Shown here: one piece after another, positions 1-53,637 of the stretch
Position numbering within the stretch: the stretch's first letter is position 1
How the letters are laid out: every line of letters starts with the position of its first letter
Virus record (IMG/VR): IMGVR_UViG_3300030116_000472
Location: 1-53,637 of that record
Origin: a virus
Length of the DNA stretch: 53,637 nucleotides
Reading direction: 5' to 3' (one strand)
The notes under the pieces: model-generated
Database searches by the model: none
Told to the model about the DNA's origin: nothing
What the model saw: the letters and a program-made list of their open reading frames with translations, nothing else
Program-made: the position numbers and the translations under genes

Positions 1-81
1 GAAAGAGCCATGTTTCTAGAAGGACTACTTGATGCCAAAGACGTATTTCAACCTAGTGTAAAGCGAAAAGAATATGGCTAA
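1..81 (+). CDS. C-terminal end of an unknown gene, cut by the window edge
   Basis: An open frame enters at base 1 and stops at 79-81. It encodes 26 residues ending VKRKEYG and overlaps the start of the next gene by 8 bases, as is usual in this genome. An internal ATG at 10 could also make a 23-residue peptide. No function can be assigned. The frame stays open if the right end of the window is joined to base 1, but that may be chance. Confidence 0.35.
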   Translation, partial: ERAMFLEGLLDAKDVFQPSVKRKEYG

Positions 82-358
82 AGGTACTATGAAGGGTCAT
101 ACTATTAGTGGTGGTCATAAAAGACCTACTAAACAAGGTGCAGGTATGACTGCAAAAGGTGTTGCTAAATATCGTAGGGATAATCCCGGATCAAAACTTC
201 AGACAGCAGTAACAGAATCAAAACCTCGTTCAAAAGCAAGAGCAGCAAGGAGAAAATCATACTGTGCTAGATCTGCAGGACAGATGAAGCAGTTTCCTAA
301 AGCTGCAAAAGACCCAAATAGTAGACTACGTCAAGCTAGACGTAGGTGGAAATGTTAA
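74..358 (+). CDS. small basic DUF6321-like protein, copy 1
   Basis: A 94-residue, very basic protein. Its conserved core KGVAKYRRDNPGSKLQTAVTE is followed by RRKSYCARS and the tail RQARRRWKC; this matches my memory of the phage family DUF6321. Two conserved Cys (in SYCARS and the C-terminal KC) and many Arg/Lys suggest a structural or nucleic-acid role, but the function is unknown. A close paralogue lies at 2682-2969, and the two copies bracket a group of small genes. The gene starts the late (+) arm just upstream of other small basic proteins. The ATG at 74 overlaps the preceding frame. Confidence 0.75.
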   Translation: MAKGTMKGHTISGGHKRPTKQGAGMTAKGVAKYRRDNPGSKLQTAVTESKPRSKARAARRKSYCARSAGQMKQFPKAAKDPNSRLRQARRRWKC

Positions 359-373
359 CACTAGGAGAAAATT

Positions 374-1090
374 ATGGCTAAAAAAATGTCTCTAAAAGCT
401 TGGATTAACAGTCAGCTTAAAAACAAAGGTATGACTGTTAAACAAGCTAAAAAGAATGCAGATAAATACAAGAGTATAGCTGCAGCAAAGAAAGCAGGTA
501 GTCTTTACTACACTAACAAAGATGGAAAAGTTATGATTGCAGCTTATGCTGAAGATCTAAAGATGCCTTTAAAAAAACCTGATTCTTTAAAAAAGAAAGA
601 AGATAAAAAAATTGGTAAAAATATTATTAAAGAATCTTTTCCTGCAGTTGATACATCTAAAATAACTAAAAAAGATTTACCACCAATAAAAGGTGATGCA
701 AAGAAAAGAATTAAAGAAGCTGACAAAAAATCTGTGGATAAATATAATTATTTATTTGAAACTGGTCAAATTAAAAGAGTACCACCTAAACCTCCAATAA
801 GACTTCATCAAGGTGTTATAGAACGTCAAAGAGAAAGAAGAGCTTGGGAAAAGAAGTATGGAGATAAGTATAATAATGATGGCACATTAAAAGGTTCAAA
901 AAGTTTTTCAAATAATAGAGGGCAAAGCAAAAAAAGAAGCAAGAATAAGATGAACATGGGTGGTATGATTTCTAGTGCAAATCCTATGAATAAACCTACT
1001 AGCACCTCTACAGGACTATCTCAAACTACAATGTCCAGAGGTGGTATGCCTAAAAAATATGGAATTGTTGATAATTTAAAAAGAAGATAA
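374..1090 (+). CDS. Lys-rich hypothetical protein with an IVDNLK C-terminal tail
   Basis: A 238-residue protein preceded by an AGGAG-type ribosome site (ctaggagaaaatt). It is extremely Lys-rich in residues 1-150 with no membrane segment. The last 40 residues are Gly/Met/Ser-rich and end RGGMPKKYGIVDNLKRR. A similar tail (GGLTKKNY...KIVDNLK) ends the unrelated 76-residue protein at 4812-5042. I do not recognise the N-terminal region. Its position among late genes and its composition suggest a virion or assembly protein. Confidence 0.7.
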   Translation: MAKKMSLKAWINSQLKNKGMTVKQAKKNADKYKSIAAAKKAGSLYYTNKDGKVMIAAYAEDLKMPLKKPDSLKKKEDKKIGKNIIKESFPAVDTSKITKKDLPPIKGDAKKRIKEADKKSVDKYNYLFETGQIKRVPPKPPIRLHQGVIERQRERRAWEKKYGDKYNNDGTLKGSKSFSNNRGQSKKRSKNKMNMGGMISSANPMNKPTSTSTGLSQTTMSRGGMPKKYGIVDNLKRR

Positions 1091-1092
1091 CA

Positions 1093-1434
1093 ATGTCTAC
1101 AATACAAAGCACTTCTGCTTTAAAAACAGCAAGGTTAGATTTAACAACTACAACAAGGACAGTTCTTTATACAACTCCTTCTAATAGAAGTGCTATTGTA
1201 GAATCTATCATTGTTTCTGATGATAGTGGTCTTGGATCTAAAATAACATTAACAATTACTGATTCATCTAGTAATATATTTAACCTATTTAAACTTAAAT
1301 CAATAAGTGCTAATGGAACTGTAGAGTTACTTTCAAGAGATCTTCTCTTAACTGGTGGAGATGTGCTAAAAGCAAAAGCAGTTGACTCAAACAGATTACA
1401 TATAGTATCATCAATTACGGAGATACCGAGCTAA
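1093..1434 (+). CDS. putative beta-rich virion protein
   Basis: A 113-residue protein dominated by Thr/Ser/Leu beta-strand-like segments (ARLDLTTTTRTVLYTTPSNR, IVESIIVSDD, KITLTITDSS), with no signal peptide or membrane segment. This composition is typical of small phage neck, decoration or tail proteins, but I cannot name the family. It starts 2 bases after the previous stop. Its TAA overlaps the next ATG as TAATG, so the genes are probably translationally coupled. Confidence 0.65.
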   Translation: MSTIQSTSALKTARLDLTTTTRTVLYTTPSNRSAIVESIIVSDDSGLGSKITLTITDSSSNIFNLFKLKSISANGTVELLSRDLLLTGGDVLKAKAVDSNRLHIVSSITEIPS

Positions 1435-1601
1435 TGGCAGTAAATAAAGCAGGAAACTACACTAAACCTACTATGAGAAAAAACCTCTTTAATAAAATTA
1501 AAGCAGGTGGTAAGGGTGGTAATCCCGGTCAGTGGTCAGCTAGAAAGGCACAGATGTTAGCCAAGCAGTATAAGGCGAAAGGTGGAGGTTACAGATCTTA
1601 A
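1434..1601 (+). CDS. small basic protein with the GGKGGNPGQWSARKAQ motif (DUF5872-like)
   Basis: A 55-residue open frame linked by TAATG overlaps to both neighbours. The segment KIKAGGKGGNPGQWSARKAQ followed by LAKQYKAKGGGY is a signature I associate with a small phage family, tentatively DUF5872. The protein is basic and soluble with unknown function. The Pro-Gly here is encoded CCC-GGT, following the pattern seen throughout the window. Reality is supported by the conserved motif and the tight coupling. Confidence 0.75.
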   Translation: MAVNKAGNYTKPTMRKNLFNKIKAGGKGGNPGQWSARKAQMLAKQYKAKGGGYRS

Positions 1602-1768
1602 TGGGTCATTATACAAAAAGATTAACTAAGGTTGTAGGTGCTTTGAACAAAGCTTCTAAAGCACACGCAGGACAAGCTAAAACACTTAAAGCAATACTGA
1701 AAGATCAAAAGAGTTATCACAGTGGCAAAAAGAAAAGACCCCAAAGTAGGAACAGGAAAAAAGCCTAA
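1601..1768 (+). CDS. small basic protein with an ASKAHAGQAKTLK segment
   Basis: A 55-residue frame starting in a TAATG overlap. It contains LNKASKAHAGQAKTLKAIL, a predicted helix that recurs in small marine phage proteins, and a basic tail ending RPQSRNRKKA. Its last 47 bases overlap the GTG-started gene at 1722 in another frame. Function is unknown. The coupling and recognisable helix make it likely real; the tail may be stretched by the overlap. Confidence 0.6.
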   Translation: MGHYTKRLTKVVGALNKASKAHAGQAKTLKAILKDQKSYHSGKKKRPQSRNRKKA

Positions 1769-2009
1769 AGGTAGTGGTAGAAGACTTTATACTGATGAGA
1801 ATCCTAAAGATACAGTCAGTATAAAATTTGCTACACCTGCAGATGCAAGAGCAACGATTGCAAAAGTAAAAAAAGTAAATAAACCATATGCTAGGAAGAT
1901 TCAAATCTTGACAGTTATGGAACAACGTGCTAAAGTTATGGGCAAGACGGAAGTGGTGCGTTTATCTAAACAAGCCAAACTTCAGTTGAAAAAACAGAAG
2001 GAGAAGTAA
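1722..2009 (+). CDS. conserved phage hypothetical protein with KVGTGKKPKGSGRRLYTDENP
   Basis: A 95-residue basic protein using a GTG start at 1722. The N-terminal stretch KVGTGKKPKGSGRRLYTDEN followed by DTVSIKFATPADARATI is a strongly conserved phage signature I recognise, though I cannot name the family or function. The C-terminal half is helical and Lys-rich (QAKLQLKKQKEK). The stop overlaps the next ATG as TAATG. It belongs to the same run of small late genes between the two DUF6321-like copies. Confidence 0.75.
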   Translation: MAKRKDPKVGTGKKPKGSGRRLYTDENPKDTVSIKFATPADARATIAKVKKVNKPYARKIQILTVMEQRAKVMGKTEVVRLSKQAKLQLKKQKEK

Positions 2010-2698
2010 TGCCCTATTTAATTAGTAACGTACCTCACTTTAAAGTATGGGTGAGAAGAGAGTATACGTGTAACCATGAACAATATCATGGAGAGTTTTT
2101 ACATGGAATGGTGATTGCAGTTAATACTGTTCCAGATAGATGTTTAAGTTTTCAAATTATATTCACAGGATGTGAAAGCGATTTTGATGATACACCAAAT
2201 GTACATGGTGGAGCAATGTGGGCAAGAATGCCAATCACAGGATTAGTCGCTGATGAAAAACTAGATGAATGGCCTGAAGTAATGCCAACACATTTAGCAC
2301 AACCTTGGGATTGTAGTTCACATCATCACTCTGTAGTTAAGATAGATAGAGTTAGTTCAAGTCCTTGGCTATGTAAGATTGATGGTGACTTTTATAGGGG
2401 GAAGTATTTATTTACTGTAGATTATACTGAAAACGATATTGCTGATGATCCTGCTCAACATAAACAGAGCCATGTGCTTCAGTTAACAGAAGCAGGTAAA
2501 TGGACAGGTAATATTGTAGCATTACCAAATAATAGAGTTAGAGCAACAAGTCCTGCTCTGTGGGAAACAGGAGAAGGTCCTCCTGACTTTAAACCTAGTC
2601 AGTATGCACATGCTGCTGAAATACATAATAGTTACCTAGATCCAAGTGTAACATTTGATAATTTATATGCAGGAAAAAAGAATGGCAAAAAAAGGTAG
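2009..2698 (+). CDS. conserved marine-phage hypothetical protein (229 aa)
   Basis: A 229-residue protein, neutral to acidic, beginning PYLISNVPHFKVWVRREYT, with a His-rich centre (CSSHHHSVVK) and aromatic-rich beta-type segments. It contains four Cys but no clear metal motif. I recognise the style as a widespread marine phage protein of unknown function; there are no membrane segments. It begins in a TAATG overlap with the previous gene. Its last 17 bases overlap the start of the second DUF6321-like gene. Confidence 0.7.
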   Translation: MPYLISNVPHFKVWVRREYTCNHEQYHGEFLHGMVIAVNTVPDRCLSFQIIFTGCESDFDDTPNVHGGAMWARMPITGLVADEKLDEWPEVMPTHLAQPWDCSSHHHSVVKIDRVSSSPWLCKIDGDFYRGKYLFTVDYTENDIADDPAQHKQSHVLQLTEAGKWTGNIVALPNNRVRATSPALWETGEGPPDFKPSQYAHAAEIHNSYLDPSVTFDNLYAGKKNGKKR

Positions 2699-2969
2699 TA
2701 TGAAAGGACATACGATTGGTGGTGGACATAAACGTCCTACCAAATTAGGTGCAGGTATGACTGCCAAAGGTGTAGCTAAATATCGTAGAGATAACCCCGG
2801 ATCTAAGTTACAAACTGCTGTAACTGAAAAAAATCCAAAAGGTAAAAGAGCAGCAAGAAGAAAATCTTATTGTGCTAGATCTTTAGGACAATTAAAAAGA
2901 AGTTCTGCAAAAACTAGGAATGATCCTAATAGTAGAATAAGACAAGCAAGGAGAAGATGGAAGTGTTAG
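2682..2969 (+). CDS. small basic DUF6321-like protein, copy 2
   Basis: A 95-residue paralogue of the protein at 74-358. The block MKGHTI.GGHKRPTK.GAGM and the following KGVAKYRRDNPGSKLQTAVTE are nearly identical, and both proteins end RQARRRWKC. The start at 2682 is preferred over an upstream ATG at 2655 because it aligns with copy 1 and has AGGA about 8 bases upstream. The middle region (residues 50-80) differs most. Copies at both ends of a 2.3-kb block suggest a past duplication. Function is unknown. Confidence 0.8.
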   Translation: MAKKGSMKGHTIGGGHKRPTKLGAGMTAKGVAKYRRDNPGSKLQTAVTEKNPKGKRAARRKSYCARSLGQLKRSSAKTRNDPNSRIRQARRRWKC

Positions 2970-3034
2970 TAATTTGTTCAAAGTGTGTATCATATAAAAC
3001 CTGCAGAAAGAATGGCAGATGTATAAAGATGTAA
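2957..3034 (+). CDS. 25-residue Cys4 peptide (possible zinc knuckle)
   Basis: A small frame overlapping the end of the DUF6321-like gene, with AAGGAG a few bases before its ATG. It carries CSKCVSYKTCRKNGRC, a CxxC-x5-C-x5-C spacing able to bind a metal ion. The stop at 3032-3034 is immediately followed by the next small frame at 3035. The ribosome site, the Cys spacing and the neat packing argue that it is translated. Confidence 0.4.
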   Translation: MEVLVICSKCVSYKTCRKNGRCIKM

Positions 3035-3115
3035 ATGATTACAGCTTTCATTATAATATATTTTATAGCACTAGCTTATATAGTGACAACATTAGTATGG
3101 TTATTTAATGATTAG
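3035..3115 (+). CDS. 26-residue single-membrane-segment peptide
   Basis: A frame starting right after the previous stop and overlapping the holin-like gene by 8 bases. Residues 3-23 are almost all hydrophobic (TAFIIIYFIALAYIVTTLVW), so it would be one membrane helix. Its place just before the lysis cassette suggests a lysis accessory peptide, but that is inference. Confidence 0.4.
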   Translation: MITAFIIIYFIALAYIVTTLVWLFND

Positions 3116-3476
3116 TGGATTAACAACATTAATAAGTTCAGTCGGTGGACTAGCAACATCTTGGATAGATGGGAAAACTGCAGTTCAAAAGGCTGAAGCA
3201 CAGATACGAATGAAAGAAGCAACAGGCGAGATTGATTGGGAGCTTGCTGCTATAAGGGCTACACAAAGTTCGTGGAAAGATGAATGGTTGACTATAATCT
3301 TTACAATACCATTGATCCTTTCATTCTGCGGCGATTGGGGAAGACAGATCGTGCATGATGGGTTTATGTCGTTGCAGCAGATGCCAGATTGGTATCAGAT
3401 AAGTTTGGGATGTATCGTGGCCGCATCATTTGGGATTCGGTCTGCGAGTAAATTTTTTGGTAGAAAAAGTAAGTAA
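3108..3476 (+). CDS. three-TM holin of the GTA/phage holin type
   Basis: A 122-residue protein. A short N-terminal hydrophobic stretch is followed by a charged helix (AEAQIRMKEATGEIDWELAA), then SSWKDEWLTIIFTIPLILSF and a C-terminal segment WYQISLGCIVAASFGIRSAS. The helix, the WKDEWLT motif and the ending match the 'holin of 3TMs' family found in gene transfer agents and alphaproteobacterial phages. It would form inner-membrane holes that release the endolysin. The peptidase gene lies about 280 bases downstream, completing a lysis cassette. Confidence 0.75.
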   Translation: MISGLTTLISSVGGLATSWIDGKTAVQKAEAQIRMKEATGEIDWELAAIRATQSSWKDEWLTIIFTIPLILSFCGDWGRQIVHDGFMSLQQMPDWYQISLGCIVAASFGIRSASKFFGRKSK

Positions 3477-3672
3477 TATTATATTATATGTAATCTTAAT
3501 AATATTTATAAATTTTTTTGTAATGTTATTAGTAGCTGTACTTATTGATATGAATGGTTATGGGGATTATTTAGTTTGGAATGGACAGAAAAATTCTTTT
3601 GGATTATATCTAATATTATTACCTGTGGTATCTTATTATGTCTACAGAAAAAAAGCATTTAATCTCTTATAG
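3430..3672 (+). CDS. small membrane protein in the lysis cassette
   Basis: An 80-residue frame with two hydrophobic segments, NIILYVILIIFINFFVMLLV and FGLYLILLPVVSYYVYR. The start is uncertain: TTG at 3430 overlaps the holin gene by 47 bases, TTG at 3457 is possible, and the first ATG is at 3520, inside membrane segment 1. A holin partner or antiholin is possible from its position; no family is recognised. Confidence 0.4.
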   Translation: MGFGLRVNFLVEKVSNIILYVILIIFINFFVMLLVAVLIDMNGYGDYLVWNGQKNSFGLYLILLPVVSYYVYRKKAFNLL

Positions 3673-3850
3673 AGATAATTATATAGGTAGTAGAAGATAT
3701 CCTATTGAAAGTTTAAAGTATACAAATCATTGGGCAAAAAAGAGGAAAGAAGAACATGAGTTTTACATTAAGTTCAAGAAGCTTGAGCAAATTAGAAGGC
3801 GTACACGAATCCTTAGTGAATATCGTAAAAGAGGCCATACAAGTGAGTAA
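3638..3850 (+). CDS. charged hypothetical protein overlapping the endolysin gene
   Basis: A 70-residue Lys/Arg/Glu-rich frame (KKRKEEHEFYIKFKKLEQIR) with no hydrophobic segment. It overlaps the membrane protein upstream by 35 bases and the endolysin gene downstream by 95 bases. The endolysin N-terminus fits its family, so the final third of this frame would be dual-coding. That is possible in a lysis cassette but is also how a chance frame would look. Confidence 0.3.
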   Translation: MSTEKKHLISYRDNYIGSRRYPIESLKYTNHWAKKRKEEHEFYIKFKKLEQIRRRTRILSEYRKRGHTSE

Positions 3851-4229
3851 GGTCGATTTCGGTGTGATTTGCGGCACCCGGACAAAAGCAGAACAAGCTG
3901 AGTTAGTTAAAAAGGGTGCGTCAAAAACAATGAATAGCCGCCACTTACCCCAAGAGAGTACAGGTAAATCACATGCTGTGGATCTTATGGCTTATATTGG
4001 TTCGAGGGCATCATGGGAGTTGAATCTTTATGATGATATTGCTGATGCTATAAGAGTTGGTGCAGTAATAGAAGGTGTCGATGTAACATGGGGTGGTGCA
4101 TGGCATAAGACACTAAATGATTGGGATGGTTCTGCTCACGATTTAATGAATGAGTATATTGATTTAAGACGTAGCCAAGGCCGAAAACCTTTCATCGATG
4201 GACCTCATTTTCAGCTTGAGATAAACTAA
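3756..4229 (+). CDS. endolysin, M15-family L-alanyl-D-glutamate peptidase
   Basis: A 157-residue peptidoglycan peptidase of the VanY/M15C type, which cuts the peptide stem between L-Ala and D-Glu. Visible features are the family N-terminus (SLSKLEGVHESLVNIVKEAI), VICGTRTKAEQ near residue 40, SRH at 61-63, GKSHAVDL at 70-77 and DGPHFQLE at 148-155. Zinc ligands are expected at H73, D76 and H151. Full length for a single-domain phage endolysin, with no signal peptide, so release depends on the nearby holin. The stop overlaps the next ATG. Confidence 0.88.
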   Translation: MSFTLSSRSLSKLEGVHESLVNIVKEAIQVSKVDFGVICGTRTKAEQAELVKKGASKTMNSRHLPQESTGKSHAVDLMAYIGSRASWELNLYDDIADAIRVGAVIEGVDVTWGGAWHKTLNDWDGSAHDLMNEYIDLRRSQGRKPFIDGPHFQLEIN

Positions 4230-4444
4230 TGTGGATGTCCATAATGATACTGTGTGCTAACTTGAACGCACAGTCTTGTATGGTAATAACAGGTAATGAA
4301 TTACATACAAGTAAAGAAAAGTGTTTTGAAAGTGCTATTGAAAAAGCAAATAAAGCTATTACATATCCACAGGTATTTCAAGCAAAACCATTTTGTCAGG
4401 TAATACCCGGAACAGAAAAACCAAAGAATGAGGTAGACTTATAA
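4229..4444 (+). CDS. small protein with hydrophobic N-terminus and four Cys
   Basis: A 71-residue frame linked by TAATG overlaps on both sides. The N-terminus MWMSIMILCANLNAQSC is hydrophobic and resembles a short signal or anchor. Cys at 9, 17, 32 and 56 could form disulfides if exported. I have seen similar small marine phage proteins but cannot name the family. Lying between the endolysin and terminase genes, a lysis role such as a spanin-like part is possible but unproven. Confidence 0.6.
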   Translation: MWMSIMILCANLNAQSCMVITGNELHTSKEKCFESAIEKANKAITYPQVFQAKPFCQVIPGTEKPKNEVDL

Positions 4445-4809
4445 TGGCTAGACAACTTACAGATAAACAACAAAAGTTTCTTGATGTCCTATTTGAAGAA
4501 GCAGGTGGTAGTGTTACCCTTGCTAAAAAACTTGCAGGATATTCAGAAACAAGTAGTACGTCTGAAATTACTAAAGGTTTAAAAGACGAGATACTTGAAG
4601 CTACACAACTATATATGGCAAGAAATGCTCCACAAGCTGCTGTAGCAATTACAGGTAGTTTATCTGATCCTACACAATTAGGTGTACGAGATAGACTTGC
4701 AGCTGCAAAAGAATTATTAGATCGTACAGGTTTAATTAAAACTGAGAAGGTACAGGTCGAAGCAAGTGGTGGAGTTGTTCTTATGCCACCTAAAAATAGT
4801 GAGGAGTAG
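4444..4809 (+). CDS. terS: terminase small subunit-like protein
   Basis: A 121-residue protein starting LTDKQQKFLDVLFEEAGGS, followed by a helix-turn-helix-like LAKKLAGYSETSSTSEITKG; this is the usual N-terminal DNA-binding layout of phage small terminases. A helical middle and RDRLAAAKELLDRTG lead to a short acidic end. Small terminases recognise the packaging site and stimulate the large subunit, which lies two genes downstream. Family assignment is by pattern; the HTH and the context agree. Confidence 0.7.
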   Translation: MARQLTDKQQKFLDVLFEEAGGSVTLAKKLAGYSETSSTSEITKGLKDEILEATQLYMARNAPQAAVAITGSLSDPTQLGVRDRLAAAKELLDRTGLIKTEKVQVEASGGVVLMPPKNSEE

Positions 4810-4811
4810 TT

Positions 4812-5042
4812 ATGTCAAGTAAAGGAAAGTTTCTTGATACAGCAAGTAAAGATTATTTAAAAAGAATAGCAGATGAATATCTAGAAATAAGTGGTCGTAA
4901 AATGAATACTGATAAAATGACTAAACCACAACTTATTAAATTTTTACGTGATAATCATAAAGATGCTAATTTATATAATAAAGGTGGTCTTACAAAAAAG
5001 AACTATGTTAATCCTGTTAAGATAGTAGATAATTTAAAATGA
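4812..5042 (+). CDS. hypothetical protein with SAP-like segment and IVDNLK tail
   Basis: A 76-residue frame. Residues 35-48 (DKMTKPQLIKFLRDNH) look like a SAP/HeH-type short helical motif. The protein ends GGLTKKNYVNPVKIVDNLK, matching the tail of the 238-residue protein at 374-1090. It ends in an ATGA overlap with the next gene. Function is unknown. The tail may be a localisation or packaging signal (inference). Confidence 0.6.
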   Translation: MSSKGKFLDTASKDYLKRIADEYLEISGRKMNTDKMTKPQLIKFLRDNHKDANLYNKGGLTKKNYVNPVKIVDNLK

Positions 5043-5470
5043 ATAGATCACTAGGTACATGGGAACTGCCACAGCCTACAGATTTAAAACAAGATAATGA
5101 GTGGCAACCTATTCCTAGAATAGCTAGAACAATACCATTTGGATATAAAAAAGATGATAATGATCCTAATGTATTGCTACCGATAACTAAACAATTAGAT
5201 TTGTTAGAAACAGCGAGAAAATATATAAAACAATATTCATATCGTGAGGTGGCAAATTGGCTATCTGCAGAAACAGATAGATACATTTCACATGTGGGAT
5301 TAAGAAAAAGATTAAGAAATGAGCAAAGAAGAAAGAACCAAACTAGAAGCCTACGCAAGTGGGCAGAATTTGCCGAAAAGGCGATCATCAAAGCGAAGGA
5401 AATTGAAACCAAAAGAACAGGTGCAAGCTGTGAAAAAGCAAACACCGATTGTAGAGAGGGAACGAGTTGA
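5039..5470 (+). CDS. HTH-type packaging-associated protein
   Basis: A 143-residue protein. Residues 48-90 (LLETARKYIKQYSYREVANW followed by YISHVGLRKRLRNE) form a recombinase-like helix-turn-helix. The last 50 residues form a basic helix. It starts in an ATGA overlap, and its final 152 bases overlap the large terminase frame if the ATG at 5319 is used. Immediately before terL, it may be a second DNA-recognition component of packaging (inference). Confidence 0.65.
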   Translation: MNRSLGTWELPQPTDLKQDNEWQPIPRIARTIPFGYKKDDNDPNVLLPITKQLDLLETARKYIKQYSYREVANWLSAETDRYISHVGLRKRLRNEQRRKNQTRSLRKWAEFAEKAIIKAKEIETKRTGASCEKANTDCREGTS

Positions 5471-6875
5471 GGTACAAGAAGCACACAATGTAGTGTTTCA
5501 ACCGAACAAAGGTCCTCAAACAGATTTCTTAGCAAGTAGTGAAAGAGAAGTTCTGTATGGTGGCTCGGCAGGTGGCGGCAAGAGTTACGCCATGCTTGCA
5601 GATCCTCTTAGATATTTACAACACCCACAGTTTAGTGGATTACTTTTGCGACATACAACAGAGGAACTACGAGAGCTTGTGTGGAAATCACAAGAATTGT
5701 ATCCTAAAGTTATACCAAATATAAAGTGGTCAGAGAGAAAAATGCAATGGGTTACACCTTCAGGTGGTAGATTGTGGTTTTCTTATTTAGATAGAGAGGA
5801 TGACGTATTACGTTATCAAGGATTAGCATTTACGTGGATAGGATTTGATGAGCTTACACAATGGCCTACGCCCTTTGCTTGGAATTATTTACGTTCACGT
5901 TTACGTACTGCTAGTCCTGATTTGCCTATCTTTATGAGAGCAACAACAAACCCCGGAGGAAGAGGACACCATTGGGTAAAGAAAATGTTTATTGATCCTG
6001 CACCTGCAGGTAAAGCATTTCATGCAACAGATATAGAAACTAATGAAACTCTTACATATCCAAAAGGACATAGTAAAGAAGGCCAACCATTATTTAAACG
6101 TAGGTTTATACCTGCGAGATTATTTGATAATCCATATCTCTCAGAACAAGGTGATTATGAGTCTATGCTCTTGTCCTTGCCTGAACAACAAAGAAGACAA
6201 CTTCTTGAAGGAGATTGGGATATCAAAGAAGGTGCAGCGTTTACAGAGTTTGATCGTGATATACATGTCATTGAACCTTTTGATATACCGACAGCTTGGA
6301 CAAAGTTTAGGGCATGTGATTACGGATATGGAAGTAAGTCTGCAGTTTTATGGTTTGCTGTTTCTCCTGACGAGCAGCTTATTGTATATAGAGAAATGTA
6401 TGTATCGAAAGTTTTAGCCACCGATTTAGCAGATATGATATTGGAGGTAGAACAAAATGACGGAACTATTAGTTACGGCACTCTTGACAGCTCTCTTTGG
6501 CATAGGCGTGGTGATACTGGCCCATCGTTAGCAGAGCAAATGATACAACGTGGTTGCCGATGGCGGCCATCAGACAGAAGTAAAGGAAGTAGGATATCAG
6601 GGAAGAATGAAATACATAGACGTTTACAAGTTGACGAGTTTACAGAAGAACCACGTTTGGTTTTCTTTAACAACTGTACGAATGTGATAGCTCAACTTCC
6701 CTCGATTCCTCTTGATAAAAAGAATCCTGAAGATGTGGATACACAATCAGAAGATCACTTGTACGATGCGCTAAGATATGGTATAATGTCAAGACCTAGA
6801 TTTAGTATATTTGATTATGAACCTAGTAAACAAAATCATGGACATCGTATAGCTGATACAACCTTTGGATATTAA
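5319..6875 (+). CDS. terL: terminase large subunit
   Basis: A 518-residue ATPase-nuclease that pumps DNA into procapsids. The ATPase half shows Walker A GGSAGGGKSY (81-90), a Walker B region FTWIGFDELTQ (171-181) and the coupling motif TTNPGG (209-214). The nuclease half carries the acidic residues expected for an RNase H fold: D334 in ACDYGYG, D390 in YGTLDSS, and D479/D483 in SEDHLYDALRYG. Full length. The ATG at 5319 gives a 152-base overlap with the previous gene; GTG at codon 38 would cut the overlap to about 40 bases without touching a motif. Confidence 0.95.
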   Translation: MSKEERTKLEAYASGQNLPKRRSSKRRKLKPKEQVQAVKKQTPIVERERVEVQEAHNVVFQPNKGPQTDFLASSEREVLYGGSAGGGKSYAMLADPLRYLQHPQFSGLLLRHTTEELRELVWKSQELYPKVIPNIKWSERKMQWVTPSGGRLWFSYLDREDDVLRYQGLAFTWIGFDELTQWPTPFAWNYLRSRLRTASPDLPIFMRATTNPGGRGHHWVKKMFIDPAPAGKAFHATDIETNETLTYPKGHSKEGQPLFKRRFIPARLFDNPYLSEQGDYESMLLSLPEQQRRQLLEGDWDIKEGAAFTEFDRDIHVIEPFDIPTAWTKFRACDYGYGSKSAVLWFAVSPDEQLIVYREMYVSKVLATDLADMILEVEQNDGTISYGTLDSSLWHRRGDTGPSLAEQMIQRGCRWRPSDRSKGSRISGKNEIHRRLQVDEFTEEPRLVFFNNCTNVIAQLPSIPLDKKNPEDVDTQSEDHLYDALRYGIMSRPRFSIFDYEPSKQNHGHRIADTTFGY

Positions 6876-6876
6876 T

Positions 6877-8961
6877 ATGGAAGAAAATGACGAAATAATG
6901 ATTGACGATACATCTGTAGTTTTAGAAGATGATGATGATAATAATATTAAAGTTGTCTATCATATTATGGATAAATATAAAAAAGCTGATACTAATCGTG
7001 AACAAGACGAAATAAGATGGTTAAAAGCTTATAAAAATTATAGAGGTATATATGATTCCGATGTACAATTTACTGAGGCTGAAAAGTCAAGAGTATTTAT
7101 TAAGACTACTAAGACCAAGACATTAGCAGCTTATGGTCAAATTGCTGATGTATTATTTGCAGGTAATAAGTTTCCATTAACTATAGAACCTACAGAATTA
7201 CCTGAAGGTGTAATAGAAAGTGTAAGTCTTGATCCACAAAAACCAGATGAAGTTAAACGTGATCCAAATGAAAGTCCTTATGGATTTGATGGTGATGGTA
7301 GAGATATACCTGCAGGTGCTACAGAAAGAACATTACTAGAAAATCTAGGACCTTTAAGTGAAAAACTAAAAGATGTAGAAGGGTTAGAACAAGGCGCAGG
7401 CCAAACTCCATCAGCTATAACTTTTCATCCTGCAATGATTGCAGCAAAGAAGATGGAAAAGAAAATACACGATCAATTACAAGAATCAAATGCTAATACA
7501 CATTTACGTAGTACAGCATTTGAGATGGCATTATTTGGTACAGGTATTATTAAAGGACCTTTTGCTTTAGATAAAGAGTATCCTAATTGGGATAATGAAG
7601 GTAATTATGATCCTTTATTTAAAACTGTTCCTTTAGTAACACATGTATCATTGTGGAATTTTTATCCTGATCCTGATGCAAACAATATGGAAGAAGCACA
7701 GTATGTATTTGAAAGACATAAAATGTCAAGATCACAATTACGTGGATTAAAGAAAAGACCATATTTTAGAGAAACAGCTATTGATGATTGTATTACTATA
7801 GGCGAAAACTACATTAAACAATCGTGGGAAGATGATCTTTCTGATTACACTAATTCAGAAGAAATAGATAGATTTGAAGTGTTTGAGTATTGGGGAATGC
7901 TTGATACTGAAATGTTAAAAGATCACGATATTGAAATACCAAAAGAATTAGATGCATATGATGAAGTTCAAATAAATGCATGGATATGTAATGATAAACT
8001 ACTAAGATTAGTTATTAATCCTTTCAAACCATCTAAGATACCATACATGTCTGCACCTTATGAACTTAATCCTTATAGTTTTTTTGGTGTAGGATTAGCA
8101 GAAAACATGGATGATACGCAGACTTTGATGAATGGTTTTATGCGTATGGCTGTGGATAATGCTGTATTATCAGGTAATCTACTTATAGAGGTAGATGAAA
8201 CTAATCTAGTTCCCGGACAAGACCTAAGTGTGTATCCCGGAAAAGTCTTTCGCAGACAAGGTGGCGCACCCGGTCAGGCTATCTTTGGAACAAAATTTCC
8301 CAATGTATCAAATGAAAACTTGCAGTTGTTTGATAAAGCTAGACAACTTGCAGATGAATCTACAGGCTTTCCTTCTTTTGCACATGGACAAACAGGTGTG
8401 TCAGGTGTAGGTAGGACAGCTAGTGGTATCTCTATGCTTATGAATGCTGCATCAGGTGGTGTTAAAACTGTTATTAAAAATATAGATGACTATATACTTA
8501 GACCACTAGGTGAAGGATTATTTAGATTTAACATGCAGTTTGATTTTGATCCTGAAATAAAAGGTGACTTAGAAGTAAAAGCTAGAGGTACAGAAAGTTT
8601 AATGGCTAATGAAGTACGTAGTCAAAGACTAATGCAATTTTTACAGGTAGCATCAAATCCTGCACTAGCACCATTTGCTAAGATGGATTATATAATAAGA
8701 GAAATAGCTAAGTCTATGGATCTTGATCCTGAAAAAGTCACTAATGATAAAGCAGAAGCAATGCTCATGGCAGAGATGATGAAAAGCTTTCAACAACAGC
8801 CACAAGGACAACCACCTGCAGGTGCAAATCCAAATGATCCGACAGGATCAGGCGGCGGCACAATAGGTACAGGAATAGCTCCTAGACCACAAGAACAAGG
8901 ATTTACAGGTAATGAACAACCACAAGGAACTCCTCAACCACCTCAAACCCCTATGCAATAA
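6877..8961 (+). CDS. portal protein
   Basis: A 694-residue protein directly after terL with the size and character of podovirus portals, the dodecameric ring through which DNA enters and leaves. Recognisable regions include the acidic N-terminus, HVSLWNFYPDPDANNMEEAQ near the middle, and PYELNPYSFFGVGLAENMDD; the C-terminus is Pro/Gln/Gly-rich. The ATG at 6877 is preferred to TTG at 6865, which would overlap the terminase stop region. Family is assigned by order and character. Confidence 0.85.
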   Translation: MEENDEIMIDDTSVVLEDDDDNNIKVVYHIMDKYKKADTNREQDEIRWLKAYKNYRGIYDSDVQFTEAEKSRVFIKTTKTKTLAAYGQIADVLFAGNKFPLTIEPTELPEGVIESVSLDPQKPDEVKRDPNESPYGFDGDGRDIPAGATERTLLENLGPLSEKLKDVEGLEQGAGQTPSAITFHPAMIAAKKMEKKIHDQLQESNANTHLRSTAFEMALFGTGIIKGPFALDKEYPNWDNEGNYDPLFKTVPLVTHVSLWNFYPDPDANNMEEAQYVFERHKMSRSQLRGLKKRPYFRETAIDDCITIGENYIKQSWEDDLSDYTNSEEIDRFEVFEYWGMLDTEMLKDHDIEIPKELDAYDEVQINAWICNDKLLRLVINPFKPSKIPYMSAPYELNPYSFFGVGLAENMDDTQTLMNGFMRMAVDNAVLSGNLLIEVDETNLVPGQDLSVYPGKVFRRQGGAPGQAIFGTKFPNVSNENLQLFDKARQLADESTGFPSFAHGQTGVSGVGRTASGISMLMNAASGGVKTVIKNIDDYILRPLGEGLFRFNMQFDFDPEIKGDLEVKARGTESLMANEVRSQRLMQFLQVASNPALAPFAKMDYIIREIAKSMDLDPEKVTNDKAEAMLMAEMMKSFQQQPQGQPPAGANPNDPTGSGGGTIGTGIAPRPQEQGFTGNEQPQGTPQPPQTPMQ

Positions 8962-9136
8962 TCCAAAGTTATGGGATGCGTTTGTTGAGTATTTAGAATA
9001 TCATATAGAAAATCATACTAGAATAATAGAACAGACAGATAATCAAGATCTGTGGAAAAGATCACAAGGATCGTTAGCTATACTTAGAAAACTACACTCA
9101 CTTAGGGAAGAAGTAAATGTCAAAGAAATTACGTAA
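8912..9136 (+). CDS. small conserved helical protein after the portal gene
   Basis: A 74-residue frame with a helical core (KLWDAFVEYLEYHIENHTRI ... GSLAILRKLHSLREE). Similar small helical proteins follow portal genes in other marine podoviruses, from memory. It overlaps the portal gene by 50 bases and the next gene by 20. The true start may be later than the ATG at 8912, because the first 17 residues overlap the repetitive Pro/Gln end of the portal gene. Function unknown. Confidence 0.6.
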   Translation: MNNHKELLNHLKPLCNNPKLWDAFVEYLEYHIENHTRIIEQTDNQDLWKRSQGSLAILRKLHSLREEVNVKEIT

Positions 9137-11786
9137 ACTTGTTGGTAAACCTACAGGTAGAGTAACTAAAGCAGGTAGACCTGTATTAAAAACTCCTCAA
9201 GGTGAAGAACGATCTGAGTATTCAGCTACAATTAAATTAAATAATGGTAAGTATATTAACATACCTACTATACACAATGGTAAATATTATACTGAAGATG
9301 AATTAAAAAAAGCTGTAGAAGATAAACGTATGATTCCTACTAGTGAGCATGATTCTTTTGAAGAAGCCATTGAAGCTGCAAAGAAAAGGAGCAAGACATT
9401 GAAACAAGGTGGAGTATTAAAAGCACATCAAGGTACAATCGTAAATGGTCAGATAGTTTATCCAACTACTTCTCAAGCACCTGCAGATCCTGAACCTAGT
9501 ATGCCAACAGAAGGTTTACCTAATCCTTTTGTGACTGATCCTACTACTATTCCACCAAAACAAGTTCCACCAATAAAATTTGATATAGGTGAACCTGTAT
9601 CTATTAATCCTATGAACTATCCCATTTCTGATCCAAGACATCCTAATTATAATCCTGCAATGGAATACAAACCTGCATATACACAAGAACAGTTAGAAGA
9701 AATGGGAATGGGATCAAGACCTATAGGACAAATGCCAATTAATATGATGCCGGGATTTGGTGGTGCAGGTGTAGATACTACTGAACCTGTAGTTGATTTT
9801 GGTGGTGGTCAGTTATTTACTACACAAATGCCAATGCCCAAGAAAACTGCAATGCCAATGCCTAATGTTGATCAAAATAAAAAACAGGTTGAACAAACTT
9901 TATTAGATTTATTAAAGCAAAGACAAATGGAACAGGCACAACGTAACTACATGCTTAATTTTGATAAAAATTTTACGACTACAGATCAATATAAAAAATT
10001 AATAAGTGATAGTGAAGCGGCACAAAAGGAGTTTGAATCAACTGATGCTTTTAAAAAGTTTAAATCTTTTCAAGAGCAACAACGAGAAATATATAATAAA
10101 GCACGAACAGATGCTATGAAACAGTTTAATACTCAATTTCATGGTGGTAATTTATTTCCGGGAATGGGAAGTATAATCAGTAAGCAAATGCCATTTAACG
10201 AGGGTGGAACAGTTATGGAAAAACAAATGGAAATGAATTTTGGAGAAACTCCAATATCACAATTAGCTGAAGGTGGTATGAAAGATGATGGTGGAGAAAA
10301 AGATCCTGTATCAGGAAATGATGTACCATCAGGATCATTAGCTAAAGAGGTACGTGATGATGTACCTGCTATGGTAAGTGAGGGTGAATTTATTTTTCCT
10401 GCAGATGTAACACGTTTTATTGGTTTAAATAAACTTATGGAGTTAAGACAAGATGCTAAGATGGGATTAAAAAAGATGGAAGCTATGGGTCAGTTAGGTA
10501 ATCCTGACGATGCTGAACTTCCTGACGATATTCCTTTTGATGCTGCTGATATTATAATTATGGGTATGGATGATGAAGAAGATTTAGAGGTTGACAAAAA
10601 GAATGAAGGTGGTATAATAGGATTTCAGGAAGGTACTGCAGATGCAGGTGAACAAGCTAATCAATACTATAATATACAAAAAGAAGGCATGAAACAATAT
10701 GCTAGAAAATATGTTATATATAGAAATGATGCAGGACAAACTATTAAAGTATTATCAACAGCTAACGGAAGTCCAATAGACACAGTACCTGCAGGATACA
10801 AAATGGTAATAGGTAAAGATGGTTTACCTGCAACTGAATTACCTGATATGCCTGAACAAAAGAAACCAGAAGTAGAACAACCTACTGTACAACAAAGAGA
10901 TGATGATAATGATACCAGAGATCCAATGGATATTATTAAACAAGGTAGAGAATCTGCAAAGATAACAGCCGACAGATTAGGTATGGATGTCGATGAATAC
11001 ATTAACCTACCAATAAAAACACGTTTTAATTTATTAAGTGAAGAATTAAATGTTATGCGTGGTGGTACGCTTGATATAGAGAAAAGAGATGCTATTCTTG
11101 CAGGTGCAGAGGGTGATAGTATCTTTGGTGGTAGTTTAATTGGTGGTGTTATTGATATGATAGGTAGTGTCTTTGATAAAGATAATGATGGATCAATGTG
11201 GACATCTACAGATAAAGATGGAAATGTTCGTAATATCTTTGGTCAAATTATTCAAACAGGTGTTGACGTATCTAAGATGGGTATACTTAAAGATGGTAGA
11301 TGGACAGGTGCTGCAACTACAAGTAAACCAAAAAAACAAAAATTTAGTAGTGATGGTAGTTTAAATCAAAATTTAACTACTTCAGGCGTAAAGAAACAAG
11401 ATGAAGCATTTTTAAAAGACAAAGATTTTGCAAGAATAGGTAGAGCAAAAAAACAAAGAATAAAAGGTGCTACAGAATATGATTCTTCTGCAAAAGCAAA
11501 ACGCATAAGAGATGATAACAAAGGTATAGCAGCTGAAAATTTTAGAGCAAGAGAATCTAAAGGTCCGTCTATGGGAGCAGATACAGGTAGCTATAAAGCA
11601 CCTAGTGTATCAAAAGCACAAAAACAAACAGAATCTAGAATTGAACGACAAAGAGATTTAGCAGGATCAAAAGATAAAACAGCTAAAGATGTAGCTTCAC
11701 GTAGAGGATTTGCATCAGGAACAATGGTAACTACACCTAAGAAAAAACCAACCAAAGGGAAGACTTTAGTACAAAAGAAATCCTAA
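9117..11786 (+). CDS. large virion/assembly protein of unknown function (889 aa)
   Basis: An 889-residue late protein between portal and scaffold. Residues 30-95 form a small domain (SATIKLNNGKYINIPTIHNG, then EEAIEAAKKRSKTL) that I recognise from phage virion proteins. The middle is Pro/Met-rich and low complexity. Around 420-470, DVPAMVSEGEFIFPADVTRF is a conserved block. Short Gly-Gly motifs recur: KQGGVLKAHQG, NEGGTV, NEGGIIGFQEG. The C-terminus is basic. No enzyme motif is seen. A head-associated or ejected protein is most likely. Confidence 0.7.
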   Translation: MSKKLRKLVGKPTGRVTKAGRPVLKTPQGEERSEYSATIKLNNGKYINIPTIHNGKYYTEDELKKAVEDKRMIPTSEHDSFEEAIEAAKKRSKTLKQGGVLKAHQGTIVNGQIVYPTTSQAPADPEPSMPTEGLPNPFVTDPTTIPPKQVPPIKFDIGEPVSINPMNYPISDPRHPNYNPAMEYKPAYTQEQLEEMGMGSRPIGQMPINMMPGFGGAGVDTTEPVVDFGGGQLFTTQMPMPKKTAMPMPNVDQNKKQVEQTLLDLLKQRQMEQAQRNYMLNFDKNFTTTDQYKKLISDSEAAQKEFESTDAFKKFKSFQEQQREIYNKARTDAMKQFNTQFHGGNLFPGMGSIISKQMPFNEGGTVMEKQMEMNFGETPISQLAEGGMKDDGGEKDPVSGNDVPSGSLAKEVRDDVPAMVSEGEFIFPADVTRFIGLNKLMELRQDAKMGLKKMEAMGQLGNPDDAELPDDIPFDAADIIIMGMDDEEDLEVDKKNEGGIIGFQEGTADAGEQANQYYNIQKEGMKQYARKYVIYRNDAGQTIKVLSTANGSPIDTVPAGYKMVIGKDGLPATELPDMPEQKKPEVEQPTVQQRDDDNDTRDPMDIIKQGRESAKITADRLGMDVDEYINLPIKTRFNLLSEELNVMRGGTLDIEKRDAILAGAEGDSIFGGSLIGGVIDMIGSVFDKDNDGSMWTSTDKDGNVRNIFGQIIQTGVDVSKMGILKDGRWTGAATTSKPKKQKFSSDGSLNQNLTTSGVKKQDEAFLKDKDFARIGRAKKQRIKGATEYDSSAKAKRIRDDNKGIAAENFRARESKGPSMGADTGSYKAPSVSKAQKQTESRIERQRDLAGSKDKTAKDVASRRGFASGTMVTTPKKKPTKGKTLVQKKS
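10591..10618 (+). promoter_or_regulatory. candidate internal promoter, exact TTGACA-16-TATAAT
   Basis: Inside the 889-residue gene, TTGACA (10591-10596) and TATAAT (10613-10618) lie 16 bases apart. Both hexamers are exact sigma-70 consensus. It would read toward the scaffold and capsid genes. The codons also encode a plausible part of the protein, so chance is not excluded. Confidence 0.35.
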
Positions 11787-11826
11787 TTAGCTACCCACAA
11801 TTAGTGGCCCTGAAAGGAGAACAAAC

Positions 11827-12690
11827 ATGGAACAAACTAATGTAGTAGGCGAAGTAAAGCCAGAAAAAAAAGTAGCATTTACAAATCGTAAATATACAAA
11901 TGAAGAAAGACAAAAGAAAGATGAAGAGGAACTAGCACAACTTGTTGAAGAGAATAAAGCGAAACCTGAAGAAGCTGAAGTTGAAGATGATAAGAATCTA
12001 TCGGCTGAAGAAAAAACTTTTAAAAAGCGTTACGGAGATTTACGTAGGCATCTTCAAAATAAAGAAAAAGAATTTGGAGATCAACTCGCAGAAGTCAAAA
12101 AACAATTAGATGAAGCTACACGTAAGGAAATACATTTACCTAAGTCTGATGAAGATATAGAAAAATGGGCAAAAGAATATCCTGATGTAGCAGCTATTGT
12201 AGAAACGATTGCTATTAAAAAAGCTAAAGAACAATCAGATCATTTAGATGCACGTGTAAAAGAATTAGCAGAAATGCAAACAAATGTATCTAGAGAAAAA
12301 GCTGAAGCACAATTATTAACAATGCATCCAGACTTTAATGAGATTAAAGAACAAGATGAGTTTCATACATGGGCAGAAGAACAACCTAAATGGATTCAAG
12401 ATGCTCTATATGAAAATGAAACAGATGCTAGAAGTGCTGCAAGAGCAATAGATTTGTATAAAGCCGATATGGGTATTGGTACAAAGAAAAAGAATACATC
12501 CAAAGATGCAGCTAAAACTGTAACTACAAGACCAACAAAAGGTCAGCCAGATACAGAAGCTACAGGGATGATAAAGGAATCAGATGTAAACAAAATGTCT
12601 GCTCAAGAATATGAAAAGAATGCTGACATGATTATGGAAGCAATCAGGAGTGGTAAGTTTATATATGATTTGTCAGGTAATGCAAGATAA
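11827..12690 (+). CDS. putative scaffolding protein
   Basis: A 287-residue, strongly charged, helical protein with coiled-coil-like stretches (KNLSAEEKTFKKRYGDLRRH, LAEVKKQLDEATRK, ARVKELAEMQTNVSREKAEA) immediately upstream of the capsid gene. This is the normal place and composition of a procapsid scaffold. The start has a strong AAGGAG site (gaaaggagaacaaac). No protease motif is visible. Assignment rests on composition and gene order. Confidence 0.75.
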   Translation: MEQTNVVGEVKPEKKVAFTNRKYTNEERQKKDEEELAQLVEENKAKPEEAEVEDDKNLSAEEKTFKKRYGDLRRHLQNKEKEFGDQLAEVKKQLDEATRKEIHLPKSDEDIEKWAKEYPDVAAIVETIAIKKAKEQSDHLDARVKELAEMQTNVSREKAEAQLLTMHPDFNEIKEQDEFHTWAEEQPKWIQDALYENETDARSAARAIDLYKADMGIGTKKKNTSKDAAKTVTTRPTKGQPDTEATGMIKESDVNKMSAQEYEKNADMIMEAIRSGKFIYDLSGNAR

Positions 12691-12693
12691 TAC

Positions 12694-12721
12694 TTGACAT
12701 TTAAATAGTTATTAGTATAAC
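12694..12721 (+). promoter_or_regulatory. promoter for the capsid gene (TTGACA-16-TATAAC)
   Basis: TTGACA at 12694-12699 and TATAAC at 12716-12721 have a 16-base spacer, in the only long intergenic gap of the left arm. The extended form CTTGACA...TATAACTA also occurs on the - strand at 42867-42895 and 50128-50155. This would add transcription of the capsid gene above read-through. Confidence 0.7.
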
Positions 12722-12739
12722 TATATATACAATATAAGG

Positions 12740-12862
12740 TAGAGTGTTACCCGGAAACGACACTAACACTCTATATTCAGCAAACAACAAAATAATTGTA
12801 GACTATCCAAATAGTTTAAGCCGTTTTATATCTACCTTAAACTGTTGGCCTCTGTAGATAGT
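12740..12862 (+). promoter_or_regulatory. structured 5' leader of the capsid mRNA
   Basis: Two inverted-repeat structures fill the 214-base gap (12691-12904). Hairpin 1 pairs TAGAGTGTTA (12740-12749) with TAACACTCTA (12764-12773) around a 14-base loop. Structure 2 pairs AGTTTAAG (12813-12820) with CTTAAACT (12836-12843), extended outside by CCAA/TTGG and ACTATC (12802-12807)/GATAGT (12857-12862). Neither is followed by a T-tract, so a stabilising or translation-control leader is more likely than a terminator. A strong AAGGAG lies just before the capsid ATG. Confidence 0.5.
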
Positions 12863-12904
12863 TTGTAGTTTGCATCTGTTTTGGAAATATAAGGAGAATT
12901 AATT

Positions 12905-14002
12905 ATGGCATTTCCAAAAGCTGCAGGACATGGTAATTTACCTAATGGTAATTTTAGTCCTATTATTTATAGCAAACAGGTGCAACTTGCTTTTCGTAAG
13001 TCATCTATTGCTGAAGCGATAACCAACAATGATTATTTTGGTGAAATCGCAGCCATGGGAGATTCTGTGAAGATTATTAAAGAACCAGAAATCACAGTAA
13101 AATCCTACGAGAGAGGAACACAGATTACTCCTCAAGATTTAGACGATGAAGAGTTTTCTCTTGTTATCGATAAAGCAAATTATTTTGCATTTAAAATTGA
13201 TGACATTGAGGAAGCACACAGCCACGTTAACTTTCAATCACTTGCAAGTGACAGAGCTGCCTATCGTTTAGCTGATCAGTTTGATCAAGAGGTACTTGGC
13301 TACATGTCAGGTTTCTCACAAACTGCTTTGCATACAAATGCAAGCACAGTAAACACATCTACTAATGGTGTGGCAGCTGTAACAGGAGCATCTACAGGTG
13401 CTAACTTAGTTGGTGCAGAACTATTGGCTTCTATGTCATTAGACGCATCTGACTTTACAAATACATCTGGAGCAGCAGGTTCAGCTAATAATTCTATTGG
13501 TATTGAACCACGTGCAGGTGGAGCAACTGCAGCTAAATCAGCAACTGCAGGTAATGCTTTTCCATTACAAATTATTGCACGTATGTCAAGACTTATGGAT
13601 CAACAAAATGTTGATACACAAGGTCGTTGGCTAGTAGTTGATCCTGTATTTATTGAGGTCTTAAAAGATGAAGATTCACGTCTTCTAAATTCAGACTTTG
13701 GTGGTTCAGGTTTACAAAATGGACTAGTAGTAAATAACCTACATGGTTTCAAGATCTATCAGTCTAACAATTTACCAACATTAGGTACAGGTCCTTCTAC
13801 TACAGGTGGTCCTAATGCTTCTAATATGGGTATTATTGTTGCAGGACATAGTTCAGCAGTCGCAACAGCAGAGCAAATAAACAAGACCGAAACTTATCGT
13901 GATCCTGATTCATTTGCAGACATTGTTCGTGGAATGCATCTGTATGGCAGAAAGATACTTCGACCTGAAGCTATCGTAACTGCTGCATATAACTTAGCAT
14001 AG
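12905..14002 (+). CDS. major capsid protein
   Basis: A 365-residue protein with the features of podovirus coat proteins. The N-terminus FSPIIYSKQVQLAFRKSSIA is followed by GDSVKIIKEPEITVKSYERG, the DDEEFSLVIDKANYFAFKID strand pair and the LASDRAAYRLADQFDQEVLG spine-helix region. The C-terminal DIVRGMHLYGRKILRPEAIV is the conserved end. An HK97-type fold is expected. It has its own promoter, structured leader and the strongest ribosome site in the arm, consistent with the most abundant virion protein. A hairpin terminator lies one gene downstream. Confidence 0.9.
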   Translation: MAFPKAAGHGNLPNGNFSPIIYSKQVQLAFRKSSIAEAITNNDYFGEIAAMGDSVKIIKEPEITVKSYERGTQITPQDLDDEEFSLVIDKANYFAFKIDDIEEAHSHVNFQSLASDRAAYRLADQFDQEVLGYMSGFSQTALHTNASTVNTSTNGVAAVTGASTGANLVGAELLASMSLDASDFTNTSGAAGSANNSIGIEPRAGGATAAKSATAGNAFPLQIIARMSRLMDQQNVDTQGRWLVVDPVFIEVLKDEDSRLLNSDFGGSGLQNGLVVNNLHGFKIYQSNNLPTLGTGPSTTGGPNASNMGIIVAGHSSAVATAEQINKTETYRDPDSFADIVRGMHLYGRKILRPEAIVTAAYNLA

Positions 14003-14016
14003 AGGGGGGATATAAC

Positions 14017-14496
14017 ATGGCTACAATTACAAGTCTTTTAAAACCTGCTCATGGAAGTGGTGGTGGTGGTAGACAACCATACATGGTTCAAATGACAGTT
14101 GATCTTACTGCACAGGCTATTTCTAGTACTGCAGGTGACGTTGTTCAATGTCTTACCATTCCTGCTAACACACGTGTATTACATGCAGGTCTTCAAGTTG
14201 TTGAATCAGCAACTATGAATACAGGTACAAATGCTACAGTAACATTAGGTGCAGCTGATGCTGACGAATTTGTTACTGCATTTGATATTGATGGTGCGTC
14301 TGATGGTGCTTATGCTCCTTCTGCTACTCCTGCAGCTGATGTAACACTTGCTACTGCAGATACTTTGGATCTCACCTTTGCAGGTGATGGTGCAACATAT
14401 ACTGCAGGTAAAATACGTGTTTACGCTGTAATGTTAGATGTTAGTGACATGGGTGACATGACAGCCGACATAGTTGACAGAGATATGTTAGCTTAA
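14017..14496 (+). CDS. putative head decoration/virion protein
   Basis: A 159-residue Ala/Thr/Gly-rich, acidic, beta-rich protein (VVQCLTIPANTRVLHAGLQV, NATVTLGAADADEFVTAFDI) directly after the capsid gene, ending DIVDRDMLA. It is co-transcribed with the capsid gene and followed by a terminator, so it is probably made in high amount. That fits a decoration or stabilising protein. The family is not named with certainty. Confidence 0.7.
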   Translation: MATITSLLKPAHGSGGGGRQPYMVQMTVDLTAQAISSTAGDVVQCLTIPANTRVLHAGLQVVESATMNTGTNATVTLGAADADEFVTAFDIDGASDGAYAPSATPAADVTLATADTLDLTFAGDGATYTAGKIRVYAVMLDVSDMGDMTADIVDRDMLA

Positions 14497-14511
14497 TAGT
14501 TTTATTATGTG

Positions 14512-14543
14512 AGAGGGCGAGTAATGCTTGCCCTCTTATTTAT
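14512..14543 (+). terminator. rho-independent terminator after the capsid operon
   Basis: AGAGGGCGAG (14512-14521) pairs with CTTGCCCTCT (14527-14536) with one G-U pair and a 5-base loop TAATG, followed by a T-rich stretch (TATTTAT). This is the clearest intrinsic terminator in the window and would end the capsid/decoration transcript. Confidence 0.75.
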
Positions 14544-14559
14544 ATAAAAGGAGATTAAA

Positions 14560-15006
14560 ATGGGAATAACAACAGCCTTATGTAATACATTTAAAAAAGA
14601 ATTACTAGAAGGTATACACACATTTGGAACAGATACATTTAAGTTAGCTTTAATTAAATCAGGTGAATCAGGAACATATGGTGCATCTACAGCAAACTAT
14701 TCTGATGTTACAGGTAATAGTGATGAGATAAGCAATACAGGTAACTATAGTGCAGGTGGTGCAAGTTTAACATCAGTTACAGTAACAGGTGGTACAAGTG
14801 CGTCAACAGCTTTTGTTGATTTTGATAATGTTCAATTTACTAGTGCTACAATAGATGCTAATGGTGCGATTATTTATAATTCATCAGAGGGTAATAAAGC
14901 TGTAGCAATTATTAATTTTGGTTCTACTCAATCATCAGACAATGGTACATTTACAGTTACTATGCCAGCCGCAGGAACAAGCACAGCTATTATTAGGATT
15001 AGCTAA
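14560..15006 (+). CDS. conserved phage tail/virion structural protein
   Basis: A 148-residue beta-rich protein beginning MGITTALCNTFKKELLEGIH, with LALIKSGESGTYGASTANYS, ANGAIIYNSSEGNK and a C-terminal AIIRIS. I recognise this family from many marine phages as a structural protein near fibre genes; exact role unknown. It has a strong AAGGAG site. Its TAA overlaps the next ATG (TAATG), coupling it to the fibre gene. It is the first gene after the capsid terminator. Confidence 0.75.
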   Translation: MGITTALCNTFKKELLEGIHTFGTDTFKLALIKSGESGTYGASTANYSDVTGNSDEISNTGNYSAGGASLTSVTVTGGTSASTAFVDFDNVQFTSATIDANGAIIYNSSEGNKAVAIINFGSTQSSDNGTFTVTMPAAGTSTAIIRIS

Positions 15007-17879
15007 TGGCACTAGTCTTAAAGGACAGAATTAAAGAAACATCTAGTACGACAGGAACAGGAACACTTACTCTTGGTGGTGCTGTTGATGGGTTTCGTTC
15101 TTTTGCTGATATTGGTGATGGCAATACTACATATTATTGTATTGCAGATGGAAACAATTTTGAAGTAGGTATAGGTACATATACTGCTAGTGGTACAACT
15201 TTAGCTAGAACAACAGTACTACAAACATCTGCAGGTAATACAAATAAGATAACATGTACAGGTAATCAAAAAGTATTTGTTACTCAACCTGCAAGTAAAG
15301 CAGCTTATCTTGATGCTAGTAATGAATTAGTTGTAGCTAGTACAGCATTAAGTGCTGTACAGCAAAGATGGACAAAAACAGCTACTAGTAATCAGACAGT
15401 TTTTAATGGAGCTGCAGATAATAGTGGACCTACACTAGCTGTTAATTCTTCTTCTCATGTATTTTTAAATGGTATATTTTTAAAAGAAACAACTGACTAT
15501 GCATTGTCAGGTGGCACTACAGTTACGCTTACTGCAGGTGCTACTGTAAATGATATAGTAGAGGTGATTACTTTTACACCTTTATCTTCAAGTATAACAG
15601 GAATATCAGATGGAGATATACCTGTATTTACTAGTGGTGTAGCTGATAACGATTTCTTAAAAGTAGCAGGTACAAGTATTGAGGGTAGATCAGCATCAGA
15701 AGTATTATCAGATATAGGTGGTCAATCAGCTTTAACATTTGGTATATCTAGTGGCAATGTTCCTACATTTACAAGTGGTGTGGTTGATAATGACTTTTTA
15801 AAAATAGATGGAACAACAGTTGAGGGTCGTAGTGCTAGTGAGGTATTGTCCGATATTGGTGGACAAGCAAGTTTAACATTTGGAATATCCAATACTAACG
15901 CAGTAAAAATTGATAGCAGTTCTGTGGCAGATGATGAATATGCTAGGTTTACAGCTAATGGTTTGGAAAGCAGATCAACAGCAGAAGTGTTGTCTGATAT
16001 AGGTGCTTTAAGTACATCAAGTGCGTCTTCTACGTATGCTCCATTGGCTACTCCGACATTTAGTTCTTCAATAACAACAACAACAAGTGTAAATGTAGGA
16101 ACAAATGGTGGTTTTTATTTAATTCAAGATAGTAGTGAAAGTAATATTAGGTCAGAAAGCCAACCTCTTATTTTACAAACTTATGCATCAAGTGCATGGC
16201 AAGATAGATTAACAGTTACGAATGTTGGAAATGTGGGTATTGGTGGTTCTCCTGTACCATCTGATAGTCAATACAATACTGCTACACTTCATTTAAGACA
16301 AGCAGGTACTTCTTCTTCCACTAATAAAGGTACACAAATAAAATTTACTACAGGTTCTTCTGGTCATACTGCAAGTGATGGTGGCTTTATTGCTTATTGG
16401 CATGACAATAATTTCTATCTTAATAATCAAGAGGGTGGTCAATTTAGATTTTATAGTGGTGGAACTGAAGTAATAAATGTAAATTCAAGTGGGCATATAG
16501 TTTTACCACAAACAGGTATAGTAGCTTTTAATTCCACATCTGATGAGTACATTCAAGGTGGTTCAGGAACTATAACTATGGGTGTGAATAATTCGGCACA
16601 CTTTAAAATAGAAGATACTGTATCTACTTTTGGTCAAAATGATGCTGATTATACTGTTAAAATAGGTAACAGTACATACGCAGGAATATATGTAGATGGT
16701 GATAGTGACATAGCTATGGTTACACCTTCTAATGATTATGCGATTTTTGGTGCAAATAATTCCAGAACATATTTATATTACAATGGTACAAATACACTTT
16801 ATACAGATGCAAATGGAGTTTATGTAAGAACTGTAGCTGATGCAACTGATGGTAATCTTTATTTAGGTAATCAAGGTGCTGCTAGGATTGTTGGAGATCA
16901 CTATACTGCTACTTATGCAGTTACTCCATCTAGTGATTATTTTATTTATGGTGAAGTTAATTCTTACACTTACCTTTACTATGATGGTTCTTGGAAAGCT
17001 AGAACTGTTAGTAATGGTCTTTACGTTAATACTGAATTAGGATTGCCTAATACTGGTGCTGTAAGATGGGGAGGAGGATCACTCAGTTATATATATGGTC
17101 ACGCTACTAGCGATACAGTTATAGGCTCTTATGATGATCTTTATCTAAATTCAAATTGGGTTAGATATTTTAATGCATCAAATGGAAATGCAGGAACTAC
17201 TGAATATGCAAGAATATCTACATCAGGAAATTGGTTTACTGGCCCGATTGGAGTTGGTGGAGGTGCAACTAATTATGGATCATCTGGACAAGTCTTAACC
17301 TCTCAAGGTAATGCGTCACCAGTATGGGCAACTGCTAGTGCAGGAGCTTGGTCATTAGTAAGTAATAATGTTATTTCTTCAAGTAATCATGGATCAAGTA
17401 GTTGGTTAAACTTTTCATTATCTGCAGCAAACTTTTATCGTTTTACTTTTACAAGTTTTAGTTTTGATTATTATGATGATTATCTTTCTCTTAGATTATC
17501 TTCAGATGGTGGATCATCTTTTCAAACATTGATAGGAAGTAAACGTGACCAAAGTTGGAGTCAATATTATTCTTTTGGTGGTTCTAATCAAAGTACTAGT
17601 AGTTATTTTCAAACAACTCGTTATACAATTAAAGCAAGTAATCCTGCCTGTCCTTTAACTATGGAAATATTACTTTTTGCTTGTAATGGAAGAGGTGCTG
17701 TAGCTGAAGGTAGAGGTTTTATGCAAGATAACTCAAATCAACCTACTAGTTTTCATTTTAAATGTAGTGCTTATCAAGCGACAACATCAAACTACATTCG
17801 TTTTCAACCACATAACTATGGATCTAATAGCAACCAAGCTATGAGAGGTCATTTAAAAGTAGAAAGGTGGACAACCTAA
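15006..17879 (+). CDS. tail fibre / adhesin with three tandem repeats (957 aa)
   Basis: A 957-residue Gly/Ser/Thr-rich fibre protein. The N-terminal domain (DRIKETSSTTGTGTLTLGGA and a following strand-rich part, about 1-190) is a conserved attachment module. Residues 201-333 hold three repeats of about 48 residues: GDIPVFTSGVADNDFLKVAG ... EGRSASEVLSDIG, then a second copy, then ADDEYARF ... ESRSTAEVLSDIG. A long beta-rich shaft (340-760) and a C-terminal globular domain follow. It should contact the host surface. The next gene, a chaperone-like protein, starts at the following base. Confidence 0.8.
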   Translation: MALVLKDRIKETSSTTGTGTLTLGGAVDGFRSFADIGDGNTTYYCIADGNNFEVGIGTYTASGTTLARTTVLQTSAGNTNKITCTGNQKVFVTQPASKAAYLDASNELVVASTALSAVQQRWTKTATSNQTVFNGAADNSGPTLAVNSSSHVFLNGIFLKETTDYALSGGTTVTLTAGATVNDIVEVITFTPLSSSITGISDGDIPVFTSGVADNDFLKVAGTSIEGRSASEVLSDIGGQSALTFGISSGNVPTFTSGVVDNDFLKIDGTTVEGRSASEVLSDIGGQASLTFGISNTNAVKIDSSSVADDEYARFTANGLESRSTAEVLSDIGALSTSSASSTYAPLATPTFSSSITTTTSVNVGTNGGFYLIQDSSESNIRSESQPLILQTYASSAWQDRLTVTNVGNVGIGGSPVPSDSQYNTATLHLRQAGTSSSTNKGTQIKFTTGSSGHTASDGGFIAYWHDNNFYLNNQEGGQFRFYSGGTEVINVNSSGHIVLPQTGIVAFNSTSDEYIQGGSGTITMGVNNSAHFKIEDTVSTFGQNDADYTVKIGNSTYAGIYVDGDSDIAMVTPSNDYAIFGANNSRTYLYYNGTNTLYTDANGVYVRTVADATDGNLYLGNQGAARIVGDHYTATYAVTPSSDYFIYGEVNSYTYLYYDGSWKARTVSNGLYVNTELGLPNTGAVRWGGGSLSYIYGHATSDTVIGSYDDLYLNSNWVRYFNASNGNAGTTEYARISTSGNWFTGPIGVGGGATNYGSSGQVLTSQGNASPVWATASAGAWSLVSNNVISSSNHGSSSWLNFSLSAANFYRFTFTSFSFDYYDDYLSLRLSSDGGSSFQTLIGSKRDQSWSQYYSFGGSNQSTSSYFQTTRYTIKASNPACPLTMEILLFACNGRGAVAEGRGFMQDNSNQPTSFHFKCSAYQATTSNYIRFQPHNYGSNSNQAMRGHLKVERWTT

Positions 17880-18179
17880 ATGAGTACAATAGATTTTTAT
17901 CACAATGGTGAGATAATTCAGATTGATGAATCTGATCCTAGACATCCAAGTAATGATCCTGATCCATTGCCTGTAGATGATGAAAATACTGCAAGTAAAA
18001 TTAAAGCAGAACAATTAAGAATTACAAGAGATAATGAATTAATGGATACAGATTGGACACAACTACCAGATGTTCCAGATACTATCAAAAATAAATACAC
18101 AGCCTATAGGCAACAACTACGAGATTTACCAGCAACTGATGGTTTTCCAGATGTAGATATGCCTACTAAACCCTCATAG
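17880..18179 (+). CDS. tail assembly chaperone-like protein (Phage_tail_APC type), copy 1
   Basis: A 99-residue acidic protein. Its C-terminal half, LRITRDNELMDTDWTQLPDV then YTAYRQQLRDLP and MPTKPS, matches the phage tail assembly chaperone pattern (DW..LPD ... YR..LR.LP ... P.KP). Such proteins help fold or attach the fibre encoded just before. A related protein follows the second fibre block (28972-29466). There is no gap to the fibre gene and a good ribosome site for the next gene. Confidence 0.75.
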   Translation: MSTIDFYHNGEIIQIDESDPRHPSNDPDPLPVDDENTASKIKAEQLRITRDNELMDTDWTQLPDVPDTIKNKYTAYRQQLRDLPATDGFPDVDMPTKPS

Positions 18180-18187
18180 GAGAATAC

Positions 18188-18397
18188 ATGACAGAGAATA
18201 CACAACCTACAGAAATAACATTTAAAGATAAGCAGTATAAAATAGTTGACTTATCTGAAAGAGCAAAAGCTTGTTGGAATCATTTGGTTGATCTTGCAAA
18301 GAAAGAACACAACTTACGTTTTCAGATGGATCAAGTAGAAGCAGCAAGAGAAACCATCACTAAGCACATGGAAGAAGAGGTGAATAAAAATGGCTAA
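18188..18397 (+). CDS. small helical protein, DUF6447-like
   Basis: A 69-residue protein: a short N-terminal strand pair (TEITFKDKQYKIVDLSERAK) then a helix (DQVEAARETITKHMEEEV). This pattern matches a small phage family I know as DUF6447, of unknown function, often beside tail fibre genes. It overlaps the next gene by 8 bases. Confidence 0.6.
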   Translation: MTENTQPTEITFKDKQYKIVDLSERAKACWNHLVDLAKKEHNLRFQMDQVEAARETITKHMEEEVNKNG

Positions 18398-18704
18398 AGT
18401 TTGGAAGATACAAAAAATCGAGTATAAAACTACAGGAACAAATGGTGCTAATGAAATAGACCATGTTGATTTTACAATTACTGATACTGTAGATGGGGTA
18501 ACTAAAACTCGATATGATCATCAGCGTTTAAAACCTAATGCTAGTGGTTCATTCACCAAGATGGAAGATGTTACAGAAGAGCAGTTAATCACTTGGATCA
18601 AAGCCACAATGGGTGATGAAAGAGTAGCTTATCACGAAAAGAAAGTTGATGATGCTATTGCAGCAGAAAAGACACCTCCTCGTGGTGAAAAAGTATTTAG
18701 TTAA
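18390..18704 (+). CDS. small conserved tail-region protein
   Basis: A 104-residue protein beginning KVWKIQKIEYKTTGTNGANE, with DHVDFTITDTVDGVTKTRYD and a helix ending EEQLITWIKATMGDERVAYH. A WxIxxI...V.W.....D start and E..L..WI centre occur in a small phage family near tail genes; I cannot assign a function. It overlaps its upstream neighbour and lies 10 bases before the lectin-domain fibre gene. Confidence 0.6.
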   Translation: MAKVWKIQKIEYKTTGTNGANEIDHVDFTITDTVDGVTKTRYDHQRLKPNASGSFTKMEDVTEEQLITWIKATMGDERVAYHEKKVDDAIAAEKTPPRGEKVFS

Positions 18705-18714
18705 AGGATATTAA

Positions 18715-21360
18715 ATGTCAAAAGCACTAGATAGAAGTCAAAGAGCAGGATCAGATCCTATACAAATTGGTAGCACTAAACTTGTTACTGATGGTAATAA
18801 CGATTTGACTATACAAGATACTAGTAATAATCGTAAAAAGATACTAGCTAGTGAGGTGCATTTAGGTGATTCTAGTAATGTAGTTATACTTAAAAAAGGT
18901 AGTGACAATAAGATAGAGTTTCAAACACAGGCATCAGGTGGTAGTGCAACAAGCAGTAATGCAGGTGGTACTGTCGTGTATGCTACAATAAGTGCTATGA
19001 CTGCTGTATCAGCTAGTGCAGGTGATCAAGCATTAGTAACAGCTAATTCAGGCTTATATGTACATAATGGTGGTGGGTGGTATAAAGTTGCTACAATCAA
19101 TACATCACCTACTATATCAAGTCCATCAACAGGTGGCTCTTTTACTTTAGCTTTAGATGGCACAGCTACCACGATAGAATTAGTGGGTGCTGATGTAGAC
19201 GAGGGAACAACACTACAAAATAGTTATGCTGTAACAACAGGATCACTAACAAATGGTGGTGGTGCAACTGCTACTATAACTACATCTTCAACATCAAATG
19301 GTACATATACAGCTTTAAATCCATCAACCAATACAACGAATAGATTTTTTAAAGTTACACCAACTACAAATACTTCTTATGCAGGAAGTTTTACTCTTAC
19401 GTTTTCTGTGTCTGATGGAATAAATGCTGCAACAACTGTACAAACTTTTAGTTTAGAATTTTCAACCTATGGTTCAGCTTATTTTGATGGTAGTGGAGAT
19501 CATTTATTAGTTCCAAATACAGGCACATCTACTGATCTAGTAATTGGCACTAATGATTTTACAATAGAATTTTGGCTTAAAGCTAATAATTTTAGTAATG
19601 GTGGTGTTATCTATGATACAAGAGCAAATCATGCAGCTGGTTTGATGATAAATTTTAATACATCTGGTAATTTAAGATTATATGCAAATAGTGGTTATAG
19701 AATTACTGCTGATGCAATAGTTATTAATGAATGGCAACATTATGCTATTGTTAGAAATTCTGGCACAACAAAACTATATCTTAATGGTACAGCAGATAGT
19801 GAAACATATAGTGATACTAATAACTATACAGGTAATACAGTTTATATAGGAAAACATAATTCAAATACAGGTGCTGATTTTAATGGATACATTTCAAATC
19901 TTAGATTAGTTGTAGGAACAGCCGTTTATACTTCTAACTTTACTAAACCAACCGAGCCATTAACAGTAATAACAAATACAAAATTATTAACTGCAAATAA
20001 AAATAATGAAATTGTTGATTCGAGTACTATTGCTCATAATATAGCAAAAAATGGCAATGTTACACACCATGTATCTAATCCTTTTCCGTGGAATACTACA
20101 GGTTATGGTTCGTTGTATTTTGATGGTACAAGCGATTATATAGCGACACCAACATCTACTGATTTAGTGATTGGCACTAATGACTTTACCATAGAATATT
20201 GGGCAATGTCTAACGATTTTAACACGGCTCAAACTATTTTTGATCGTAGAGCAGGTCATTCAATTGATTTAAAGGTAGGTACAAATGGGTCTGGTCAGCA
20301 TAGAGTATATGCTAATGGTAGTTATAGGATTTTAACAACTGCAACAACTGCAAATACTTGGAATCATGTCGCTTTACAAAGGTCATCTAACGTACTAAAA
20401 ATGTATTTAAATGGTACTGAGCAGTCAACAACGTATTCTGATACTAACAATTATACAGGTAATAAAGTTGTTTTGGGCATGGAACATAATGGTTATAATC
20501 AGGGTCTAACAGGTTATATTTCTAATTTTAGAATGGTTGTTGGGTCTGCTGTTTATTCTTCTAATTTTACTCCATCAACAACTCCATTGACTGCTATTAC
20601 AAATACTAAACTGTTAACAGCACAAAGAGCAACTCCTTTAAATATTACAAATGGTTCAACTTTATTTGATGGTAATAATGATAATTTATCTATACCAGCC
20701 TTTGCAATGGGTACTAACAATTACACAATAGAAATGTGGTTTTATCCAACAGCAGTAAGTAATTATGTGCATCTATATGATGGTAGAGGTGGTTCAAGTG
20801 GTAATGCTATTTTAATACAACTTACTAATACTGGTACTGTAAGATTTTATAGTGTAAGTTTTAGAATAAGTGGGAGTGACCAAGTATCAGCTAATACTTG
20901 GAATCATGTCGCTCTAGAAAGAGTTGGTAATGTTAATACTTTATACTTAAATGGTATAAGTCAAGGAACATATAATGATGGTGGAACTTCTTATGTAGGG
21001 CCTGCTAATAATGTTGGAAGAATTGGTTCTGATGATAGTGGATCTGGAAGTTTTTTTCCGGGCTACATTTCAGACTTTAGAATAGTAATTGGGTCTGCTG
21101 TTTATAATGGTGCATTTGCACCACCAACTTCTACACTAACTGCTATAACAAATACACAAATACTAACTAGTCGGACTAGTACAGGTAGTATTACAGATGC
21201 AAGTAGTAATAATCATACTATAACAGCTAATGGTGGTGCAGCTGCTTCTAGTTTTGGTGTTAATAAAATTGCTACAGATCAAAGTACATTTAATAATAGT
21301 ATAAATGCTTTTGACAACACAAGAAATGCTGTAAATTGGCCTTTTAACTACAACGGATAA
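18715..21360 (+). CDS. tail adhesin with three LamG/ConA-like lectin domains (881 aa)
   Basis: An 881-residue adhesin. Residues 1-75 form a short attachment region, 100-250 a beta-rich linker, then three related concanavalin A/laminin-G-type domains at about 252-420, 463-630 and 645-812. Each has the FDG..D.L..P start, a TNDFTIEFW-type core and W.H.A..R ... LYLNG. Such domains bind glycans, so this protein probably recognises a surface polysaccharide. The domains have diverged, which suggests internal duplication followed by selection. Confidence 0.82.
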   Translation: MSKALDRSQRAGSDPIQIGSTKLVTDGNNDLTIQDTSNNRKKILASEVHLGDSSNVVILKKGSDNKIEFQTQASGGSATSSNAGGTVVYATISAMTAVSASAGDQALVTANSGLYVHNGGGWYKVATINTSPTISSPSTGGSFTLALDGTATTIELVGADVDEGTTLQNSYAVTTGSLTNGGGATATITTSSTSNGTYTALNPSTNTTNRFFKVTPTTNTSYAGSFTLTFSVSDGINAATTVQTFSLEFSTYGSAYFDGSGDHLLVPNTGTSTDLVIGTNDFTIEFWLKANNFSNGGVIYDTRANHAAGLMINFNTSGNLRLYANSGYRITADAIVINEWQHYAIVRNSGTTKLYLNGTADSETYSDTNNYTGNTVYIGKHNSNTGADFNGYISNLRLVVGTAVYTSNFTKPTEPLTVITNTKLLTANKNNEIVDSSTIAHNIAKNGNVTHHVSNPFPWNTTGYGSLYFDGTSDYIATPTSTDLVIGTNDFTIEYWAMSNDFNTAQTIFDRRAGHSIDLKVGTNGSGQHRVYANGSYRILTTATTANTWNHVALQRSSNVLKMYLNGTEQSTTYSDTNNYTGNKVVLGMEHNGYNQGLTGYISNFRMVVGSAVYSSNFTPSTTPLTAITNTKLLTAQRATPLNITNGSTLFDGNNDNLSIPAFAMGTNNYTIEMWFYPTAVSNYVHLYDGRGGSSGNAILIQLTNTGTVRFYSVSFRISGSDQVSANTWNHVALERVGNVNTLYLNGISQGTYNDGGTSYVGPANNVGRIGSDDSGSGSFFPGYISDFRIVIGSAVYNGAFAPPTSTLTAITNTQILTSRTSTGSITDASSNNHTITANGGAAASSFGVNKIATDQSTFNNSINAFDNTRNAVNWPFNYNG

Positions 21361-21372
21361 TAGGAAAACTTA

Positions 21373-22392
21373 ATGTCTTTTGGTGTATTATCATTTAGTG
21401 AAGATGCATTTTCAAGTGAGGGAAGTGCTAATGTAGATATTACACCATCATCTCTATCTGCTACATTATCTCTAGGATCAGTTACAGTACAAGGTGCAAC
21501 AAATGTACAACTACCTAGTTTACTATTATCAACAGATCTAGGAACTGTTACATTTAGTGGTGATGCTAGTTTTGTTATAGATGCTGTTACTGCAACATTA
21601 AATATAGGCACAGTAGCATTAAGTGGAGATGCTAATACTTCAGTATCAGGACTACCTATAACACACAATATAGGTAATATTGGCATCATAGGTGATGCAA
21701 ATGTTAGTGTAGCTGTTTTTATAGGAAATAATGAAACACAACTAACAAGTAATGTAGGTACAGTTACAACATCAGGTACTGCTTCAGTTGAACTATCTTC
21801 TGTTAATGGAACACTTGCCATAGGAACTGTTACATTAAGTGGTGATGCTAATTTTGTAATTGAAAGTAATGCATCTTTTTATGGTACAGATACATATGGA
21901 AGTGGTATTTTTGTTCCTAATAGTCTTTTATTACCATTAACAACTGAAGTAGGAACAATAACTGTTGTAGGTAATGCTGATATAACATTACCAAGTCTTA
22001 CTGCAACATTAGCTTTTAATGCTCCAAGTGTAATAGGAAATGCTGAAGTAACTTTAACATCATTAGGTTTATTATCAACAGCAGTAGGAACAGTAACTAC
22101 TACAGGAAATGCAAACTTAACATTACCTTCAATAGAAGGTGTAACAACTCTAGGAACAATAACTGTTGTAGGTGATGCTAACATAACCATTAGTGGTTAT
22201 TCAATGCAATTAAGTTTTGAAGATATAATTATAACAGCAATTAGACAAGATGACTATAGTAAAATTAGAACTGTGTTTGTTCCTTATAGACAAAATAATA
22301 TAAGAAGTAGAAATACTATAGCAAATCAAAATAGGACTGTAATTATTCCACCAAGAAGTCGTATTGTTAAAACAACAAAAGTAGCAGCATAA
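21373..22392 (+). CDS. fibre protein built of ten ~22-residue beta repeats
   Basis: A 339-residue protein. From about residue 35 to 275, ten units of the form GTVTxSGDANFVI recur every 22 residues (starts near 35, 57, 79, 101, 129, 151, 194, 216, 239, 261), with two longer intervals. This suggests a repetitive beta fold or fibre. The C-terminal 55 residues differ: basic, with RTVFVPYRQNNIRSRNTIAN, perhaps an anchor. No family recognised. It lies between the lectin adhesin and the fibre-tail adaptor. Confidence 0.7.
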   Translation: MSFGVLSFSEDAFSSEGSANVDITPSSLSATLSLGSVTVQGATNVQLPSLLLSTDLGTVTFSGDASFVIDAVTATLNIGTVALSGDANTSVSGLPITHNIGNIGIIGDANVSVAVFIGNNETQLTSNVGTVTTSGTASVELSSVNGTLAIGTVTLSGDANFVIESNASFYGTDTYGSGIFVPNSLLLPLTTEVGTITVVGNADITLPSLTATLAFNAPSVIGNAEVTLTSLGLLSTAVGTVTTTGNANLTLPSIEGVTTLGTITVVGDANITISGYSMQLSFEDIIITAIRQDDYSKIRTVFVPYRQNNIRSRNTIANQNRTVIIPPRSRIVKTTKVAA

Positions 22393-22402
22393 AGGAAAAG
22401 AA

Positions 22403-22759
22403 ATGTCGTTTAAATGGCCTAATAAAGATCCAGATGAAACACTAGACTATAGCATGGATTGGTCTAGATTTTTAGGATATGATCATTCTACAAGTTCAGG
22501 CACAGTTATTGTGTCAAATCTTTGGTTTATTGATGATGCTAGTGGTGTAAAAACACAAATTAGTACTACAGAAAATACAACAGTTAATGGTATAACAACT
22601 GTTTTTAGTGGCATACTAAGGGATAGTACAAATACTGTGTGTACAATTAGATTAAGTAGTGGAACTTTAAATACCACATATAAAATTACTTCACAAATAA
22701 CTGACGATACAGGACTTATATCTGAACGTGTAGTCAAACTACGTATTAAGGAAAACTAA
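22403..22759 (+). CDS. fibre-tail adaptor protein
   Basis: A 118-residue protein starting MSFKWPNKDPDETLDYSMDW, a start I recognise from proteins annotated as phage fibre-tail adaptor. The rest is an immunoglobulin-like strand set ending TGLISERVVKLRIKE. It would join fibres to the tail hub. It lies 1 base before the adaptor gene and directly after the fibre proteins. Confidence 0.75.
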   Translation: MSFKWPNKDPDETLDYSMDWSRFLGYDHSTSSGTVIVSNLWFIDDASGVKTQISTTENTTVNGITTVFSGILRDSTNTVCTIRLSSGTLNTTYKITSQITDDTGLISERVVKLRIKEN

Positions 22760-22760
22760 T

Positions 22761-23480
22761 ATGGCATATAATTATTTAGATTTAGTTAATGAAATTAATA
22801 GAAGACTAAATGAAGTTGAGTTAACGACAACAAACTTTTTAACAGCAAAAGGTTTTTATCACACAGCAAGAGATGCTGTTAATTCTTCTATAAGACATAT
22901 TAATCACGAAGAGTTTAATTGGCCTTGGAATCATAGAGAAGAAGAAGAAACATTAACTGCAGGTATTGTGCGATATCCTTATCCTGAAGATGTAAAAATA
23001 TTAGATGAAAAAAGTTTTAGAATAAAAAGAAATGATACGTTAAATGTAGGAACTAGAAAATTAAATTCATTAGATTATCAAGAATATCTTGACAGATACA
23101 TAGATCACGAGTATAATACGAATACATCTATTCGTGGAGTACCTAACTATGTTATACGTACACCTAGTCAAGAGTTTATATTTTATCCATGTCCAGATAA
23201 GGCATATGAAATTATATATGAATATTACCAAAACCCTGTTATATTAGAACAAGCTAGTGATGTGCCATCTATACCTCAAGAGTTTAGACATGTAATTGTA
23301 GATGGTGCTATGTATTATGCATATCAATTTAGAGGAGATGCACAAAACTCACAACTAGCACAAAATAAATTTAAAGAAGGTATTAAATATATGCGTAGTA
23401 TTTATATCAATCGTTACGAGTACATTCGTTCTACTGTTATAGATCGTGGATCTGGTGGTATTAATCCAAGAGTATTTTAA
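22761..23480 (+). CDS. head-tail adaptor (tail tubular protein A-like)
   Basis: A 239-residue protein of the podovirus adaptor type. It has a helical N-terminus (YLDLVNEINRRLNEVELTTT), NHEEFNWPWN, then strand-rich YPYPEDVKILDEKSF and a C-terminal helical region with HVIVDGAMYYAYQFRGD. It would sit between portal and nozzle in the short tail. Its stop overlaps the next ATG (TAATG), linking it to the nozzle gene, as is normal in podoviruses. Confidence 0.8.
   Translation: MAYNYLDLVNEINRRLNEVELTTTNFLTAKGFYHTARDAVNSSIRHINHEEFNWPWNHREEEETLTAGIVRYPYPEDVKILDEKSFRIKRNDTLNVGTRKLNSLDYQEYLDRYIDHEYNTNTSIRGVPNYVIRTPSQEFIFYPCPDKAYEIIYEYYQNPVILEQASDVPSIPQEFRHVIVDGAMYYAYQFRGDAQNSQLAQNKFKEGIKYMRSIYINRYEYIRSTVIDRGSGGINPRVF
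23089..23117 (+). promoter_or_regulatory. candidate internal promoter, exact TTGACA-17-TATAAT
   Basis: Inside the adaptor gene, TTGACA (23089-23094) and TATAAT (23112-23117) are separated by exactly 17 bases, a perfect sigma-70 consensus. It would read into the nozzle and second fibre block. It is coding sequence, so chance is possible. Confidence 0.35.
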
Positions 23481-25081
23481 TGGCAACAGGTTGGCAAACA
23501 TTTCCTGTAGAGTTTAAAGGTGGATTGATATCTAATCTAAGTCCTTTACAACATGGTACACAAGCAGTAGGTAGTGCAACTATATTACAAAACTATGAAC
23601 CATCTTTACAAGGTGGCTATGCTAAATTAAAAGGTTATAGTAAATTTAATAGTAATAAAATAGAAGTTAGTAGTAATAGTGGTGGCACAAACTTAGTAAC
23701 AGGATTAAAATTAGTAGATGTAAATACAGCTATTGTTACACGATTAGATAGTGCATCAGCTAATAGTATATACTATCATGTAACGCCTAGTGCTATAACT
23801 GTAGCACATACTGTAGGTGGTGGATCAGATCATGCAAGTAGACAAGCATCTACAAATAAAATAAGAAGTACTGTTTATAATTTTAATGGAACAGATAAAG
23901 CTGTTTTTGTAGATGGAGTAAATTATCCTGCATTTTATAATAGTGCATCTAATGCAAATTCTTGTATAACTTTTATTACATCTAGTTCAAGTGGTACACC
24001 TGCAAATGTTTTAGGTGCTAAATTTGTAGCAGTATTTAATGATTGTTTATTTTTTGTAGTCGGTAATAATTTGTTATCTATGCAAATAAAAAATGATACA
24101 GACTTTGCAGGTGGTCAACCAAGTGTAACAAACTATGCTGATGAGATAACAGGATTAATACCATTTCGTGATCAGTTAATTTTATTTACTAGACAAGCTA
24201 TATTTAAAATAACAGGTACGTCAGGCAATTTTAAATCTGCAGAAATTACTACACAAATAGGTTGTATAGAACCAGATACGATAGCAGAAGTTGGTGGTGA
24301 TATTTTATTCATGGCCCCGGATGGAATAAGATCATTAGCATCAACTGACAGAATAGGTGATTTTAGTTTAGATGTTGCATCTGCTCCTATTAAAAAAGAT
24401 ATTGATAATTTTGTTAGTGGATCTTTTCATGCTGTAACATTAAGAGAAAAAGCACAATATAGAATATTTCAATTTGAATCTGCTATACAAGATGAAGCAG
24501 CAGAAGGATTTTTAGCAACTAAATTTATTGCTCAAGGTGGCACAGGATTAAGTTGGGCAAAGATTATTGGTATTAATGTTTACATAGCAGATTCAAGATA
24601 TATGGGTCAAACAGGTGTTAGTAATGAATTAATATTATTTGCTAATGATGATGGCTTTATATATAAAATGGATACTACAGATACATTTGATGGTACACTA
24701 ATACCTTCTATATTTCAATCGCCACCAATGCCTATATCTGATCCACTAGTTAGAAAAACATTTTATAAGTTAATACTTTATATTGACGCAATCGGTATAT
24801 TTAATAGTACAATAACTTTAAAATATGATGAGGGTAGTCCTGATGTAATACAACCTACTCCTATTTCACTAGCATCAGGCACACAGGCTGCTATATTATA
24901 TGGTGGCAATACATATGGAACTTCTACATCTTTGTACGGATCAGAATTGGACACCATATATGTAAACAATGTAATAGGATCAGGTAAAACTGTAACTTTA
25001 CGTATTGAAGATAATACAACTACAGCTAATTATAGATTAGATACAGCATTATTAGAGTATGCTAATAACGACAGACAATAA
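23480..25081 (+). CDS. tail nozzle protein (tail tubular protein B-like)
   Basis: A 533-residue beta-rich protein. The start (GWQTFPVEFKGGLISNLSPL, then YEPSLQGGYAKLKGYSKF) and the later LIPFRDQLILFTRQAIFKIT match podovirus nozzle proteins, which form a six-fold beta-propeller tube at the tail tip. It follows the adaptor gene in a TAATG overlap. Full length, with a low-complexity Ser/Thr/Gly composition like its neighbours. Confidence 0.8.
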   Translation: MATGWQTFPVEFKGGLISNLSPLQHGTQAVGSATILQNYEPSLQGGYAKLKGYSKFNSNKIEVSSNSGGTNLVTGLKLVDVNTAIVTRLDSASANSIYYHVTPSAITVAHTVGGGSDHASRQASTNKIRSTVYNFNGTDKAVFVDGVNYPAFYNSASNANSCITFITSSSSGTPANVLGAKFVAVFNDCLFFVVGNNLLSMQIKNDTDFAGGQPSVTNYADEITGLIPFRDQLILFTRQAIFKITGTSGNFKSAEITTQIGCIEPDTIAEVGGDILFMAPDGIRSLASTDRIGDFSLDVASAPIKKDIDNFVSGSFHAVTLREKAQYRIFQFESAIQDEAAEGFLATKFIAQGGTGLSWAKIIGINVYIADSRYMGQTGVSNELILFANDDGFIYKMDTTDTFDGTLIPSIFQSPPMPISDPLVRKTFYKLILYIDAIGIFNSTITLKYDEGSPDVIQPTPISLASGTQAAILYGGNTYGTSTSLYGSELDTIYVNNVIGSGKTVTLRIEDNTTTANYRLDTALLEYANNDRQ

Positions 25082-25092
25082 GGAACTTAACA

Positions 25093-26946
25093 ATGGCAGG
25101 ATATACTAGACAAGATACAAATGATAATATTGCAACAGGTAAAGTTATCAATGCAAGTGACTTTGATAATGAGTATAATGCAATACAGACAGCTTTTAAT
25201 GCATCAACAGGACACAAACATGATGGTACTGCAGCTGAAGGTGCTAGAATAACAGTCATAGGTCCTTCAGGTAAATTTAGTACAGATGCAAATGCATTCT
25301 TTCCTACAAATACAGCAACTGTAGGATTAGGTAAAACAAGTTTTGTATTTAAAGATTTACATATAGATAATATAGTTGCAGATGGTAATACCATTTCTAC
25401 TATCACATCTGGTAATTTAATTGTAGATCCGTATACATACAAATTAGAAGTAAAAGGTGGTACTACAGGTGGTTCTACATCAGGTATGATACAATTAAAT
25501 TGTGAAAACAATTCACATGGTCAAACAATACAAGCACAACCACATAGTGCAGGTGTTACAAATAAAATGTTATTACCTGCAGGTGCAGATAGTACACTTG
25601 TATCGTTAGTATCAACTGACACACTTACTAATAAAACATTAACAACTGCTACATTAACAACTCCTGTATTTAGTGGTATATCTACTACTGCATCAGGTAA
25701 CTTACAAGTTAAACCTGCAACAAGTATATTAGAAGTTCAAGGTGATGGTAATAGTGTTGAAGGTCAAATAAAACTTAATTGTCATGTTAATAGTCATGGA
25801 CAAACTATTAAAGCACAACCTCATGGTACATCAACTACTAATACTATGCTATTACCTCAAGGAGCTAGTAGTACATTAGTTTCACGTGTATCAGTAGATA
25901 CATTAACAAATAAAACATTAACAAGTCCTGTGTTAAATACAGGTGTATCAGGTGATGCTATTAAAGATGAAGATGATATGGCATCTAATAGTGCTACACA
26001 TTTAGCTACACAACAATCTATAAAAGCTTATGTAGATGCAGAAATAAGTGGTATAAGTGCAGATATAACAGAAGTAACTGCAGGTACAGGTTTAACAGGT
26101 GGTGGTACTTCTGGTGCTGTTACTTTAAATGTTATAGGTGGTACAGGTATTACTGCCAATGCTAATGATATAGCTATAGATGGTACAGTTGCTACATTGA
26201 CAGGATCACAAACACTAACAAATAAAGTTTTAACTAATCCTACTATTACTGAAATACATACAGGTGGAGCAAAAAGATTAAAGTTTGATAACTACTCTGA
26301 TGAATTTATTAATATAAGTGGTGGTGGATCAGGTAATTATACAGATGTTACATTTACATCAACTGATACTTCTGCTCCAACTGTTAGAATTAATGCAAGT
26401 AATGGAACATCTAATACAGGAACTATTGAACTTCCTCAAAATCTAAGAATTGGAGGATCAAATGTAACAGCAACAGGAACAGAACTAAGTTATAATGATT
26501 TGCCGGGATCGATTGGATTATCTTGGGCAAGCAAAACAATGGTTATTGATGCTAATGGAGATTTTCATTTACAAGGAGAGTTTACTGCTAATTCTTATAA
26601 TGAAAGACTTGTTAGTAATACAAGTGCTACAGGTAATGTAACAATAGATTTAGAAAGTGGAAATACTTTTGCACACACACTTACAGGAAATGTAACATAT
26701 ACGTTTAGTAATCCACCATCTACAAATGCCCAAAGTTCGGCATCTCAATCTTATGGATTTACCTTAAAAATTAAACAAGATGGAACAGGTAGTAGATCAA
26801 TTACATGGCCAAATTCTATTGATTGGGCAGGTGGATCTGCGCCCACATTAACAGGTACAGCAAATAGTGTAGATGTATTTACTTTTTTTACACACGATGC
26901 AGGTACAACGTACTATGGTTTTACAGCAGGATTGAATTTATCGTAA
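25093..26946 (+). CDS. tail fibre with virion-attachment domain and shaft repeats (617 aa)
   Basis: A 617-residue fibre. The N-terminus (ATGKVINASDFDNEYNAIQT then GHKHDGT) is a typical short-tail fibre anchor. Two copies of a shaft module begin at about residues 134 and 224: LNC..NSHGQTI.AQPH ... MLLP.G..STLVS.VS.DTLTNKTLT, 90 residues apart. A third, shorter GSQTLTNKVLTNPTITEIHT lies near 375. The C-terminus is a globular beta domain. It starts the second adhesin block, after the nozzle. Confidence 0.82.
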   Translation: MAGYTRQDTNDNIATGKVINASDFDNEYNAIQTAFNASTGHKHDGTAAEGARITVIGPSGKFSTDANAFFPTNTATVGLGKTSFVFKDLHIDNIVADGNTISTITSGNLIVDPYTYKLEVKGGTTGGSTSGMIQLNCENNSHGQTIQAQPHSAGVTNKMLLPAGADSTLVSLVSTDTLTNKTLTTATLTTPVFSGISTTASGNLQVKPATSILEVQGDGNSVEGQIKLNCHVNSHGQTIKAQPHGTSTTNTMLLPQGASSTLVSRVSVDTLTNKTLTSPVLNTGVSGDAIKDEDDMASNSATHLATQQSIKAYVDAEISGISADITEVTAGTGLTGGGTSGAVTLNVIGGTGITANANDIAIDGTVATLTGSQTLTNKVLTNPTITEIHTGGAKRLKFDNYSDEFINISGGGSGNYTDVTFTSTDTSAPTVRINASNGTSNTGTIELPQNLRIGGSNVTATGTELSYNDLPGSIGLSWASKTMVIDANGDFHLQGEFTANSYNERLVSNTSATGNVTIDLESGNTFAHTLTGNVTYTFSNPPSTNAQSSASQSYGFTLKIKQDGTGSRSITWPNSIDWAGGSAPTLTGTANSVDVFTFFTHDAGTTYYGFTAGLNLS

Positions 26947-26955
26947 GGAATTAAT

Positions 26956-28959
26956 ATGGTAGGAATTTATCGAAAAGGAAAAATGGGATCGAGTGGAAGC
27001 TTTGGTGGAAGTGGTAATCCACAAGTTGCTAGTGTAGATGAAAATTTTAGTGTTGATCTATATGATGGAAATCAATCAAGTAATCAAATTACTAATGGTG
27101 TAGATTTTTCAACTGATGGTGGATTAGTTTTAATGAAAAGTCGTACCAATAGTGGTAATTTGATTTTCATGGATACTGCAAGAGGTACTGATAGATTGTT
27201 ACAATGCCCTGCTGTAACAGGTGGTGGAGGTTCTAGTGACGTTGAACAACAGGGTACTTCCACAATGTTTATGCAATCATTTAACACTAATGGATTTACT
27301 ATAGGAACTGATGCAGGTAACTATAATTATAATAGAAATAGTACAGAGTATGTAGGTTATTCATTTAAAGAAAAACCTAAGTTTTTTGACATTGTAACTT
27401 ATACAGGCAATGGAACAAATCAAGCAATAGCACATAATTTAGATTGTGAAGTAGGAATGATTTGGATAAAAAGAAGAGATGTAGCAAGTGATTGGACTGT
27501 ATTTCATAGAAGACAAAATTCTACTAATTCACATTTAGGTTATGTAAGGCTTAATCATACTACAGCTTATCAAGCTGCTTCATCTGTATTTAATAATACT
27601 GCACCAACTACTACACATTTTACTGTAGGAAGTTCTGGTGATGTTAATGCTAATAATGGCACATACGTTGCTTATTTATTTGCACATGATGATACAGATA
27701 ATTCTATTATAAAAAGTGGATCATTTACAACAAACTCATCTGGTATTAGTAGTCACGTAGATTTAGGATTTGAGCCACAATTTTTAATAGCTAAAGCTAT
27801 AGATAATACAAGTCTTGCTAATACAGATGGAGGTTGGTTTATTACAGATAATATTAGACAGGGTTTAAATAACTTTGATCAAAATCAAAATTTTTGGATT
27901 AATGATACAGGTGGGGATACTAATAATTATTATCAAAAGGTAAATGCAACAGGTTTTTCTGCAAATGGATGGACTGCTAATAGAACGTATATATATACAG
28001 CAATTAGATTAGGAGGGATGGCTGATTTACCTACAAGTAGAGCTAGTGTCTTTGATGCAGACTATGTAACAAATGGTAATGGTGTAGGCTTTACTGTTGT
28101 ATCGACTACAAAACCTGCTTTTCCTATTGATATTGTATTAAATAAACTATCTACTAGTACTAATGAATGGAAAATATCTAATAGATTAATAAGTTTTAAT
28201 AGACAACTAACACCTGATTATCCTACTCAAACTCAGTATCAAAAAGAAGCTACTGATAGTGGATGGTTTGGTAATGGTGATAGAATGGCAGGATATGAAG
28301 CAGGAAGCAATGGTGGATATGTGTTTGGCACTAATAACCCTCTAACTTATTTTTGGAAACGAGCAAAAGGTTTTTGTGATGTAGTTAAGTATGATGGAAC
28401 AGGAAGTAACACAACAATTAAACATAATTTAGGTAGGCCACCAGAACTGATGTGGATAAAAAATAGAGATTCATCAGAAGAATGGGCAGTTTATTATGGA
28501 GATGCCACCGATTATTTACGATTAAATACTGATGGTGCTACTGTTGACGATAATACCTATTGGAATGATACCTCTCCTACAGCTACAGTTTTTAGTGTTG
28601 GAACTAATGATGATGTAAATCATAGTGGTGAATCACATATGGCTTTCTTATTTGGATCAGTTGCAGGTATAAGCAAAATAGGAACATTTAGTCATACAAG
28701 TGGATCAAGCACAAATGTAGATTGTGGATTTAGTTCTGGTTCTATATTTGTTTTAGTAAAAAGAATAGATTCTACAGGTGATTGGTATATTTGGGATACT
28801 GAGAGAGGTATTACTTCTGGTAATGATGCTTACGTAGTTTTAAATACTAATGCAGCGCAAGTTATTAACACAGATTTTATTGATCCTCTTAATAGTGGCT
28901 TTCAAATGTCTAGTACTTTTGCTACAGGATCATACTTGTTTTACGCAATAGCAACATAG
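26956..28959 (+). CDS. tail spike/fibre with two DUF7483-like domains (667 aa)
   Basis: A 667-residue fibre protein. The N-terminus is Gly/Ser-rich. Two related domains begin near residues 143 (FDIVTYTGNGTNQAIAHNL) and 473 (CDVVKYDGTGSNTTIKHNLG), each with GMIWIK/LMWIK.RD ... W.V and a later T..FSVG/FTVG block. This matches the phage tail fibre domain I know as DUF7483. Between them lies a less repetitive region. It would form the host-binding tip together with the preceding fibre. Confidence 0.75.
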   Translation: MVGIYRKGKMGSSGSFGGSGNPQVASVDENFSVDLYDGNQSSNQITNGVDFSTDGGLVLMKSRTNSGNLIFMDTARGTDRLLQCPAVTGGGGSSDVEQQGTSTMFMQSFNTNGFTIGTDAGNYNYNRNSTEYVGYSFKEKPKFFDIVTYTGNGTNQAIAHNLDCEVGMIWIKRRDVASDWTVFHRRQNSTNSHLGYVRLNHTTAYQAASSVFNNTAPTTTHFTVGSSGDVNANNGTYVAYLFAHDDTDNSIIKSGSFTTNSSGISSHVDLGFEPQFLIAKAIDNTSLANTDGGWFITDNIRQGLNNFDQNQNFWINDTGGDTNNYYQKVNATGFSANGWTANRTYIYTAIRLGGMADLPTSRASVFDADYVTNGNGVGFTVVSTTKPAFPIDIVLNKLSTSTNEWKISNRLISFNRQLTPDYPTQTQYQKEATDSGWFGNGDRMAGYEAGSNGGYVFGTNNPLTYFWKRAKGFCDVVKYDGTGSNTTIKHNLGRPPELMWIKNRDSSEEWAVYYGDATDYLRLNTDGATVDDNTYWNDTSPTATVFSVGTNDDVNHSGESHMAFLFGSVAGISKIGTFSHTSGSSTNVDCGFSSGSIFVLVKRIDSTGDWYIWDTERGITSGNDAYVVLNTNAAQVINTDFIDPLNSGFQMSSTFATGSYLFYAIAT

Positions 28960-28971
28960 GAGATAAATATA

Positions 28972-29466
28972 ATGAGTGAATATAGACATACAAATGGAAC
29001 AATTAAAACAGAAAGTGAAATTAAAGCAGACAATCCAAATATTTCTTTTCCTAGAGGAGTGTTACCTATAGGAGTGTTATCAGATTTAGGATATACAGGT
29101 ATATTAGCTACACCTAGACCAACTCCATCAGCATCTACAAAGATAGTAGTAAGGGATGGTGTTGAACAGGATTCAAATAATAATTGGGTACAAAAATGGA
29201 CTGAGAAAGATAGATTTTCTGATATAGAGGGTGGTAAAACAAAAGCTGAACAAGATGCTGAATACCAAACAGAGTTAGATAATACAGTAAAAAATTCTTT
29301 AAGAAAAATACGAGAGCCACTATTAGCTGAAGCTGATTGGCAGATACATAAGATTGAAGATGCGAGTGGTGATGCTAGTGCATGGAGAACATATAGACAA
29401 CAGCTACGTGATATAACAAAAGCATCAGATATTTATGCTGTAACTTGGCCTACTAAACCATCTTAA
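28972..29466 (+). CDS. tail assembly chaperone-like protein, copy 2
   Basis: A 164-residue protein. The N-terminal 90 residues (PRGVLPIGVLSDLGYTGI, WVQKWTEKDRF) resemble phage tail chaperones of the Phage_tail_APC group. The C-terminus REPLLAEADWQIHKIEDASG ... YRQQLRDI ... WPTKPS parallels the 99-residue protein at 17880-18179. Both follow fibre genes, so each probably serves its own fibre. TAATG overlap with the next gene. Confidence 0.72.
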   Translation: MSEYRHTNGTIKTESEIKADNPNISFPRGVLPIGVLSDLGYTGILATPRPTPSASTKIVVRDGVEQDSNNNWVQKWTEKDRFSDIEGGKTKAEQDAEYQTELDNTVKNSLRKIREPLLAEADWQIHKIEDASGDASAWRTYRQQLRDITKASDIYAVTWPTKPS

Positions 29467-29942
29467 TGTTTGATCCAATCACGATTGGTGCTTGCCTGAC
29501 CACAGCAAGTACAGCATTTGCAGGTCTAAAGAAAGCTTTTCAAGCAGGTCGTGATATAGAATCTATGACAGGAGATTTATCAAGATGGATGGGTGCTGTG
29601 TCAGATATAGAACAAAAAGAAAAGTCAGCTAAGAATCCACCAATTTTTCGTAAAGTATTTGGGTCAGTAGAACAAGAAGCATTAGAAGCCTTTGCAGCTA
29701 AGAAGAAACTAGAAGAGCAAAGATATGAGCTTAAAACTTTTATTCAATTTAGTCATGGTCATAAAGCTTGGGATCAGCTATTAGCAATGGAAGGTAAAAT
29801 TAGAAAAGCTAGACAAGAACAACTGTATAGAAGACAAGAGTTTAAAGACAGATGTATTGAGGGTGTGTTTATATTATTTTTAATATGTACAATAATAGGA
29901 CTTGGTTGGCTTGTATGGTATTTAAAATCAATTCAGGAGTAG
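29466..29942 (+). CDS. conserved protein with C-terminal membrane helix
   Basis: A 158-residue protein: FDPITIGACLTTASTAFAGL then helical, Lys/Glu/Gln-rich (KKLEEQRYELKTFIQFSHGH), ending in one membrane helix (GVFILFLICTIIGLGWLVWY). The N-terminus is conserved in marine podoviruses. It precedes the ejection-protein genes, so an internal core or membrane-channel role is possible, but this is inference. The start is in a TAATG overlap. Confidence 0.65.
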   Translation: MFDPITIGACLTTASTAFAGLKKAFQAGRDIESMTGDLSRWMGAVSDIEQKEKSAKNPPIFRKVFGSVEQEALEAFAAKKKLEEQRYELKTFIQFSHGHKAWDQLLAMEGKIRKARQEQLYRRQEFKDRCIEGVFILFLICTIIGLGWLVWYLKSIQE

Positions 29943-29945
29943 ACA

Positions 29946-30176
29946 ATGGAAATTAGTATGTGGATGTTTTGGAATATAATATTAACACTAGTAATAGCTC
30001 CTGCTGTATGGGCATTTAGAGGACTAATACAAGAAGTAAAACGTATAGATATACTATTAAATAAAACAAGAGAAGAGTATGTTACACGTAAAGAAATGAG
30101 AGATGATCTTAGTCAAGTGATGGATGCACTACATAGACTTGAAGATAAATTAGATAAAGTATTAAGCAAGGATTAG
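29946..30176 (+). CDS. small membrane-anchored coiled-coil protein
   Basis: A 76-residue protein: membrane helix (MWMFWNIILTLVIAPAVWAF) followed by a coiled coil (MDALHRLEDKLDKVLS). I recognise the arrangement as a conserved marine phage protein of unknown function. It lies 3 bases after the previous gene and 4 before the large internal protein gene. It may be a second lysis or injection membrane part. Confidence 0.65.
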   Translation: MEISMWMFWNIILTLVIAPAVWAFRGLIQEVKRIDILLNKTREEYVTRKEMRDDLSQVMDALHRLEDKLDKVLSKD

Positions 30177-30180
30177 TTAA

Positions 30181-32325
30181 ATGGCAAAGAAAACAAAGAT
30201 GAAAATATCACCACAAGGTATGCAAAAAATTGCAAAGCATTTTGGATACAAAGGTGACATGGCAAAGTTTAGAGAATATCTATCTAGTGATCCTGCTAAA
30301 CAACATTTAATGAATAGATATTATGATAAAGCAAGAAAGTTATATGCACAAGCAGGTGGTGTGGTAGGTTATCAAACAGGTGGTGTAACACAAGAACAAC
30401 AACAAGCTATTGATAAATTAGCTGCCTATGGTGCTACCACTAAAGGTTCAGGTGGTGACTATTCTAATCCAGAAAGTTTTAAAAATTATCAATTTAATGA
30501 TCCTAACTTTCAATATGAAGATTTAGTTAAAACTATTGAGCAAGCAGGTGCAGGTAAAGAAAATAAAATTGCATCAGATTTAAATGTTAAACATGGTGCA
30601 GGTGCAGGTGCGTTTAAGTTTGATGATAGCATCTCAACACAGCCTGTAGTTAAGCCCGGAGAGGATGGAAAAGGAACTCCTGTAGAACAAGTTAATCCTA
30701 TTGAAAAGGATATGCAGGACATGGCTAAGAATCCTACATTGACTGGAGAACAAAAAGTTACACCTACAAAAATTGATGTTAAAGATGATCAATTTATTGG
30801 TAAGGGAACAGGACAATTAACAGGAGATGATCCTCAAGCTACATTTAAAAAAGCTGATGCTGAAGATGATGTAGTTGCACCAACAGCTAAGAAAGCAGAA
30901 ACAGTTGATCCAACAAAAAGTAAAGATGATGTTAAGGATGTTACTGATAAATTAGATGCTGAAGAATTAGATAAAGATAAGATTAACAAGATTGATGCAG
31001 AACAGCAAACCGAAAGTTCAGTATCTGATCTTGAAGCTGAACAGGGTAAGGGTATTCTTATGGATGATCCTAAGAAACGAACCCTTGAAGAAGGTGAGTT
31101 AGTAGAAGCAGTTGCTGATGCAGAAAAAGCTGCTCAATTTACAGAAGAAATAAAAGCAGCTCAAGGTGATCCATCTGAAAAATCTACAATGAGATATCAG
31201 ATGGCACAGTACATGAATGATTTTAAAGATGGTAATGTACCTGCATGGGCAGCAGGTGCAATGAGATCTGTAGTTAATCAAATGGCAGCTCAAGGTATAT
31301 CAGGATCTAATGCTACACAGGCAGCCATGCAAGCTATGCTAGAAAAGTCTATTGATTTAGCAAGCATTGATGCAGGTACGTTTGCTAAGTTTGACGCAAT
31401 GAACTTGTCAAATAGACAACAACGTGCTATGCTTGCGGCAGAACAACGTGCAAAGTTTATGGGTCAAGAGTTTGATCAGAAGTTTCAATCTAAAGTCATA
31501 AATGCATCTAAGATATCTGACATTGCTAACATGAATTTTACTGCAGAGCAACAGGTTGCATTAGAAAATAGTAGAATTGCTAATACAATGAACTTGCAGA
31601 ACTTAAATAATAAGCAAGCACTTGTGATGGCTGAAGCTGCAGCTTTAGCTAATTTAGATATTGCTAATTTAAACAATAGACAACAAGCTGCTGTGCAAAA
31701 TGCTCAAAACTTTTTAGCTGTAGACATGGCTAATCTTAACAATAGACAACAGACATCAATGTTTAAAGCACAGGCATCTATTAATTCTATACTTAGTGAT
31801 CAGGCTGCTACGAATGCTGCAAAACAATTTAATGCATCTAGTGAAAATCAAATGACACAGTTCTATGATAATTTAAGTACACAAGTAAAACAGTTTAATA
31901 CATCGCAAGCTAATGCTATGTCGCAGTTTAATGCAGGTCAAGAGAATGCTATAAACCAATTTAATACACAGATACAAAATCAGCGTGATCAATTTAATGC
32001 ACAAAATCAAATGGTTATAGCACAAAGTAATGTGCAATGGAGAAGAGCAGTTGCTACTCAAGATACTGCGGCAATTAATAGAGCAAATGAATTAAACGCA
32101 CAAGCACTTATAGGTATGTCACAGATGGCATATCAACAGATATGGCAACAGTATGGTGACGCTATGGAACGTGCATGGAAATCAGGAGAAAGTGAATTAG
32201 ATAGACTTACATCATTAGCACAAACTAAAATGGAATTAGAAGGTAGAGCTGATATGGCAAAAGCAGAACGTGATGCAAATAATGTAGGTATGATTGGTGG
32301 TTTTTTAATGGACTTTTTATTTTAA
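30181..32325 (+). CDS. internal virion (ejection) protein with 22/11-residue repeats (714 aa)
   Basis: A 714-residue protein. The N-terminus is basic (MKISPQGMQKIAKHFGYKGD) with the motif GGVVGYQTGGV; residues 70-330 are charged, low complexity. From about 400 to 540, 22-residue units start with NLSNRQQ/NLNNKQ/NLNNRQQ, then six 11-residue units of the form QFNxxxxNAMx fill about 549-614. This is the pattern of a long right-handed coiled coil. The protein ends in a hydrophobic MIGGFLMDFLF. An internal core protein ejected with the DNA is likely. Confidence 0.75.
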   Translation: MAKKTKMKISPQGMQKIAKHFGYKGDMAKFREYLSSDPAKQHLMNRYYDKARKLYAQAGGVVGYQTGGVTQEQQQAIDKLAAYGATTKGSGGDYSNPESFKNYQFNDPNFQYEDLVKTIEQAGAGKENKIASDLNVKHGAGAGAFKFDDSISTQPVVKPGEDGKGTPVEQVNPIEKDMQDMAKNPTLTGEQKVTPTKIDVKDDQFIGKGTGQLTGDDPQATFKKADAEDDVVAPTAKKAETVDPTKSKDDVKDVTDKLDAEELDKDKINKIDAEQQTESSVSDLEAEQGKGILMDDPKKRTLEEGELVEAVADAEKAAQFTEEIKAAQGDPSEKSTMRYQMAQYMNDFKDGNVPAWAAGAMRSVVNQMAAQGISGSNATQAAMQAMLEKSIDLASIDAGTFAKFDAMNLSNRQQRAMLAAEQRAKFMGQEFDQKFQSKVINASKISDIANMNFTAEQQVALENSRIANTMNLQNLNNKQALVMAEAAALANLDIANLNNRQQAAVQNAQNFLAVDMANLNNRQQTSMFKAQASINSILSDQAATNAAKQFNASSENQMTQFYDNLSTQVKQFNTSQANAMSQFNAGQENAINQFNTQIQNQRDQFNAQNQMVIAQSNVQWRRAVATQDTAAINRANELNAQALIGMSQMAYQQIWQQYGDAMERAWKSGESELDRLTSLAQTKMELEGRADMAKAERDANNVGMIGGFLMDFLF

Positions 32326-32337
32326 TAGGAGATGTAA

Positions 32338-32535
32338 ATGAGTGGAAAAATAGCAAGATTAGCTGTAGCTAATATGGAAAAAATGAATACTAAACCTGTG
32401 CAGTATAAAAGAAATAAAGGTTTCATGGGAAACAAACCTGATAAACAAGAAGATGATTCTCCTGCTAGTAGAGTATTAAAATATACTATGATGTTAAGAG
32501 AACAAAGAAGACAATTAAAAGGAGATGATATATAA
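32338..32535 (+). CDS. small basic hypothetical protein
   Basis: A 65-residue Lys/Arg/Met-rich protein (VANMEKMNTKPVQYKRNKGF, MMLREQRRQLKGDD). No domain recognised. It has a clear AGGAG site (taggagatgtaa) and its TAA overlaps the next ATG. It lies among internal virion genes, so a minor virion part is possible. Confidence 0.6.
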   Translation: MSGKIARLAVANMEKMNTKPVQYKRNKGFMGNKPDKQEDDSPASRVLKYTMMLREQRRQLKGDDI

Positions 32536-33056
32536 TGCCTATGATGAATCCTGATCAAATAGATCAATTTAATGCTCCTATTCCCGGTGAAATGTTAACT
32601 GCAGAGATGGGTGCTAGACCTTGGCAAAGACCACCACAGTTTAATACTGTAGAAGAAGTTATAGATTTTTATACAGATAAATTAAAAGATCCTAAACTAT
32701 CTACTAAAGCTGTTGAGGTTATAGAAAATGGTGTGACTATAGCTGAGTTTGCAGAAACTTTAATGCAAGCAAATGTTATGGAAGGTATACATAATATAGA
32801 TGTTGGTATACTTGTGCTACCTTTTATTGTAGAATTACTTGAATACCTTTGTGATGAAGCAGGTGTAGAATATGATTCAGGTTTAGAAGAAGAACCTGAT
32901 AATAGTATTATGGAGAGTGTGGCTGCACAAGAAGCACTAGAAGAATATAAACAACAAATGGAAATGCCTGATAAAAAAGAAACTGAAAATGTTTTAATGG
33001 AAGAACAGGCAAAAGAACCTCAAGGTAGAGGACTAATGGCAAGAGGAGGTATGTAA
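32535..33056 (+). CDS. conserved podovirus structural protein (173 aa)
   Basis: A 173-residue acidic protein. The region FNAPIPGEMLTAEMGARPWQ followed by a helical part ending NIDVGILVLPFIVELLEYLC is a conserved block I recognise from several phage groups, usually in the virion region and of unknown function. The acidic tail ends RGLMARGGM. TAATG overlaps couple it to both neighbours. Pro-Gly is CCC-GGT here too. Confidence 0.68.
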   Translation: MPMMNPDQIDQFNAPIPGEMLTAEMGARPWQRPPQFNTVEEVIDFYTDKLKDPKLSTKAVEVIENGVTIAEFAETLMQANVMEGIHNIDVGILVLPFIVELLEYLCDEAGVEYDSGLEEEPDNSIMESVAAQEALEEYKQQMEMPDKKETENVLMEEQAKEPQGRGLMARGGM

Positions 33057-33838
33057 TGCTTTTATCTCTATTAGGTGGCATGGCAAAACGTGGTATGCAA
33101 TTAAATGATGAACGTAGAGCAATAGATCAACAAGTTGAATTGACTAGAAAGTTAGAAGATATTAAAGATGAGTATGCTCAACGTAGGGCTGCACGTGCAT
33201 CTGCAGCTAAAGCCAAAGCTAATGCTAAAAAATATATGGGAATGTTAATGCCTTTAGTTGGTGGTGATGAAGAACTAGCTAAAAAAATATATACTCAATA
33301 TCAAGATGGAACAGCAGATATTATTGCAAGTGGTTTAGCCTTACAAGCTATGGGTGTTCCATTTATAAAAGATGGTACAGTAAATCCTGTTGTTAATCTT
33401 CCTGATGTTGATACACAAGAAGCAATGCATCAAAACTTAGCAATTAATGGTAATCCCTCTCAAAAAGAAACATCAAGTGCATTTTTGAATCAATTAGCAG
33501 AAATAAAAAGAATAGGTAGTAATACAAATCAGTTTGATCCTACGTTAGCTAAAAAAATACATGGGTTAATTAAAGGAGATATAGAAACAGCTGCTTCATT
33601 GTCACAGGAATTAACATCACAAGAAGCAGTATCATTAGAGGGTGGTATGTTGAAAATACAAAATGCTGAAGTATATTCAAAATGGTTACAACAAAATGGA
33701 CCTGCTATAGTTCAACGTAATCTTGAATTATTTAATATACCCGGTAGTTTTTATGATTTATATTTAGCACCATACTATCCACTACAAAGACCTATACCTA
33801 ACAATAATGATGATAGTGTTACAGTTACACGAATGTAA
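33056..33838 (+). CDS. putative internal virion protein (260 aa)
   Basis: A 260-residue protein. Residues 15-62 form a long Ala/Lys/Arg helix (DERRAIDQQVELTRKLEDIK, RASAAKAKANAKKYM) and the rest is mixed helix/loop. It starts in a TAATG overlap. The position before the largest internal protein and the charged coiled-coil start suggest an ejection-complex component. No family recognised. Confidence 0.6.
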   Translation: MLLSLLGGMAKRGMQLNDERRAIDQQVELTRKLEDIKDEYAQRRAARASAAKAKANAKKYMGMLMPLVGGDEELAKKIYTQYQDGTADIIASGLALQAMGVPFIKDGTVNPVVNLPDVDTQEAMHQNLAINGNPSQKETSSAFLNQLAEIKRIGSNTNQFDPTLAKKIHGLIKGDIETAASLSQELTSQEAVSLEGGMLKIQNAEVYSKWLQQNGPAIVQRNLELFNIPGSFYDLYLAPYYPLQRPIPNNNDDSVTVTRM

Positions 33839-33849
33839 AGGATAAAAAA

Positions 33850-36800
33850 TTGCCAAAATATAAAGTAGAAATAAATGGACAAGCATTTATGGTTGATTCA
33901 CCTAATAGAGAATTAACTGATAGTGAAGCTGAAATGTATGCAAGACAACAAATGGAAGCAGACAGAACTCCTGAAGGAGATCTACTTAAAGTAACACAAC
34001 CACCTATTGAACAGGATGAAGATGCTCAAATTAAACTAGACGCAATAGAAGCACTCAAGATGGAAGATCAAACCTATGATGGTCTTAGACAGAATCAAGT
34101 TGTACTAGATGCTGCTAAAAGATTTGCTAATGATCGTTTAGGTTATGAGAACATGGAAGGAACAGATGCTTTTGATGAAGTCATTGAACACTTTAGATCT
34201 TTTGATGTTAATGAGATGACAGCTGCACGTGACTATGGTTATGTTAGTGGTTTAAAGACAGATAAAAAAGAAGGACAGTTGAATGACTATAGAGTATTGT
34301 TCAATGCCTATGATGCCTTGCCTAATCTGTATGAAAAAGGTGCTGCCCCCGGATATTTCTTAGATTATCTTGAAGGAATAGCTACTGCACCCTCTACCTA
34401 TATTGGTTTGTTACTGCCCGGTGGTGGTAAGGTTGCAGGTCAGGCAGCTGTACAAGCAAACAAACTTTTGATAAGCAGACTTGTTAATCAGATGTCAAGT
34501 ACAGCTACAAGAAGACTAGCAACGACAGCAGCCGTAGAGGGATTAGGTGGTGTTGCTCAAGATGTGGCAGCTCAAAAGACGTTACTTGAAGCAGATATTC
34601 AAAAAGATTATTCAGCTTTACAAACCACAGCATCATTTCTTTTAAGTGCTACACCTGCTGCAGTAGTGCCACTTGTAGCTAAAGAAGGAGCAATTACTTA
34701 TATTGAAAAAGGCAGTAAAGATATAATAGAAATAACTCAAAAGGCCATCAAAGCAAAAGATGAAGCAGGTAATAAAGCAGTAGAAAAACTAATTAAAACT
34801 AAAAAGTCAAAAGAAAACTTTGATGCTATAGCTAATAAATTAATTTCAGCAGATCCAACTTTAGCACCATTAACCGAAAAGCTTGTTGTCAAAGGAGAAA
34901 AAGTTATTACTAAGATAACAGGTGAAAAGAATTTGTATCAAGGTGCTGATATAAATAATGGATTAGGATTAAAAATAAATGAAGATAAGTTTAAAAATAT
35001 TGTAGGTAGTTTAACAGAAATACTACAGAAAAGCACACCAAAAGGACAGCCACTATTTAGAGAACTAACAGATGATACAGGCAAAGTTATTGGGCAAGAA
35101 AGAATAACAGAAGCATTAGCACGTACACTTAGAGGATTAGGTGATAGTGATAGTGTAGTTGCTGATAACTTTGGTGATATGTTAAAGAAATATAATTTAA
35201 CTACTGATGATATAGCCAATGTATTTATGGCTGAAGTATCACAAGCAGGTAGGTTACTGTCTACTGTAGGAAAAGAAAAACAAAACTTAAATAAACTCAT
35301 AGAGAGTATGGATACTGTAGCAGGTTATGATCTATTTGGTTTTAGTAAAGAAGCTGTGGAAGGTTTAAAGAATGCTAACAAACTTGCAAAAGATGCCAAC
35401 CCTAGAACATATTTATATGATGGAGCAAGAGCATTAGACCAAGCAAGACTTGCCTTTATGACTTCACAAGTTGGTACAACAGTACGTAATACTATATCAG
35501 GTTACTCTAGAGTAGGATTTGATGTTCTTACACAAGCATTTAATAATGGTATTGCAAAAGCAACAGGTAAAGGTATAGATGCTAAAGCTGCTAATAAAGA
35601 TATATTTGCTATAGCATTTGGTCTTGCGAACAGACAAGAATCTAAAGCTGTTAGACTTATGTTAGAGAATGGTTTTGGTAATGAAGCAAGTAGATTATTT
35701 AGAGAACTTGCTGATATTCAAGATGCAACAGGTGGAAAAGTTAGTAGATTACAAGGCATATCCAGACAGGTTAATGCTCTTAATACTTTAAGTGATAACA
35801 TGTTTAAAGAAGCTGCCCTAACAGGTAACTTGAAAAGACAATTAAATGTAATGTACACAAATGCTTTACGACAGGGTAAAGAAGTTAAAGAGTTAGACTT
35901 TGATTTAATTGACATAATGAAGCGTGGAGATTTTAATAAAGTATTTGGTACAGATACAGGTAAGGTAGCATTACAAAAAGCTATAGATGATTCACTTTAT
36001 TTTACATATCAAAGATCATTTAATAACCCAACAGCTAGAGCATTCACGCAAGCAATACATGCAGTACCCTTTGTTGGTACATCTTTCGTACCTTTCCCAC
36101 GTTTTATGATGAACGCTATGAAGTTTACTTATGAATATTCTCCATTCAACATGGCAGCTTATGGTGAACTCTTTGGTGCAGTAACAGGCAGAGGTTCAAA
36201 AGAATATGTACAATCATATGAACAAGCAGCAAAAGGTATGGTGGGTATGGCAATGCTTGCAGGTGCAACAGCCATGCGTATGTCTGAAGAACATGCAGGA
36301 GAAAGATGGTATGAGGGTAAGCTAGAGGATGGAACAACTGTTGATCTAAGACCTATGTTTCCTGCAGCACCCTATCTATTCTTAGGGGATATTATAGCTA
36401 GAAACTTAAAGGGAGATCCTGTTCTTCAGAATAGAAAGATAATACAAGATGGAATACAGGCACTATCAGGCGCACAATTTAAAGCAGGTATGGGTTTGTA
36501 TATGCTTGAAAGTGGAGTAGAAGATTTATTCTCTGGCGATCCTGAAAAAATAAATAAGATGATGGCTAACTTTGGTGGTAACATTCTTAGTACATTTACT
36601 ATTCCTGCTACTGTACTACAAGATCCTTATAACACTTTCATAGCTAAAGATGATGAAAGAATAATAAGAGATACTAATAGTGATAGTATGTTTAACTTAA
36701 TACTTAATAAAACATTATCTAGACTACCTGCAAATAATGCCATATCTGAATACTTAGAAGATACACTAGGAAAGGATATATACAAAGCACCTGATCCTTT

Positions 36801-37347
36801 GAAGTCAGCTAACACAGGTGAGAACATAAGAAGAATAACTCCACTATCAAGACAGATGTATGGTGTTCTTCAACGAGGAGAGAGAACAGAGTTTGAAAAG
36901 GAGTTAGAAAGATTAAAGATACTACCATCAACTGTATATAGAAGAACTAGAAATCCTGAGATAGATGCTTTTTATTCTAGTGTTATTGGAAGACAAATAC
37001 AAGCAGAGATAGAACCTTATATTAAATCTGATGCTTATCAAAATATAAAAGATAGAGATGAGAAAGGATTATCTAAAGCTGAAGTACAAAGAATAGTTTT
37101 AAAAGCAGAAATATCTAGAGTAAAAGCAGAAGTAATGAAACTTGCTAGAGAGTACTCTAAACAAATGAAAGGTACACCTGTACAACGATTTGAATTTGAA
37201 AAGTTACCTGATACACAAAAAACATTGGCATACAATAAGTATCATAACAAAATAGGATCACATGCAAGTGATGATGAATACGATTACATTAAGTTATTAG
37301 AGTATGCCAAAGAAGCTAAGTTAACTAAAGAAGTAGAAGGACTTTAA
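33850..37347 (+). CDS. largest internal virion/ejection protein (1165 aa)
   Basis: A 1165-residue protein using a TTG start at 33850, with aaagga upstream. The first 40 residues (PKYKVEINGQAFMVDSPNRE) form a small beta domain also seen at the start of other podovirus internal proteins. Ala/Gly-rich segments around 170-280 could insert in a membrane (GIATAPSTYIGLLLPGGGKV). The C-terminus is helical and charged. No transglycosylase motif was found. It is the last + gene, and its stop overlaps the opposing MazG-like gene's stop in TTAA. Confidence 0.78.
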   Translation: MPKYKVEINGQAFMVDSPNRELTDSEAEMYARQQMEADRTPEGDLLKVTQPPIEQDEDAQIKLDAIEALKMEDQTYDGLRQNQVVLDAAKRFANDRLGYENMEGTDAFDEVIEHFRSFDVNEMTAARDYGYVSGLKTDKKEGQLNDYRVLFNAYDALPNLYEKGAAPGYFLDYLEGIATAPSTYIGLLLPGGGKVAGQAAVQANKLLISRLVNQMSSTATRRLATTAAVEGLGGVAQDVAAQKTLLEADIQKDYSALQTTASFLLSATPAAVVPLVAKEGAITYIEKGSKDIIEITQKAIKAKDEAGNKAVEKLIKTKKSKENFDAIANKLISADPTLAPLTEKLVVKGEKVITKITGEKNLYQGADINNGLGLKINEDKFKNIVGSLTEILQKSTPKGQPLFRELTDDTGKVIGQERITEALARTLRGLGDSDSVVADNFGDMLKKYNLTTDDIANVFMAEVSQAGRLLSTVGKEKQNLNKLIESMDTVAGYDLFGFSKEAVEGLKNANKLAKDANPRTYLYDGARALDQARLAFMTSQVGTTVRNTISGYSRVGFDVLTQAFNNGIAKATGKGIDAKAANKDIFAIAFGLANRQESKAVRLMLENGFGNEASRLFRELADIQDATGGKVSRLQGISRQVNALNTLSDNMFKEAALTGNLKRQLNVMYTNALRQGKEVKELDFDLIDIMKRGDFNKVFGTDTGKVALQKAIDDSLYFTYQRSFNNPTARAFTQAIHAVPFVGTSFVPFPRFMMNAMKFTYEYSPFNMAAYGELFGAVTGRGSKEYVQSYEQAAKGMVGMAMLAGATAMRMSEEHAGERWYEGKLEDGTTVDLRPMFPAAPYLFLGDIIARNLKGDPVLQNRKIIQDGIQALSGAQFKAGMGLYMLESGVEDLFSGDPEKINKMMANFGGNILSTFTIPATVLQDPYNTFIAKDDERIIRDTNSDSMFNLILNKTLSRLPANNAISEYLEDTLGKDIYKAPDPLKSANTGENIRRITPLSRQMYGVLQRGERTEFEKELERLKILPSTVYRRTRNPEIDAFYSSVIGRQIQAEIEPYIKSDAYQNIKDRDEKGLSKAEVQRIVLKAEISRVKAEVMKLAREYSKQMKGTPVQRFEFEKLPDTQKTLAYNKYHNKIGSHASDDEYDYIKLLEYAKEAKLTKEVEGL

Positions 37348-37739
37348 CGCTTATCTCCACTACCCTGTAGTGTGCCTGTTCTTTTTCTTCTCTCAAGCTT
37401 TTCAATATTCTGTGCAGCTATAGTGCCTAGTGATACATTCAAGTCACTAGCAAGTACAGCACAGTACCACAGAACATCCCCAATCTCTGAAGCTAACTGA
37501 TGCTTCCAATCAGGGGGAAGATTCTGTATACCATCCCTCATAATCTTTTTTACCTTGTTAGCTACCTCACCTGCTTCCCCTGCCAATCCAAGTGCAGGGT
37601 ACATAATCATATGTTCAGGTGCATAGATAGCTGTTTTCTTTGCGTTCTCTTGATAGTCATCTAGTTGCATTGAACTGTGCTTTTTCTTCTGCCACGCTAC
37701 TGCTTCTTTTTCCAATATCTTTACTCCCTTTAGATTCAT
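37344..37739 (-). CDS. mazG: MazG-like nucleotide pyrophosphohydrolase
   Basis: A 131-residue all-helical protein. Metal-binding motifs are visible: LGLAGEAGEVANKVKK (E55, E58) and SEIGDVLWY (E85, D88), the EXXE...EXXD layout of the MazG family. These enzymes split nucleoside triphosphates to monophosphates; phage versions are thought to adjust nucleotide pools or ppGpp levels. It overlaps the previous gene by 83 bases. As the last gene of the right arm it shares TTAA with the opposing stop. Confidence 0.85.
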   Translation of the reverse strand: MNLKGVKILEKEAVAWQKKKHSSMQLDDYQENAKKTAIYAPEHMIMYPALGLAGEAGEVANKVKKIMRDGIQNLPPDWKHQLASEIGDVLWYCAVLASDLNVSLGTIAAQNIEKLERRKRTGTLQGSGDKR

Positions 37740-37929
37740 ACTTCTTTACCTTTCTTAGTCTATCGAAATAGGCTTTGTTAAATCCCCTATTCCATTCACG
37801 ATATTGCATCGTGTCCTTATGGAAAGGGTTAGATAATCTCCCTTTATGAAAATCATCCATACCTTTCCTGTATTGAATCACCAATGGTGCGTCATACTTT
37901 CCTAAGTTTCTCTTTGCTCTGTTTCCCAT
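37657..37929 (-). CDS. small RMF-like protein
   Basis: A 90-residue basic protein. GMDDFHKGRLSNPFH ... YREWNRGFNKAYFDRL has the 'G...G....P......W..G' spacing of ribosome modulation factor-like proteins common in phages. A clear TAGGAG site precedes its ATG. The last 27 residues overlap the MazG-like gene and may be unconserved. It lies directly after the reductase gene. A ribosome role is only inferred. Confidence 0.5.
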   Translation of the reverse strand: MGNRAKRNLGKYDAPLVIQYRKGMDDFHKGRLSNPFHKDTMQYREWNRGFNKAYFDRLRKVKKYESKGSKDIGKRSSSVAEEKAQFNATR

Positions 37930-37930
37930 A

Positions 37931-39838
37931 CTAAGCTCCTATGTCTACAAGTTCACATGAATCACCACTACAGGCAAGTGATTGACTACCTGCAGTAGTA
38001 TCGCTTTCTTCTTTTAATGCTGACCATTTTATTTTTGTTGGCATCTTTGCTACCATATCATTATATTCTTTCTCTGAACACTCTTGATATGGTGCTTGTT
38101 GATAAACGTGATCAGAGTGTGGTAGAAAAGATACGCCTGACATATCGACAAAGTATTTAAATACAAAAGCACCAACCTCTAGCCACTCACCCTCACGTAC
38201 TGTTACTGTGATAGATGGCTTATGTTCACACCAATGCTCTTGGTATATTCTCCACATCTCTAATTGTTCTATAGCTGACATTTGATCTCTAGTTACAGAT
38301 CCCTCAGGTGACTTGATAGGAAAACTAAATACTGTTACCTCATCTGGTTTCATCACACAAGATTCATTGGGAACTCCTTGGTCTTTCATAAACTGTGTAA
38401 GTGGATCTTTGTTATCGCCACGTACAGTACGTATATAATATTGTGAGTGTCTAGCATGAATACCACTAGCCGAATCACACAACTGTGATACAGTACCACT
38501 AGGCTTGACACATGTGATAGCAGTAGATGGGGGAATGTTTAATAGATCGGCATACTTCTTGTTAGTATCAATAGCTACCTTTCTAAAGATGTCTAACCTC
38601 TCACGCAATCCCATCTCTTTGCCGTTAGTCAAAGGACTATCCATGATACCTGTAAGACTTACACCTAACAATCTTTCTTCTTCTGTATTGTTCTTCCATA
38701 CCTTTCTTAGATAAGGAAAGTTAGTAAGCTTAGATTGTAATGTACCTAAGATAGTAGCAATAGCAATCTTCTTTTGTAAACTCTTACGTGTGTCATCTTT
38801 CCTAACAACAACCTCTGTAAGATTACAGAACTGATATGGTCTAAGAATAATCTCACTACATGGGTTAGTACCAAAGTCGTAGTCAGGATCTCGTCTGCCG
38901 TTTCTCTTGGCTTGATACTGTGCCGACACTCTATTGAAGATACCACGTTCACCTGACTTAGACTCTACTAATGAAGTCCACTCTCGTAAGAATGTTTCAG
39001 AATCAGGCTTGTCTGTATATACTACAGAGTTATTAGCTAGTGCCATGTGTGGTGCAGTTTCCCACCATTGTCCTGTCTTAGCGTGACGCATACGTATGTC
39101 AGACAAGTTAGACAAACTGATCATAGCTGATCTACGCACACCACCCACAACAACAATCTCTCCTATCTTACACATAATACTGTGACACTCGTAGCTTGTA
39201 AGCTTTCTGCCTACAGCACCTTTAAACATGTTGATAGTAAACTTGAATAGATCTTCTAGTGGTGCAGGACCTGATGCCCTACCACCAAAGATCTTTAGCC
39301 TAGCACCTGCAGGTCTGATCTTGCTCATGTCATATGTAGGTATCTCACCTGCGTATAACAATGCAAGTAGCATACGAAAAGACTTTGCCCAACCCTCTTT
39401 GCTATCAGCTACCGATATACAGGTATCGCTATTATATAGTTTCTCAGGTACTTCAGGTAGCTTGTTAATATAGTTACGTTCAACACTAAAGCCTACACCT
39501 GTACCACAAAGCAGTATGTACATAGCTTCATCAAAAGATTTCACATCATCAACAGGAAGATAGCTACAGTTATATCCTGCAGTATTGTCACGATCAAGTG
39601 CTTTACCTGCTGTCATCAAAGCTCTCATGGATGGCATAACCTCTAAGTTATATATGGCTTTCCATATTTTCAGACGTGTTCTGTCGTGCAGGATGTTGTC
39701 AACATTGGCTCTATCCCAAATGAAGTCCACGTATCGTGTTACTGTTTCATCCCATGTTTCTCTTCTTCCCTCTTTGTCAAGCCATCTTGCATAACGAGAT
39801 GTTGCTATAAAGTTTTGATAATCTGTCGGTAATCCCAT
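37931..39838 (-). CDS. class II (adenosylcobalamin-dependent) ribonucleotide reductase
   Basis: A 635-residue monomeric reductase that makes deoxynucleotides using coenzyme B12. Key residues are visible: C91 in AGYNCSY and C338 in RPYQFCNL (redox pair), N325, C327 (thiyl radical) and E329 in NPCSEI, the KPSGTVSQLCDSASGIH block, and a C-terminal Cys pair in SLACSGDSCELVD that would be recharged by thioredoxin. Length fits the monomeric Lactobacillus type. No intein. A GGGAG site precedes the ATG. Confidence 0.92.
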   Translation of the reverse strand: MGLPTDYQNFIATSRYARWLDKEGRRETWDETVTRYVDFIWDRANVDNILHDRTRLKIWKAIYNLEVMPSMRALMTAGKALDRDNTAGYNCSYLPVDDVKSFDEAMYILLCGTGVGFSVERNYINKLPEVPEKLYNSDTCISVADSKEGWAKSFRMLLALLYAGEIPTYDMSKIRPAGARLKIFGGRASGPAPLEDLFKFTINMFKGAVGRKLTSYECHSIMCKIGEIVVVGGVRRSAMISLSNLSDIRMRHAKTGQWWETAPHMALANNSVVYTDKPDSETFLREWTSLVESKSGERGIFNRVSAQYQAKRNGRRDPDYDFGTNPCSEIILRPYQFCNLTEVVVRKDDTRKSLQKKIAIATILGTLQSKLTNFPYLRKVWKNNTEEERLLGVSLTGIMDSPLTNGKEMGLRERLDIFRKVAIDTNKKYADLLNIPPSTAITCVKPSGTVSQLCDSASGIHARHSQYYIRTVRGDNKDPLTQFMKDQGVPNESCVMKPDEVTVFSFPIKSPEGSVTRDQMSAIEQLEMWRIYQEHWCEHKPSITVTVREGEWLEVGAFVFKYFVDMSGVSFLPHSDHVYQQAPYQECSEKEYNDMVAKMPTKIKWSALKEESDTTAGSQSLACSGDSCELVDIGA

Positions 39839-39841
39839 GTG

Positions 39842-40012
39842 CTATTCTCCCACTAATATTTTTATATTGTTTAAATCTAATCCATCAATATCATAAATGA
39901 ATGATTCTATTTGATCTTGTATGTCATCCCCTAGCTGTTCATCAACAGGTACAGGATATTCTTCTGTATCTACATTCAATGTAATATAGATCTTAGCTTT
40001 TTTTATCGCCAT
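39842..40012 (-). CDS. 56-residue acidic hypothetical protein
   Basis: Starts at ATG 40012, inside the end of the DUF3310 gene (20-base overlap), and stops just before the reductase ATG. Sequence features are a strand (KKAKIYITLNVDTEEYPVPV) then a helix and strand (IYDIDGLDLNNIKILVG). Acidic and soluble. The tight packing between two real genes and its regular secondary-structure pattern support it. Function unknown. Confidence 0.6.
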   Translation of the reverse strand: MAIKKAKIYITLNVDTEEYPVPVDEQLGDDIQDQIESFIYDIDGLDLNNIKILVGE

Positions 40013-40277
40013 TGTCAATAGTTTCCATTAGTAATTCTAGATACCAATTAGCTTTCTTTAAATCTTCTATGCCATTCTTGTATCTATATCTCCACAAATA
40101 CTTCATTACATTACCCTGTAAGTAGTATTCAAATCCTTCTCCACAAGCTGATCGCAATGCTTCAATGCATTCTACACCATACTTGTTGTAGTGTGGTGGA
40201 TGATTAACCATGTCTGCATCTTGTTGTTGCACACCATATTCTCCTGTAAATATTTCTTTTCCATTCATATTATTCAT
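39993..40277 (-). CDS. DUF3310 protein
   Basis: A 94-residue protein with NHPPHYNKYGVECIEALRSA followed by FEYYLQGNVMKYLWRYRYKN and a C-terminal WYLELLMETI, the clear signature of DUF3310. The family is often annotated as a phage nucleotide kinase-like protein; its activity is not certain. The ATG at 40277 is chosen because it follows the upstream stop by one base and has GGGAG upstream; a start at 40292 is possible. Confidence 0.82.
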   Translation of the reverse strand: MNNMNGKEIFTGEYGVQQQDADMVNHPPHYNKYGVECIEALRSACGEGFEYYLQGNVMKYLWRYRYKNGIEDLKKANWYLELLMETIDNGDKKS

Positions 40278-40278
40278 G

Positions 40279-40638
40279 TTACGCACTCCCATCTACTTTA
40301 TCGGAAAACTTTACAGATATTACGTTTCCCTTGGTTTCAATTTTCTTTAGTTTTCTTATCTTCTTTTGCTTCTCTGCAAACTCACGCTTCTCTTGTTCAA
40401 TAAAGTCTTCTAGCTGTTCTCTTACAGAGGGATCTTCTGACATCACAGGAACAACTGCACATATCAAGTTAGTAAACTCCATCATATAGAAAAAGTCATG
40501 GTCTGACAAGGGATTTTCATCCGAGGTAATGATACCTAGTGTAACATCCCCTGTCCATTTATTATTCTTATCCCTGTGTGGATGTATTCTAATAACAAAA
40601 TCTTCTTCATCTAAGTCTAGTGGTATTTGTTTAGTCAT
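40279..40638 (-). CDS. conserved hypothetical protein with charged coiled coil
   Basis: A 119-residue acidic protein: a beta-rich N-terminus (DFVIRIHPHRDKNNKWTGDV), then helix, then a strongly charged coil (REQLEDFIEQEKREFAEKQK). It starts in a TAATG overlap with endonuclease I. No family recognised. The neighbourhood suggests a DNA or nucleotide metabolism accessory. Confidence 0.6.
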   Translation of the reverse strand: MTKQIPLDLDEEDFVIRIHPHRDKNNKWTGDVTLGIITSDENPLSDHDFFYMMEFTNLICAVVPVMSEDPSVREQLEDFIEQEKREFAEKQKKIRKLKKIETKGNVISVKFSDKVDGSA

Positions 40639-41090
40639 TATTTCCTCACAATCTTTTTACGTGTAAAGGCAATAAACTTTGGATGTACCACCTTGCCCTT
40701 TTCTTTCAGCCATGCTTGAGGTATAACTCTATTATCATACTCAAAGCCATAACGATCACACCATTGTCCATAGGTAGACTTAGCACCTTTACGTAGTCTG
40801 CGTTTACTGTTCTCAAAGATGAATCGTATGTCTAGCTTTGGATGTTGCTTCTTGATTGCAAGATGCTTTCTTCTATCCATTGCTGTGAACATACCTTTCG
40901 TTTCAATGATAATGCCATTCGACAATATAAAGTCAGGTGTGTATGTCCTGTATGCTAAGTCTTCCCATTCGATCTTGATGGACTCATAATCGTACTTTAC
41001 AGATAAGTTCTTGAGATATACTGCAAGGCTCTTTTCAAGTCCTGATCTATAGCCATACTTACGTGCTTTTGCAAACTGTTTGCTATCCAT
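40638..41090 (-). CDS. endonuclease I (Holliday junction resolvase, T7 gp3-like)
   Basis: A 150-residue nuclease. GYRSGLEKSLA gives E19; YTPDFILSNGIIIETKG gives D53, E63 and K65, the catalytic set known from T7 endonuclease I. This enzyme resolves branched DNA before packaging and can degrade host DNA. The C-terminus is basic (FTRKKIVRK). It overlaps the Cas4-like gene by 8 bases, forming a recombination/nuclease pair. Confidence 0.88.
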   Translation of the reverse strand: MDSKQFAKARKYGYRSGLEKSLAVYLKNLSVKYDYESIKIEWEDLAYRTYTPDFILSNGIIIETKGMFTAMDRRKHLAIKKQHPKLDIRFIFENSKRRLRKGAKSTYGQWCDRYGFEYDNRVIPQAWLKEKGKVVHPKFIAFTRKKIVRK

Positions 41091-41934
41091 CTACGTAAGC
41101 CACGATCTTAGGATCTTTTGCCTTAGACATTTTCTGTGGCAACTCCTGTAAACTTGGATGGCAAGCTTTACGATAAGAACAAAACCTACATGTAATGGGT
41201 AGGATCTTGTTACCTGTTGGCTTACCTCTAAAGGTTTCTTCTACAGGTTCAAAGCATCTTTTGAACTCATTATTCTCTACTGCTTTGATATTATCCTTGA
41301 TCTTCTTGACTTCCTTTTCTACATCAATGTTAGCAGGTACGTATTTAAAGTTGCCATCTTGTTTGTTGACAACCCACCAACCACCTGCCTTTTTACCTGA
41401 AGCACTAGCGTACCCTGCAAGTTGTGATACATAACCAAATGCGTCACCATCTTTTAGGGTATCAAAGGATTCAAACTTGTTTCGATAAGACCAATCTGAT
41501 GCCGACTTAACGTCATCAACTGCACCATCAATAACAATATCGTATTCTCCTGTAACAACACGTTGTGGTGAATCTTCTCCGATATCCAATGTGACACGTT
41601 TAGAATCTTCATACTTTACTCCTGCTTCTTTTAGGATGCCTTTGAATACAGCTTCCACTATATCACCTAGCATCATGTTCATTACAAATGTAGTTGGTTT
41701 CGGTAACGCTTCCTGTGGCTTGTTCTTTTCAAACCACAGTTGGCATGATGGTCTGCCCACGTTGGACATCCGAAAGGCAAACCCATCACGCTTGTTACTC
41801 CCACCGAACTGACGAACAACAGCATCTCTGACATCTTTACAGATTTGATTTACTGTACTAGTGGAGATAGTAGTTTCCCCACTAGATGCCTTGTCAAGGT
41901 ACTGATGTATTACCATTTCAGCAGGATGCTTCAT
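41083..41934 (-). CDS. Cas4/RecB-like PD-(D/E)XK nuclease with Fe-S cysteines
   Basis: A 283-residue nuclease. RPSCQLWFEK (C64) plus CRFCSYRKAC (C249, C252, C258) is the four-Cys layout of an iron-sulfur cluster as in Cas4/AddB-type nucleases. The fold motifs include MLGDIVEAVF, GEYDIVIDGAVDDVKSAS (D140/D141 and K143) and the QLAGYA motif around 171-175. It is probably a 5'-3' exonuclease for phage recombination or host DNA breakdown. Not part of CRISPR: no array or other cas genes are nearby. Confidence 0.85.
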   Translation of the reverse strand: MKHPAEMVIHQYLDKASSGETTISTSTVNQICKDVRDAVVRQFGGSNKRDGFAFRMSNVGRPSCQLWFEKNKPQEALPKPTTFVMNMMLGDIVEAVFKGILKEAGVKYEDSKRVTLDIGEDSPQRVVTGEYDIVIDGAVDDVKSASDWSYRNKFESFDTLKDGDAFGYVSQLAGYASASGKKAGGWWVVNKQDGNFKYVPANIDVEKEVKKIKDNIKAVENNEFKRCFEPVEETFRGKPTGNKILPITCRFCSYRKACHPSLQELPQKMSKAKDPKIVAYVDG

Positions 41935-42833
41935 TAGGAAACAACCTCGTTTGAGTCGATCTCAATGAAGTCATCAAGGACAGCCTTGTCTACTTCCTCT
42001 TTACTGTGAGCATTCTCATCCCATTGGTTGAGTATGTAGTCATTGTAGTTCTTGACCCACAGTACTAAGTTAGCAAACATTGTTTGATCTTCATCACCAA
42101 CCTCAATAGTTTTGGAAAGGTCAAGTGTTGGAGATGGTAGGTAGAATGTGCTACCATTTGCCAAACTATTTGCTTCGGTAGACAAAGCTATCTCATGTTG
42201 CACAGGTAATCTTTTAGCTCTTGCTAGGTCGTTAAAGCATTTACCTATGCTCTTGAAAGCATCTCTGTTCTCCACTTCCCATATAAAAGCTTGTGGTTGA
42301 ACATCAACACTTGCACCTGTAGAGTCTACAGGATCTATCATAGTGACAAGACCGAACACAACACGAACACGTTTGCAGGATCTGATCAGTTGTTGTTGGG
42401 CTTCAGGCAAGGCTTTGAAATCTTCAATCCAACCTGAGGGTTTACCACAGTTGAAACCACCATCACTATCTTTGAGGTCAATGTTAAGATTGTCAGCCAT
42501 GATAGTTTTGATAAACCTATTCTTGGTATCTCCCTTACCCATGATAAATCTCTTGAACATGAACCTCTGCATAAAGGGTCTTACCTTTATGGTCTTTGAA
42601 AAGTAAGTTGGACCATCAGGTATCTCAAGCTTATACATACCACCCTCGACAACCTCGACATTCACTTCCTTACCTTTTACTTCAGCCGTACCCATGATAG
42701 GTGTATGGCTAATACGTAAACGAGCAAGCGTACTAGCTTTCTCTTTGTTTGTATCTGATCTTTCATTGGCAATGCCCATAGCTTTTGCCATTGATTCGTA
42801 ATCTTTTGTATTTATTGTGACTAAATCTGTCAT
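41934..42833 (-). CDS. putative single-stranded DNA-binding protein
   Basis: A 299-residue protein between PolA and the nuclease genes. The N-terminal 60 residues are helical and charged; the centre is beta-rich (PTYFSKTIKVRPFMQRFMFK). It ends in an acidic tail, DDFIEIDSNEVVS, similar to the acidic tails of ssDNA-binding proteins. It has its own promoter (42867-42895) and a strong AAGGAG site, so it is probably abundant. No known OB fold could be confirmed by eye. Confidence 0.55.
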   Translation of the reverse strand: MTDLVTINTKDYESMAKAMGIANERSDTNKEKASTLARLRISHTPIMGTAEVKGKEVNVEVVEGGMYKLEIPDGPTYFSKTIKVRPFMQRFMFKRFIMGKGDTKNRFIKTIMADNLNIDLKDSDGGFNCGKPSGWIEDFKALPEAQQQLIRSCKRVRVVFGLVTMIDPVDSTGASVDVQPQAFIWEVENRDAFKSIGKCFNDLARAKRLPVQHEIALSTEANSLANGSTFYLPSPTLDLSKTIEVGDEDQTMFANLVLWVKNYNDYILNQWDENAHSKEEVDKAVLDDFIEIDSNEVVS

Positions 42834-42866
42834 ACATTTCTCCTTTTTGATTTGCGATAGACCATA

Positions 42867-42895
42867 GTTATATCATGCCACGTCTTTCGTGTCAA
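42867..42895 (-). promoter_or_regulatory. promoter for the ssDNA-binding candidate (TTGACA-17-TATAAC)
   Basis: On the - strand, TTGACA (42895-42890) and TATAAC (42872-42867) with a 17-base spacer. The extended form CTTGACA...TATAACTA matches the promoters at 12694 and 50128. The -35 hexamer lies inside the last codons of the polymerase gene, so this promoter boosts the genes downstream of polA. Confidence 0.65.
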
Positions 42896-44921
42896 GCCAA
42901 TTATTACCTATTTTTGATTCTAATAATAATGGCACATTAAAAACTATATTCCATCTTGTTTCTATTAGTTTGTTTAGTTCGTTATTTGTTTCGTTTATAA
43001 TACTGAGAACCTTTCCTTTCTCATCTGGATGAACATCAATGACAATAGAATCGTGTACTGTATTCACAATACAACTCTCCATACTGTCAAGCTTACTATC
43101 TATGTGCAACAAAGCAATAGGAACTATGTCTGCAGTTGCTAATGATTGCACAGGATAATTCTTTAGTTGTGTGTAGTGCGACACACCATTACGTTTACGC
43201 ACCATGTCAGGAAAAGCAAACTCTCTACCTGATGGTGTCTTGATCTTGCCTTTGTTCAAGGCTTCGGTTGCCAACTTCTTGTGCCACTTGGCTATACCAT
43301 CGTACTTTGTATTGAACTGTTTGTAGTACTGTGCTTCGGCAGGTGTCCTACCATACCCACTAGCTCCATACAAGGGAGCAAACGTATGAGCCTTTGCATC
43401 TTGGCGAGATATCTTTTGTCCTGCTTTAGTAATAACTTCTGCAGTATAACTGTGAACATCAAAACCTGTCTTCACTTCTTCAATAGCTGTGGCATCTTGT
43501 CCTAGGTAGGCAGCCACACGAAACTCTAGCTGTGCAAAGTCAGCTTCAAGTATCTGACCACCATCCCAACGTGACACAAATACTTTCTTGACAGGAAACG
43601 TGCCACCTCTAGGCATGTTCTGCATGTTAGGATCTGCACCACTAAACCTACCTGTAGCTGTCCTATGCTGTAACAATCGCACATGTAACTTACCATCCTG
43701 TTTGGTATGTGTCTGTATCCCATCAATGAAACTGCTCAAATAGGTATCAAGGGCAGACAATCTACGTACACGTTGTAAGAACAACTCGGCTTCTCTCATG
43801 CCACGTGATCGTGCTACCTTTTCAAGTATCTCAAGATTTGTTTTGCTTGTTGTGAATCCATTAGCACTCGCCCACTTAGGATTGGGTGGTGAGAACTTTA
43901 GTCCTGCCACAGCAGGTGGATCAGTATTAACAAATTGATAACCAACAGCATCACAAAGTACACATCTGTTGGGTTTTGCAAATGGAGTTCCATCCTTCTT
44001 TGTCTTCCTTACATAGCCTGTACCATAGCAAGTCTTACATCTAACAGCACGTTGCTTATAAACGACAGAAGATTTAGATTGTATAGCATTTCTAAAATCT
44101 TCATCTGACATGTATGGATCAAACGAATTTCCCCACATGGTTTTGTCACGTGGTTTACGGCTATAGATAATCCATGATAACTGTTCAGGACTATTGAGAT
44201 TGATTGGCATATCTCCCATCAGTTCTCTTGTCTGATGCACCAAAGCTTTTTCAATATCATTCTTTTCTTTTTCAAACTCTGAACGCACCTCATGTAACTT
44301 ATCCAAGTCAACAGCAAACCCACGCTGATAGATCTTGGCAAGACATACTGCCACTTGGTCAGTAAGTTCTGCAGTATCTCTTAGACCTGCGTTATCTGCT
44401 TGGTTGTACCTACGCATTAGATTATGATACACATCCTTAGTTGCAGATAGATCGGCACGTAGATACTCACACAGTTCTGCGTGTGGTATGTCACGTGTAC
44501 TGTATCCTTTAGCAAAGTATTCTTTGAGTGTATCAGACTTAGGAGTAGCACCATAGCGTTCAGCACAGGCTTCAAGTGTTAAGGGTTCTTTGACACCACG
44601 TTGTAGTATGTACTCATTGAGCATTGTGTCGTATACTTCACCATCATACTTGAAACCTGACTCCCATAGCCACATTAAATCATATGCAATATTGTGACCA
44701 ATTAAAAGAGTAGTGTTATCTAAATTTAATTGTAACTCTTCTTTGCCATTGAATGTAGGTTCAATCTGTGCGTGATCAAATGTATATATACGTGGTTGTG
44801 CATCTGCATCCACAGGCAGTATACCTACCATAACCAAACTATTGTCTGGTTCAAATGGATCAAGGTGCATCTTACCATCACGCTTTGTGACAGTATTTTC
44901 CACATCAAGTATTAATTTCAT
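42873..44921 (-). CDS. polA: family A DNA polymerase with DnaJ-like zinc finger
   Basis: A 682-residue replicative polymerase. The 3'-5' exonuclease has D6/E8 (LILDVEN), N77/D81 (GHNIAYD) and Y153/D157. A Cys4 finger follows (C295, C298, C320, C323; RCKTCYGTGY ... RCVLCDAVGY), like the DnaJ centre reported for HMO-2011 phage. The polymerase part shows motif A LEADFAQLEFR (D461), the O-helix R506/K510/F514/Y518, and motif C VHDSIVI (H623, D624). Residue 514 matches E. coli F762. ATGA overlap with the nuclease gene upstream. Confidence 0.95.
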   Translation of the reverse strand: MKLILDVENTVTKRDGKMHLDPFEPDNSLVMVGILPVDADAQPRIYTFDHAQIEPTFNGKEELQLNLDNTTLLIGHNIAYDLMWLWESGFKYDGEVYDTMLNEYILQRGVKEPLTLEACAERYGATPKSDTLKEYFAKGYSTRDIPHAELCEYLRADLSATKDVYHNLMRRYNQADNAGLRDTAELTDQVAVCLAKIYQRGFAVDLDKLHEVRSEFEKEKNDIEKALVHQTRELMGDMPINLNSPEQLSWIIYSRKPRDKTMWGNSFDPYMSDEDFRNAIQSKSSVVYKQRAVRCKTCYGTGYVRKTKKDGTPFAKPNRCVLCDAVGYQFVNTDPPAVAGLKFSPPNPKWASANGFTTSKTNLEILEKVARSRGMREAELFLQRVRRLSALDTYLSSFIDGIQTHTKQDGKLHVRLLQHRTATGRFSGADPNMQNMPRGGTFPVKKVFVSRWDGGQILEADFAQLEFRVAAYLGQDATAIEEVKTGFDVHSYTAEVITKAGQKISRQDAKAHTFAPLYGASGYGRTPAEAQYYKQFNTKYDGIAKWHKKLATEALNKGKIKTPSGREFAFPDMVRKRNGVSHYTQLKNYPVQSLATADIVPIALLHIDSKLDSMESCIVNTVHDSIVIDVHPDEKGKVLSIINETNNELNKLIETRWNIVFNVPLLLESKIGNNWLDTKDVA

Positions 44922-45490
44922 ATCTCATTCCTCTTTTTGAATTTACCATCAGAACCTCTGTGAATGTTCTTTTGAAAAACTCCTGCTATTTTTATTTCTT
45001 CTATCACATTTATAGCATCTTGTAAATCTATTTTAAACCATTCAAAAGATCTTTCTTTACAAATTTTATCTAGTTTAGCATGAGCCACAGTTTCTGCTAC
45101 GTGTCTATCAGAAAACTTTTTATAAAAGAGAAGTTTATAATCTCTGAAAGGACTACCTGTTTGATAATCTCCTAATCTATTATTAGATTCTACAGCTTTA
45201 CCTACTTTATACCAACCTTCCCATGCAGGATTGCACATAATATATACATCACCTGCTTTCTTGGTATCATATAATGCTTTAGAAAAGATTTGAATATCCT
45301 CAGGTGACATATTTTTAAATGTTAAACGTGATATGTTACCACCTTGCTGTAAATATCCCTTCAAAGTTCTATACTGATTCTTATAAAAGACAAGACCTTC
45401 TTCATTAAGCCTATGATTAGTTCCTACTTTTCTCCAAACGTAACCATCCCAACGTCTTCCATCTTCTCTTACTGTTCCTTTTTCTATCAT
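44918..45490 (-). CDS. GIY-YIG-like nuclease (T5orf172/MUG113 type)
   Basis: A 190-residue protein. Residues 80-165 (GDVYIMCNPAWEGWYKVGKA ... SPFRDYKLLFYKKF ... HVAETVAHAKLD ... RSFEWFKID) follow the T5orf172/MUG113 pattern, a branch of the GIY-YIG nucleases; VYI and YKVG stand for GIY and YIG. The N-terminal part resembles a phage HNH or DNA-binding region. It sits between helicase and polymerase genes in ATGA overlaps on both sides. A homing endonuclease or a replication-linked nuclease are both possible. Confidence 0.7.
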   Translation of the reverse strand: MIEKGTVREDGRRWDGYVWRKVGTNHRLNEEGLVFYKNQYRTLKGYLQQGGNISRLTFKNMSPEDIQIFSKALYDTKKAGDVYIMCNPAWEGWYKVGKAVESNNRLGDYQTGSPFRDYKLLFYKKFSDRHVAETVAHAKLDKICKERSFEWFKIDLQDAINVIEEIKIAGVFQKNIHRGSDGKFKKRNEI

Positions 45491-46710
45491 GCTAAATACC
45501 TCGCTGTTTTGTAGTCAAGCTCACAATGAATGACACCATGCCATCCTGTGAGTTTATTCTTGACAATGTTTAAATGTCTTTGGTTATCTTCCTCTTCCTG
45601 ACCCTCGACTACAGGATTCTTTGCAATCAAAAGCATAAGATCAGCTTCGGCTGCCTTACCTGTACGTGAGCCTTCCATCATGCTCTGGTTCAACAGAACC
45701 TTACCCTCTGCTTCTGCAGATAGCTGTGACATATAGAAGATACCACATCCATACTGCTTGGCTATACTACGTGCGTGAATTGCATTTGCTTTGAGTGCTT
45801 CATCCTGTCGAGCAAAGCCACTAGTCACAGCAAACTTGTCACCCATGTCAAGCACTACAATGTCAGGCTTGTATGCCTTACACACGCTTTCTACCCACGA
45901 CATATCCCTACCTGTTGCGTCACGTAATCGTATGTTCTTGCGTATAGGTTCGTATCTATCTCTAGCTTGGGTTGGATTTTGTTTTATCTCCTGCATTGTC
46001 ATACCTGTTGATGCAGTAAGGTATCTTGCACCTACTCTATGTGTACCCTCTTCATTACATAAGACAATACACTTAGCACCTTGTCGTGCAAATCCCTCAG
46101 GTGATGCAATCAAACTAGCATGGAATGAAGTCTTCCCTGTGTTTGGTCTTGCACCTACCTCAATGAGATGACCATCGTTGATACCCTCAAGCTTACGCAC
46201 AAGTGTAGGTATATTGAATGCCCACCTAGCTTCAAGATCGTTCTTAGCTAGTAGCGTATCAATATCAATGTCATCCCACTTGACGTTAAGATTAGGTGTG
46301 AAGTCATCACCATATTGTTCAAGCAACATACGTACAGGCTCAAGGCTAGTCTTGCTACCATTCACGTAGTCAAATCCTAGATTGGCTATCTCTTCACCAA
46401 TGATTTGTTGGAACAGTTTAGACAACACCTCTTGTGCTATGTCTGAACCCATAGGTTGTTCACGTTTTATCTTGTCAAACATAGCAGAGTATGCTGACTT
46501 CTGTGCAGTAGTCATTGATGGATTGCTTGATAAGAACAACGCTTGCACCTCATCAGGTGTGATAGTTCTGTCGTACTTGGTCATGCATTGGTCAATGATT
46601 ACCTTGATCTTTTGTGCATCCTTACTAAATATTCTAGTCGGACACTTAGCTCCTCTATGGTCATCATAGAATTGCTTATCCATTAAACTTCTTAGTAGTC
46701 CTAATTCCAT
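45487..46710 (-). CDS. replicative DNA helicase (DnaB/RecA-like)
   Basis: A 407-residue helicase that unwinds DNA ahead of PolA. Walker A is GARPNTGKT (186-194), Walker B IVVLD (284-288), with FYMSQLS (325-331) and the C-terminal QRHLNIVKNKLTG block typical of SF4 helicases. The N-terminal 160 residues are helical and may bind primase. It lies 1 base from the primase gene, so helicase and primase are separate genes here, unlike T7 gp4. Confidence 0.88.
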   Translation of the reverse strand: MELGLLRSLMDKQFYDDHRGAKCPTRIFSKDAQKIKVIIDQCMTKYDRTITPDEVQALFLSSNPSMTTAQKSAYSAMFDKIKREQPMGSDIAQEVLSKLFQQIIGEEIANLGFDYVNGSKTSLEPVRMLLEQYGDDFTPNLNVKWDDIDIDTLLAKNDLEARWAFNIPTLVRKLEGINDGHLIEVGARPNTGKTSFHASLIASPEGFARQGAKCIVLCNEEGTHRVGARYLTASTGMTMQEIKQNPTQARDRYEPIRKNIRLRDATGRDMSWVESVCKAYKPDIVVLDMGDKFAVTSGFARQDEALKANAIHARSIAKQYGCGIFYMSQLSAEAEGKVLLNQSMMEGSRTGKAAEADLMLLIAKNPVVEGQEEEDNQRHLNIVKNKLTGWHGVIHCELDYKTARYLA

Positions 46711-46711
46711 G

Positions 46712-47473
46712 TTATACTCCTGCGTTTTTTAGGTTGGTAATATCTGTTTCGTTTCTCATCTTCAAGTCATCAGTTAGCTTCAGAACTTTTACTGTGTCTA
46801 CGAATGGTCTTAGTTCTTTAGCAAACTGCATAGTCTTCGGTAGTGCATCAGGATCTAATGCAACTATTGCCGTTGAGAATTGTGATAAGTATTCCTTGTG
46901 TACTACAGAGAGTGACGTACCCAACACAGCCAAACCAACAAAGCCATCAATCTCTCCAACAGCTACGGCACTTATACAATCCTCAACAACTACTGCCACC
47001 TTACCACATCCGTAGGTGTATGGCAACCCTGTATTATTATATCTTCTCCATTTCGGTAATCTTTTTTCTTTCATTGCTCTGCCTATGGCATCCACACATC
47101 TATAGTCTTTGTAGATTGTAAATACTGCACGTTCTTCTTTCACGTCATACATCACTTCTACATCTGCAGGTAGATTCCATTTGTCTACAAACTCCTGCAC
47201 GTGTGGTGGATGGTATACGAGAAACGATGGCATATCCCACTCATACTTATCTTCTAGTGGTTTGGGTGATAGTGACTGTCTTATATCATTAGCAGTCAAT
47301 GACACACGCTTACCACCACTCACATCACAACTAGCTTTGTAGCAATTCCACAACAAGCTACCCATGTGATTCGTGATAGTAAAAGTCTTGTGTCCTCTGC
47401 ATACAGGACAGTTAACTCTCTTCGTTTCACCATTCTTGACATCGTAATCCCATATTCTCCACATACTATACAC
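46712..47473 (-). CDS. DNA primase (zinc-binding + TOPRIM)
   Basis: A 253-residue primase. The N-terminal zinc ribbon has C22, C25, C44 and C49 (VNCPVC ... WNCYKASC). The TOPRIM part shows E164 in VVVEDCISAV and D207/D209 in ALDPDAL. These are the metal-binding residues for RNA primer synthesis. The start at 47473 overlaps the integrase gene by 8 bases; ATG at 47464 would remove the overlap. Works with the adjacent helicase. Confidence 0.88.
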   Translation of the reverse strand: MYSMWRIWDYDVKNGETKRVNCPVCRGHKTFTITNHMGSLLWNCYKASCDVSGGKRVSLTANDIRQSLSPKPLEDKYEWDMPSFLVYHPPHVQEFVDKWNLPADVEVMYDVKEERAVFTIYKDYRCVDAIGRAMKEKRLPKWRRYNNTGLPYTYGCGKVAVVVEDCISAVAVGEIDGFVGLAVLGTSLSVVHKEYLSQFSTAIVALDPDALPKTMQFAKELRPFVDTVKVLKLTDDLKMRNETDITNLKNAGV

Positions 47474-48584
47474 CTTCCTGTTGCTTCAACGCAGATGATA
47501 CCCACTTTTTTCTAGTTGTCAAGGCATTTGTTGCTGACGCTAGAGTATTTTTCATGTAAGGCTTTACTGATGCAGGGTTAGTATGCCCACTCACCGACAT
47601 GATTTGTGGTAGTGGCACACCACCATCAACCATCTCCATTATACCTGTCCTACGTAAGTCCATGAGTCGTTTGTTACTAGGTATACTGTTTCTGTCCATG
47701 AGTATTCTACCCTGTTTAGATACTTGCTCTAACGTATAGGGCAGGTACTCACCTTTTGTAGGTAGTGTTCTTGGTGCTACGTAGGGTTGAAAGCCAAAGT
47801 CTTTGTGTTGTCTAGTCAACATCTCTCGCATCTCCTCATCAACAGGTATCTCTACCTTTGCTCTACGTTTGGACTGTTGTAGATATAACACAGTAAAGTT
47901 CTCATCAAAGTTATCCCACTTCAAAGTACGCATGTCACCTAGTCGCTGACAGAAAGCATATGCCATGTGTATGATAAGTCCTATGTTACGTGTATGATAT
48001 AGACTATAGGCATCATCAAGCACTCGTTCTACTTCAAGCTTAGTCCATACATCTGTACGCTTGAGTGCAGTAGTACGTTTGATACGTGCAAAAGGATTCA
48101 CCTGTATAAACTCTTGGTCTATCGCCCAATTATATACAGTAGACAGACAACTAGTGATGTGATTAGCCTGTGTCACACCACGTTCAAGCCATTGTTGGTA
48201 ATGTTTCTTGGCTAGTTTAGTTCCAATCTTCTTTATTGTGTACCTACCTAGTGTCTTTTCTGCAACAGATAGAAAGTATTTATAATCTTTCTGTGTTTTA
48301 GGCTTGAGTTTATCCCAACCATACGAGGACATATAGTTGTATATCAATGTATGTAATGTGACATTGTTATCTAAGAAGTCACATCGCTTGGTAACAAGAT
48401 AGTGTTGTGTTATCTCATTGTTGAGTATGGCTGCAAGCATGTACGCTTCATTCCTATCTGTACCTAACGTCACACGTTTGGCTATGCCTTGTTCAATAAG
48501 TTTGTTTGGTGGATTAAATCTGTAAACAGTTTCACCATTAGCATTGACTCTGGCTTGTGTATATCTTGGTAGTTTCATTGGCAA
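47466..48584 (-). CDS. int: tyrosine recombinase/integrase
   Basis: A 372-residue site-specific recombinase. The catalytic residues are R214 (CQRLGDMRTL), R311 (MDLRRTG), H334 (VSGHTN) and Y343 (VKPYMKNT); the box II His of HxLRRT is Met (M308). An N-terminal core-binding/SAM-like domain occupies about 70-170 (ending LSTVYNWAIDQEFIQVNPF). Full length. It sits inside the early operon between a membrane protein and primase, not near a recognised repressor or att site. This suggests, but does not prove, a temperate life cycle. Confidence 0.9.
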   Translation of the reverse strand: MPMKLPRYTQARVNANGETVYRFNPPNKLIEQGIAKRVTLGTDRNEAYMLAAILNNEITQHYLVTKRCDFLDNNVTLHTLIYNYMSSYGWDKLKPKTQKDYKYFLSVAEKTLGRYTIKKIGTKLAKKHYQQWLERGVTQANHITSCLSTVYNWAIDQEFIQVNPFARIKRTTALKRTDVWTKLEVERVLDDAYSLYHTRNIGLIIHMAYAFCQRLGDMRTLKWDNFDENFTVLYLQQSKRRAKVEIPVDEEMREMLTRQHKDFGFQPYVAPRTLPTKGEYLPYTLEQVSKQGRILMDRNSIPSNKRLMDLRRTGIMEMVDGGVPLPQIMSVSGHTNPASVKPYMKNTLASATNALTTRKKWVSSALKQQEGV

Positions 48585-48799
48585 AAGTTCCTTCCTATTT
48601 TACAGTTAGCAGTAGGTTTGCACACCCTTTCATGTTTAGCATTCTCCCAACAATCGCCATCAGGTATGTGCATCCTGACAAATGTATCCCACGTACCCAT
48701 AGATACAAACAGTATCATGGCAGGGAATACTAACATAAAAAACACTATCGCTAAAAACGATAATCCAAATCCCTCATTATGATATGGTTTATTATTCAT
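48575..48799 (-). CDS. small membrane protein with four Cys
   Basis: A 74-residue protein with one membrane helix (SFLAIVFFMLVFPAMILFVS) and a hydrophilic C-terminus carrying C50, C60, C66 and C73. If the C-terminus faces the periplasm, two disulfides are possible. It overlaps the integrase start by 10 bases and the DoxX-like stop by 4 (ATGA). Its pairing with the DoxX-like gene suggests a shared membrane function. No family recognised. Confidence 0.6.
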   Translation of the reverse strand: MNNKPYHNEGFGLSFLAIVFFMLVFPAMILFVSMGTWDTFVRMHIPDGDCWENAKHERVCKPTANCKIGRNFCQ

Positions 48800-49203
48800 A
48801 ATCTATTTCCTCTCAATGCAAAATATAATCCACCGACCCAAAGTAATACATGAAGATTATCATAGAACAATACATCAAGTATACTTTCTGGATCACCAAC
48901 CCATATTACTCCTGTCATAATACAACAGATAGTAATGCCACTAAATCTGGTGATCATATCTCCCACCCAATCAGGCACTTCATACATCCATTGTACATTC
49001 ATAACACCACCTACAAGTAAACCTATACCTGCAAGAAACTCTCCATAGGTTACAACCCACCATGTCAGATACGATAACCCATACGATTCAGCTTCAGCTA
49101 TATCGACAGGCATCTTCCACCAACCTTGTTGGATGAACACAATGGCTAAAGGTATTCTCCATAGCCAATGTGATTGGCAAAACTCTGGTATTTTACTAAG
49201 CAT
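48796..49203 (-). CDS. DoxX-like membrane protein
   Basis: A 135-residue protein with four hydrophobic segments. RIPLAIVFIQQGWWKMPV at the first helix, YGEFLAGIGLLVGGVM in the middle and ITRFSGITICCIMTGVIW fit the DoxX family (R..LA..F...G..K, then E...G..L). DoxX proteins sit with oxidoreductases in bacterial membranes; none is seen here. Its role in a phage is unknown. It overlaps the DUF932 gene by 8 bases and the next membrane protein by 4. Confidence 0.55.
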   Translation of the reverse strand: MLSKIPEFCQSHWLWRIPLAIVFIQQGWWKMPVDIAEAESYGLSYLTWWVVTYGEFLAGIGLLVGGVMNVQWMYEVPDWVGDMITRFSGITICCIMTGVIWVGDPESILDVLFYDNLHVLLWVGGLYFALRGNRL

Positions 49204-50089
49204 ATTTTATCCCCCACTTTCCTGCAACAGTAGAGTTATGTCTTGAGTTTACTAAGTCACTCCATACAGGAGAATCAATCCACTTAGCTACCTCTTGCTC
49301 ACGCTTCCACATGGTGATAGCTTTCGTATCATTACCTGTGTTACGTACTGTAAATCCATTACGTTCATCACCATACGTAGCGTAGTTAGTAAACGCTGAG
49401 TAAAGAGCAAAGAGATTCTCTCCACGTTTACGTGATTCCTCTCTGTACAGAGCAAGCATCTTGTCTGATTTCTTTTCGTTACCCATCATGTAATCAAGCA
49501 CAGACTTAATGCATAGTCTTTTGGTACATATGGTTGCCCACTCTTGCATCTTCTCTGCTTCACCCTCAAAGTTTACAACTGAATCAGCCAACTCACCTTG
49601 AAAGATATCAACATTAAACATTGAAGTATTCTTTTTCTTGAGGTAGTTGTGATCACCTGTCACCATACCATTAAGACAGAACCCATCAATCAAGCCATAG
49701 AATACTTGATTAGAACATCTGCCATCTACACCATGTAAGGCAACCATTCTTTTGAATACTTCTGTTTCATGTGTGTCACTAGTGATAGTGATACTGCTAT
49801 CTTTGAAGACAGCATCAAGCATTACGAATGCTCCATTACGTGCAGATCTCCATCTCTTATCTGCCAAGATGCAGTTGTCTTGACCTAGTGTTTCCTCTGC
49901 TACAGACCACACTTTGTTGAAGTATTCACCATGACTAGTGAGAGCATAGCTATCACCTACTATACCTAGATACTCACCATCATACTCATTGACAACATAA
50001 GATTGTCCTTTAAATTTAGTGGGTTCTTTGCTTACCTTAAAGTCATACTGATAAGGTATGTTTAAACTGCTTACATAATCTAAAGCCAT
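49196..50089 (-). CDS. DUF932 phage/plasmid-like protein
   Basis: A 297-residue protein. GIVGDSYALTSHGEYFNKVW, CSNQVFYGLIDGFCLNGMVT and the helical C-terminal half are the DUF932 pattern, a family common in phages and plasmids and of unknown function. It is the first gene after the strong promoter at 50128-50155 and has an AAGGAG site. High early expression implies an important early role, perhaps in host takeover or replication (inference). Confidence 0.8.
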   Translation of the reverse strand: MALDYVSSLNIPYQYDFKVSKEPTKFKGQSYVVNEYDGEYLGIVGDSYALTSHGEYFNKVWSVAEETLGQDNCILADKRWRSARNGAFVMLDAVFKDSSITITSDTHETEVFKRMVALHGVDGRCSNQVFYGLIDGFCLNGMVTGDHNYLKKKNTSMFNVDIFQGELADSVVNFEGEAEKMQEWATICTKRLCIKSVLDYMMGNEKKSDKMLALYREESRKRGENLFALYSAFTNYATYGDERNGFTVRNTGNDTKAITMWKREQEVAKWIDSPVWSDLVNSRHNSTVAGKWGIKYA

Positions 50090-50120
50090 TTGTATATCTC
50101 CTTTTCTATTATTGCAACTG

Positions 50121-50132
50121 ATAACTAGTTAT
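50121..50132. promoter_or_regulatory. 12-bp palindrome overlapping the -10 box: operator candidate
   Basis: ATAACTAGTTAT is a perfect palindrome that overlaps the TATAAC -10 box of the DUF932 promoter. The other two copies of this promoter lack it. This is the position where a repressor could block transcription. The only HTH candidate in the early operon is the 111-residue protein at 52692-53027. Confidence 0.35.
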
Positions 50133-50155
50133 ATCACATATATAAAATATGTCAA
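50128..50155 (-). promoter_or_regulatory. promoter for the DUF932-to-replication operon (TTGACA-16-TATAAC)
   Basis: On the - strand, TTGACA (50155-50150) and TATAAC (50133-50128) with a 16-base spacer, in a 67-base gap between the SleB-like gene and DUF932. The extended form CTTGACA...TATAACTA equals that at 12694 and 42867. It would drive the genes leftward: DUF932, DoxX-like, integrase, primase and helicase. Confidence 0.7.
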
Positions 50156-50156
50156 G

Positions 50157-50546
50157 TCACTTATAAAATATATGATCACCAACACGCTTGACTACACGTA
50201 AACTATCTGCCCAATATGGATTGACAGATGTAGTGTGATAGTGTGTCGCACCATTGACCACATCAATATTATTGTTTTCATCTAACATCATTGAAGCTAG
50301 ATACTGTGACTTCTCCCATGCTTTCTTCTCATGTGGTGTGTCACTTGCACCATCACAAGTCCAAGAGAAAGCACATATACTCTTACCTTTCTGATACACT
50401 ACGTCACATACTGTGTTAGGATAGTGTTTACTTGCTACTCTGTTGATAGTTACCTGTGCTACTGCCAACTGACCTGCCGTACTCTGATCACGTGCTTCGT
50501 GATATATGTTCAGAGCTAGACACATTAACGCACTCTTGATTATCAT
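50157..50546 (-). CDS. SleB-like cell wall hydrolase
   Basis: A 129-residue protein of the SleB/CwlJ hydrolase family. ALNIYHEARDQSTAGQLAVA carries the catalytic Glu (E17), followed by CAFSWTCDG and a C-terminal GATHYHTTSVNPYWADSL. The family cleaves peptidoglycan glycan strands. The ATG at 50546 is chosen because ATGA links it to a 20-residue frame; a longer frame to 50696 adds only unrelated sequence. It is an early-arm gene, separate from the M15 endolysin. The N-terminal IIKSALMCLAL is mildly hydrophobic but short for a signal peptide. Confidence 0.82.
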   Translation of the reverse strand: MIIKSALMCLALNIYHEARDQSTAGQLAVAQVTINRVASKHYPNTVCDVVYQKGKSICAFSWTCDGASDTPHEKKAWEKSQYLASMMLDENNNIDVVNGATHYHTTSVNPYWADSLRVVKRVGDHIFYK

Positions 50547-50605
50547 ATGAATACTTCCCAAGTGTACGCTATTGCTATGATTAATAGCATGATTGCATTC
50601 CTCAT
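50543..50605 (-). CDS. 20-residue hydrophobic peptide between two ATGA overlaps
   Basis: A micro-frame whose ATG (50605) overlaps the stop of the upstream gene and whose TGA overlaps the SleB-like ATG, both as ATGA. Residues 4-14 are hydrophobic (AIMLLIIAIAY). The exact double coupling suggests it is translated, perhaps as a small membrane peptide, or acts as a translational bridge. Confidence 0.4.
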   Translation of the reverse strand: MRNAIMLLIIAIAYTWEVFI

Positions 50606-50832
50606 TTTGTAATCTCCACTTCATTAGTTGTTTCAATCCATACCTTTGCACCACAAGACAAAGGTTTATCAGGTGAATAGACAACTTCACTATCACCTAG
50701 AATCTTTACCCTATGAGCATAGGTATTGGTCTTACCTTTTTTAATTGTCAATACAGGAAAGTTTGCTCCTGTCTTGAAGTTAGTTCTAATCACGTGTTGA
50801 TTAACGTGTATACGAGTCTTTGCTTTTCTCAT
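50602..50832 (-). CDS. small conserved phage protein
   Basis: A 76-residue basic, beta-rich protein: KAKTRIHVNQHVIRTNFKTG, VLTIKKGKTNTYAHRVKILG and VVYSPDKPLSCGAKVWIETT. I recognise this as a widespread small phage protein of unknown function. It starts in a TAATG overlap with the nucleotidase gene and ends in ATGA. One Cys; no membrane segment. Confidence 0.72.
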   Translation of the reverse strand: MRKAKTRIHVNQHVIRTNFKTGANFPVLTIKKGKTNTYAHRVKILGDSEVVYSPDKPLSCGAKVWIETTNEVEITK

Positions 50833-51383
50833 TAGAAATCTCCTCTAACTTTTTGTATTAACTTGATTGCTTTAGCTAGTTCATCTTCTAGCTTAGAGAT
50901 CCTATCTCTGTTAGCTTGCCACAGAATACCTAACCCACCTGCTTCTGTCCAACTCTTCACGTTGGTATGCTTATCATCTACAAGTATGTTAGGTGTACCA
51001 TCCACTCTGTTGGTAGCAAACTTATGTTTGGTGTGAGTAAAGATTAGGTTTTTAGTTTTACTACCCACTTTGTTAGGCATAAGGTTATGTGTTTCCAACC
51101 ATCTACGTTTCCAATAAGTACAGTTATCTCTGTCATTACGCAGAGGTGTAGAGCATATTCCCCAATCTAAATGAGGATACTTGTGTGTCAATTCTTTGAC
51201 ATGACCTACAAGAGGATACGTAGTATCGAATGGTTCTAAATTCCAAAAGAAGTTTGTATCTCTTAGCTGATCAAGAGCATCATTGATATCCTTGATATCT
51301 TTCCAATGGTTTACCTTAAACTTTTTCTCAAGTCCACCAAAGAAATCAGCCAACACACCATCCATGTCTAAATATATAATCAT
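50832..51383 (-). CDS. 5'(3')-deoxyribonucleotidase (HAD superfamily)
   Basis: A 183-residue phosphatase. DMDGVLADFF at residues 6-15 gives the nucleophile and acid Asp pair, ICSTPLRN supplies the HAD motif II Ser/Thr region, and NILVDDKHTNV the late Asp pair. This family removes phosphate from dNMPs. With the class II reductase and the MazG-like enzyme it would tune deoxynucleotide pools. TAATG overlaps on both sides, coupled to the methyltransferase gene. Confidence 0.8.
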   Translation of the reverse strand: MIIYLDMDGVLADFFGGLEKKFKVNHWKDIKDINDALDQLRDTNFFWNLEPFDTTYPLVGHVKELTHKYPHLDWGICSTPLRNDRDNCTYWKRRWLETHNLMPNKVGSKTKNLIFTHTKHKFATNRVDGTPNILVDDKHTNVKSWTEAGGLGILWQANRDRISKLEDELAKAIKLIQKVRGDF

Positions 51384-52519
51384 TATCTTTGCACTCCTTT
51401 CAATGCTTGAAATCCACAGCCACAGCCATCAAACAAACTGACAACAGTACCCAACCTATCTTGTGGTATGCCATTGAGTATATGCTTGATCACATCAACT
51501 GTCCACCCATTACCTATCATCTTGTAACGTCTTGAATTGCTGATAGGTTTTACTACTTGTTCACCAGAATGATGCCACCATGCTCCATGATCTGTGTACC
51601 CATCAGGCATAGTCTGTAGACGTTCACACTCAAGAGGTGTCAATGCTCTCCAATACAATTGATCTGTATTCACAGCAACATTATCTTTCTGTACTGTGGT
51701 CAGAGTATTAGTCTTGGTATCCTTGCGTAGCTCTAGTCTTTGTGTAGTTAGTCCTGCCGTTTTCATCTTGTGATCTTGACGAACACCATCAACGACATAC
51801 CTACCACGCCACGCACCACATACTACCTTAGGCATACGCCATCCACCTTGCATGGTGGTAAGGGCAGGTGACTTGTGCTTACGATCATAGACACGCTTGA
51901 TGATATCATAACCTTTGAGATCAGCTTCGCCAACCTGTCTACATTTTTGGTCATGGTTGAATACTAATTGTCTGCGTGACTTCTCAAAGTACATCTTCAT
52001 TGATCCACCTTTGAAATAGTTAGCATCAATACAGTAAGCTTTCTCCCTGTCGGTCATGCTTTCATCTTCAAGTATATCCTCAAGATTGATGCCAAGATTA
52101 GGCAAGTCATCGTGTGGTATGTTAGTCCAATACAATCTCTTCCTGTTCTGTGCAGACACAGACGCAGAGTTATGTACACGTGGCTCACATCCGAACTCAC
52201 GTGAGAATATATCTTGGTATTCTTTTTTCATTGGAGTTTCCTCAATAAGAAACCATTTAGGTTTCCACTTGTGGAATAGTTTAAAGAACTCTGTAGTAGG
52301 CTTGGCTCTCTCGTCATTAAAGTTAAGCTGATTACCTGCAAACGAGAACGGCTGACAAGGTGGACCTGCTAATAGCAGATCAACACCATCTTTATATCCC
52401 TCATACCATGAGTCTATGCGTAGCACATCACCCATATGATACACGTTAGGGTGATTGTATTGTGCTACTGCCATAGCGTATTCATCAATCTCACTTGCGA
52501 ATCCTAGTTCATATTCCAT
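51383..52519 (-). CDS. circularly permuted C5-cytosine DNA methyltransferase
   Basis: A 378-residue enzyme. Motif IV GPPCQPFS (52-59) with the catalytic Cys, VI FLIEET (ENV is EET), VIII QNRKRLYW (124-131), IX RALTPLECERLQ (291-302) and X YKMIGNGWTVDVI (332-344) are in normal order. Motif I, VVSLFDGCGCGFQAL (359-373), lies after motif X at the C-terminus; the N-terminus starts at motif II (ASEIDEYA). An in-frame TAA upstream rules out a hidden N-terminal motif I. No restriction enzyme lies beside it. It may protect phage DNA. Confidence 0.88.
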   Translation of the reverse strand: MEYELGFASEIDEYAMAVAQYNHPNVYHMGDVLRIDSWYEGYKDGVDLLLAGPPCQPFSFAGNQLNFNDERAKPTTEFFKLFHKWKPKWFLIEETPMKKEYQDIFSREFGCEPRVHNSASVSAQNRKRLYWTNIPHDDLPNLGINLEDILEDESMTDREKAYCIDANYFKGGSMKMYFEKSRRQLVFNHDQKCRQVGEADLKGYDIIKRVYDRKHKSPALTTMQGGWRMPKVVCGAWRGRYVVDGVRQDHKMKTAGLTTQRLELRKDTKTNTLTTVQKDNVAVNTDQLYWRALTPLECERLQTMPDGYTDHGAWWHHSGEQVVKPISNSRRYKMIGNGWTVDVIKHILNGIPQDRLGTVVSLFDGCGCGFQALKGVQR

Positions 52520-52692
52520 TACACTTTTCCTTTTATTTCTTTTAGTTGAAATGAGAAACCACCATTGGTATTAAACCAAACAGTTCCTAAAATTAATTCT
52601 ATAGATACTATCGTACCTTTAGTATCGCAGTTGAGGTATCTTGCTTTAGCAATAATAGTATCCCCAACTGCGTAGCCTTTATACTCCTGCAC
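52519..52692 (-). CDS. 57-residue KOW/SH3-like small protein with GTG start
   Basis: GTG at 52692 overlaps the stop of the HTH-like gene (TAGTG), and its TAA overlaps the methyltransferase ATG (TAATG). The sequence is all beta: YKGYAVGDTIIAKARYLNCD, TKGTIVSIELILGTVWF, FSFQLKEIKGKV. That is a small barrel reminiscent of KOW/SH3-like folds. Both overlaps, the lack of any other gene here and the regular pattern support it. Function unknown. Confidence 0.6.
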   Translation of the reverse strand: MQEYKGYAVGDTIIAKARYLNCDTKGTIVSIELILGTVWFNTNGGFSFQLKEIKGKV

Positions 52693-53027
52693 TAAGCAGA
52701 AGCTTTCTTCTTAGACTGTCCGACATCGGACACTTTGTGAGTACCTTTGTTAACAGTTGCACCTCTACCATACTTACGCACGATATGTTTACTATGGTTC
52801 TTCTGTAAGAATTGTACCCTGTACACTACCCTATTGAATGGCTCGTTAAGGATAGATGCAGTTTGTCTAATTGTGTACTGATCGTACATCTCCATCAATA
52901 CACCATCAATAAAAGCGTAGTTGTATGTGTAAGGTGTAGCCTTTTTGAAGTGTTGTGTATGTGTTGAATAGTCCACGACATTCATTGCAGGGTTTTCATT
53001 TTTAACTGTGTTGTTTAAATTTTTCAT
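52692..53027 (-). CDS. HTH-like putative DNA-binding protein
   Basis: A 111-residue protein. Residues 47-76 (MYDQYTIRQTASILNEPFNR then VVYRVQFLQK) look like a helix-turn-helix. The C-terminus is basic (GQSKKKASA). It is the best candidate regulator in the early operon, but no repressor family is recognised. It overlaps the next upstream gene by 4 bases (ATGA) and couples downstream by TAGTG. Confidence 0.55.
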   Translation of the reverse strand: MKNLNNTVKNENPAMNVVDYSTHTQHFKKATPYTYNYAFIDGVLMEMYDQYTIRQTASILNEPFNRVVYRVQFLQKNHSKHIVRKYGRGATVNKGTHKVSDVGQSKKKASA

Positions 53028-53275
53028 AATAGATACTCCTTTCCATTAGCATCTTGGGGTTGATGTATGTAACCTAAATTCTTAGGCTCATTTTCGATCT
53101 CGTATTCTTTTACGAAATCAAATTCTATTTTTAATTGTGGGTGGTATACTTTAGCTAGTGTCATCACGTGATCAACTGCTTGCTTCCAACTGTCTACAGG
53201 TGTAGCGTTAGTGTCAACATACACGCAACTCTCTATACCATCTATCGTGATACCAATTTCATAATACATAGCCAT
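53024..53275 (-). CDS. small hypothetical protein (83 aa)
   Basis: An 83-residue acidic protein (YYEIGITIDGIESCVYVDTN; SWKQAVDHVMTLAKVYHPQL) with no recognised family. The ATG at 53275 is preferred: AAGGAG lies 5 bases upstream, while the longer frame to 53305 adds ten residues overlapping the previous small gene. An alternative ATG is two codons on. Confidence 0.6.
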   Translation of the reverse strand: MAMYYEIGITIDGIESCVYVDTNATPVDSWKQAVDHVMTLAKVYHPQLKIEFDFVKEYEIENEPKNLGYIHQPQDANGKEYLL

Positions 53276-53276
53276 A

Positions 53277-53381
53277 CTATCTCCTTCCTCTAGGCTCTGT
53301 TGCAAATCTAAATACGTACCCTGTTAGCATACCACTATACACTAACAGGAAATAAAATCCATACTCTATTACTTGTTCCAT
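53277..53381 (-). CDS. 34-residue peptide with one membrane helix
   Basis: ATG at 53381 inside the end of the previous gene, TAG two bases before the next ATG. One hydrophobic stretch (EYGFYFLLVYSGMLTGYVF) then a basic tail. AGAGGTG lies upstream of its start. The tight fit between two frames supports translation. Confidence 0.4.
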   Translation of the reverse strand: MEQVIEYGFYFLLVYSGMLTGYVFRFATEPRGRR

Positions 53382-53563
53382 AAGTTCACCTCTTCAGCAA
53401 GTTTGTCTAAAGTTTTTTGTCCACTACTTGACATTCGATCATACTCCCAATACAGATCATCAACTAGTGCCTGTAGTGGTGTCATACCTTTACGTGCTTT
53501 CGCATATTCTTCTTGCAGGTTAACTGCTTTAACCATGCATATTGTTTCTTCGTGATCAGGCAT
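53369..53563 (-). CDS. 64-residue hypothetical protein
   Basis: A small helical, acidic protein (KAVNLQEEYAKARKGMTPLQ; RMSSSGQKTLDKLAEEV). It begins in a TAATG overlap with the partial gene at the window edge. No family recognised. Confidence 0.6.
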   Translation of the reverse strand: MPDHEETICMVKAVNLQEEYAKARKGMTPLQALVDDLYWEYDRMSSSGQKTLDKLAEEVNLWNK

Positions 53564-53637
53564 TATCCAAATCTCCTTTTGTTCTTGCGTTCCTGTCTGT
53601 AAGGATTGCCATGCAATCTCTTGGTTTCTTGTTTCAA
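53563..53637 (-). CDS. C-terminal end of a gene cut by the window edge
   Basis: A frame enters from the right edge on the - strand and ends at 53563 in a TAATG overlap with the next gene. The 24 visible residues are basic and end ERKNKRRFG. They suggest a nucleic-acid-binding or HNH-type tail, but this is too short to assign. Confidence 0.5.
   Translation of the reverse strand: MKQETKRLHGNPYRQERKNKRRFG

Follow-up and report, generated by a model that had tools for sequence, protein, structure and literature searches.

The question raised by this locus is whether a C5-cytosine DNA methyltransferase gene in which the conserved motif I comes last, after motif X, encodes a complete and genuinely rearranged enzyme, or is the product of truncation or mis-assembly. 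The gene was found in a virus sequence (IMG/VR record IMGVR_UViG_3300030116_000472), of which we analyzed a stretch of 53,637 nucleotides, referred to here as the window. It occupies positions 51383..52519 on the minus strand and encodes a protein of 378 amino acids with the motif order II-III-IV-VI-VIII-TRD-IX-X-I, which we designate a type-A permuted C5-cytosine DNA methyltransferase.

Assignment to the family is straightforward, as the open reading frame (ORF) scores above the curated cut-offs of both C5-cytosine DNA methyltransferase profiles. The Pfam profile PF00145 matched with 100.2 bits (cut-off 22; E 2.1e-28) over profile positions 23-322 of 324, and the NCBIfam profile TIGR00675 matched with 110 bits (cut-off 100.65) over positions 21-327 of 329. 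A comparison of the ORF with PHROGs also returned a C5-cytosine DNA methyltransferase. Since the PF00145 match begins at profile position 23, the N-terminal motif I of the profile is absent from the front of the ORF.

Motif order of the window methyltransferase

The protein starts 7 residues ahead of motif II (ASEIDEYA, aa 8-15; 52475..52498), which the sequence and alignments place at the end of β2. Motifs III (GDVL, aa 30-33; 52421..52432), VIII (QNRKR, aa 124-128; 52136..52150), IX (RALTPLECERLQ, aa 291-302; 51614..51649), and X (ISNSRRYKMIGNGWTVDVIKHIL, aa 326-348; 51476..51544) were located by alignment, and all of the features described here lie on the minus strand. Motif IV (DLLLAGPPCQPFSFAG, aa 47-62; 52334..52381) carries the catalytic Pro-Cys, and motif VI (FLIEET, aa 90-95; 52235..52252) retains the catalytic Glu93, but has lost the Asn of the usual ENV, which is replaced by EET. 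The variable region, or target-recognition domain (aa ~150-290; 51650..52072), forms the low-confidence portion of the structural model described below. Invariant in the alignment are P54 and C55, Q124-R126-R128 (the QxRxR of motif VIII), and G336-N337-G338 of motif X.

Comparison with canonical C-termini indicates that motif X is followed by a 10-residue linker, NGIPQDRLGT (aa 349-358; 51446..51475), which bridges the former C- and N-termini. Beyond it lies the segment that comprises motif I, strand 1, and helix A (VVSLFDGCGCGFQALKGVQR, aa 359-378; 51386..51445), moved to the C-terminus and identified by its match to a canonical N-terminal profile and by its dN/dS. It includes an FxGxG-type motif I, VVSLFDGCGCG (aa 359-369), so that the canonical order from I to X is not followed.

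Both gene junctions are TAATG, with one-base overlaps. The stop codon of an upstream 57-aa gene (52519..52692, minus strand) shares base 52519 with the ATG of the methyltransferase, and the ATG of a downstream 5'(3')-deoxyribonucleotidase-like gene (50832..51383, minus strand; phrog_2643, E 8.9e-21) shares base 51383 with its stop codon. The 57-aa gene is missing from the other contigs of the clade described below, in which a gene of ~110 aa, homologous to window positions 52692-53027, directly adjoins the methylase.

Evidence for a unit-length permutation

When the tail beyond motif X was compared with a profile of canonical N-termini, it matched positions 3-18, corresponding to motif I, with an i-E of 1.9e-7. 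Joining the tail to the head of the protein (VVSLFDGCGCGFQALKGVQR + MEYELGFASEID...) gave a one-piece profile match, with an E of 3e-13 for the window and values down to 1.5e-14 for its relatives, and the rejoined alignments that were listed contain only one inserted residue. The rejoined tail and head thus run along the canonical profile without a gap in coverage, so that the enzyme is complete and the permutation is of unit length.

We also considered whether a motif I might be supplied from elsewhere. Read from stop to stop, the frame is longer than the ORF by just 17 residues at its upstream end, and no motif I was found in this in-frame extension. The upstream gene was rejected as a source, given that the 57-aa ORF has neither a family match nor a motif I, as was a second methylase acting in trans, there being no second copy in the whole 60,292-base virus record.

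The same permuted order recurs in L001-L006 and L060, seven further contigs in IMG/VR that come from seven metagenomes, at 68-87% identity. These contigs share both protein ends with the window, and together with it encode six distinct proteins. In L006 and L060, the C-terminus stops at the same residue although the downstream gene differs, from which it follows that the tail belongs to the methylase. Values of dN/dS were 0.11-0.23 for the core and, in pairs that include the window, 0.09-0.17 for the relocated 23 codons, in which most of the other pairs show few changes. The relocated tail and the core are thus both under purifying selection. Within this clade, L002-L006 and L060 lack ~51 residues of the variable region that the window and L001 have, which is perhaps a change in target specificity among close relatives.

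The window is a single metagenomic contig, and phages commonly carry methylase genes in tandem, an arrangement that can mis-assemble, so one might suppose that the C-terminal motif I is an artifact or an unrelated tail, arising from an assembly error, a truncation, or read-through into a neighboring gene fragment. We regard this as extremely unlikely and rejected both assembly error and truncation, because eight independent records agree on the motif order and on both ends, the genes downstream differ, and the tail is under purifying selection. The sequence-only reading had put motif I after motif X with the remaining motifs in normal order, had argued from the upstream in-frame stop and the TAATG junction that the gene is not truncated, and had suggested a search for relatives with the same order; the profile matches, the short upstream frame, the two overlapping junctions, and the seven relatives with conserved ends bear this out. 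It had also allowed that homologues might reveal a normal N-terminal motif I that was lost here through an assembly error. Homologues with an N-terminal motif I do exist, but the permuted order is kept in all seven contigs, and the objection fails. At the level of sequence, these comparisons confirm a C5-methyltransferase with motif I last, as a derived, unit-length, type-A permutation (I/II break).

Relation to engineered and natural C5-methyltransferases

Permutation of C5-methyltransferases has been explored systematically in the laboratory, where permutants of M.MpeI and M.SssI were made in every inter-motif segment and ten types were active (Albert et al., 2018; PMC5944983). The first break class is represented by cp35M.MpeI and cp33M.SssI, both of which were active in vivo, with cp35M.MpeI scored as ++ (Albert et al., 2018; PMC5944983). 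Like the window protein, these two enzymes appear to have an I/II break (theirs is the first of ten designed break points, and the next, type B, is stated as II/III) and joined old termini; unlike it, they are man-made versions of CG-specific bacterial enzymes, and the paper reports no natural example (PMC5944983). The window protein has the features that define type A, namely a new N-terminus between motifs I and II, joined old termini, and unit length.

For the natural permuted C5 sequences in REBASE, 27 at that time, the break was reported to lie in the variable region in every case (PMC5944983), in line with the sequence-only reading, which had stated that known permuted enzymes such as M.BssHII break at other places. 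Its further suggestion, that an I/II break is undescribed, holds for nature as far as the search extended: in the open-access papers searched, no break at I/II, II/III, or III/IV was described for a natural enzyme. It does not hold for the laboratory, as the I/II break was built on purpose, with active products, and is consequently not unheard of (PMC5944983). It was the only report of permutation classes among the open-access papers searched. Breaks from I to III were active in the laboratory, and it was concluded that evolution favors paths that leave both domains intact; type B (II/III) was found to be the most active class when engineered and to be absent from nature (PMC5944983). As far as we could find, moving the first block to the end had been done in the laboratory and is apparently unreported in nature, and the evidence from the relatives indicates that here it is real and maintained.

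M.BssHII, M.Alw26I, M2.Eco31I, M.Esp3I, and M2.BsaI are, like the window protein, C5-methyltransferases with a permuted motif order. They belong to types H/J, with a break in the variable region that places IX-X before I-VIII and leaves both domains intact (PMC5944983). In contrast, the break in the window protein cuts the S-adenosylmethionine-binding core and only motif I follows motif X, an arrangement that differs from that of types H/J.

The plant DRM enzymes represent another known rearrangement of the C5 fold, with a different break. DRM2 and NtDRM, for which structures have been solved (4ONJ, 7L4C), resemble the window protein in having motif I in the C-terminal half. However, in DRM motifs I-V have moved as a whole block to a position behind the TRD part (profile positions 2-106 correspond to chain residues 230-348), whereas in the window protein only strand 1 and helix A have moved, and motifs II-IV and VI are N-terminal.

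Among enzymes with canonical order, the methylases of L011, L058, L007, L009, and the Roseobacter phages CRP-9 and CRP-603 are 42-56% identical to the window protein, have the same motifs, and come from similar phages with a similar gene neighborhood. They differ from it in that the N-terminus carries motif I or an equivalent segment and motif VI reads ENV. The catalytic domains of human DNMT3A and DNMT3B are among the best PDB matches to the window protein by both sequence and fold but, unlike it, are eukaryotic de novo methylases with canonical order.

Predicted structure and activity

An AlphaFold2 model of the permuted protein, made from a 23-row alignment, had a pTM of 0.64 and a mean pLDDT of 61, compared with a pTM of 0.63 and an equal pLDDT for a canonical control. 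Confidence was fair for residues 1-140 and 341-378 and poor for the variable region. Within the tail, the model contains a C-terminal strand (355-362) and a helix (368-374), with block-mean pLDDT values of 77-89, as would be expected for the β1-αA unit whose packing the sequence-only reading had proposed to check by structure prediction. In Foldseek searches, both models matched DNMT3 domains, over ~142 columns for the permuted model vs ~415 for the canonical control. The short alignment is what would be expected when a sequential aligner is applied to a rotated chain, and is no proof of sheet closure. The model thus supports a predicted C-terminal β1-αA, and closure of the sheet appears plausible from this secondary structure and from the engineered precedent.

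We consider it probable that the protein is a genuine, derived, unit-length permutation, broken in the loop that connects helix A, where motif I ends, with strand 2 of motif II, and that it presumably folds and is active. In such an enzyme, the single chain would fold with the 10-residue linker bridging the motif X helix and strand 1, and the C-terminal strand 1/helix A would occupy the position in the central sheet that it normally has. The Gly-rich motif I loop would then bind S-adenosylmethionine, while Cys55, Glu93, and QxRxR would methylate cytosine in the phage DNA, most likely as a means of escaping host restriction.

With a linker of only 10 residues, the C-terminal strand 1/helix A might instead complete the sheet of another molecule, giving an active, domain-swapped or trans-complementing dimer, and separate fragments of M.MpeI, [1-61] and [62-395], do complement each other (PMC5944983). 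We nevertheless think a swap quite improbable, as the N- and C-termini are near each other in C5 enzymes, which allows a single chain to close (PMC5944983), and the pTM of the permuted model equals that of the canonical control.

Alternatively, the protein could be catalytically dead or repurposed, binding DNA or S-adenosylmethionine while no longer methylating. Among the methylases that were fetched, EET in motif VI is confined to the window clade, where all members have it, and most of the others have ENV; this substitution could alter or weaken catalysis; in addition, type-A permutation lowered the solubility of engineered M.MpeI, which was poorly soluble (PMC5944983). Against this, the protein retains the Cys and the Glu as well as QxRxR and an FxGxG-like loop, and dN/dS is low over the full length, so that we judge a dead enzyme unlikely and infer that the permuted protein is probably an active methyltransferase.

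Phage context and ancestry of the permuted gene

The DNA polymerase encoded in the window shares 67.5% identity with its counterpart in Puniceispirillum phage HMO-2011, and the order integrase-primase-helicase-polymerase is the same in both, which identifies the window as part of an HMO-2011-like marine phage. In a tree of 54 methylase sequences with SH-aLRT support, the window clade (support 99) was sister to L011 and L058 (SH-aLRT 99), both of canonical order. L011 begins with MAKKIVVSLCGGTDSAYLSC, in the normal motif order, and a DUF932-like gene, an endolysin-like gene, and an integrase beside it are homologous to those neighboring the window gene. As the nearest relatives in the tree are canonical, and L011 resides in a syntenic phage, the permuted order is derived. 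Its most likely origin would be a tandem duplication, followed by in-frame fusion and trimming of both ends.

Other permuted, fused, and tandem methylases

Further permutations were sought with a 61-aa C-terminal alignment and two tightened DNA patterns; a looser DNA pattern gave mostly chance matches. A second, more divergent type-A clade was recovered (L213-L224, L446, L447, L449, and L450), ~48% identical to the window protein. Type C proteins (III/IV break), which have motif IV first and motif III last, are encoded at L212:1302-2294, L431:6272-7522, L390 (minus strand) 994-2181, and L422:4807-5862, and in two frames at L235:1258-2318. In L422, motifs I-III are also present a second time, in an ORF retained upstream, which looks like incomplete trimming. 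Type B (II/III break), starting at motif III and ending after motif II, was present among the looser-pattern matches; it is intact in the phage scaffold MT835513.1 (L467:1696-3345, 550 aa) and frame-broken at L158:5698-7423, at L095:909-3006, and in the Faecalibacterium phages Toutatis (L465, MG711466.1) and Lelie. The type-B methylase of Toutatis is annotated as two methylase genes.

One ORF, L226:1245-2951, is a head-to-tail fusion of two complete methylases, and L391 (minus strand) 60-1367 is a partial fusion. Arrays of at least three tandem methylase genes also occur in phage contigs, and were listed with these fusions (L165, L384, L429, and L404). Motif X was followed by motif I within 250 bases at 78 fetched loci, mostly as separate tandem genes, many of which were selected by the pattern, so that the number is not a frequency. 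Fused duplicates and tandem arrays are the kinds of intermediate that a route of duplication, fusion, and trimming would be expected to leave.

We think it likely that phages are a natural setting for circular permutation of C5-methyltransferases, and that at least three break positions in the S-adenosylmethionine-binding core (I/II, II/III, and III/IV) are now established in nature, apparently repeatedly, through tandem arrays and then fused dimers. It is also possible, although on balance doubtful, that both type-A clades (A1, containing the window, and A2) and type C go back to a single ancestral fused dimer, trimmed in different ways, rather than to separate fusions. Their junction peptides are alike (GIPQDRLGTVVSLFDG; FIPETYLHTVVSLFDG), and an AU test rejected neither A1 and A2 as one clade (p 0.32) nor A1, A2, and C together (p 0.129). 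However, the best trees separate A1, A2, and C, with A1 beside the canonical L011 and L058 (the node noted above), and GIP and VLSLFDG are common in canonical C- and N-termini, respectively.

If repeated fixation of core breaks is correct, it contradicts the published conclusion that nature permutes only at the domain boundary. The window gene and its kin are natural counter-examples to permutation confined to the variable region, with canonical relatives, fused dimers, and tandem arrays alongside them, and the model of permutation by duplication becomes testable on natural intermediates. Such genes are a source of ready-made permuted methylases for split-enzyme engineering, and annotation by motif order will mis-call or split them. 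At one further locus, L225:465-2084, a canonical phage C5 methylase is fused behind a stretch that resembles another DNA-modification protein, and is followed by a further methylase gene.
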